Part shown: positions 1-38,172 of the stretch, piece after piece
Layout of the letters: every line of letters starts with the position of its first letter
How positions within the stretch are numbered: position 1 is the stretch's first letter
From: Hyphomicrobiales bacterium
Lineage (GTDB): Bacteria > Pseudomonadota > Alphaproteobacteria > Rhizobiales > Beijerinckiaceae
Direction: 5' to 3'
DNA length: 38,172 nucleotides
Assembly: GCA_027484655.1 (NCBI GenBank)
Contig: JAIXSM010000012.1
Span: forward strand, 1 to 38,172
Notes under the pieces: generated by a model
Database searches by the model: none
Seen by the model: only the letters and a program-made list of their open reading frames with translations
Told to the model about the DNA's origin: nothing
Made by a program: the position numbers and the translations under genes

Positions 1-361
1 CCCTCGTGATCGCCGAAGCGGATGCCCGCGTGGCGGGGCGCAGCGCAGGGCGCAGAACTCAAGCTCGGCCACCCCGCGACAGTGCGCCGCACTTGTCGTA
101 CATCTACGGTACCGCAGCGCCGCATTGCACCGCACGCATCCTTCACTGATTTTCAGCGTTTGAGAGGACTCGAAACCTGGCGGAAACGCCGCCGTTGAGC
201 CTCATTCCCGCCCAGTTGATTGACGAAATGTGAACCACTCATGCGTACAACGCATATCTGTCCTGCGAAGGCTGAACTACTCTTTTGCAGTGCAGCAGGA
301 CATATTCGTTTTCATCAAACCGCTCGATAAATCGGTCGGCTCCCACTGGAAGAAGGTTCAA
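1..361. other. Gene-poor stretch before the DUF1127 gene
   Basis: No gene could be supported here. The frame starting at base 3 is open to about base 140 and could be the very end of a gene cut by the window edge, but its composition is not convincing. A longer frame running into the DUF1127 gene from about 230 is more likely leader than protein, because the ribosome-binding site lies just before 362. The only ordered element I see is the small inverted repeat at 241-255. Confidence 0.4.
241..255. repeat. Short perfect inverted repeat upstream of the DUF1127 gene
   Basis: Six-base arms ATGCGT and ACGCAT flank a three-base centre (ACA). The repeat lies about 105 bases before the DUF1127 start, in its presumed promoter/leader. 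It could be an operator, but no regulator can be assigned from sequence alone and a 6-bp palindrome may be chance. Confidence 0.25.
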
Positions 362-517
362 ATGTCCATCAAGTCGATCGTTCACTGGTTTGAGGCCTGG
401 CGCCGGTACCGCTCCGCGGTGACTGAGCTGTCACAGCTCGACGAGCGCGATCTGGCCGAACTGGGCATGACCCGCGAGGAAATCCGTGAGGTTGCGCGCC
501 AAAGCGCCGGCCTCTGA
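362..517 (+). CDS. DUF1127 mini-protein
   Basis: This encodes a 51-residue basic protein of the DUF1127 type, common in alphaproteobacteria. The seen pattern is an N-terminal amphipathic stretch with aromatic and arginine residues (WFEAWRRYR, residues 9-17), followed by the family signature in which a Leu-rich LSQLDERDLAELGMTREEI helix pair (residues 23-41) ends the protein. Members of this family have been linked to RNA binding and to stress, phosphate or carbon responses in rhizobia; no specific role can be read here. The start is chosen at 362 because GGAAGAAGG (348-356) sits five bases upstream; a frame open from 230 would add a 44-residue extension unlike the family. It is followed by a strong terminator, so it is probably monocistronic. 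Confidence 0.85.
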   Translation: MSIKSIVHWFEAWRRYRSAVTELSQLDERDLAELGMTREEIREVARQSAGL

Positions 518-529
518 ACACCAAGGTTT

Positions 530-569
530 GACGCAGGGACTTCCCTCCCCCTCCCTCGGTCCCTGCGTC
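530..569 (+). other. Inverted repeat downstream of the DUF1127 gene
   Basis: Ten-base perfect arms (GACGCAGGGA at 530-539 and TCCCTGCGTC at 560-569) enclose a 20-base pyrimidine-rich loop. It lies between the DUF1127 stop and the canonical terminator at 574-611, so it may form a 3' stabilising stem in the short transcript. Confidence 0.45.
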
Positions 570-573
570 CTAC

Positions 574-611
574 GCGCCCGCCGGCCCTCCCCGGCGGGCG
601 CCTTATTTTTT
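574..611 (+). terminator. Rho-independent terminator after the DUF1127 gene
   Basis: An 11-base perfect GC stem (GCGCCCGCCGG, 574-584; CCGGCGGGCGC, 591-601) with a 6-base loop is followed by CTTATTTTTT. This is a textbook intrinsic terminator and separates the DUF1127 transcript from trmFO, which begins 50 bases later. Confidence 0.85.
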
Positions 612-661
612 GGGCCGCCTCGTGGCTTGACCCCGCGCCAGCAGGGCGACACAACCCGCCC

Positions 662-2068
662 ATGACCAACAGCATCCAATCCGTTCACGTGATCGGCGGG
701 GGGCTCGCCGGCTCCGAAGCCGCATGGCAAATCGCAGAGGCCGGCGTCCCCGTGACGCTCCACGAAATGCGGCCCCACCGCAAAACCGACGCGCACCAAA
801 CCGACGGGCTTGCGGAGCTTGTTTGCTCCAACTCGTTCCGGTCCGACGATTCGGACCAGAACGCCGTGGGCCTCATCCACCATGAGATGCGCCGACTTCG
901 CTCGCTCATCATGCGCTGCGCCGACGCCAATCAGGTGCCCGCCGGCGGCGCCCTTGCGGTGGACCGCGACGGCTTCTCTGCGGCCGTGACGGCCGCACTA
1001 GAAGCTCATCCGCTGATTGAAGTTGTTCGCAAAGAGGTTGAGATCGCCAGCTCAATTGATTGCGATATAAAGATAGTTGCCACTGGCCCGCTAACGTCTG
1101 CCGCCCTTGCTACGGAGATCGCCGGCTACACCGGCGACGAGGGCCTGGCGTTCTTTGACGCCATTGCGCCGATCGTCCACCGCGAGTCGATCGATATGAA
1201 CGTCGCCTGGTTCCAGTCCCGCTACGACAAGGTGGGTCCGGGCGGTTCGGGGGCGGACTACATCAACTGCCCAATGACGCGCGAGCAGTACGAGGCGTTT
1301 GTGGACGCCCTGCTCGCCGGCGAGAAAACCAGCTTCAAGGAGTGGGAGGGCACGCCCTACTTCGACGGCTGCCTGCCAGTGGAGGTCATGGCCGAGCGCG
1401 GCCGGGAGACCCTGCGCCATGGCCCCATGAAGCCCATGGGCCTGACCAACGCGCACAACCCGACCGTGAAGCCCTACGCCGTGGTCCAACTGCGGCAGGA
1501 CAATGCGCTGGGCTCGCTCTACAACATGGTCGGTTTTCAAACGAAGCTGAAGCACGCGGAGCAAAAGCGCGTGTTCCGCATGATCCCGGGTCTGGAGGGA
1601 GCGGAGTTCGCCCGCCTCGGCGGGCTCCACCGCAACACCTACATCAACTCCCCGCGCCTTCTGGATCCGCTGTTGCGACTGAAGGCTGATCCGCGCATCC
1701 GCTTCGCGGGCCAGATCACCGGATGCGAGGGTTATGTGGAGAGCGCAGCCATCGGCCTTGTCGTCGGTCGCATCGCCGCCGCCGAGCGTCTGGGCGCGGC
1801 GTTCTCCCCGCCGCCGCCGACAACCGCCCTTGGCGCTCTCATCGGCCACCTGACCGGCGGGCACATCGAGACCATCGACGCCGGCCCCCGTTCCTTTCAG
1901 CCCATGAACGTGAACTTCGGGCTGTTTCCGCCCCTCACGGAGGCTGTCACGTCGCCGGAGGGCCGCAGGTTGCGCGGCGCCGACAAGGCGGCAGCGCGCA
2001 AGCGCGCGCTCACCGCCCGCGCCAAGCGTGATCTGGAGGCATGGATCGCAAATCCGGGTCGCAGCTGA
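662..2068 (+). CDS. trmFO: Folate/FAD-dependent tRNA (uracil-54-C5) methyltransferase TrmFO
   Basis: TrmFO makes ribothymidine at U54 of the tRNA T-loop, using methylene-tetrahydrofolate as carbon donor and FADH2 as reductant, in the cytoplasm. The 468-residue length is normal for the family. Visible signatures are the FAD dinucleotide-binding motif [12 protein letters not shown] (residues 10-21), the [12 protein letters not shown] block with Cys55, and [12 protein letters not shown] with Cys203; these two conserved cysteines match the pair implicated in catalysis. The ATG at 662 follows the terminator of the previous gene directly. The gene converges with the NDUFAF6-like gene, leaving a 12-base gap. 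In alphaproteobacteria this gene (old name gid) is often found near secDF, as here. Confidence 0.95.
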
Positions 2069-2080
2069 GCTTCCGGCGGG

Positions 2081-2944
2081 TCAAAGCCGCCGGGACGCCC
2101 GCCACAGCCGCCATTGCCGGCGCCATTGCGGCAGAGACAAGCGCGGGCGGAAGGGATCCTCTCCCGCGCCGCGCTTCACCAGCGGATCGACCAGAGCGAG
2201 CGGCAAAAGCGCGACGCGTCCCGCTGGCGCCATCGCGCGGGCGGCGCTCCACGCCCGGGTTGCGTGGTCGCGCGCGATCTGTCGCAGTTCATCCACGGCC
2301 GCGATCATCGCGGGCGACGACAGGCCCGCTGCCGCCGCCTCGGGCAGCGCCCCATGGCGCGCAAGCACGTCGGCCGGGAGATAACAGTTCCCCCGCGCAG
2401 CAAACATCGGAAGGTCCGCAATGATTCGCGCAACGCCGAGGGCGACGCCCGCGTGACCGGCGGCCTCGGCGCCACCGGGATCCTCGCCGCCAGCCGCGAT
2501 GATCGAGGCCAGACGAAAGAGCGCGGAGACCGTCTCGCCGCAGTAACCCTCCAGATCATTGAGGCTCGGCATGGGGTCTGCGTACAGGTCGGCCCGGCGC
2601 GCCTCTGCGAGCGCGACGAGAGGGGCGACCGGGAGTCGGAACCGGGCGATGGTGTCGAGCACCGCGGCGCCGACCGGGTGCGAAGCCGCCTCGCCCGCGC
2701 GAGCGCCTTCCAGCGCTTCGATCCACCACTGGATGCGAATCTCGCCGAGCGTCGGCTGGGAGACAATCTCCGGGATGCGCGCGATCTCGCGTGAGAAAGC
2801 GTACAGCGCATGGATATGGCGACGCGTTTGGGAGGGGGCGAACAGGGTCGCAAGCCAGATGTCCCGGTCGGCGTCGGAGCCGCCGCGCAGGCTCTCCTCA
2901 CAGGCGGCGTAAGCGCCCTCCAAAATGCGCTGGTCCTCGCTCAT
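2081..2944 (-). CDS. Squalene/phytoene-synthase-fold protein of the NDUFAF6 type
   Basis: This 287-residue protein has the trans-isoprenyl diphosphate synthase (squalene/phytoene synthase) fold but not the chemistry. Where true synthases have the first Asp-rich motif, it reads AFSREIARIPEIVSQPTLGEIR (residues 49-70). The second Asp-rich motif is replaced by ARIIADLPMFAARGNCYLP (residues 172-190). That pattern, with LPADVLARHG following, resembles the human complex I assembly factor NDUFAF6 (C8orf38) rather than CrtB or HpnC/D. Its ATG overlaps the stop of the upstream NDUFAF3-like gene by four bases (ATGA, 2941-2944), so the two are translationally coupled. Role in complex I assembly is inferred from homology; a catalytic isoprenoid role is unlikely. 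Confidence 0.8.
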   Translation of the reverse strand: MSEDQRILEGAYAACEESLRGGSDADRDIWLATLFAPSQTRRHIHALYAFSREIARIPEIVSQPTLGEIRIQWWIEALEGARAGEAASHPVGAAVLDTIARFRLPVAPLVALAEARRADLYADPMPSLNDLEGYCGETVSALFRLASIIAAGGEDPGGAEAAGHAGVALGVARIIADLPMFAARGNCYLPADVLARHGALPEAAAAGLSSPAMIAAVDELRQIARDHATRAWSAARAMAPAGRVALLPLALVDPLVKRGAGEDPFRPRLSLPQWRRQWRLWRASRRL

Positions 2945-3324
2945 GGGGACGCGATCAGAAGCGCCGCGACCTTGCGGCCCTCGCCCAGAAGGATGTTGTA
3001 GGTCGAAACCGCATGGGTCGTGGCCATGGGATCGACGCCAATCCCGCGCTGCTTGAGCGCAAGGCGCAGTGACCGCGCGGGGAGCACCAGAGAGGCTCCG
3101 GTCCCAAGCAGCAGGATCTGCACCTCGCCGGCGGGCTCGTCGAACAAAGGCGCCAGGAGCGCCTAGGCAATCTGATCGGGCGAGGCGATGTCCACGGCGC
3201 GCACGCCCGAGGGAGCCGCGAGAATCGACCCGCGATGAGACATGCCCCCGAACCGGAACCCACCCGAGCCGTAGCCCTCAATGGCGTGACGACCCGGCAG
3301 AAAACCCTCGTACTTACGCTCCAT
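2941..3324 (-). pseudogene. DUF498/Mth938-like (NDUFAF3-type) gene interrupted by an in-frame amber codon
   Basis: Read from the ATG at 3324 the frame encodes a complete 127-codon DUF498 protein, except that codon 54 is TAG (complement of 3163-3165). Before it are the family signatures GYGSGGFRF and MSHRGSILAAPSG. After it come EVQILLLGTGASLVLP and the C-terminal STYNILLGEGRKVAALLI, all in the same frame with no indel. A ribosome-binding site (GAGGAG) precedes the ATG and the TGA stop overlaps the next start (ATGA). The family includes human NDUFAF3, a complex I assembly factor. The lesion may be a recent nonsense mutation, a base-call error, or suppressed. A TTG at 3147 could restart the last 68 residues, giving a truncated protein. 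Confidence 0.85.
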
Positions 3325-3372
3325 GGCTCCTCAGTCCCCGACACGAACTCCGGGAGAGACAGAGCGCTTGCG

Positions 3373-4314
3373 TCAGGCGGCTTCATTCGTCGAGGACGCG
3401 CCCGGGCGATCCTGCTCCGGCTGGCTGGGCGCGCCAAGGTAGATCAGGATCGGCGCGCAGATGAAGATGGACGAATACACGCCGATTGTGATGCCGAACA
3501 TCATCGAGAACGAGAACGACTGAATGACATGCCCGCCGAAGATGGCCAGCGCGCCAAGCGCCATGATGGTTGTCGTCGACGTCATGATGGTGCGCGAGAG
3601 AACGGCGTTCACGGAGGCGTCGATGATTTCCGCCATTCCCATGCGCTTGTACTTGCGCAGCATCTCCCTGATGCGGTCCAGCACCACGACGGTTTCGTTC
3701 AGCGATACGCCCACAATGGTCAGAATCGCCGCAATCGACGTGATGTTGAACTCCAGCCGGGTCAGGGCGAAAAAGCCCATGGTCAGCAGCAGATCGTGCA
3801 TCGTCGCGATAACGGCGGCCACCGCGAGTTGCCACTCGTAGCGGAACCATAAGTACGTCAGCACCGCGATGATGGACAGCACCACGCCCAGAGTGCCCGA
3901 CTGCACGAGTTCGGCCGACACGCGCGGACCGACCACCTCGACCCGGCGGAACTCGTAGGCGTCACCAACCGCCTCGCGAACCTTGGCGACTGCGACCTGC
4001 TGCGCTGCATCTCCGCCCGGCTGGAGCTTGATGCGGAAGGTCACGTCCTGCCCGCCGCCGAACGCCTGAACTTCCACCTCGCCGAGGGCGAGCTTGTCGC
4101 CCAACCCGCGCAGGGTCGCCATGTCGGCCTGGCCCTGCTTGGCGCGCAACTCCATGAGCGTGCCGCCGGCAAAATCAATGCCGTAGTTCAGCCCCAGCAG
4201 AAGAAATCCAACCACCGACACGATCGACATGAACGCCGACAGCGGGTAGCTCACGCGGCGCAGCCGCATGAAGCCGATTTTCGTGTTGTCGGGCGCGAGC
4301 CGGAAACGAAGCAT
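3373..4314 (-). CDS. secF: Protein translocase subunit SecF
   Basis: SecF pairs with SecD in the inner membrane and uses the proton motive force to complete Sec-dependent export. The 313-residue protein shows the SecF signature GIDFAGGTLMELR just after the first membrane helix, a periplasmic domain, and the C-terminal helices with the conserved stretch GVSLNETVVVLDRIRE. The start is placed at 4314 (MLRFRLAPDN), because GAGAGG overlapping the secD stop lies a few bases upstream; the frame is open further but that extension lies inside secD. The gap to secD is eight bases. The NDUFAF3-like gene follows after 48 bases. Confidence 0.95.
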   Translation of the reverse strand: MLRFRLAPDNTKIGFMRLRRVSYPLSAFMSIVSVVGFLLLGLNYGIDFAGGTLMELRAKQGQADMATLRGLGDKLALGEVEVQAFGGGQDVTFRIKLQPGGDAAQQVAVAKVREAVGDAYEFRRVEVVGPRVSAELVQSGTLGVVLSIIAVLTYLWFRYEWQLAVAAVIATMHDLLLTMGFFALTRLEFNITSIAAILTIVGVSLNETVVVLDRIREMLRKYKRMGMAEIIDASVNAVLSRTIMTSTTTIMALGALAIFGGHVIQSFSFSMMFGITIGVYSSIFICAPILIYLGAPSQPEQDRPGASSTNEAA

Positions 4315-4322
4315 GACGCCTC

Positions 4323-5933
4323 TCAAATCGGGATGAAGGTGGGACGCTTCCAGCGGTACCAAAGCGCGATCATCATCCGCGTCATGGTGACGGCGGTTAT
4401 AATGGTCGTGACGATGCCGAGGCCGAGCGTGATGGCGAACCCGCGCACGGGGCCGGTTCCGAGGAAGTACAGGATCACGGCCACCACGAACGCCGTAGAC
4501 TGGGAGTCGATGATGGTCGCAAACGCCCGGTTGAAGCCTGCCTCAAGCGCCGAAATGATCGAGCGTCCGAGCTTGGCTTCCTCGCGAATGCGTTCGTAAA
4601 TCAGCACGTTCGCGTCCACCGCGAGGCCGATGGTGAGCACAATGCCAGCGATGCCCGGCAGCGTCAGCGTCGCGTTGAGCAGGATCAGGCCGGCGACGAT
4701 GAAGGTGATGTGAACCAGCAGCGCGAGGTTCGCGAACAGGCCGAAGAGACCGTAAGTGGTCAACATGTAGGTGACCACGAGGACCGAGGCCACGTAGATC
4801 GACATCTTGCCGGCGTCGATGGAGTCTTGTCCGAGGCCCGGGCCAACGGTGCGCTCCTCAACGATGGTCAACTTGGCGGGCAACGCGCCGGCGCGCAGCA
4901 GCACGGCGAGGTCGTTGGCCTGCTGCACTGTGAAACGGCCGGAAATCTGGCCCGAGCCGCCGGTGATCGGCCCGAGGATGCGCGGCGCGGAAATCACCTT
5001 GCCATCGAGAACGATGGCGAAAGGCTTGCCGACGTTGGCGCTCGTCACCTCGCCGAAGCGCTGGCCGCCGCGCAGGTTGAAGCGGAAATTGACCACCGGC
5101 TCGCCGCTTCGCTGGTCGAAGCCGGGCTGGGCGTCGGTCAGATCCTCGCCCTGCACCATCACACGCTTCTCGACCGGGTACTGGCCGGTCGCCTGCCCCT
5201 GCGCGTCATACTCGTTGAGGATGTCCACGTCGGTGGGATTGAAACCCGGGTCGGCCACAAGCCGGAACTCAAGCTTCGCTGTCGTGCCGAGAATGTCTTT
5301 CAGACGCGCCGTGTCCTGAAGGCCAGGCACCTGCACGAGAACGCGGTCGGCGCCCTGCCGCTGGATGTTTGGCTCGGTGGTGCCGAGCGCATCGACGCGA
5401 CGGCGGATGACCTCGATGGTCTGGTCCACCGCGCGGCGGACGCGATCCAGGATCGCCGTGTCGGAGAGCGTGAGCTGCAGGAGCCCCTCCCCGCTTTCGC
5501 GGATGTCGAATATGGGCGGAGCCGCCATGCCAAGCGCGTTGACGCTGCCAGCCGGCTGCGCCTGCTGGCGAAGCTTCGGCAACACGCGGGCGCGCTCGGC
5601 GGCGTCGGGGATGCGCACTTGCACCGTTCGCCCTGTCGCGCCAATGCCGCCCGTGATGCGGACACGCTCCTCGCGAAGGATACGGCGCACGTCGTCGCGC
5701 AGATTCTCGACCTGCGTGCGCGTCACGTCCGCGGCGTCAACCTCAAGCAGGATGTGCGCGCCGCCTTGAAGATCAAGGCCGAGCGTGATCGCCTTGAACG
5801 GAACCCAACTTGGCAACTGCTTGGCGATGGACTCGCGGGTGTCGCCGGGCAAAAAGCTCGGGACCAGCACGAGGAAGGCCGTAAGCGTCATCGCGAGGAT
5901 CGAGGCGACCTTCCATCGAGCGAAACGAAACAT
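4323..5933 (-). CDS. secD: Protein translocase subunit SecD
   Basis: SecD is the large partner of SecF in the accessory translocase complex. The 536-residue protein has an N-terminal membrane helix (about residues 10-28) and the hallmark GLDLQGGAHILLEVD (residues 52-66). A large periplasmic P1 domain comes next, then a membrane block containing GIVLTIGLAVDANVLIYERIREE and the terminal TGPVRGFAITLGLGIVTT. Length fits the alphaproteobacterial form. It lies between yajC and secF in the standard yajC-secD-secF order. A 491-codon frame is open antisense to it, which I treat as a composition artefact. Confidence 0.96.
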   Translation of the reverse strand: MFRFARWKVASILAMTLTAFLVLVPSFLPGDTRESIAKQLPSWVPFKAITLGLDLQGGAHILLEVDAADVTRTQVENLRDDVRRILREERVRITGGIGATGRTVQVRIPDAAERARVLPKLRQQAQPAGSVNALGMAAPPIFDIRESGEGLLQLTLSDTAILDRVRRAVDQTIEVIRRRVDALGTTEPNIQRQGADRVLVQVPGLQDTARLKDILGTTAKLEFRLVADPGFNPTDVDILNEYDAQGQATGQYPVEKRVMVQGEDLTDAQPGFDQRSGEPVVNFRFNLRGGQRFGEVTSANVGKPFAIVLDGKVISAPRILGPITGGSGQISGRFTVQQANDLAVLLRAGALPAKLTIVEERTVGPGLGQDSIDAGKMSIYVASVLVVTYMLTTYGLFGLFANLALLVHITFIVAGLILLNATLTLPGIAGIVLTIGLAVDANVLIYERIREEAKLGRSIISALEAGFNRAFATIIDSQSTAFVVAVILYFLGTGPVRGFAITLGLGIVTTIITAVTMTRMMIALWYRWKRPTFIPI

Positions 5934-5966
5934 GAGCGGCTATCCGATTCGGGTCCCGGGCGAAGA

Positions 5967-5986
5967 GAGGCGGAACACGCCGCCTC
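5967..5986 (-). other. Intercistronic stem-loop between yajC and secD
   Basis: Seven-base arms GAGGCGG (5967-5973) and CCGCCTC (5980-5986) with a six-base loop lie in the 65-base yajC-secD gap. There is no T-run, so it may act as an attenuating or mRNA-stabilising stem rather than a full terminator. Confidence 0.35.
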
Positions 5987-5998
5987 CCTGAAGAAAAC

Positions 5999-6325
5999 TC
6001 AGTCCTTGGCCGGCTCGCCCTTTGAGCGAACCTCGGCGACCATGGCGCGAACCAGACGGACGCGCGTCTCCGGCGCCAGCTCGATCTCGACCTCGTTGTC
6101 GTCGATGACTTTGGTGACCTTGCCGACGAACCCGCCAGAGGTGATGACGGTGTCCCCGCGGCGCAAAGCCTTTATCATCTCCTGATGCGCCTTGGCCCGT
6201 TTCTGCTGGGGCCGCAGGATCAGGAAGTACATGATCAGCAGAATAATGGCGAAGGGGGCGAGCTGGATGAGGAAATCCTGCTGACTGCCGCCGGCCGTCT
6301 GTGCCCAGGCTGGGGTGATGAACAT
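5999..6325 (-). CDS. yajC: Sec translocase accessory subunit YajC
   Basis: YajC is a small inner-membrane partner of SecDF/YidC. The 108-residue product has a short periplasmic N-terminus (MFITPAWAQTAGG), one membrane helix (about residues 18-37) ending in the family motif YFLILRPQQKR, and a cytoplasmic domain with GDTVITSGGFVGKV and the VTKVIDDNEVEIELAPETRVRLVRA strand region split across about residues 70-95. The frame is open upstream to 6505, but the MFIT start matches the usual family N-terminus and avoids overlap with the divergent ATPase gene. It is first in the yajC-secD-secF operon. Confidence 0.93.
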   Translation of the reverse strand: MFITPAWAQTAGGSQQDFLIQLAPFAIILLIMYFLILRPQQKRAKAHQEMIKALRRGDTVITSGGFVGKVTKVIDDNEVEIELAPETRVRLVRAMVAEVRSKGEPAKD

Positions 6326-6503
6326 CGTTATTACGACTCCGCATGGCTTCGCCAGGGCCGGCGAACGTGGACCGCCCCGCAGAAGTGGGCGGACTATAGC
6401 GATGGCCGCCTCGAAAGCAAACGGAACCGCCCGCCTTTGAGCCCACGCCGTTGCACGCCAGCCCGGCGAGGCTGTAAAGCGGCGCAGAACGAGGTTGCAA
6501 CCC

Positions 6504-7403
6504 ATGTCCGATCAAGTCGCCAGCTCCACGAACCATGATGTCGTGGCCTTGCTGTCCCGCATCGCCGCCGCCCTCGAGCGGATGGCGCCCCCCGCCCCCG
6601 TCCAGGCCGATTTCAACGCCGCGGATGCGTTCGTCTGGCGCGCGGAGGGTCGCGTTCTGGCGCCGGCGCAGAGAGTGAACCGCGTCGAAATGGCGCTTCT
6701 GCGCGGCATCGACCTCGTTCGCGATCTGCTGATCGAGAACACCGAGCGATTCGCCAACGGGCTGCCGGCGAACAATGCGCTTCTGTGGGGCGCGCGCGGC
6801 ATGGGGAAGTCTTCCCTCGTCAAGGCGGCGCAGGCGGAAATCAACCGCGCGCGTTCGCCTTCTGCTGCGCTCAAGCTGGTCGAGATTCATCGCGAGGATA
6901 TCGAGAGCCTTCCCACGCTGATGGGCCTGCTGCGTGATTCGCCCTTCCGGTTCGTGGTGTTCTGCGACGACCTGTCGTTCGATGGTCAGGACACCTCGTA
7001 CAAGTCCCTGAAAGCGGCGCTGGAAGGCGGGATCGAGGGGCGGCCCGACAACGTGCTGTTCTACGCCACGTCAAACCGGCGCCATTTGCTGCCGCGCGAC
7101 ATGATGGAGAATGAGCGCTCCACGGCCATCAATCCAAGCGAGGCGGTGGAGGAGAAGGTCTCCCTTTCCGACCGGTTCGGCCTCTGGCTCGGCTTTCACC
7201 GCTGCAGCCAGGACGAATACCTCGCCATGGTGTTTGGCTACTGCGACCATTTCGGCCTCGATGCGGATCGCGAGCAGGTGCGCGCCAGCGCGCTTGAATG
7301 GGCGACCACACGCGGTTCCCGCTCCGGGCGCACCGCGTGGCAGTTCATCCAGGATCTGGCGGGACGGATGGGCAAACAGCTGGACAAGCAGCTCAGCGCC
7401 TGA
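6504..7403 (+). CDS. DUF815-family AAA-type ATPase
   Basis: This 299-residue cytoplasmic ATPase carries a Walker A motif GARGMGKSS (residues 96-104) and a Walker B motif FVVFCDDLSF (residues 150-159). The latter is followed by KSLKAALEGG, a sensor-like FYATSNRRHLLPRD stretch, and the family-typical DRFGLWLGFHRCSQDEYL. These place it in the DUF815 P-loop family, whose function is unknown; in Hyphomicrobiales it is regularly found beside yajC-secDF, as here. The ATG at 6504 is chosen over a TTG at 6495 because GAGG (6491-6494) is correctly spaced. Its 3' end overlaps the convergent sensor kinase gene by 11 bases. Confidence 0.88.
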   Translation: MSDQVASSTNHDVVALLSRIAAALERMAPPAPVQADFNAADAFVWRAEGRVLAPAQRVNRVEMALLRGIDLVRDLLIENTERFANGLPANNALLWGARGMGKSSLVKAAQAEINRARSPSAALKLVEIHREDIESLPTLMGLLRDSPFRFVVFCDDLSFDGQDTSYKSLKAALEGGIEGRPDNVLFYATSNRRHLLPRDMMENERSTAINPSEAVEEKVSLSDRFGLWLGFHRCSQDEYLAMVFGYCDHFGLDADREQVRASALEWATTRGSRSGRTAWQFIQDLAGRMGKQLDKQLSA

Positions 7404-9120
7404 CCGATGCGGGATTGAGCACCGTCTCGCCAACGCGCTCGAGGGGGCACTCGAAGGCGTAGCGCAGCCCGTCAGGCAGGTGCTCGATCACCGGCTCGCC
7501 GCCGATTGCAGAGCCCATCAGGCGGCGCAGGAGCACGCGCCCGAATCCAGTCTTCGCGTCGGGCGGAGGCGGAGGGCCCCCACTCTCCTCCCATGTGAAT
7601 GCGAACATCCGCTCGCCATTCGGCTTACGGTGCAACCGCCACCGGATTCGCACCAGCCCTTCGGGGACTGAGAGCGCGCCGTACTTGGTTGCGTTGGTGG
7701 CGAGTTCATGCACGGCCATGGCGAGGTTCTGGGCCATCTGCGAGTTCACGCGCATACGCGGGCCAACCATGGAGACCCGCTCTCCAAACGGCGCCAATTC
7801 TCCCTGCAACAACTCATGCAATTGAGCCCCGGACCATCGTCCGTCCACGAGAGCGGAATGGGCGCGGGCCAGGGCGGCGATGCGATCGGACAAGACCGCG
7901 CGCGCTTCCTTGAGCGTACGGTCGCCGGACAGCGTGCGCGAGGCGATGGATTGAATAACCGCCAGCAGGTTCTTCACGCGGTGGGACATCTCCCGTGCAA
8001 CCATATCGTTGCGCTCGGCCGCCTCCTCCCGCTGCCGTTGCCGCTGCGCCAGTGCAAGCACCAGGGCACCCGCCATCGCACTGATCGCCATGCCGCCCAG
8101 CAGAATCCCTGTGCGGACATTCTGATCGACCCCGGCGATAAACGCCGGCCGCGGGCTAAGTTGAAGTGTCCACGTCTGCCCGAAGAGATCGTGGCTGAGC
8201 GTCACGGATCGACCCGCCAGCGCGTCATCGCCGCCGGCGCTGTTGAAGATAAGCGCCTCAGGTTTTGTGTCCGTACCGTCGAACACCTTGATAGAAGCCA
8301 TGTCGTTGAGTTGGGGCGCTGCGGACGAGACAATGGCCTCGAAGAAATCCTTCACCCGCACGGGGCTGTAAACGAAGCCCGCGAGCATCGGAAACTCCGC
8401 GCGCTCCACGTACCCCGGCGCCGTTCCGTAAACAGGCGTGTAAACGAGAAAGCCCGCCTGTTCGTCGACGTCTGCTTCCTGCGCAAGGCGTATGCGCGCG
8501 GTGGCGGCTGTGAGCCCGGTTTCGGCGGCCCGCCCCATGGCGCGGGCCCGCTCCGGGTCGGAGAACATGTCGTAGCCATGGACGCGCTGGTTGCGCCAGT
8601 CGAACGGCTCAAGAAACGTGATCGGCGTGTAGAACGGGCGATCCGCGGCGGGCGTCACGCCATAGTTCGGGAAACCTTGCGCGCGCACGCTGCGCACATG
8701 CGCTTCCAGCTCGGCGGCGGTGACCACTTGCGCAAAGCCATAACCCTGCACGCCGGGAAGTTTGTCTGCGATCCTTAGGTTCTCGAAAATCGCGCGCCAC
8801 TGCGCGGCCTTCACCTCGCCGAGGACGTTCACCAGAGCAGCGCCCGCCCGCAGGCTTTGTTCATGAACCGCCTGATGGCGCTGCATGTCCGCGACCAGGT
8901 GGCTCGCGAGAATCCCGACGCGCTCGGATATCAGACGCGTTTCCCGGATCTCCACCAGACGCCATGCCCAGAACGTGGCGAGGGCGCCAAACAGCATGAC
9001 GACAGCCGCCATGGCGCGAGGGGACAGGCGGAGCCAAAACGCCCCGCCCCGCAGGCCCGACCTGTCGGAGGCTCCCTCCACGGATGGTCTGGACGCGGGG
9101 AGGACATGCTCATGTTTCAT
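7393..9120 (-). CDS. CHASE-domain sensor histidine kinase, HWE/HisKA_2-like
   Basis: This is a 575-residue membrane sensor kinase. A first helix (about residues 36-55), a periplasmic CHASE-type domain (about 80-320, with YGFAQVV, FPNYGVTP and a TPITFLEP stretch) and a second helix (about 336-358) precede the kinase core. The phospho-acceptor is His380 in REMSHRVKNLLAVIQSIASR. The ATPase domain has AVHELATNATKYGALS (His471, Asn476) and a FTWEESGG block, the features that define HWE/HisKA_2 kinases of alphaproteobacteria. No response regulator is adjacent, so it is an orphan. The CHASE ligand cannot be predicted. The promoter region upstream is notably AT-rich. Confidence 0.9.
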   Translation of the reverse strand: MKHEHVLPASRPSVEGASDRSGLRGGAFWLRLSPRAMAAVVMLFGALATFWAWRLVEIRETRLISERVGILASHLVADMQRHQAVHEQSLRAGAALVNVLGEVKAAQWRAIFENLRIADKLPGVQGYGFAQVVTAAELEAHVRSVRAQGFPNYGVTPAADRPFYTPITFLEPFDWRNQRVHGYDMFSDPERARAMGRAAETGLTAATARIRLAQEADVDEQAGFLVYTPVYGTAPGYVERAEFPMLAGFVYSPVRVKDFFEAIVSSAAPQLNDMASIKVFDGTDTKPEALIFNSAGGDDALAGRSVTLSHDLFGQTWTLQLSPRPAFIAGVDQNVRTGILLGGMAISAMAGALVLALAQRQRQREEAAERNDMVAREMSHRVKNLLAVIQSIASRTLSGDRTLKEARAVLSDRIAALARAHSALVDGRWSGAQLHELLQGELAPFGERVSMVGPRMRVNSQMAQNLAMAVHELATNATKYGALSVPEGLVRIRWRLHRKPNGERMFAFTWEESGGPPPPPDAKTGFGRVLLRRLMGSAIGGEPVIEHLPDGLRYAFECPLERVGETVLNPASVRR

Positions 9121-9154
9121 GAGCGGAAACGCTACACTAAATCAGATGCAGCAA

Positions 9155-9184
9155 CATATACCTATTTTGGTTACAAACACCCAA
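9155..9184 (-). promoter_or_regulatory. Candidate promoter of the CHASE sensor kinase
   Basis: On the minus strand TTGGGT (complement of 9179-9184) and TATATG (complement of 9155-9160) are separated by 18 bases, in a locally AT-rich island that contrasts with the surrounding GC-rich DNA. It lies about 35 bases before the kinase start. This is a sigma-70-like prediction from pattern only. Confidence 0.35.
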
Positions 9185-9193
9185 AGAATTGTT

Positions 9194-9265
9194 AGGCGGC
9201 AGGCCTTTCATGGGACCTGCCGCCTGGCAATGGCCACGGTTGACGTGTCTCGCGGAAACCGTGGC
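9194..9265. terminator. Two tandem hairpins between the NlpD-like gene and the sensor kinase
   Basis: The first hairpin has perfect 10-base arms AGGCGGCAGG (9194-9203) and CCTGCCGCCT (9216-9225). The second has 9-base arms GCCACGGTT (9233-9241) and AACCGTGGC (9257-9265). They follow the stop of the minus-strand NlpD-like gene (9274). Neither is followed by a clear T-run, so termination is likely but not certain. Confidence 0.45.
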
Positions 9266-9273
9266 TATTCGAG

Positions 9274-10566
9274 TTAGAGGCCAGCCAGATAAGCAGTCGG
9301 ATCGACCGGCGTCGAACCCTTGCGAAGCTCGAAGTGAAGCTGCGGCGAGGAGACGTTGCCGCTCTGGCCGGACTTGGCGATCACCTGGCCGCGCCTCACC
9401 GTATCGCCCCGCTTGACGTTCAGCTCGCCGTTGTGCGCATACGCGCTGACGAAGCCGTTCGGGTGACGGATGAGCACAAGGTTGCCATAGCCCTTCAGCT
9501 CGCTGCCCGCGTAGGCGACCACGCCGGCCTCGGCCGCCTTCACAGCGGTGCCCTCGGGAACAGCGATGGCGATCCCGTCATTGGCTCCCGACTTGAAACC
9601 CTGAATGATTCGACCGCGAGCGGGCCAGCGGAACTCGGGCTTGTCATCCGCAGCGGGGGCCGCAGTCTTGGGCGCTTCGGGTTCAGCCTTCGGCGCCGGC
9701 ACAGCTGCGCGCGCTGGCTCCGTCCGTGGCGCCGGCGCGGGCCGTGCGGCGGCCTGCGGCTTGGCGGCCTCCCCGGCCGCGGCGGACCGGGCGACATCGG
9801 TCCCGCGAGCGGCAGGCGCGGTGGAGGCAGGCGCGAGCGCCGCGGAGCGCTGCGGCTGGGTTGCCGACTGGGACTGCGGGCGGCTGGCGTCGGCGCTGCG
9901 CGCCTGCGACGCGGCGGCGGGCGCGGTATTCGGCGCGACGTTCGAAGCGCCCTGGCGCTGGGGCGCAGGCGCCCGGACCGGCGCGGCGCTCGGGGGCGCA
10001 GCGCGCAGCGAGGCGTCGTAAACCGGAACGGTGAGCTTCATTCCCGGGCGAACCTGAGTGGCGGAGGTCAGGCCGTTGGAGCGCAGCAGCGCCTCCTGCG
10101 GGACGCCATACCGGGCGGCGATGACGCTCGCTGGTTCGTTGGCGCCCACCGTTACGGGGGTGCCGCCTGCTGTGGTCCAAGGCCCGAAAGAGCCCGCTTG
10201 GGCTTGAGGCGCCGGCGTCGATGCGGGACGGGCGGGAATAGGCGCTGCCTGATAGGTGGGTCGGGTCGGCATGGAGGGCGCGGAGACGGGCGCGAGCGGC
10301 GCAGACTGGATGGCCGAGGAGGACGGCGCAGAACTGAGGGGCGCAGAGGACCACGAACTGGCTGCAGGCGCAGCGGCAGATGATTGACCGACAGTCTCAG
10401 GAGGAACGAGCTGCCCGGACGAAATCGAAGCTGTCGGGGTGTGATCGACGCCAGCGGCGAGACGCGAGGTATCGGAAGAGCAGCCCGCAAGGACGATGGC
10501 GGCGACGCCGACCCCGGCCCACCGCAACACACACAAACCCGATTGATTCAGATTGAACTCGCCCAT
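9274..10566 (-). CDS. NlpD-like lipoprotein with LysM and degenerate LytM (M23) domains
   Basis: This envelope lipoprotein (430 residues from the chosen ATG) has a signal peptide ending in lipobox LAGC (Cys29). A long Ala/Pro/Ser-rich low-complexity spacer is interrupted by a LysM peptidoglycan-binding domain (roughly residues 135-185), and a C-terminal M23/LytM domain closes the protein. The metal ligands of active M23 peptidases are absent: the HxxxD site reads NDGIAIA and the HxH site reads QLHFE. So it is probably an NlpD/EnvC-type activator of cell-wall amidases, not an enzyme. The start at 10566 is preferred because it gives a normal lipoprotein signal; an ATG at 10602 adds 12 residues. 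It sits downstream of surE and pcm, the classical neighbours of nlpD. Confidence 0.85.
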   Translation of the reverse strand: MGEFNLNQSGLCVLRWAGVGVAAIVLAGCSSDTSRLAAGVDHTPTASISSGQLVPPETVGQSSAAAPAASSWSSAPLSSAPSSSAIQSAPLAPVSAPSMPTRPTYQAAPIPARPASTPAPQAQAGSFGPWTTAGGTPVTVGANEPASVIAARYGVPQEALLRSNGLTSATQVRPGMKLTVPVYDASLRAAPPSAAPVRAPAPQRQGASNVAPNTAPAAASQARSADASRPQSQSATQPQRSAALAPASTAPAARGTDVARSAAAGEAAKPQAAARPAPAPRTEPARAAVPAPKAEPEAPKTAAPAADDKPEFRWPARGRIIQGFKSGANDGIAIAVPEGTAVKAAEAGVVAYAGSELKGYGNLVLIRHPNGFVSAYAHNGELNVKRGDTVRRGQVIAKSGQSGNVSSPQLHFELRKGSTPVDPTAYLAGL

Positions 10567-10716
10567 TACGCAACTCGCACTCGACGCACCAACAGGCTCC
10601 ATTAAGCGCGAAGTCGGTTAAGGGACGGTTTAAGGCGGGTTCTGGAATCAACTTTGTTCACGTTGTTCCAAAATCGCCTGTGGCGAACGTGACCCACACG
10701 GGGCGACTGTAGCTTT

Positions 10717-10743
10717 GGTCGGTCTGGCTGAAGCAGACTGACC
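10717..10743 (-). other. Imperfect hairpin after pcm
   Basis: Arms GGTCgGTCTG (10717-10726) and CAGACtGACC (10734-10743) pair apart from one mismatch. They lie in the 243-base pcm to nlpD-like gap, 66 bases past the pcm stop. No T-run follows, so it could be a weak terminator or processing site. The rest of that gap shows no gene. Confidence 0.3.
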
Positions 10744-10809
10744 ACCCCGGCATCTGGTGTTCCCGCGCAGTTTGGACCGGTCTTCGCTTCGCTCCCGGCA
10801 GGTTGCCTT

Positions 10810-11496
10810 CTACAGAAAGGCAGATCGTCCCTGCTCCAGCGCGCTGGCGCGACAAGGCGCGATCACAGTTTCCGCAAACCCGTCCCCCGAGCGAACCAGT
10901 CGCACAAGCCGACGGCCCTCCTCCCGCTCCCGGGCCATGACGATCACGCCGCCATCTTTCAGGGACGCCGCCAGACTGCCTGGCAGGCCCGGAAGGCGCC
11001 CATGAATGAGAATACGGTCGAACAGCCCGGCGAGCGGGGCCGCGGCGAGACCATCGTCCCAAGCCACTGTTGCGTTACGAATTTCGAAAGACTCCAGGCG
11101 CGTGCGCGCCTCCATGGCGAGCGAGCGGTAGCGCTCGAACGACACCACCTCGCCGGCCAGTTGGGAAAGGATCGCCGTGGCGTACCCAGACCCGGAGCCA
11201 ATCTCCAGCACGCGATGATCGGGGCGGATCGACAGCGCCTGCATCATCCGCGCGACGAGCAGCGGCTCAGGCATGGTCTGCCCGCAGGCGATGGGCAGGG
11301 CCACGTTGCGCCATGCAAGGTCTGCGTGCTTGCGCGGCACGAAGTTCTCGCGCGGCGCGATCTCCATCGCACGAAGGACGGAAATATCGGATATGCCGCG
11401 CCCCCTGAGGCCCAGAAGAAATGCGACGCGCTCCTGCGCGCGCACATCCGAGGGCTCCTCCTCATCCATGCCATAGGGGCCGCGCGGTTCGGTCAT
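10810..11496 (-). CDS. pcm: Protein-L-isoaspartate O-methyltransferase
   Basis: Pcm repairs isoaspartyl damage in proteins by SAM-dependent methylation. The 228-residue protein shows the substrate-side motif [13 protein letters not shown] (residues 72-84, the family GQTxSxP block with Pro in place of the usual Ser), SAM motif [16 protein letters not shown] (residues 96-110), and the FDRILIHG and LKDGGVIVM strands. The ATG overlaps the surE stop by four bases (ATGA, 11493-11496), so surE and pcm are co-transcribed and coupled, a widely conserved pairing linked with stationary-phase survival. Confidence 0.92.
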
Positions 11497-12266
11497 GGAG
11501 CCGTGTCCAGATTATCAGCGAAGCGGCCCAGCGCGGCGTAATCGGTCAGGTCAACGCGGAGCGGCGTCACGGCCACCTTGCGCTGCGCCAGCGCGGCAAG
11601 ATCCGACCCTTCCGCCGGCGTTGAACGCTGACGCTCGAAGCCAATCCAGTAGTAAGGGATATGCCGCCCGTCACGCCGTTCCTCGATTTTCAAAAGCGCC
11701 GCGTCGCGCTTGCCCTGGGAGCACACACGCACGCCAGTCACGTCATCCGGCCCGCAATTGGGAAAGTTGATGTTCATGAGTGTGCTCGGCGACACGCCGG
11801 CGTCGAGGATGCGCCGGATTAGGGGCGGCGCGTGGGTCTCGGCGGTGGCCCACGGCACACTCTCGCGGTCGCCCGACATGTAGGATTGCGACAGGGCGAT
11901 TGATGGCACGCCCAGAATGACGCCCTCCATCGCGCCGGCGACCGTGCCCGAGTACGTGATGTCCTCCGCCACGTTGTGGCCGCGGTTGACGCCGGACAGC
12001 ACGAGGTCGGGACGTTGTCCGCCAAGGATGTGATGAATCGCCATGATGACACAGTCCGTCGGCGTGCCCTTTACGGCGAACCGCCCTTCAGCAATCTCGC
12101 GCACGCGCAGCGGATCGTTGAGAGAAAGGGAATGCGCCACGCCGGACTGGTCATACTCGGGGGCGACGATGGTGATGCGCTGCGGCGAGAGCGCGCGCGC
12201 AATACGCTCCAGAGCGCCAAGGCCGGGCGCGTTAATGCCGTCGTCGTTCGTGAGAAGAATGTGCAT
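11493..12266 (-). CDS. surE: 5'/3'-nucleotidase SurE
   Basis: SurE is a metal-dependent nucleoside monophosphate phosphatase. The 257-residue protein opens with the family signature [15 protein letters not shown], whose Asp-Asp pair (residues 8-9) binds the metal, and retains [20 protein letters not shown], which holds the conserved Ser/Asn active-site residues. GTPTDCV and the C-terminal [10 protein letters not shown] are also typical. It precedes pcm with a 4-base overlap. serS, which often precedes surE in Hyphomicrobiales, is absent; the large AsmA-like gene is upstream instead, 80 bases away. Confidence 0.95.
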
Positions 12267-12346
12267 GTGGGATGTGGTCCGGTTGCGCAGCGGTTGGCGA
12301 CAAGCACTAACATAGAGCGCGGGCCGTCGGTGACATCCCGTCGCGC

Positions 12347-15300
12347 TCAGCGGCCCGGCGCGGGAGGCGACCGACGAATGGGGGCGGGCTCGGGCGGCAG
12401 CGGCGGCGGCGATTGTCCGTCAACGGCGCCGAAGATTTTGCGCAGGAAGCCAGGCGTTATCACCGAAAGCGGGTTGACGCTCATCAGCGGCGCAGTGGCT
12501 GGCCCGGCGATGCGGTAGTTGATGCCGATAAGCCCTTCGTTCGCGCCGCCGCCGAGCAGCGGACCAAACAACGGGATCTTCGAGAACAGGTTGTTGAGGC
12601 CGTAAATCGGGACGAAGGTTCCATTGAGCGCAACCTGATCGCGGCTGAAATCGATCATGCCTTCGATGGTAGCGCCCACGCTCGGGCCGCTGACCACTCC
12701 CTCGCGCAGGTCGAGCCGGCCGCCGGTGCGGGCGAAGGCCACGTGCATTCGGTCAAATGGAACGGCGTTCGGGTCGATGGGGAAGCGCCCGGGTTCCGGC
12801 GCGCGAACGCCTTCCGCCACAAGGCGCTGGAGGTTAGCTTCGTTACGAAGGGTGAACCCGCGCACGCTCAGAATACCGGAAGCACGGCCCCCGCCGCTCA
12901 GGCCGGTCAGTTGGAGATCGCCGCCGTCCATGCGCCGGTAAAGATCGAGAAACGAAAGCAAAGCGCCGGCGTCGTCCGAGCGCAGGAAAAACTGCTGCTG
13001 GGCGCCGGCCTGCTGCGCCAGCGGACCGCCCGTGACCGACGCGCGGCCCGAGCGGGCGGCAAGCCGAAAATCACGAAGCACGTCGCCGCGGGTGGCGAGC
13101 CTCAGCTCAACATTCGACAGGGACTGGCCGTTCGCCCCGGTCAGCAGCGCGGCGCGCAAGTCGAGATCGACACCGCCGCCCGGAGCTGCGGGCTGCCCTC
13201 CCCGATCAGGGCCGGGACCGCCACCGCCGCCGCTGCCACCGCCGAGCAATTCCTGCGTGAAGGGCCGCGCGTCCAGCGTTGTGGCGCGCACGCTCACGCG
13301 CAAGCCATCCCGGCCCGACGCGGCCTCCACCTTCATGTCGTCGCCCGACGACAGCCGCACCTGCTGGAAGCTGGCGGAGGCAAAGCCCCCGGCCGGGTCA
13401 AGATCCACCGACCCGAGAGCATAGAGCGTTCCGGCGTCCAGAACGAATGACTGGAGCGAGGCGTGCCCGTTTTCCGAGACGATTGTGAACGACGCCTTGC
13501 CCGGCCGCCCTGACGGCTTGGAGACGCCGGGCGCCACATTGCCAATCGCAGCCCGCGTCAGATCGAGTTCGACTGCGGGCCGCGCCTTCTCGCCAGCCCC
13601 GATCAGGGTCACAATCCGCGCGCCCACAGGACCGGTGAACCCGGGAACGCCCCAGCCCAGCCGCGCCCGGGCGCTCTCGTCGAGCGTCAGGGACAATGTC
13701 GCCTCGGTGAACCCGCCGGGCGGCTTTTTCAATTCGAGCTTCGCCGTGGTTCCAAACAGACGGCCCTGCCCCGCGGCACGCAACCCCGAGGGATCGACCG
13801 TGACGGTCAGGGCGCCCTGCTCGAGCCTCTCCTTGCCCGCAAGACGCTCGACGACGAGATTGCTGACCTGCGCGGCGACGCGCACGAGCGGCTTTTCATT
13901 GAGACCGAAGTCAATATCGACAGTCAGGCGCCCATCGACCGAACCTCTGAACGCGCCCGGCTCCATGGCGAATCCGCCAAAGGGCTTCATCCCCTCGCGA
14001 CCCAGAATGTCGCCGACCGCATCCATGGACCCCGTAACACGCACGTTCAAGGTTCCATGAACGGGCGGCCGGCCGAAGTCAGCGGCGTCAAAGCGACCAT
14101 CAACGATCGTGAGTCGCCGGTCGCCGCCAGCCTCCATGTAGCCCGCCCTCGCCTCAAACACGGCGCTGCGCGCGGAGACGCGTCCCGCCCCGGCAAGGCC
14201 GGTGACGGAGGGCACACCGGGCAAGAAGCTAAGGCTGGCGTCCGCCACGCTGAAACTGACGCGAACGGCGTTTTCGTCAATCGGAAGCATGTCCGCCATG
14301 GCCACGAGCGACGCTTCGCCAAGATCAAGGAAGAGCTCCCCCTTCTCAAGACGCCCAGCCTCCACGTGACTTATGAACCAGGCCCGGGCGTATGGGGCGG
14401 ACACAGTAGGCCACAGGCGCAGCACAGCGGCCGCATCCGTCTGCGAAGCGCTCAAACCGAGACGAAAGAGACGGTCGCCCGGCGTCCAGCGCCCGTCGCC
14501 GGAGCCCGAAACGGACACGCCCGGTCCCGCGACCTCGAAACGATCCGCCACGAATGTCTTGGAGGCCACGTCCACGCGAGCCGTGAGCGCCGCGCGATCA
14601 ATGGGGACATCCCGCTCGCCGGGCCGCTCGGCGCCCAGCACGCCGGGTCCGCTGGTGAGACTGACGGCCCAGAACCCGGCGCCCGCCTCGGGCGGAGACA
14701 CGCTGCCGGACGCCGACAGTCGCGTGCGGCCGGCCAGATACGTCACCGGGCCAACATCGAAGCGGCGGGCGGCGCCGTCCCATGTGAACGCGCCTGAAAT
14801 CTCGTCCACACGCAGCGGCTCATGGTGCTGATTGAGTACGTAGAAGAAGCCGGAACCGACAGAAAACTGGCCTGTCGCGGCCTCGAAGGTGCCCGTTTCC
14901 GACAGTCCCAGACGAAGCCTCGCCGAAATAGGCGTGTCAAAGTCCACGGCCGGATTGCGCGCGCCGCTGAGCAAGAAAATCTCATCGGCGGACAGGTCGC
15001 GCACCTCGACGTCGAGGCTGCGCAAACCAGAATCCGCGAGTTCTCCGGTCGCCCGCGCGGTCACCGTCCAACGGCCATTCGGACCGACGCCAGACACGGA
15101 CAGAAGCGCCGCGTCGCGGTCGCGATCCACCATCGCCTCGAACCCGTCGAACGCGAACGTCCTCCCCGATGCCCGGTCCGAGAACATGAGGCGACCCCGC
15201 GCGACGCCGACATGCTTCAGCGATCCGAGGGGAGAGGCGGCGCCGAGGGACAAGGCCAGAACGGAGCGGACTGCATCGCCAAGGGGCCGCAGCGCCGCGT

Positions 15301-15907
15301 GTTCGCCGCCCGTCTCCTGCATGGCCGGCATGCTGGACGAGGGCGCAGCCGCGCGGCCCAGGACAATAGGGCCAGCGCCCGCCGAAACGGCGACCGCGCC
15401 GTCCTCGGTCAACGCCAGATCAATGTCGAGGTCGAAAATGTCGATCCGCGTCGGCGCGACAACGCCTGCGAGCAAGGCCAGCGGATCAATGGCGACTGAC
15501 GCCCGCGGCGCGACGATGACCGCATCGCCTGCGCTGCTGACAATCCGCAGGTCATCGACGGAAACCACCAACCCCGTGGCGTCCAGTTGCACCCATGTGC
15601 GCCCGGCGATGGCGTCGTAGCCGTCTCCAAGCCGCGCATCGATCGCGGCGGCAATCCGGTCGCCCAGCATGGGGACGGCGATCGGCCCCCGCGCCGCGAG
15701 CACCGCAAGCCCAGCCGCAAACAGCGCTACAACGCAAACCACGGTGAGCAGCAGACGGGCAGCCAAACCAAAGCCGTACCGGTTGCGAGGACGACGCGCC
15801 CGGCCGCGCCGACGGCGGATGCGCGCAAGCGTAGCCTCCTCCGGGAGCACGGCGTCGGCGCTCCGGTCGGCGACCGAATGGGCGCTATCGTGGCGGGCTT
15901 GCGTCAA
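12347..15907 (-). CDS. Large AsmA/YhdP-like envelope protein
   Basis: This gives roughly 1186 residues from a TTG at 15907. A basic cytoplasmic N-terminus ([15 protein letters not shown]) precedes one membrane helix (about residues 48-73). A very long beta-rich periplasmic region typical of YhdP/AsmA-like proteins follows. The C-terminal AsmA-like part includes [25 protein letters not shown] and [13 protein letters not shown], then a proline-rich tail. Family members are thought to form hydrophobic grooves that carry phospholipids between inner and outer membranes. The start is uncertain: no ATG lies between the helix and 16138, and the ATG at 16138 would overlap the divergent bcp gene by 95 bases. 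A GTG nearer the helix (within [11 protein letters not shown]) is another possibility. Confidence 0.8.
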
Positions 15908-15979
15908 ACAGGGTCTCTGACCGAGCGTGGAATGGAGCCTTGGGTGTGCTTCGATTCGTGGGCGGCGACAACGTGGCGA

Positions 15980-16013
15980 TTGGTCCGCGGAGCCGTCCCT
16001 CCGTATATCGGAG
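15980..16013 (+). promoter_or_regulatory. Candidate promoter with inverted repeat for bcp
   Basis: TTGGTC (15980-15985) and TATATC (16004-16009) are spaced by 18 bases. The -10 element is the centre of a perfect inverted repeat CTCCG-TATAT-CGGAG (15999-16013), a layout suited to a repressor covering the -10. The gene start is 30 bases downstream with ribosome-binding site AAGGAAGG. The regulator is unknown. Confidence 0.4.
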
Positions 16014-16043
16014 TGATCCGCATTTACGACGAAAGGAAGGCCA

Positions 16044-16514
16044 ATGACAGTCAAGCTCAGCGCGGGGGACAAAGCGCCCGCCTTCAAACTGCCCGGCGCG
16101 GGCGCCGCCGCCGTGTCCCTCGCCAGCCTTAAAGGCAAGACGGTTGTCGTCTATTTCTATCCGAAGGACGACACCACAGGCTGCACGCGCGAGGCGATCG
16201 ACTTCACGGGCCTCAAGGCGGATTTCGAGGCCGCCGGCGCCGTTGTGATTGGCGTATCTCCGGATTCCGTGGAGAGCCATGCGAAGTTCGCAGCCAAGCA
16301 CGAACTTGACGTTATGCTCCTGTCCGACGAATCGAAGGAGATGCTCGAAGCGTACGGCGTCTGGGCCGAAAAAAGCATGTACGGCCGCAAGTACATGGGG
16401 GTTGAGCGGACAACCTTCCTGATCGACGGCAAGGGCCGGATCGCGCGCGTCTGGAACAAGGTGAAAGTTCCCGGTCACGCTGCGGAGGTGCTGGAGGCGG
16501 CTCGGGCCCTCTGA
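16044..16514 (+). CDS. bcp: Thioredoxin-dependent peroxiredoxin, Bcp/PrxQ family
   Basis: This 156-residue cytoplasmic peroxidase reduces hydrogen peroxide and organic hydroperoxides. The peroxidatic cysteine is Cys47 in the typical DDTTGCTREAIDF context, after VVVYFYPKD. In classical 2-Cys PrxQ a resolving cysteine follows five residues later; here that position (52) is Ile, and no other cysteine is visible in the chain, so it should act as a 1-Cys enzyme needing an external thiol. The remaining family stretches GVSPDSVESHAKFA and ERTTFLIDGKGRI are present. The ATG has a strong ribosome-binding site. It diverges from the AsmA-like gene. Confidence 0.92.
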   Translation: MTVKLSAGDKAPAFKLPGAGAAAVSLASLKGKTVVVYFYPKDDTTGCTREAIDFTGLKADFEAAGAVVIGVSPDSVESHAKFAAKHELDVMLLSDESKEMLEAYGVWAEKSMYGRKYMGVERTTFLIDGKGRIARVWNKVKVPGHAAEVLEAARAL

Positions 16515-16600
16515 TCGGCTCGTCGGCTTGACCTTTGCTATGTATTAACCCTAACGTGGTGGTGTTGGGACCATAGGCGCCGGGATTTCCGCCGGCGCAA

Positions 16601-18028
16601 ATGGATTGTCCCATGGCGCGCACCACGTTTGTGGCCAAACAGTCTGCGAAGTCCGCGTTTGCCGGGTCCCGCAGCGTGACCCTGCCCTACGCGGCTTTTC
16701 TCGGGCTCGTTGCTCTCACGGTTGGGTCAGCCGTGGGCATGGTCTCGGTCGTGGGGTACCTCCACTTGCGGGATGAAGCGCCCGTGGCGCTCGGCGCCCG
16801 CCAGCAGTCCGTCGACAGATCCTACGAGCTGCGGATCAACGAATTGCGGCGCGAACTCGACAAGGTGAACTCAATGCGCCTTGTGGAGGAAGCGGCGACC
16901 AGCGCGCGCGTGCGGGAGCTGTCGTCCCGGCAGAGCGAGCTGGAAGCGCGCAGCGTGACGCTGGCTGCGCTCGCGCAGTCCTCGGGAATGCTTGGCGCGC
17001 CGCAAGGCGCGGTCCCCGCGAACAGAACACAAAATCCCACGCCATTGGCGACCACGGGGCCCGCCGCGCCCGCAGGCGCTCCGGCGCCGCTCGGCTTCGC
17101 TCCCCAAGGCCAACGCCCCGCTGCGGACGCTGTCCGCGCGCTCGAACGCGCAGCGTCGCCCCAGCCGAAAGGCTCGCCCTCGGATGTCCCGCCGCCAGAG
17201 CTCAGGCCGGGGCTGAGGGGCGCTTCGCTCTTCAATTCGTCGCCTGAAGAGGATGGCGGCCGAGGCGCCAACCACCCCAACGCGCGCCGCGTGGCGGAGA
17301 TTGAGGAACGCGTTGCGCACCTCGATCGGCTCCAGGTGGAGGCCGTACAGGCCATAGGGTTGCGCGCGCGCCAGCAGGCGGCGCGGCTCCAGGCGGCTTT
17401 CGCCGAGATTGGACTGAGGCCCGAGCGGCTCGCCCCGCAGGCGCCCGCAGCCGGAGGTCCGTTCGTCCCCTTGCCGCCCGCAGCCGCCGCATCCGAGTTC
17501 GGCCGCAAGCTCGCCTCCTTTGATCAGGACGTGCGCCGCGTCGAGCAACTTCGTCGCGCCCTGACGCACGTGCCGGTGGGGCGACCTGTGTCGCCCACTG
17601 CCGAGATGAGCTCCAACTTCGGCTCGCGGATCGATCCCTTCCTTGGTCGGCCGGCCTTTCACACTGGCGTTGATTTCCGCGACTGGTACGGGGCGCCCGT
17701 CTTCGCTGCGGCCTCCGGGTCCGTGGCCTCCGCCGGCCACAACGGCGGATACGGCCTGATGGTGGAGATCGAACACGGCGGCGGGCTCGCCACCCGTTAT
17801 GCTCACCTTTCAAGCATTCACGTGAAGGAAAGCCAGACCGTGACCGCCGGCCAGCGCATCGGCCGGATCGGCTCGACCGGCCGCTCGACCGGGCCGCACT
17901 TGCACTACGAGGTGCGTATTGACGATGAGGCCGTCGACCCGACACGGTTTTTGCGGGCGGGCGCGCGTCTTTCCGAAAGCTCCGCGGGGCAGGAATGCCT
18001 GATCTGCGCCGGGCCGGGATTGCCATGA
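16601..18028 (+). CDS. Membrane-anchored M23 (LytM) peptidoglycan endopeptidase
   Basis: This 475-residue protein has a short cytoplasmic N-terminus, one membrane helix (about residues 28-52), and a coiled-coil segment (about 70-130, rich in RELxxVN and LSSRQSELEAR heptads). A Pro/Ala-rich linker and a second short helical region lead to a C-terminal M23 domain (about 335-455). The zinc ligands are intact: FHTGVDFRD near the domain start and GPHLHYEVRID near its end, with RYAHLSS between. So it is predicted to cut peptide cross-links in the periplasm, unlike the degenerate NlpD-like protein at 9.3-10.6 kb. An internal ATG at 16613 is an equally plausible start; neither has a clear ribosome-binding site. 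Confidence 0.88.
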   Translation: MDCPMARTTFVAKQSAKSAFAGSRSVTLPYAAFLGLVALTVGSAVGMVSVVGYLHLRDEAPVALGARQQSVDRSYELRINELRRELDKVNSMRLVEEAATSARVRELSSRQSELEARSVTLAALAQSSGMLGAPQGAVPANRTQNPTPLATTGPAAPAGAPAPLGFAPQGQRPAADAVRALERAASPQPKGSPSDVPPPELRPGLRGASLFNSSPEEDGGRGANHPNARRVAEIEERVAHLDRLQVEAVQAIGLRARQQAARLQAAFAEIGLRPERLAPQAPAAGGPFVPLPPAAAASEFGRKLASFDQDVRRVEQLRRALTHVPVGRPVSPTAEMSSNFGSRIDPFLGRPAFHTGVDFRDWYGAPVFAAASGSVASAGHNGGYGLMVEIEHGGGLATRYAHLSSIHVKESQTVTAGQRIGRIGSTGRSTGPHLHYEVRIDDEAVDPTRFLRAGARLSESSAGQECLICAGPGLP

Positions 18029-18073
18029 GCGTCGAACCCGCGCAACCATGCGGCGAAAGGACATCGCCACCGC

Positions 18074-19000
18074 ATGGATACCGAGGCTGATCGGCAGACG
18101 GAGGCGCGCTCGCGCGCGTGGGCCACCCCTGTTCTCAATCCGTGGGTGATGCTGGCGCTGGCAGGTCTGTTCTGGAGCGGAAACCATATTGCAGGCCGGG
18201 CGGGCGCAGGACACATTCCGCCTCTCGCGCTCGCATCTTTCCGATGGCTGCTGGGCGCGGCCATCATGTATCCGTTCGTGCATCATCATGTGCGCCGGGA
18301 CTGGCCGGTGATCGTCGCAAACTGGAAACCAGTCCTCGCCATGAGCGTGCTTGGCGGAACCATCTTTTCCGGCATGCAGTACTCGGCGCTTCAGCATACG
18401 ACGGCGCTGAACGGGTCGATCTTCAACTCGTTCGCCCCTGCAATCATCGTACTGGTCGGCGCCCTGCTCTTCTCGGACCGCTTGCGTCTCCTGAACATCC
18501 TCGGAATCGCCACCTCGTTCGCGGGCGTCATGGTGATCGTCAGCCGCGGCGACCTCGCCGTGCTGCGCACGATCTCCTTTAATTTCGGCGATATCCTGCT
18601 CCTCGTGAACATGGCGATATGGGCGGTGTACTCCGCTTGCCTGCGGCTGCGGCCGCCGGTGCATTCGCTCACCTTCACGTTCCTGCTGGCGCTGATCGCA
18701 GGCGTCACGCTCACGCCGTTCTGGGCCATAGAGCACATGAGCGGCTTCCAGTTGCAGGCAACGTGGCTCACCGTCATCGTGATCGCGTACTGCACAATCT
18801 TTCCGGGCCTGCTTGCCTACATCTGCTGGAATAAGGGGATCGAGGACGTCGGCTCGGCGCGAGGCGGCGTCTTTCTCCACCTGATCCCATTTTACGGGGC
18901 CGTGCTCGCAACGAGCATGCTCGGCGAGCAACTGATGACGTTCCACATTGCCGGGTGCGGATTGATCCTCGCCGGGGTGTGGTTCGCCGCACGCAAGTGA
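18074..19000 (+). CDS. EamA/DMT-superfamily transporter
   Basis: This inner-membrane protein of 308 residues has about ten hydrophobic helices arranged as two tandem EamA repeats (roughly 27-150 and 170-305). Visible repeat features are [11 protein letters not shown] near the first helix, [31 protein letters not shown] split across the end of repeat one, and the terminal [16 protein letters not shown]. Such proteins export metabolites or amino acids, or take up sugars and cofactors; the substrate cannot be told. It lies 45 bases after the M23 gene and its stop overlaps the GTG start of the DUF1232 gene (GTGA, 18997-19000). Confidence 0.88.
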
Positions 19001-19374
19001 GCGCGGCGGTCGCGCGTCTTCGCGCCTGGGCGAAAACACTGAAGCGTGACGTGGTGGCGCTGCACCTGGCCGCGCGGGATCCACGCACCCCTCTTGGCGC
19101 CCGCATCCTCGCGCTCGCCGTATTGGCCTATGCGCTAAGCCCGCTGGACCTGATCCCGGATTTTATTCCGATCCTGGGGCAACTGGATGATGTCATCCTC
19201 GTGCCGCTCGGCATCTGGCTGGTCGTCAGAATGATCCCTCGGGAGGTCTTCACAGACGCCCGCGCCCGCGCACAGGACATGGATCGACCGCCAGCAAGCC
19301 GCGCTGGCGCGACGGTGATCGTCACGCTGTGGATCGCCGGGCTCGCCGTTTGTCTATGGTGGATTCTGCCCTGA
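18997..19374 (+). CDS. DUF1232 (YkvA-like) membrane protein
   Basis: This 125-residue protein carries the DUF1232 core [21 protein letters not shown] (two adjacent segments, about residues 46-66) embedded in hydrophobic sequence, and ends in a single C-terminal membrane helix (about 103-122). The family function is unknown. The GTG at 18997 is chosen because it makes a 4-base overlap with the transporter stop; an in-frame ATG at 18955 would lie inside the transporter. It converges with popZ, leaving 15 bases. Confidence 0.8.
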
Positions 19375-19389
19375 CGGCGTCGGCACGCT

Positions 19390-20034
19390 TCAGCGGCCGC
19401 CGCGCGCCACCCGCTCGATTTCCGCCCGGACCAGCCGCTCAACCAACGTGGGCAGGTTGTCATCGAGCCATTGCTTCAACATCGGGCGCAACATATCGCG
19501 GACCATATCGTCCATGGAGCCGGCGCCCGTGGTCGACAAGCTACGGGACAACCTGTCGAAGGCCGACGAGACGCTGGAATCGACATCGGGCGACATGAGC
19601 CGCTCGCCGCCGAACGCGGGACGCGCGGCGCTGGCCCGGGACGCGGGCTGGCCGGCAGGCCACGGCGGCGGGCGCTCTGCGCGCTCGGGACGCTCAGCAC
19701 GCTCCGACCTCTCGGGGCGTTCCGCGCGCTCAGGACGTTCCGCGCGCTCGGGGCGTTCCGCACGCACGGAAGGGTCCGGCGGGAAACGACCGGGCGCGCT
19801 GGCGAACGACGGCTTCGGGCCGGCCTCGAACCGCGGCATACGTTCGGGAAAGTCACCGCGCGGTTCCGGCTTGAGCCGGGGCGGTTCAGACGCGGCCAAA
19901 GGCGACGGCCGTGACGGAATGGGGGCGCCATGCTCGTCCGCGATAATCCGGCGAATGGACGCGAGGATTTCCTCCATGGAAGGATCCGTCTCGTCGCCCG
20001 ACCCGCTCTGCAGAGGAGATGGGACTGCGTTCAT
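19390..20034 (-). CDS. popZ: PopZ-like polar organising protein (DUF2497)
   Basis: PopZ self-assembles at cell poles and anchors ParB and cell-cycle kinases in alphaproteobacteria. The 214-residue protein has the two family-defining ends: an N-terminal helix PSMEEILASIRRIIADE (about residues 18-34) and the C-terminal oligomerisation helices MVRDMLRPMLKQWLDDN and LVERLVRAEIERVAR (about 177-210). Between them lies a Pro-rich disordered linker that contains Arg-Ala-Glu-Arg-Pro-Glu repeats (residues 91-122), instead of the mainly acidic linker of Caulobacter PopZ. The ATG at 20034 is chosen over a GTG at 20076, which only adds a non-conserved extension. It is downstream of tolC, an arrangement common in Hyphomicrobiales, where valS usually follows; valS is absent here. 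Confidence 0.85.
   Translation of the reverse strand: MNAVPSPLQSGSGDETDPSMEEILASIRRIIADEHGAPIPSRPSPLAASEPPRLKPEPRGDFPERMPRFEAGPKPSFASAPGRFPPDPSVRAERPERAERPERAERPERSERAERPERAERPPPWPAGQPASRASAARPAFGGERLMSPDVDSSVSSAFDRLSRSLSTTGAGSMDDMVRDMLRPMLKQWLDDNLPTLVERLVRAEIERVARGGR
19669..19764 (-). repeat. Tandem 18-bp repeat inside popZ
   Basis: About five imperfect copies of an 18-base unit encode the hexapeptide AERPER, with one irregular step (SERAERPER). The repeat is in phase with codons, so copy-number change would lengthen or shorten the PopZ linker without a frameshift. Confidence 0.75.
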
Positions 20035-20168
20035 TGTCCTGGCCGCCTTTTCCGGAGGCTCACGCCGCGCCTCCACGAACCATCGAATAACATTAGTCTG
20101 AAATGGCTACTACGCGAACGAATCAAGTTACCAACAGATTGAACGCTAGGCCGCGCGACGGCAAGTCG

Positions 20169-20190
20169 GGGCGGAGCAATTTCTCCGCCC
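20169..20190 (-). terminator. Hairpin downstream of tolC
   Basis: Perfect 8-base arms GGGCGGAG (20169-20176) and CTCCGCCC (20183-20190) with a 6-base AT-rich loop lie about 33 bases past the tolC stop, in the tolC-popZ gap. No T-run is seen after it on the minus strand, so it may only partly end tolC transcription before popZ. Confidence 0.4.
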
Positions 20191-20222
20191 GAAGGCGATC
20201 CACCCTCGCAGGCAATCTGCGG

Positions 20223-21632
20223 TCAGCGTCCGTCGGGCGTGCGCGTTCCGATCCACTTGCCCTTGACCTGATCGTAATGGATCGTCGGATCATAGGACTC
20301 GACCGCAAGACCAAGTCGGCGGGCGTTGAGTTCACCAACCGTCGATAGGAGCGAATAGGAGCTAACCACGCGTTCGCGCTGCGCTGTGATGAGATTGACC
20401 CGCGCGTTCAGCAACGCCTGCTGTGCGTTCAGCACATCAAGCGTGGTGCGCTGCCCGACACGGGCCTCCTCACGCACGCCGTTGAGGGCGATCTCCGCCG
20501 CCCGCACCTGCGCCTGAACCGCCTGGATGAGCGGACCGACGTTTTGCCACACGCCCCACGCCGCAACGACCTGCGACCGCACCTGCTCGCGCTGCAGGTC
20601 GGCCTGCAGGCGCGCCTGCCCCATTTGCTCCTTAGCTTGCCGCACCAGCGCGTAGACAGCGCCGCCCTCGTAGATGGGGATATTCAGGCTCCCGATCACC
20701 TGCGCCGTGTTGATGCGCTGGTTCTGCGCCGAATCTTCCCACCGGTTGCTCCACGAGCCCGTGAGGTTCACCGTCGGCGCAAGCTGGCCTTCCGCCAGAC
20801 GCACCGCGAGCGCCGCCGCGTCCACGTTGTGAAGGGCGGCCTGGATCAGCGGATGAGAGCGCTGCGAGGTCGCGATGGCGACGTCGATCGAGCGAGGAAC
20901 AAGCGCAGTCAGCGGCTGGGCCGGCGACAGCGAGCGCGGGGCCTCACCAATGAACTGACGGAAATTCGCGAGCGATGCCTGCAGGTTGGACTGGGAGACA
21001 AAGGCTTCCGAACGCCCCTGCGCCAGCGCCGCCTCGGACTGGGCGACGTCGGTGCGCGTCACCTCGCCAACGTTGAAGCGCTCCTGGGTCTGGCGAAGCT
21101 GCTGCTCGAGCACCTCGACGTTGTTGCGCCGCAGGTTGAGGATCGCCGTGTCGCGCAGCACGTTCATATAGGCGGTGGCGGCGTTGTTGAGCAGCGTCTG
21201 CTCCGTCTGCCGCATCTGCTCTCGCGACTGAAGAACCTGCGAATCCGCCTGGCGCACGCTGTTGGCCGTGCGGTTGCCGTTCCACAGATTTTGGGTGACA
21301 GCGACGCCGTAACCCCGCGGCTGCGTGGTTACTGGGCCGCCCGAAGCCCCGCTCGTGATCGCCTCACGCTCGCGCCAGCCGCCATCCGCGGTGGCCGCAA
21401 TGCTGGGGCGGTACCCGGACATGGCGCGCGCCACGTTTTCATTCACCGCCCGCGTCGCGGCCCGCGCCGCGTTCAGGTCCGGGCTGAACACATAAGCCTT
21501 CGCAAGCGCGCTCGAAATCGTCTCAGCCGATGCGGACCCGCATGCGCCTGCCGCCAGCAACGCCCCGAGCGCCGCCGATACGGCGAGCCGAGCGAGTCGA
21601 ATGTTGTCCCGCGCGCCTGAAGCTGCCCCCAC
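20223..21632 (-). CDS. tolC: TolC-family outer-membrane efflux/secretion channel
   Basis: This is the outer-membrane trimeric channel for tripartite efflux pumps and type I secretion. From the chosen GTG the product is 469 residues with a signal peptide ending near GSASA, then the duplicated TolC fold. Repeat one contains SALAKAYVFSPDLNAARA and GVAVTQNLWNGNRTANSV. Repeat two contains GSLNIPIYEGGAVYALVRQAKE, and the family-typical VGQRTTLDVLNAQQALLNAR lies near the end. The start is uncertain: a TTG at 21668 would add 12 residues. No inner-membrane pump or adaptor gene is adjacent, so it probably serves several systems. Confidence 0.92.
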   Translation of the reverse strand: MGAASGARDNIRLARLAVSAALGALLAAGACGSASAETISSALAKAYVFSPDLNAARAATRAVNENVARAMSGYRPSIAATADGGWREREAITSGASGGPVTTQPRGYGVAVTQNLWNGNRTANSVRQADSQVLQSREQMRQTEQTLLNNAATAYMNVLRDTAILNLRRNNVEVLEQQLRQTQERFNVGEVTRTDVAQSEAALAQGRSEAFVSQSNLQASLANFRQFIGEAPRSLSPAQPLTALVPRSIDVAIATSQRSHPLIQAALHNVDAAALAVRLAEGQLAPTVNLTGSWSNRWEDSAQNQRINTAQVIGSLNIPIYEGGAVYALVRQAKEQMGQARLQADLQREQVRSQVVAAWGVWQNVGPLIQAVQAQVRAAEIALNGVREEARVGQRTTLDVLNAQQALLNARVNLITAQRERVVSSYSLLSTVGELNARRLGLAVESYDPTIHYDQVKGKWIGTRTPDGR

Positions 21633-21813
21633 GTGCCACCCTATCCAGTTACCGTCGCCAGAACGCAATCCTCACCTTATCAGTTAACATGAGTTAGCAG
21701 ATCGGCGCACGCGTTACGTGGGCGCGCTGTGGATTTGTGTGCGCCATGACGCATAAATGCGACATTTTGGGCCTCGGACAAACTCTGCAATTACTTGGCA
21801 TTACGTGGAAAAG

Positions 21814-22515
21814 TCAGAAAACGAACCCTGGCGGCCGCGCGAACGCCGCCAGCGATTCGGCCGCGGCGCCAAAAAGGGTCCGGCTGCTGACAGCATCTCC
21901 GGTCCGGGCGTAGAGCACAAACTGCCCGGCGCCCCGGGATCCACCGGCCCCGGCCTCAATCGCGAGCAGACGACCTCCGTCCGCGAGTTGGGCGATCAGC
22001 TTATCGGGACGCTGCTCGATCGCGCCGTTGACCAGGATCACATCGAACGGACCGCCCTGCGCTGGTCCAGCCGCCAGGTCGCCCGCCGCGGCGCAGGCGT
22101 TCGCGAGGCCCAGTTCGCTGAAAATGCGCGAAGCGCGGTCTGCAAAAGCCGCGCTCTCCTCGAACGCCAGCACTGAACCCGCCAGCCGCGCCGCAATGGC
22201 CGCAGAGTAGCCGGCGCCGCCGGCCACATCGAGCACCCGATCCGTGGCCGTGATCTCAGCCGCCTGTAACGCCCGCGCCACGAACATGGGAACGAGCAGC
22301 CGGCGCCGCGAGTCGCCCTCGCGGGCCTCAAGGGTCGCGTCGCTGTAGACCAGCGCGTCGCTCTCCCCGTTCAGAAAGGGCTCGCGCGGGGTGGCGAGCA
22401 CAGCGGCGAGCACCTCGGGGTTCGTCACGTCAAACGTCCGAAGCTGTCGATCCACCATAGTGCGCCGGTGTTCGACGGAGCGGGGATCGGTCAGGTAATC
22501 GGATGCGCGCGACAT
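21814..22515 (-). CDS. Protein-L-isoaspartate methyltransferase-like protein
   Basis: This 233-residue SAM-dependent methyltransferase relative of Pcm has motif I at VLDVAGGAGYSAAIAARL (residues 94-111) and the N-terminal MVDRQLRTFDV stretch (20-30), usual for the Hyphomicrobiales protein next to tolC. Unlike the true pcm at 10.8-11.5 kb, it lacks the GQTxSxP substrate motif; the equivalent segment reads SRRRLLVPMFVARALQA (69-85). Activity on isoaspartate is therefore doubtful. The start at 22515 gives a family-length protein; the frame is open to 22689, but that extension is Arg/Pro-rich and unlike homologues. Confidence 0.82.
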   Translation of the reverse strand: MSRASDYLTDPRSVEHRRTMVDRQLRTFDVTNPEVLAAVLATPREPFLNGESDALVYSDATLEAREGDSRRRLLVPMFVARALQAAEITATDRVLDVAGGAGYSAAIAARLAGSVLAFEESAAFADRASRIFSELGLANACAAAGDLAAGPAQGGPFDVILVNGAIEQRPDKLIAQLADGGRLLAIEAGAGGSRGAGQFVLYARTGDAVSSRTLFGAAAESLAAFARPPGFVF

Positions 22516-22707
22516 TGAACGGGTCCATCTTTTCCCACGGCGCGCGGGGCGCCGCATCGCCGGGCTTATAGGGCGAACCCGGCGCCCCTGTCCACGCGCG
22601 GAAAGTTCGAGGCCTGCGCACGAGGCCACGGATCGCTCCGCGTCCGGGGATGACGCCGTGGGGAAATGGGCGCTCATCGATGCGCGCAAGGCGCCCGACT
22701 CCCTGCC

Positions 22708-23958
22708 CTACATCAGCGTCGCGTAATCAAGAAAACCGACCATCTGGCCGGGTTCGACGCGGGTGATATCCTCCGACAGTTCGACCAGCCCCTGCGTCTC
22801 CGTGAGCGACGACAGAAGCCCTGCCCCCTCGCGCGGAAACTTTCGCGCCTCGACGACGCCATCCGCGCCGCGCGCGAGGCTCACGCGCACAAACTCCCGC
22901 CGGCCCGTCTTTTTCTTGTAGGAAAACGCCGCACGCACAGGAACGGGCAGGCTCGCCGGCGCCGGGGCGCCCATCAACGCGAGCGCCAGCGGGCGCACCA
23001 CATAGGCCTGGGTCACGAAACTCGCGACCGGGTTTCCCGGCAAACCAACGAACGGCGTGCCGGCGATGACGCCCATGGCGACAGGACGACCCGGCTTGAT
23101 CGCCATGCGCCAGAACGCCAGCGAGCCGATGCTCTCCACGGCGGCCTTCACGTGATCCGCCTCGCCGGTGGAGACGCCGCCGGAGGTGACGATAAGGTCG
23201 AACCGCCCCGCCGCGCCCGCGAGCGCGTGGGCGAGCCCGTCGCGATCATCGCGCAGGATGCCGAGATCGTGCGCCTCGCAGCCCAGCCGCGCCAGCAACG
23301 CCAACAGCATGAAGCGGTTGGAATCGTAAATCTGCGGCGGCGCCTGATCCTCGCCCGGCGACACCAGTTCATTGCCGGTCGAGAAGACGGCCACGCGCAC
23401 GGGCGTGGCGACCTCAAGCTGCGTGACACCAAGGGCGGCGGCCAGCGCGACATCCTGCGGCTTGAGCCGCCGTCCCTTCGGGATGGCGAGAGCGCCGCGC
23501 GCGATGTCCTCGCCCGCTGGCCGCACGTTGGCGCCGCGCTTCAAACCTTGCGGCAGGATCACGCGCCCGTCCTCGACGCGCACGTCCTCTTGCATGAACA
23601 CTGTGTCGGCGCCCTCGGGCATCAGCGCGCCGGTGAAAATGCGCGCGGCAGCGCCCGCAACGTGGGCGCCCGCACGCGCGCCGGCCTCAACCCGCCCCGA
23701 CAGCGGCAGCGTCGTAGCCCCGTCAGGCTGCAGATCAGCGTGCCGGACGGCGTACCCGTCCACGGCGGAATTGGTGAAAGGCGGCAGCGGGATCGGGGCA
23801 AAAAGATCGGCGGAGAGCACCCGCCCATCCGCCTGCGTGAGCGGCGCGAGAACGGTGCGCCCGATGGGGCGGACGCGGCTTGCAATCAGCGCAACGGCGT
23901 CCTCGACCGCCAGAAGCGCGCCGCCAAACGCGAAGCAATCGTCGCTGAGCTGCGCCAT
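22708..23958 (-). CDS. moeA: Molybdopterin molybdenumtransferase
   Basis: MoeA inserts molybdate into adenylylated molybdopterin, giving Mo-molybdopterin, in the cytoplasm. The 416-residue protein shows the N-terminal FTNSAVDGYAV (residues 61-71), ARIFTGALMPEGADTVFMQED (split over 105-125), the MogA-like site VTSGGVSTGEADHVK, and GLPGNPVASFV before the C-terminal beta domain. The ATG at 23958 is chosen because the product then begins with a usual MoeA N-terminus. It follows mobB by 16 bases, forming a two-gene cofactor operon immediately downstream of the formate dehydrogenase terminator. Confidence 0.95.
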   Translation of the reverse strand: MAQLSDDCFAFGGALLAVEDAVALIASRVRPIGRTVLAPLTQADGRVLSADLFAPIPLPPFTNSAVDGYAVRHADLQPDGATTLPLSGRVEAGARAGAHVAGAAARIFTGALMPEGADTVFMQEDVRVEDGRVILPQGLKRGANVRPAGEDIARGALAIPKGRRLKPQDVALAAALGVTQLEVATPVRVAVFSTGNELVSPGEDQAPPQIYDSNRFMLLALLARLGCEAHDLGILRDDRDGLAHALAGAAGRFDLIVTSGGVSTGEADHVKAAVESIGSLAFWRMAIKPGRPVAMGVIAGTPFVGLPGNPVASFVTQAYVVRPLALALMGAPAPASLPVPVRAAFSYKKKTGRREFVRVSLARGADGVVEARKFPREGAGLLSSLTETQGLVELSEDITRVEPGQMVGFLDYATLM

Positions 23959-23974
23959 GCGCTGCGCCCCTGTC

Positions 23975-24508
23975 CTAAACGCCGCCTGCGGCGAGTCGCG
24001 CCTGCAGCGCGTCAATCTCCATCGCCGCGCTGAGCATCATATCGGCCACGCCGGCGACGTCGTCCAGATGCCGCCGCTCCGGAGCCCCCGGCCCCGCCTC
24101 CACATCGCTGGCGAGCCCAAGGATGTCCGGATCCTCCGGCCACAGGAACGGCTTGCCGTTCTCCCCGCGATGCACCTCGATCTTCGGATGGCCGCTGCGC
24201 TTGAAGCCTTCCACGATCACCAGATCGCAGGGGGAAAGCTTCCCCAGCAGTTCCGGCAGCGTCCATTCGGCCGCGCCGCGCAGCTCGTGCATCAGCGCAA
24301 AGCGATTGGCGGACGAGACCAGCACCTCGCGGGCCCCCGCCTGCCGGTGCATCCATGAATCCTTGCCGGGCTTGTCCACGTCGAACGCGTGGTGGGCGTG
24401 CTTGATCGTGGACACAGCAAGCCCGCGTGCGCCGAGCGCGGGAATGAGCTTCGTCAGCAAGGTCGTCTTCCCCGCCCCGCTCCAACCGGCCAGACCAACC
24501 ACCTTCAT
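23975..24508 (-). CDS. mobB: Molybdopterin-guanine dinucleotide biosynthesis adaptor MobB
   Basis: MobB is a GTP-binding partner of MobA in forming molybdopterin guanine dinucleotide. The 177-residue protein starts with the P-loop GLAGWSGAGKTTLL (residues 5-18), and has STIKHAHHAFDVD, typical of the family, and CDLVIVEGFKRSGHPKIEV. It precedes moeA. The partner mobA is not here but at the other end of the formate dehydrogenase locus (37.4-38.0 kb). Confidence 0.94.
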   Translation of the reverse strand: MKVVGLAGWSGAGKTTLLTKLIPALGARGLAVSTIKHAHHAFDVDKPGKDSWMHRQAGAREVLVSSANRFALMHELRGAAEWTLPELLGKLSPCDLVIVEGFKRSGHPKIEVHRGENGKPFLWPEDPDILGLASDVEAGPGAPERRHLDDVAGVADMMLSAAMEIDALQARLAAGGV

Positions 24509-24527
24509 AAGCCTTACCCGCAACCCG

Positions 24528-24561
24528 AAAAACAGACGTGGCCGGGGAGCACCCGGCCACG
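24528..24561 (-). terminator. Rho-independent terminator of the formate dehydrogenase operon
   Basis: On the minus strand a perfect 10-base stem CGTGGCCGGG / CCCGGCCACG with a 5-base loop is followed by TCTGTTTTT. It lies 40 bases past the fdhC stop and before mobB, so mobB-moeA need their own promoter or read-through. Confidence 0.85.
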
Positions 24562-24600
24562 CGAATATCTAGCGCTCCGCCAACGGCGGGGCGAGTGGCG

Positions 24601-25608
24601 TCACTCTGCCGGAACAGCGTTCGGCGGCGTGGCGCCAGCGCGCTGCTTTTCCTTGGCGAGCCAGAGCGAGTGGTGCTCCTTGGCCCAGTTCTCGTCGACC
24701 TCGCCCGAGCCCATGGCGTCGAACGCGCCTTCCATGCCAACCGAGCCGATGTAGGCGTGCGCCAGCATCACGGCGATGAAGATCATCGCCACCACAGCGT
24801 GGACGTTCAGCCAGAACTGCTGGTCGCCCACGGTGTGGCCGCTCTCGAACGGGAACAGCAGATACCAGCCCGAAATGGACATGGCGACGCCGCCGATGAT
24901 GACGATCCAGAAAATCGCCTTCTGGCCGGCGTTGAAACGCGGCGCCGGAGGATGCTGACCCTTCTTGAGGATCCCGCCGCCAGCCTTCAGCCATTCAACA
25001 TCGAGCTTGGAGGGAATGTTGTCCTTCACCCAGACGAGGAACATCAGGGCGACGCCAAGCATGAACGGGAACGACAGGTAGTTGTGGGCGATCTTGCCCC
25101 AACCCGCCAGCGCTGCGAACGCGGCGTCGCCAAACACCGGCGCCACGAGAGCCTTGCCGAAGGTCAGGTTCAGGCCCGACAGGGCGAGGATGACGAAGCA
25201 TCCGGCGGTGAGCCAGTGAACAAACCGCTCAAAACCGCCGAAGCGGGTGACGGTCCGGCCCGAGAACCCGGCGTCAATCGTGATACGGCCGCGGGTGCCG
25301 TAGAACGCCACGAGCAGCGCAAGCATGCCGAGGATCGACACGCCGCCGATCAACCACAGGCTGCCCTGATGGAAGTCGCGGAACGACTTGCCTTCAGGCT
25401 GGATGAGCGACGCGGCAGTGCGGTCAGGGATGGTGATGCGGCCAGCGACGGCGTCGCCGCCACGCAGCGCGTTGAGCAGCTGCTCTTCCTTCACCGACTG
25501 GGCGGTTGGATTTGGCGCTTGCTGGGCGGCGACGGGCGCCGCCTGCCCCAGCACGGCGAGCGCCAGTGCGAACGTGAGTGCCCGAAGGGCGTTAATCGCC
25601 ATTTTCAT
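24601..25608 (-). CDS. fdhC: Formate dehydrogenase cytochrome b subunit (gamma)
   Basis: This is the membrane subunit that takes electrons from the Fe-S subunit to quinone. The 335-residue protein has a cleavable signal (about residues 5-28, ending AAPVAAQQ), a short periplasmic segment, then five hydrophobic helices (about 82-103, 130-150, 172-195, 230-252, 268-290). Candidate heme ligands are His131, His175, His270 and His284. The tail GSVGMEGAFDAMGSGEVDENWAKEHH (split at residues 288-313) is the family signature. The extra N-terminal region distinguishes it from E. coli FdnI (about 217 residues) and matches the long gamma subunits. It is the last gene of the operon. Confidence 0.93.
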   Translation of the reverse strand: MKMAINALRALTFALALAVLGQAAPVAAQQAPNPTAQSVKEEQLLNALRGGDAVAGRITIPDRTAASLIQPEGKSFRDFHQGSLWLIGGVSILGMLALLVAFYGTRGRITIDAGFSGRTVTRFGGFERFVHWLTAGCFVILALSGLNLTFGKALVAPVFGDAAFAALAGWGKIAHNYLSFPFMLGVALMFLVWVKDNIPSKLDVEWLKAGGGILKKGQHPPAPRFNAGQKAIFWIVIIGGVAMSISGWYLLFPFESGHTVGDQQFWLNVHAVVAMIFIAVMLAHAYIGSVGMEGAFDAMGSGEVDENWAKEHHSLWLAKEKQRAGATPPNAVPAE

Positions 25609-25676
25609 AGGCGTGCTCTCTTGTTGGATGCCGACAGGCGCGGCCCGGACAACGCCGGGCCGCGTTTGTGCAGACG

Positions 25677-26273
25677 TCAGATGGCGACGGTTTCCTTGTA
25701 GGCCGTCTTCCAGCCCCAGGCGCCCGAGCCATAACCGCGGCGGGTGACGCGCTCCTTGTAGATCTCGGCGATGATCTTGCCGTCGCCGGCAAGGAGCGCC
25801 TTGGTGGAGCACATCTCCGCGCAGATCGGCAGCTTGCCTTCCGCGAGGCGGTTCGCGCCGTACTTGACATACTCCGCCTGCGTCAGGTCGGCCTCGGGGC
25901 CGCCGGCGCAGTAGGTGCACTTGTCCATCTTGCCGCGCGAACCGAAGTTGCCCACGCGCGGATACTGCGGCGCGCCGAAGGGGCACGCATAGAAGCAGTA
26001 GCCGCAGCCGATGCACAGATCCTTCGAGTGAAGGACCACCGCGTCGGCGGTCGTGTAGAAGCAGTTCACCGGGCAAACCGCCGCGCAAGGCGCGTCGGTG
26101 CAGTGCATGCACGCCATCGAGACTGAACGCTCGCCGGGCTTGCCGTCGTTGATGGTCACGACGCGACGGCGGTTGATGCCCCACGGAACGTCGTGCTCGT
26201 TCTTGCATGCGGTGACGCAGGCGTTGCACTCAATGCAGCGGTCAGCGTCGCAGAGGAATTTCATACGAGCCAT
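25677..26273 (-). CDS. fdhB: Formate dehydrogenase iron-sulfur subunit (beta)
   Basis: This electron-transfer subunit of 198 residues has four [4Fe-4S] sites. The cysteines group as Cys13/16/19/23, Cys55/58/63/67, Cys87/90/93/97 and Cys119/122 with Cys151/155. It lacks the C-terminal membrane anchor of E. coli FdnH and has no signal peptide, so it should be exported as a partner of the Tat-signal-bearing FdhA. The ATG at 26273 has a good ribosome-binding site (GGGGAG) and follows fdhA by 13 bases; fdhC follows after 68 bases. Confidence 0.95.
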   Translation of the reverse strand: MARMKFLCDADRCIECNACVTACKNEHDVPWGINRRRVVTINDGKPGERSVSMACMHCTDAPCAAVCPVNCFYTTADAVVLHSKDLCIGCGYCFYACPFGAPQYPRVGNFGSRGKMDKCTYCAGGPEADLTQAEYVKYGANRLAEGKLPICAEMCSTKALLAGDGKIIAEIYKERVTRRGYGSGAWGWKTAYKETVAI

Positions 26274-26286
26274 TGTCTTGCTCCCC

Positions 26287-29253
26287 TCACGCAGCCCGGA
26301 TCTGGCAAAGCGTGACCTTGCCCTCGTGCATGCCCGTCACCGGGTCATAGCCGTAGGTCGTGACAGTGTTGACGCTCTCGCCGAGGACGATCGGGTCAGT
26401 TCCCTTCGGATAGTTCCCGCGCTGGTCTGCGCCCTGGAACCAGCCGGCGAAGTGGAACGGCATGAACGCCACCCCCTTGCCGACACGCTCCGTAACAAGC
26501 GCCTTGACGCGTGCACGGGCGTTGCCCTCAGGACCAGAGACCCACACGAACTGACCATCGCGAATGTTGCGCTCGGATGCGTCGGCCGGGTTGATCTCGA
26601 CGAACATGTCCTGCTGGAGTTCGGCCAGCCACTTGTTCGAACGGGTCTCTTCGCCGCCGCCCTCGTACTCGACGAGACGACCGGAGGTGAGGATGATCGG
26701 GAACTGCTTCGCGACCCCCTGCTCCAGCGCGCGCTTCTGGAACGTCTCGCCGATGTTGGCCATACGGAACTGACGACCATCCGGACGCGTCGGATATTTC
26801 GCGACGAGATCGGTACGCGGCGTGTAGATCGGCTCGCGGTGCACCGGCACCGGATCCGGCAGGTTGTAGGCCACCGCGCGCGCCTTCGCGTTGCCATAGG
26901 GCAGAACGCCCTTGTCAAGGCAGACGCGAATGATGCCGCCGGACAGATCCGTCGCCCAGCCAACCGTATCGGGGTTGTTGCCGCCGATCGCGGTGATCTG
27001 CTCGACTTCAGCCGCCGTGAGATCGCTGTCCCAGCCCAGCTTCTTGAACAGGCCGAAAGTGAACTCCGGATAGCCGTCGGTCAGCGCAGAACCCTGGCTG
27101 AACGAGCCGTCGGCGAGCATGCTCACCTGGCGCGCTGTGCCATCGGCCTGCTTCTCCTCGCGAACCACACCGAAGCGGGCGCGGAAGGTGCCGCCGCCGT
27201 CCTTCACGTGAAGGTTCGTGTTGTAGAGGATGTGCGTGCCCGGATGCTTGATCTCCGGCTTGCCCCAGCACGGCCACGGCAGGCCGTAGTAGTCGCCGCC
27301 GATGCTGGCCTCGTTGGCCGGCGCGCGCAGCGTCACCACGTCGAACTTGCCCTGGTTGGCCATGTGCGCCTTGATGCGCTCCGGGGACTGGCCAGAGTAA
27401 CCGGTGGAGAAGCCGCCGCGGTTGATCTCGCGAAGGATGTCCTCCGGCACGGGCTTGTTGCCGACCATCTTGTAGTTCTTGAACATCTGGTCAGCGAAGC
27501 CGAGCTTCTTCGCCAGCAGGTACAGGGTCTCGTAGTCGTCCTTCGACTCGAAGATCGGCTCGACGAACTTTTCGCCCCACTGGATCGAGCGGTTGGACGC
27601 GGTGCGCGAACCATCCGTCTCGAAGTTGGTGCAGATCGGCAGCAGGTAGGTGCCGTTCTTGCGGTTCGAGAGCGCGGCGAACGTGGTGGGATGCGGATCC
27701 GCAACCACCAGCAGGTCGAGCATCTCGAGCGCCTTCACGGAGTCCGGCATGCGCGGGATCGTGTTGCCGCCGTGGCCGAAGACGAACATCGCCTTGACGT
27801 TGTCCTTCTGGTCGACGTCGTCGGGCTTGTGCGTGACGGCGTCGAACCAGCGGGTCGACGGAATGCCTGGCGTCTCCATGTTCTGCTTCGCCGTCCGGGC
27901 CGGACGACCGCCCTTGGCGGGCACCTCGTCGAAGCGGGACACGAAGTAGTCGTAGGGAACGCCCCACACGCGGGCCCAATGCCGCCAGCCGCCCTCAACG
28001 AGGCCGTAGTACAGCGGCAGCGTACCGATATCGAGACCAAGGTCGGTCGCGCCCTGCACGTTGGTGTGGCCGCGGAAGATGTTCGCGCCCGTGCCCTCGG
28101 CGCCGACGTTGCCGGTGGCCAGAAGCAGGTTGCAATAAGCGCGCACGTTCGCGGTGCCCACCGTGTGCTGCGTGCCGCCCATGCACCAGATGAACGTGGA
28201 CGGACGCTGCTTGGCGAAGGTCTCCGCGACCTTCTTCAGCTGCTCGCCCGGAATGCCGGTGACGCGCTGCACCTCGTCGGGGGTCCACTTCGCGACTTCG
28301 GCGCGGATCTGCTCCATGCCGTCAACGCGCTGGCGGATGAACTCCTTGTCCTCCCAGCCATTCTGGAAGATGTGCCACATCATGCCCCAGATGACCGCGA
28401 TGTCCGTGCCGCCGCGGAAGCGCACGAACTCGGTGGCGTGGGCGGCGGTGCGCGTGAAACGCGGATCGAACACGATCACGTTCGCGCGGTTCGTCTCCTT
28501 GCCGGTCAGGATGTGCTGCAGGGAGACCGGATGGGCCTCGGCCGCGTTCGACCCCATGAAGACGATGGTCTTCGCCTTGCGGATGTCGTTGTAGGAGTTC
28601 GTCTGGGCGCCGTAACCCCAGGTGTTCGCAACGCCGGCGACCGTGGTCGAGTGGCAGATACGAGCCTGGTGGTCGACCGAGTTCGTGCCCCAGAAGGCGC
28701 CGAACTTGCGGAAGAGGTAGGCCGCCTCGTTGGTGAACTTCGCCGAGCCGAGCATGTAGACGGAGTCGGCGCCGGACTTGCCGCGGATCTCCATCATCTT
28801 GTCGCCGACCTCGTTGATCGCCTGATCCCACGAGATGCGCTGCCACTGCCCGTTGACGAGCTTCAGCGGATACTTCAGGCGACGGTCGCCGAACACCAGC
28901 TCGCGCGACGCAGCGCCCTTGGCGCAGTGCGTGCCGCGATTGATCGGGCTGTCCCAGGCCGGCTCCTGGCCAACCCACACGCCGTTCTGGACTTCGCCGA
29001 CGATCGAGCAGCCCACCGAACAGTGGGTGCACATGTTCATCTTGCGCTCAGCCGACTTTGAATGGTCGTGCGCGGCGATGGCCTCAGCCTTGCGCACGCT
29101 GCCAAGCGAAGCGCCGATGGCGACGACGCCGCCGGCCGTAAGGCCGGAGCGCTTCAGGAACGTGCGGCGGTCAAGGGCGCCGGAGGCCAGGCCGGCGGCC
29201 ACTGCCTGCAGGCGCGGAGACCGTGCGGCCGCGTCTCTTCTCTTGATGAGCAT
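26287..29253 (-). CDS. fdhA: Formate dehydrogenase catalytic subunit (alpha), Cys form
   Basis: This 988-residue Mo/W-bisPGD oxidoreductase oxidises formate to CO2. A Tat signal RRTFLKRSG (residues 29-37) sends the folded protein to the periplasm. One [4Fe-4S] cluster is bound by Cys75, Cys78, Cys82 and Cys110. The metal ligand is Cys200 in VDHQARICHSTTVAG, encoded by an ordinary TGC (complement of 28654-28656); the adjacent His201 is the conserved catalytic partner. Thus this is a cysteine, not selenocysteine, enzyme. Length and layout match respiratory FDH-N/FDH-O-type alpha subunits. The ATG at 29253 has a strong GAGGGGGG site. A 987-codon frame lies antisense to it and is considered artefactual. 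Confidence 0.95.
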   Translation of the reverse strand: MLIKRRDAAARSPRLQAVAAGLASGALDRRTFLKRSGLTAGGVVAIGASLGSVRKAEAIAAHDHSKSAERKMNMCTHCSVGCSIVGEVQNGVWVGQEPAWDSPINRGTHCAKGAASRELVFGDRRLKYPLKLVNGQWQRISWDQAINEVGDKMMEIRGKSGADSVYMLGSAKFTNEAAYLFRKFGAFWGTNSVDHQARICHSTTVAGVANTWGYGAQTNSYNDIRKAKTIVFMGSNAAEAHPVSLQHILTGKETNRANVIVFDPRFTRTAAHATEFVRFRGGTDIAVIWGMMWHIFQNGWEDKEFIRQRVDGMEQIRAEVAKWTPDEVQRVTGIPGEQLKKVAETFAKQRPSTFIWCMGGTQHTVGTANVRAYCNLLLATGNVGAEGTGANIFRGHTNVQGATDLGLDIGTLPLYYGLVEGGWRHWARVWGVPYDYFVSRFDEVPAKGGRPARTAKQNMETPGIPSTRWFDAVTHKPDDVDQKDNVKAMFVFGHGGNTIPRMPDSVKALEMLDLLVVADPHPTTFAALSNRKNGTYLLPICTNFETDGSRTASNRSIQWGEKFVEPIFESKDDYETLYLLAKKLGFADQMFKNYKMVGNKPVPEDILREINRGGFSTGYSGQSPERIKAHMANQGKFDVVTLRAPANEASIGGDYYGLPWPCWGKPEIKHPGTHILYNTNLHVKDGGGTFRARFGVVREEKQADGTARQVSMLADGSFSQGSALTDGYPEFTFGLFKKLGWDSDLTAAEVEQITAIGGNNPDTVGWATDLSGGIIRVCLDKGVLPYGNAKARAVAYNLPDPVPVHREPIYTPRTDLVAKYPTRPDGRQFRMANIGETFQKRALEQGVAKQFPIILTSGRLVEYEGGGEETRSNKWLAELQQDMFVEINPADASERNIRDGQFVWVSGPEGNARARVKALVTERVGKGVAFMPFHFAGWFQGADQRGNYPKGTDPIVLGESVNTVTTYGYDPVTGMHEGKVTLCQIRAA

Positions 29254-29264
29254 GGATGCCCCCC

Positions 29265-29465
29265 TCAGTACCGGTTCGTGCGGTAGAACGTCTTGACGTG
29301 ATCCGTCTCGCGATAACGGGTCTTGCGACGGTCAGCCTGGCTTTCATTGGCCTCCGCCGGCGTCACCTGCCCGGCGACCGCAGCGCCCGCGACAGCGGCG
29401 GCGCCGCCGAGACCGCGAAAGAAGCTGCGTCTGTTGACCGCCTTCTTTTCAGTTTCGTTGCTCAT
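29265..29465 (-). CDS. Small Tat-signal protein of the formate dehydrogenase region
   Basis: This 66-residue protein has a complete twin-arginine signal: NRRSFFRGLGGAAAVAGAAV (residues 11-30), followed by an AEANE cleavage-like site, leaving a mature peptide of only about 25 highly charged residues (RRKTRYRETDHVKTFYRTNRY at the end, split at 46-66). It matches the known 'formate dehydrogenase region Tat target' type of small protein found before fdhA. The role is unknown; a periplasmic stabiliser or assembly peptide for the complex is possible. It has a GGAGGG ribosome-binding site and precedes fdhA by 11 bases. Confidence 0.85.
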   Translation of the reverse strand: MSNETEKKAVNRRSFFRGLGGAAAVAGAAVAGQVTPAEANESQADRRKTRYRETDHVKTFYRTNRY

Positions 29466-29507
29466 GTGACCCTCCAGTCAACAACTTCCAAACCCACGAA
29501 GGCGCGC

Positions 29508-30314
29508 TCACGACGGCAGCGTGAACGCCTCGCCTTCCAACTCCAGGAACGTGCGGCCGACACGGCCCACGGTCTTGTAGAAACCAGCGCGCGTCGAAAC
29601 CTCGAGATCCGCAAAGAAGCGGATCGCCCAAGGCTTGATGTGCGCCTCGAAGAACGCCTTCTGTGTCGCGATGTCAGCTTCGATCGCGCCAGAGGCGAAG
29701 TTGGCCATCACATCGCACAGGATCGCGATGTGATCCTCCGGCTCGCTGCGCGGACCATCGCGCTCCACGCCCAGCCGCTCAAGATCAGCGCGCAGGCGCG
29801 CGAGCGGGCGCTCGTGCAGAAAACCGGTGAGATAGTAGGAGCCGTACGGCAGGAACTCGCCGCGCCCGACGCCGATGAACAGGTCAAAATACTCGCGACT
29901 GACATCGTCGGCGTTTGCACGGGACGCGGCGTCGCCAAGCGCAATGTGCGCCATACCCAGCTCAGTGGCGTCGCCGGTGATTGCGGCGACCTGGCGCAGC
30001 GTATCGGCGTCAGGCGCGCGGCCCAGAAGCACGGCGAGCATACCCCACTCGGCTGCACGCAGGCGGTCGATCTCATCGACCTCTGCGCGCTCGGCCTTCG
30101 CCAGACCGCCCTCGCCGCTCGCGGAATTGCCGCCATACAGGTCAGAACGAAGCGTGGCGCGCGACAGCTTCGTCAGCGCTTCAACAGCGGCCACGCGATC
30201 CGCAGGAACGCGCGTCCAGCCGGAAACAGACGGCTGCGATATGCCGAGTCCGCGCGCCAAAGCGGCAACGCCCCCCGCCGCCTCGATGGCGCGAGAAAGC
30301 CCTTCGTCCCTCAT
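29508..30314 (-). CDS. TorD-family chaperone with N-terminal YdaS/Cro-like helix-turn-helix
   Basis: This 268-residue two-domain protein has an N-terminal part (residues 3-60) that reads as a Cro/YdaS-type DNA-binding domain: GGVAALARGLGISQPSVSGWTRVP with the recognition helix at SQPSVSGW. The C-terminal part (about 78-260) is a TorD/DmsD-like Tat proofreading chaperone, with EYFDLFIGVGRGEFLPYGSYY split over 141-161 and the family motif EPEDHIA (191-197). The obvious client is FdhA two genes downstream. The ATG at 30314 is chosen because GGAAGGG precedes it; an ATG at 30347 has no such site. A promoter and an inverted repeat lie just upstream, suggesting the protein may regulate its own operon. 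Confidence 0.88.
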   Translation of the reverse strand: MRDEGLSRAIEAAGGVAALARGLGISQPSVSGWTRVPADRVAAVEALTKLSRATLRSDLYGGNSASGEGGLAKAERAEVDEIDRLRAAEWGMLAVLLGRAPDADTLRQVAAITGDATELGMAHIALGDAASRANADDVSREYFDLFIGVGRGEFLPYGSYYLTGFLHERPLARLRADLERLGVERDGPRSEPEDHIAILCDVMANFASGAIEADIATQKAFFEAHIKPWAIRFFADLEVSTRAGFYKTVGRVGRTFLELEGEAFTLPS

Positions 30315-30374
30315 AACCCTTCCTTGCGCTTCCGTTTGTTTCTTCATGGAATTTGAAACGCTCTTAGAGTTAGC

Positions 30375-30402
30375 ATTATGCCAAACTCGCTTGCGGCTTC
30401 AA
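30375..30402 (-). promoter_or_regulatory. Candidate promoter of the torD-fdhABC segment
   Basis: On the minus strand TTGAAG (complement of 30397-30402) and CATAAT (complement of 30375-30380) are separated by 16 bases. They lie about 60 bases before the torD-like start, in the only sizeable gap (136 bases) of the whole minus-strand locus. Prediction is from pattern only. Confidence 0.5.
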
Positions 30403-30407
30403 GTGTT

Positions 30408-30424
30408 CATAGGCATCGCCTATG
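30408..30424. promoter_or_regulatory. Inverted repeat, possible operator upstream of the torD-fdh promoter
   Basis: Perfect 7-base arms CATAGGC and GCCTATG surround ATC. It lies six bases upstream of the -35 element. The first gene transcribed encodes an HTH-TorD fusion, so this is a natural candidate for its binding site; that link is inference. Confidence 0.45.
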
Positions 30425-30450
30425 CGACGTTTTGTCAGCAGACGGCGCGA

Positions 30451-31155
30451 CTAAACCGGGGCTGCGCCGCCATGACGTCGGCGCGGCTTTTGCGCCTCCT
30501 CGACAGAGACTATCCGGGCGGGCGTGGCAACCTCAGGGACATTCTCCGAAACATACGTTTTTTCAACCGCTTCGCCGCTTTCGCGTACGTCGCTCAAGCG
30601 CACGGCGGAGGGCTCTTGTTCGTCGGTTGGCGAGTCGATTTCCGCGCCCTCTGCAGTCACATCCGTAGACTCACGTTCGCCTAAAGTATGACCCGTTGGC
30701 GCGGACTGGGCGGACGCAACCATCTCCCGCAAAGTCTCAATCGCGGTATCGATGGGGCCGTTGCCGGGCACCCCCCCGGGCGCGTTCCAATCGTAGGCGT
30801 ACTCCATCGCGGGATTCACGTAATCGCGAATCACGGGATCAAGCGCCCAGGCCTTTTTCAGCGCCGCATTGCGCAAGGCGGCGGGCACTTCCTTGCGCAT
30901 GAAGTCGGACAGACTTGTCTGGCCGGTGATCTCGTCGAGACTAGGAAGATTCGATAGATCAAATACTTCTGCGTCTTTCTTCAACTCTTTGTTTAGCTCG
31001 GCGGCCGGCTCGCCCGCCTCCATCTCGGCAGACGGCTCACGTGGCTCAGAGGTCGCGCTTTCGGGACGCTCCCGGGCATGGGCCTTGCGCTTGCTCCACC
31101 TGCCGAGGAAGCCGCCGGCGCCGTCCGCATCATCGTGATCCGCACCGCGGCTCAT
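30451..31155 (-). CDS. DUF3306 protein
   Basis: This 234-residue protein starts with the DUF3306 marker GGFLGRWSKRKA (residues 14-25). It contains LPSLDEITGQTSLSDFMRKEVPAALRNAALKKAWALDPVIRDY (split over about 70-112), which is the family core, followed by a long acidic low-complexity tail. DUF3306 genes regularly accompany respiratory formate dehydrogenases together with DUF3305, but no biochemical role is established that I know of. It has no signal peptide or membrane helix, so it is cytoplasmic. Its ATG overlaps the DUF3305 stop (ATGA, 31152-31155). Confidence 0.85.
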   Translation of the reverse strand: MSRGADHDDADGAGGFLGRWSKRKAHARERPESATSEPREPSAEMEAGEPAAELNKELKKDAEVFDLSNLPSLDEITGQTSLSDFMRKEVPAALRNAALKKAWALDPVIRDYVNPAMEYAYDWNAPGGVPGNGPIDTAIETLREMVASAQSAPTGHTLGERESTDVTAEGAEIDSPTDEQEPSAVRLSDVRESGEAVEKTYVSENVPEVATPARIVSVEEAQKPRRRHGGAAPV

Positions 31156-31676
31156 GGCGCGTCTCCCGAATCTGTTCCGCGCGGAGCGTTGCGGCGCGCG
31201 CCCGGATTCTTGCGCGGATCCGGCCCGGATTTGTCGCGCTGGCGTTTAAGGAAAACGCGCTCGACGTGATTCTCATCCACGAACGCGGCGATCCAGCCGG
31301 CGATTTCGGGCGGCATGGGCGCCTTTCCGACGATGGGCAGGCCGGCCTCGAACAGGGCCTCGCCTTCCGTTGGGTCGGCGGTGACGGCGACCAGCTCAAT
31401 CTCGGTCCCGCCTTCCGCCTCCTTCATGGCGATCCAGAGCTGGGGATCGCCATCGATCAGGTTGTCGCGGTAGTTGCCTGTCTCCGACACATGCAGCTCG
31501 AGCACGCCGGGGCCGGCGTAGAACAGCTCCTCCCCCTGCGCGGACGAGAGCTTCGTCCACGGCGCCGTCTGCGGCTCCTCAGCCAGCACCGCCGCCGGCG
31601 ACCACACGTGATCAATCCACGGGTTATCGACCGCTGACCGGCGTACGACGACACCGATGCGACGCACCGCGCTCAC
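31152..31676 (-). CDS. DUF3305 protein
   Basis: This 174-residue cytoplasmic protein carries the DUF3305 pattern: IGVVVRRSAVDNPWIDHVWSPAAVL near the N-terminus (split at residues 7-31), LELHVSETGNYRDNL, PQLWIAMKEAEG and a C-terminal basic tail after RVFLKRQRDK. The function is unknown; the gene is a near-constant partner of DUF3306 and formate dehydrogenase genes. The start is a GTG overlapping the preceding stop (GTGA, 31673-31676). Confidence 0.86.
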   Translation of the reverse strand: MSAVRRIGVVVRRSAVDNPWIDHVWSPAAVLAEEPQTAPWTKLSSAQGEELFYAGPGVLELHVSETGNYRDNLIDGDPQLWIAMKEAEGGTEIELVAVTADPTEGEALFEAGLPIVGKAPMPPEIAGWIAAFVDENHVERVFLKRQRDKSGPDPRKNPGARRNAPRGTDSGDAP

Positions 31677-32698
31677 TGGACCGATTCCTTCGCCTGCCGC
31701 GCATCGACCAGCGGCAGTCCTGCGACCAGATTCTGGGGCTTCATGCGCACCGTCCGGTCAGCGCCCATTCCGAGGATCAGGTAGACGGGGCGCCCGCGCA
31801 CCCGCTTGTCGACGCGCTTGTCGCTGGCGAACGTCAGCCGGAACAGGGCGATCACCCGCTCCATGTCCTCCGCGCGCAGGCTTTCGCCGCGCCAGAGCGC
31901 GTTGCCGATGCGGGTGCCCTCCGCGTCGAGGCCGACGAACCAGCGCCAGTCCTTGTCCTCCATCTTCGCCAGCGGCTCCACGGAGACCTTCTCGCCGGCC
32001 AGATGGCGCACCCAGGCGGCGATGGCGTTCGCAAGACCTTCGCGGGCGTGGGGATTTCCGCCCAAATTCATGGCCATGGAATTGGCGTCGGAGCGCGACC
32101 AGTAGGTCCAGGCGTTCTCGTCGTCCATGACGTCAAGCTCGTCCTTGTCGAGCATCGCGGTGAGCGGCGCCACGTGCATCATCTGCGCGCGCCCTTTCTC
32201 GATTTCCTCGACAAGATCCGCGTCGGCCAGGGTCAGCACCCCATCGTGGACGCTCGCCTTCTGGGCGCGGAAGAACAGTTCGCCCGCCCGGAGGGTGAAC
32301 GGATCCTCGCACGCGTCCAGCGCGTTGCGCAGGATAAGGTGAGCGAGCTGGTCAAGGAACAGCGGCGGCAGGTCGATGCGCGGCGCCCGGGCGAGTTCCA
32401 CATACGCCGCCTCGATGGAGGGCGCGGCGGTGAGGCGGTCGCGGAAGCGGATGAAGAACGACCAGTTCTCCCGGGCGTCCGGGTCCGCCAGCGCCGCAAT
32501 GTCCGCCGCCGTCACCGTGCGCAGCGGATCAGCCATCAGGCTGGCGTGCAGGGCGCGCTCGGCGTCGCAAGCCTCGCGCGGAGGCGCAAGCTCAGGCCGC
32601 GCCAGCCACGCCATGAGGAGTTCGGGCGTGACGGCCAGCGTCCCGTCGGCGTTCTGCCGCGACAGCTGATGGCCGGAGGAGACCCAGAATTCCCTCAT
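31673..32698 (-). CDS. DUF6352-like protein of the formate dehydrogenase locus
   Basis: This 341-residue cytoplasmic protein opens with MREFWVSSGHQLSRQNADG and reads as a mainly helical soluble protein with no cysteine cluster, P-loop or membrane helix. I believe it belongs to the Pfam DUF6352 group seen in hyphomicrobial formate dehydrogenase loci, but cannot check this. Notable stretches are MMHVAPLTAMLDKDELDVMDDENAW in the middle, rich in Asp/Met/His, and WTYWSRSDANSMAMNLGGN. The ATG overlaps the upstream stop (ATGA, 32695-32698). Function unknown. Confidence 0.8.
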   Translation of the reverse strand: MREFWVSSGHQLSRQNADGTLAVTPELLMAWLARPELAPPREACDAERALHASLMADPLRTVTAADIAALADPDARENWSFFIRFRDRLTAAPSIEAAYVELARAPRIDLPPLFLDQLAHLILRNALDACEDPFTLRAGELFFRAQKASVHDGVLTLADADLVEEIEKGRAQMMHVAPLTAMLDKDELDVMDDENAWTYWSRSDANSMAMNLGGNPHAREGLANAIAAWVRHLAGEKVSVEPLAKMEDKDWRWFVGLDAEGTRIGNALWRGESLRAEDMERVIALFRLTFASDKRVDKRVRGRPVYLILGMGADRTVRMKPQNLVAGLPLVDARQAKESVQ

Positions 32699-33273
32699 GT
32701 GTTTTTCTTTCCTTGTGGGTGTTGCGTGTCAAGCATGGAGACGAGGTCCACCCGTTCCTCCGGGCCTTCCTCCTCGCCGTCTACCTCGTGAAACGTGAAC
32801 GCGCGCGAAATCGAATGCATTTGGTCGGCGCCGGGGACCGTCTCCCGGGGCCGGAGCGTCCGGAAGCGTTCGCGCAACTCGCCTGCGTCATCGCGCCGGC
32901 GCTCGACTGCGATCAGCGTGCCTTCGGGATGGTCGCACAGGCTCGCGGCGAAGGCGATCTCCTCCTCCGCGGCGCGCCTCGCCTCGCCGGCGTCCGGGGC
33001 GCCAAGGGACAGGAAACCGCTGGTCAGCGCCTGAACCGCCTCCTCCCGCTCGCTTTCGCTCGCCTCGCTCACCGTCACGAGCGTTGAGAAGCCCAGCGAC
33101 CGCACACCGAGAAATCCGGACCGGAACGCATGGCGCTCCTTGGGCCCGAGCGCCTCGGTCGGCGTCTCGCCAAACAGAAAAGCGCCGGAGACCGCCCATT
33201 CGCCGGGCTCGGCGGCGCGTTCAAATACGAAAGTGTCCGAGGGATCGAGGCGGATGGCGCGCGGCAGTTTCAT
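32695..33273 (-). CDS. DUF6505-like protein of the formate dehydrogenase locus
   Basis: This 192-residue acidic cytoplasmic protein begins MKLPRAIRLDPSDTFVFERA and contains GEWAVSGAFLFGE and RHAFRSGFLGVRSLGFSTLV. I believe it is of the DUF6505 type found with bacterial formate dehydrogenases, but could not confirm this. The ATG at 33273 is selected because it follows the upstream stop by four bases, and a frame open to 33342 would intrude into the previous gene. A conserved feature near the end is SISRAFTFHEVDGEEEGPEE. Function unknown. Confidence 0.78.
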   Translation of the reverse strand: MKLPRAIRLDPSDTFVFERAAEPGEWAVSGAFLFGETPTEALGPKERHAFRSGFLGVRSLGFSTLVTVSEASESEREEAVQALTSGFLSLGAPDAGEARRAAEEEIAFAASLCDHPEGTLIAVERRRDDAGELRERFRTLRPRETVPGADQMHSISRAFTFHEVDGEEEGPEERVDLVSMLDTQHPQGKKNT

Positions 33274-33277
33274 CGCG

Positions 33278-34015
33278 TCAGCCCAGCTTCGGAGCGCCAA
33301 CGGCGCGGTCGAACCAGGCGGCCTCGCGAAGGGCTGCGACAAGCGACTGGCGCTCCGCGGCCGCGCCGGCCGTCGGCAGGGTGGTCAGCAGGTCGCCATT
33401 GGCGTCGAGGATGCGCTTCTCGCCGGCCTTTTTCTTCGGCAGGCGCTCCAGATAATCTTCGCCGACCGCGCGAAAACCCTTCTCGCCCCACAGGTCGAAC
33501 GCTGTCATCAAATGGCGCGCGAAACTCTCGGCGATGGAGTCCACGTCCACCAGCTCAAACCCTTCCGCGACCAGCGACGTGGCGCCCGCGTGCAACCCGG
33601 TCTCCACATGGCTGAGATCGACCGAGCGCAGCATGCATCCGAACACCAGCCAGTCCGGAGTCTGATCCTCGCCGCAATCCTGCGGCCAGGCGAGGCGACC
33701 GCCCCCGACGAGCCCGCCATCGAACATGATCGCGTCCGGCCAGCGGAACTGCACATCGCGCTCGGGCGGGCAATGGGCGGCGATGGATTCCGCCACTGCG
33801 TGCATCCCCGCAAAGAACGCGCGCCGGGCGCTGGACAATGGCTCGCAGGGCTCCAGCACCACAGCGAACTCGCACAGGTCATAGCGGCGCACATGCACGA
33901 AGGCGCCGGCGCCTTTTTCGCCTGCAATGGCGCAAGCGTGGTCGAAAGCGTCGCCGCTCTCCCGGAGGGAGATCACCGAATAACCGGGAGGAAGGTCCAA
34001 GCCGTTTCTGTTCAT
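33278..34015 (-). CDS. Biotin/lipoate protein ligase-fold protein, degenerate active site
   Basis: This 245-residue protein resembles the BPL/LPL A/B superfamily: PPGYSVISLRESGDAFDHA at the N-terminus, then a segment FRWPDAIMFDGGLVGGGRLAWP (residues 90-111) aligning with the KWPND...KVAGI strand pair of biotin ligases. The ligase lysine of KWPND is Arg, and the lysine of the second strand is absent (GGLVGGG). The usual GRGRxG-type loop is also not apparent. It is therefore more likely a ligand-binding or scaffolding relative than a true ligase. It is the first gene of the long minus-strand accessory block and has a candidate promoter directly upstream. Confidence 0.8.
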   Translation of the reverse strand: MNRNGLDLPPGYSVISLRESGDAFDHACAIAGEKGAGAFVHVRRYDLCEFAVVLEPCEPLSSARRAFFAGMHAVAESIAAHCPPERDVQFRWPDAIMFDGGLVGGGRLAWPQDCGEDQTPDWLVFGCMLRSVDLSHVETGLHAGATSLVAEGFELVDVDSIAESFARHLMTAFDLWGEKGFRAVGEDYLERLPKKKAGEKRILDANGDLLTTLPTAGAAAERQSLVAALREAAWFDRAVGAPKLG

Positions 34016-34067
34016 GGTGGGCCCTGATACACGCCCTTGCGGGGGTTTGCATTCGCGTTGGGGTTAC

Positions 34068-34095
34068 TATTTAGGTGTTCCATCAGTCAGGCCAA
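34068..34095 (-). promoter_or_regulatory. Candidate promoter of the minus-strand accessory operon
   Basis: On the minus strand TTGGCC (complement of 34090-34095) and TAAATA (complement of 34068-34073) are spaced by 16 bases. They lie about 50 bases before the ligase-fold gene, in the 162-base divergent region with the Fe-S protein gene. No clear promoter was found for the plus direction. Confidence 0.4.
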
Positions 34096-34177
34096 GCCTT
34101 CCGCATGCGCCTGATTGCGGGCGCAGAGAGCATCAAGCTCCGCGTTACGGGGCGCGAGAGGGCGCCGGAGGGGTTCA

Positions 34178-36223
34178 ATGGCCGGCGACGGGCGCACGAT
34201 TTTCGTTTGTGATTGCGAAGGCACGATGGACGTCGACTTCGATGCCATTGGCAAGGCTTGCGGCAAGGCTGGCGGCGGGAAGGTCGTCGCCGGGCGCCAG
34301 TTCTGCGGCGTCGAGCTTGAGCGCTTGCGCCAGACGCTGGGCGCGCCGGGCGACGTGACAATCGCCTGCACCGCGCAGGCGCCCCTGTTCCGCGAGGCGG
34401 CTGAGGACATGGGGGACGCCGCATCCCTCTCGTTCGTCAACATCCGCGAGACCGCCGGCTGGTCCGTCGATGGCCCCAACGCGGCGCCCAAAATGGCCGC
34501 GCTGATCGCCGCCGTGGCCGAGCCCATGCCGCCCATCGCGCTGGTCTCGATCAAGAGCGAGGGCGTGGCCCTAATCTATGGGCGCGACGAGCAGGCGATA
34601 GAGGCGGCGCGCCGCCTGTCAGACCGCCTCGACGTCACCGTGCTCCTTGCCGCCCCGCGCGACGTCGCCCCGCCCCGCGACTTCGAGTTCCCTATCTTCA
34701 AGGGCATGGTGCGCACGGCGACAGGCAGCCTCGGACGGTTCGAACTGACCATCGACGATTTCGCCCTGCCCTCGCCGTCCTCCCGCGCCAGCCTTACGTG
34801 GGGCGCGAGCAAGAACGGCGCGGCGTCGAGGTGCGACGTGGTGCTCGACCTCACCGGCGGCGCGCCCCTGTTCCCCGCCCACGACCTGCGCGCCGGCTAC
34901 CTACGGCCTGATCCCCGCGATCCAGCGGCTGTGGAGCGGGCGATTGCGGAGGCCGGCAATCTCGTCGGCACGTTCGACAAGCCGCGCTACATCGATTTCA
35001 AGGCGGACCTCTGCGCGCATTCGCGCTCAAAGGTGACGGGCTGCACGCGCTGCCTTGATCTGTGCCCAACGGGCGCCATAGCGCCCGCCGGCGATCACGT
35101 TGCGATTGATCCAGAAATCTGCGCGGGCTGCGGCTCCTGCGCCGCCGCCTGCCCCACCGGCGCCGCCAGCTACGCGCTGCCCCCGGCGGACGCGGTGATC
35201 CGCAAGGTGCGCACCCTTCTGCACACGTACCGAACCGCCGGCGGCAAGGATGCCGTGATCCTCTTCCATGACGGCGACCACGGCGAGCCGCTCATCGACG
35301 CGCTGGCGCGGTTTGGCGACGGCCTGCCAGCAAACGTCATTCCGGTGCGCGTGAACGAGGTCACGCAGCTCGGCCCGGAGACACTCGCCTCAGTGTTCGC
35401 GTACGGCGGCGCCGGAGCGCGGCTGCTCGCGCGGGCCAAGCCGAAGCACGACATTTCTGGCGCGCGGCGCGTGGTCGAGACCTGCGAGACAATCGTCGCG
35501 GGCCTGGGCTTCGGCGCCGGCGTCGTTTCGCTGATCGAGACGGACGATCCCGACGACCTGCGAGCGCAGCTCGTCGCAGCGCCCGTGGGCGTCGCCTCAT
35601 CGAATCCGGCGGGCATGACGGCGCGAGGCGCCAAGCGCGGCGTGCTGGAGACCGTGTTCCGTGAGCTGCACCATGCGGCCCCCGCGCCAGTTCCCGTCAT
35701 CGCCCTTGAGAAGGGCGCGCCGTTCGGCGGCCTCGACATCAAGGCGGACGGCTGCACCCTGTGCCATGCCTGCGTGGCGGCATGCCCCACCGGCGCGCTG
35801 GCGGACAATCCCGACAAGCCGATGCTGCGCTTCTCGGAGAGCCAGTGCGTGCAGTGCGGGCTGTGCCAGTCCACCTGTCCGGAGAAAGTCATCACGCTGG
35901 AACCACGCATCGATTTCGAGGCGTGGGCGTCCGGCCACAAGGTGATGAAGGAGGAAGAGCCCTTCCCCTGCATCGCCTGCGGCAAGCCCTTCGGCACACG
36001 CAGCGCCATCGAGAAAGTCGCAGCGAAACTCGAGAACCGCCACTGGATGTTCACCGGCGCCAACGCCAAGCGCATCGACGTGATCCGCATGTGCGAGGAT
36101 TGCCGGGTCGAGGCGGTCGTGAACGAGGGCTTCGATCCCCACGGCGCTCCGGCGCGCCCGCCAGTGATGACGACCGAGGATTACCTGAAGGCGCGCGAGG
36201 CTGGTAAGGACCGCCTGAACTGA
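34178..36223 (+). CDS. Multi-[4Fe-4S] protein of the formate dehydrogenase locus
   Basis: This 681-residue cytoplasmic Fe-S protein has two separated ferredoxin-like pairs. Pair one uses Cys279/289/292/296 and Cys315/318/321/325. Pair two uses Cys526/529/532/536 and Cys557/560/563/567. The N-terminus (FVCDCEGTMD with Cys11/13, QFCGVE with Cys43, IACTAQAPLF with Cys64) resembles the extra Fe-S domain of HdrA-like proteins. Two CxxC pairs near the end (Cys598/601 in FPCIACGKPF, Cys639/642) could bind zinc or a further cluster. The ATG at 34178 has GGAGGGG upstream. It may shuttle electrons for FDH maturation or accept them from a cytoplasmic donor; this is inference. Confidence 0.85.
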   Translation: MAGDGRTIFVCDCEGTMDVDFDAIGKACGKAGGGKVVAGRQFCGVELERLRQTLGAPGDVTIACTAQAPLFREAAEDMGDAASLSFVNIRETAGWSVDGPNAAPKMAALIAAVAEPMPPIALVSIKSEGVALIYGRDEQAIEAARRLSDRLDVTVLLAAPRDVAPPRDFEFPIFKGMVRTATGSLGRFELTIDDFALPSPSSRASLTWGASKNGAASRCDVVLDLTGGAPLFPAHDLRAGYLRPDPRDPAAVERAIAEAGNLVGTFDKPRYIDFKADLCAHSRSKVTGCTRCLDLCPTGAIAPAGDHVAIDPEICAGCGSCAAACPTGAASYALPPADAVIRKVRTLLHTYRTAGGKDAVILFHDGDHGEPLIDALARFGDGLPANVIPVRVNEVTQLGPETLASVFAYGGAGARLLARAKPKHDISGARRVVETCETIVAGLGFGAGVVSLIETDDPDDLRAQLVAAPVGVASSNPAGMTARGAKRGVLETVFRELHHAAPAPVPVIALEKGAPFGGLDIKADGCTLCHACVAACPTGALADNPDKPMLRFSESQCVQCGLCQSTCPEKVITLEPRIDFEAWASGHKVMKEEEPFPCIACGKPFGTRSAIEKVAAKLENRHWMFTGANAKRIDVIRMCEDCRVEAVVNEGFDPHGAPARPPVMTTEDYLKAREAGKDRLN

Positions 36224-36249
36224 TCGCCTGATTTTTCTGGAGAATAACC

Positions 36250-37383
36250 GTGTCCGCAACCCGCGACGAGATCTTGCGCGCCCTTGAAGCCGTGACGCTG
36301 CCCGACGGGAAAACCCTGCCGGCGTCGGGGCGCCTCACCGACATTGTCGTGAAGGACGGCAAGGCGATTTTCGCAATCGTGATCGATCCCTCCGAGGTGA
36401 ACGCGCTGGAGGGCGCGCGCGCTTCCGCTGAGGCCATTGTGAAGCGATTGCCGGGCGTCACGGGCGCGCTGGTGGGCCTCACGGCAGATCGCCCGCAAGG
36501 CGCGCCGAAACCCGCAGCCCCCGCCCCTACCCCCCTGCGCAGCGGCCCGAAGATCGAGGCGCCAGCCACCTCGAAGCTCGCCGGTGTGCCAGGCGTAAAG
36601 CACATCATCGCGGTCGCGTCCGGCAAGGGCGGCGTCGGCAAGTCCACGACCTCGTGCAATCTGGCGCTCGGGCTTGCGGCGCTCGGTCTCAAGGTCGGCA
36701 TTCTCGACGCCGACATTTACGGCCCCTCCCAGCCCAAGCTCTTCGGCCTGCGCGGCAAGCCGACGGTGACCGCCGACCGCAAGTTGCAGCCGCTGGAGCG
36801 CTACGGCGTGAAGGTCATGTCCATCGGCTTCCTCGTCGATGAAGAAACCGCCATGATCTGGCGCGGCCCCATGGTCATGAGCGCGCTGACCCAGATGCTG
36901 CGCGAGGTCGCCTGGGGCGATCTCGACGTGATGGTGGTGGACATGCCGCCGGGCACCGGCGACGCCCAGCTCACCATGGCGCAGCAAACGCCGCTGGCTG
37001 GCGCCGTCGTTGTGTCGACGCCCCAGGATCTGGCGCTGCTCGACGCCCGGCGCGGCGTCGCCATGTTCCGCAAGGTGAACGTGCCGGTGCTCGGCATCAT
37101 CGAAAACATGGCCAACTTCTGTTGCCCCAACTGCGGGCACGTGTCGCCAATCTTCGGTCATGGCGGCGCGCGGGCGGAGGCCGAGAAGACCGGCGTTCCG
37201 TTCCTGGGCGAAATCCCGCTGCACATGGACATCCGCGCCACGTCCGATGAGGGCCGCCCCGTCGTCGCCACGGCGCCGGAGGGCCCGCATTCCAGGGCTT
37301 ATCTGGCCATCGCGCGCAAGGTTTGGGAAACCCTCGAGAGCGGTTCGGCGGCGAAGCCCGCGCCGAAGATCGTCATCGAATGA
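36250..37383 (+). CDS. mrp: Mrp/ApbC/NBP35-type iron-sulfur carrier ATPase
   Basis: This 377-residue cytoplasmic P-loop protein binds and transfers [4Fe-4S] clusters. It has an N-terminal MIP18-like (DUF59) domain (about residues 5-80), a Pro-rich linker, then the ATPase: deviant Walker [12 protein letters not shown] (123-133), [24 protein letters not shown]. The cluster-binding CPNC motif is Cys292/Cys295. The start is GTG with GGAGAA upstream, 26 bases after the multi-Fe-S gene. Its placement here suggests a role in supplying clusters to formate dehydrogenase, though it may be the general housekeeping copy. Confidence 0.92.
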
Positions 37384-37988
37384 AGCCCGCGGGCGTGATC
37401 CTCGCCGGCGGTCTCGCCCGGCGCATGGGGGGCGGCGACAAGCCGCTCAAGACGGTCGCCGGGCGCGCCATTATCGACCGGGTGATCGACTGCGCGGCGC
37501 CCCAGACCTGCGCGCTCGCGCTTAACGCCAACGGCGATCCGGCCCGGTTCGCGCCGTGGGGATTGCCGGTGGTCGGGGATACGGTGGAGGGCTTCGCCGG
37601 CCCGCTGGCGGGCGTGCTCGCCGGTATGGACTGGGCGGCGCGCGCGTGTCCCGACGCCGGGTTTATTCTCAGCGTCGCTGCTGATTGTCCGTTTCTTCCC
37701 AAAGATTTGGAGAGCCGTCTTGAAGCGGCTCGTGAAAAGGCGGACGCCGATATCGTCGTCGCCGCCTCGGGCGGACAGGCGCACCCGGTGATAGCGCTCT
37801 GGCGCGTGTCCCTGCGCGAGGATCTTCGCCGCGCGCTCACGGTGGAGAACATGCGCAAGATCGACCGCTGGACCGCGCGCTACAAGGTTGTGACGGTTGA
37901 ATGGCCGGCCGATCCCGTGGACCCGTTCTTCAACGCCAACACGCCGGAAGACGTGGAGCTTGCCGAGCGGCTCGCGGCGGGCGGATAG
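37380..37988 (+). CDS. mobA: Molybdenum cofactor guanylyltransferase MobA
   Basis: MobA attaches GMP to Mo-molybdopterin to give the bis-MGD cofactor needed by FdhA. The 202-residue protein has the nucleotidyltransferase signature [20 protein letters not shown] (residues 4-23), [25 protein letters not shown] with the metal-binding Asp, and FFNANTPED near the end. The ATG overlaps the mrp stop (ATGA, 37380-37383). It is the last gene of the plus-strand operon. Confidence 0.94.
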
Positions 37989-38035
37989 CGGGCGGGAATA
38001 GCGGGCGGTCCAGCTGGCGCCAACGTCGCCGTCCT

Positions 38036-38095
38036 CCCGGCGAAGGCCGGGATCCACGGTAGGCCGCAGGGCCGAAGCGTTGGCTTGTCGTGGAT
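38036..38095. repeat. Palindromic intergenic repeat at the window end
   Basis: A perfect hairpin CCCGGC-GAAG-GCCGGG (38036-38051) is followed by a second inverted repeat ATCCACG (38052-38058) / CGTGGAT (38089-38095). The motif mix (CCGGGATCCACG ... CGTGGATGC ... GGCATGACG) resembles dispersed palindromic repeats common between genes in GC-rich alphaproteobacteria. It may end the mobA transcript. No further gene is visible up to 38172. Confidence 0.5.
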
Positions 38096-38172
38096 GCAAG
38101 GGGCGCTTGTTGCGGTCGTCGGCATGACGCTGCGGAGTCAAGGCGTGCGCCAGAAATGCCCGCAGGAAACGA

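Follow-up and report, generated by a model that had tools for sequence, protein, structure and literature searches.

A conserved DUF498/Mth938-domain gene carrying a private in-frame amber codon in a Hyphomicrobiales bacterium

The DUF498/Mth938-like proteins (PF04430; the MTH938/NDUFAF3 family) are known from the PDB structures 2fi9, 2fvt, 2ab1 and 1ihn, and we presume a role in complex I assembly for the NDUFAF3-like members, by analogy with the human protein. We analysed a stretch of 38,172 nucleotides (the window), which is contig C10 of a Hyphomicrobiales genome (G000; 3.59 Mb in 80 contigs, given as 100% complete). Its gene of this family shares the full domain, the length and the conserved residues of its relatives, but differs from them in one in-frame TAG, which is present in none of the 42 other copies in the genus. 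Read on the minus strand from 3324 to 2941, the frame consists of an ATG, 53 residues, the TAG at codon 54 (the complement of 3163-3165), 73 further residues and a TGA, and contains no indel. With the stop read as X, the frame belongs to PF04430 over its whole length (97.1 bits against a cut-off of 33; positions 1-109 of the 109 in the profile), and the homology that continues in the same frame on either side of the TAG is far beyond chance. A profile search of the genome returned this DUF498 match only, containing 1 TAG. Furthermore, GAGGAG is located two bases ahead of the ATG, and the TGA overlaps the start of the next gene as ATGA at 2941-2944. A preliminary description of the locus, made from the sequence alone, had reported an otherwise intact frame with one amber codon and no indel, a preserved ribosome-binding site and a preserved coupling to the next gene, all of which were borne out.

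Comparison of codon 54 in relatives, as the same description had proposed, confined the stop to G000. A scan of the genus with the family model gave a DUF498 match in 43 of 51 genomes, of which 42 were stop-free, including two cut by contig ends (G032 and G044), and only the match in G000 contained a stop. In the family, 145 of 149 genomes had a match and 144 of these were stop-free, the match in G000 being the sole stop-bearing one among the matches listed; the two genome sets share 6 genomes, and best matches were judged. Almost every family genome of good quality has the gene (130 of 132). Seven intact proteins of 127 residues (P0001-P0007), 96-88% identical to the read-through product, were present in a public protein collection, with P0001 standing for 14 member sequences and P0002 for 3. 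We came across no further genome of this species, and the plasmid collection gave no match. The genome of locus L102, with a SecF identity of 88% across 251 residues, had no DUF498 match and hence no closer allele.

When the window's frame was compared with P0001 and P0002, the closest intact proteins, the only place where it differed from both was codons 53-56 (3157-3168, minus strand), and every other difference was from just one of the two. The differences fall in three of these four neighbouring codons and correspond to at least four base differences, which is a lower bound because it was derived from the proteins and silent differences were not counted. The chance of three random changes landing within four codons is P ~0.001. 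Because the consistent differences are confined to codons 53-56, their clustering around the stop points to a single local event and not to gradual decay. With the stop set aside, each residue encoded by the frame recurs in one or more of the 189 homologues in the alignment. In the fetched genus loci, a set with several genomes represented twice and one locus from another genus, none of the 12 invariant columns before the stop and none of the 13 after it is broken. Since a long-dead gene should show more changed conserved residues, a loss at this locus would be recent, and the earlier proposal that the gene was lost very recently survives, with a stop that is private and no invariant column broken. 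By eye, the altered stretch adjoins short inverted repeats (GCCTAGGC; GGCGC..GCGCC). A search of the genome and the window for a second copy of this stretch with at most 3 mismatches, which might have served as a gene-conversion donor, found none, and Rfam over 2000-6500 gave two matches, both under their gathering scores.

The interrupted gene is flanked on the same strand by secF (3373-4317), directly upstream, and secD (4323-5933), followed by yajC, which is encoded within 5940-6890 in a frame other than that of the ORF 5940-6890. The downstream gene (2081-2944), whose start overlaps as ATGA, encodes a 287-residue protein of the squalene/phytoene synthase family (PF00494), which reached none of the subfamily cut-offs (HpnD, 126 bits against 279; HpnC, 58 against 250; three CrtB models, at most 45 against 480-550). 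We take this protein to resemble NDUFAF6, and it is possible that the adjacent NDUFAF3-like and NDUFAF6-like genes form a complex I assembly pair. The order secF, DUF498 and PF00494 gene seen in the window is common in the genus: among 42 loci with DUF498, 38 have SecF immediately upstream, 39 have the PF00494 gene downstream, and 35 have both. In the seven loci without the full order, L021, L083 and L084 are cut by contig ends, L016 and L078 have about 570 bases of flank with no match, L027 gave no match to SecF across 3330 bases, and the SecF of L030 is about 930 bases off. A SecF scan of named genomes gave 24 loci, 20 of them with titles of metagenome bins, mostly Beijerinckiaceae or Hyphomicrobiales/Rhizobiales; none of the titles is known to be that of a pathogen of humans, animals or crops.

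We also counted private changes at the invariant columns of the fetched loci, several of which come twice from one genome, through the genus search and the SecF scan, and one of which (L105) is from another genus. On this basis, private changes are absent from the 200 invariant columns of secD and the 108 of secF, whereas two, both conservative, occur among the 103 of trmFO, and the PF00494 gene has changes at 2 of 29. The change at residue 186 of the PF00494 protein is common to its close kin P0122-P0124. At residue 118 (2591-2593, minus strand), the change is private and needs two bases; this column is identical in 57 fetched loci (some genomes being held twice) and in the four closest proteins, while in a wider set of 119 homologues 4 depart from it as well, one of them having the residue of the window. 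P0122, the 98% copy of the downstream protein, is encoded on an NCBI contig of 40264 bases, and the DUF498 protein of that contig was not among the 68-residue forms found in a search blind to 53-residue N-terminal pieces; it may be inside a cluster of intact proteins, or be a piece invisible to the search. Elsewhere in the window, a 279-residue frame on the minus strand (29508-30347) combines a YdaS/Cro-like helix-turn-helix (residues 17-72) with a Nitrate_red_del domain of the NarJ/TorD-type chaperones (127-245), near genes for molybdopterin oxidoreductase, MobB, MoeA, cytochrome b561, DUF3305, DUF3306 and DUF6352.

A few bases of the contig near 3157-3168 may also be incorrect, owing to shallow coverage, chimeric reads or a mixture of strains, with an intact gene in the living population, and we regard such a consensus or assembly error as a serious possibility, although it falls short of being probable. 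Intact near-identical proteins occur in several clusters, whereas the interrupted form turned up a single time; the changes at the lesion are closely clustered; and, judged by their titles, 20 of the 24 named relatives from the SecF scan are metagenome bins. Furthermore, the two odd spots, codons 53-56 and the multi-base change about 570 bases off in the next gene, could reflect a poor local consensus. On the other hand, the frame contains no indel, and consensus errors do not typically take the form of several clustered substitutions with no indel, while the adjacent secD and secF are unaltered at their invariant columns. In a sample of the genome, in-frame stops were found in none of the 79 ABC_tran and 30 adh_short matches (0 of 109 for the ABC and SDR families together), nor in the 2 PCRF and 1 NuoD matches; these Pfam matches with stop counts were used because a codon-score scan for interrupted genes gave scores too weak to part true from chance. 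Thus, the part of the preliminary description that allowed for an error stands, but the single miscalled base that it had in mind fits poorly with at least four base changes in three of four codons. As the sampled families include no other interrupted gene and the cluster of several substitutions lacks an indel, the sequence makes us lean towards a real null allele rather than a local consensus fault.

Suppression or recoding of the amber codon, by a suppressor tRNA, pyrrolysine or programmed read-through, would instead yield the full-length protein. Both halves of the frame are conserved, and 15 different residues occur at column 54 across the 189 homologues, so that many inserted residues could work. 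However, ARAGORN, run on all matches, assigned a CUA anticodon to none of 42 tRNAs, a set that is incomplete in lacking tRNA-Ile(gat) and tRNA-Ala(tgc), and the single match to a suppressor-like pattern is inside a tRNA-Arg(tct). The best PylS match scored 19.5 bits, far under the cut-off of 178, and the RNA fold around the stop was no better than those of shuffled sequences (z -0.44). Both release factor genes are open; one carries PAT, which we take to be the RF1 motif, and the other, presumably RF2, reads SPY where the SPF motif was sought. TAG ends 39 of 308 ORFs (4 of 28, 29 of 225 and 6 of 55 by sample) picked by GC3 in 438 kb of the genome, not each of which is a proven gene, and TAG is a normal stop in this genome. 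The suppressor tRNA or release-factor change that had been suggested was therefore found neither among these tRNAs nor in the two release factors, and we consider suppression or recoding highly improbable. As nothing suggests read-through, the locus has the look either of a recent break of an ordinary kind or of an error in the sequence. As a separate observation, the missing tRNA-Ile(gat) and tRNA-Ala(tgc) are perhaps explained by an rRNA operon left out of the assembly.

A shorter product starting from TTG 3147 (2944-3147, minus strand; 68 residues), which the preliminary description had pointed out as a possible frame, is exactly the form present in a public gene prediction (P0241; 1 member, on a contig of 38172 bases, equal in length to the window). 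The TTG is 15 bases after the stop, and a protein made by reinitiation past the TAG would contain the part of the sequence in which all 13 invariant columns are kept. However, no Shine-Dalgarno sequence was seen by eye before TTG 3147, and 117 hits included no other 68-residue copy. The structural model of the intact relative P0001 (mean pLDDT 92.0), which matched 2fi9 best with a TM of 0.89, consists of five strands (15-44), a loop (52-57), a short helix (58-61) and an alpha/beta half from residue 70; the sequence profile also matches 2fvt and 2fi9. The Mth938 fold was thus found for the intact relative P0001, and this result concerns P0001 rather than the broken copy of the window. The short form would lack all five strands of the N-terminal layer, together with its many invariant or near-invariant residues, and a working short form is on this model possible but unlikely. 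We accordingly give a functional 68-residue protein, which had been suggested to suffice, a low probability. In the model of P0001, the position of the stop falls in the loop between the fold layers, and because of this location the two parts of a split protein might reassemble. That a lineage of the genus splits an Mth938-fold protein by reinitiation, into a 53-residue beta layer and a 68-residue alpha/beta half, nevertheless seems to us very doubtful indeed.

Among the four readings offered at the outset, recent loss and error thus survive, whereas suppression is unsupported and a functional short form is unlikely. We consider that the stop is probably, though by no means assuredly, a real null allele, recent in origin and private to this genome, in a gene that is normally conserved. 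A small change of several bases at codons 53-56 would have put TAG in frame, and RF1 would most likely end translation at codon 54, to leave a 53-residue piece holding only the N-terminal beta layer. The Mth938-fold protein would consequently not be made, and translation of the ATGA-coupled next gene would probably be lowered. Counted against a null allele are the near-universal presence of the gene in the family, so that null alleles should be rare, the single occurrence of the 68-residue form in the protein collection, and the private two-base change in the next gene.

Loss of complex I was also considered as a cause of decay and was rejected, since a NuoD-type complex I subunit is present and uninterrupted in the genome. 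If the null allele is real, it would suggest that a bacterium with a retained complex I gene can do without the DUF498 protein. The case otherwise matters little beyond annotation. There, it serves as a warning that a locus of this kind is annotated by gene callers as a "DUF498 protein" of 68 residues, as in P0241, and that for a lone amber codon in a conserved gene, its privacy, the tRNAs, the release factors and stop usage should be checked before recoding is proposed.

Finally, a null allele is an ordinary kind of event. The locus resembles recently interrupted bacterial genes, which have a single nonsense lesion and are otherwise intact, in that the stop is private, the invariant columns are unharmed and near-identical intact proteins exist elsewhere, but it differs from them in that the stop is within a group of four or more base differences and is not a single point change. 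The lesion, compared at the protein level, also resembles multinucleotide mutations, for example those from template switching at inverted repeats (PMC8604942), a candidate mechanism here: several substitutions lie within a few bases, next to the short inverted repeats noted by eye.
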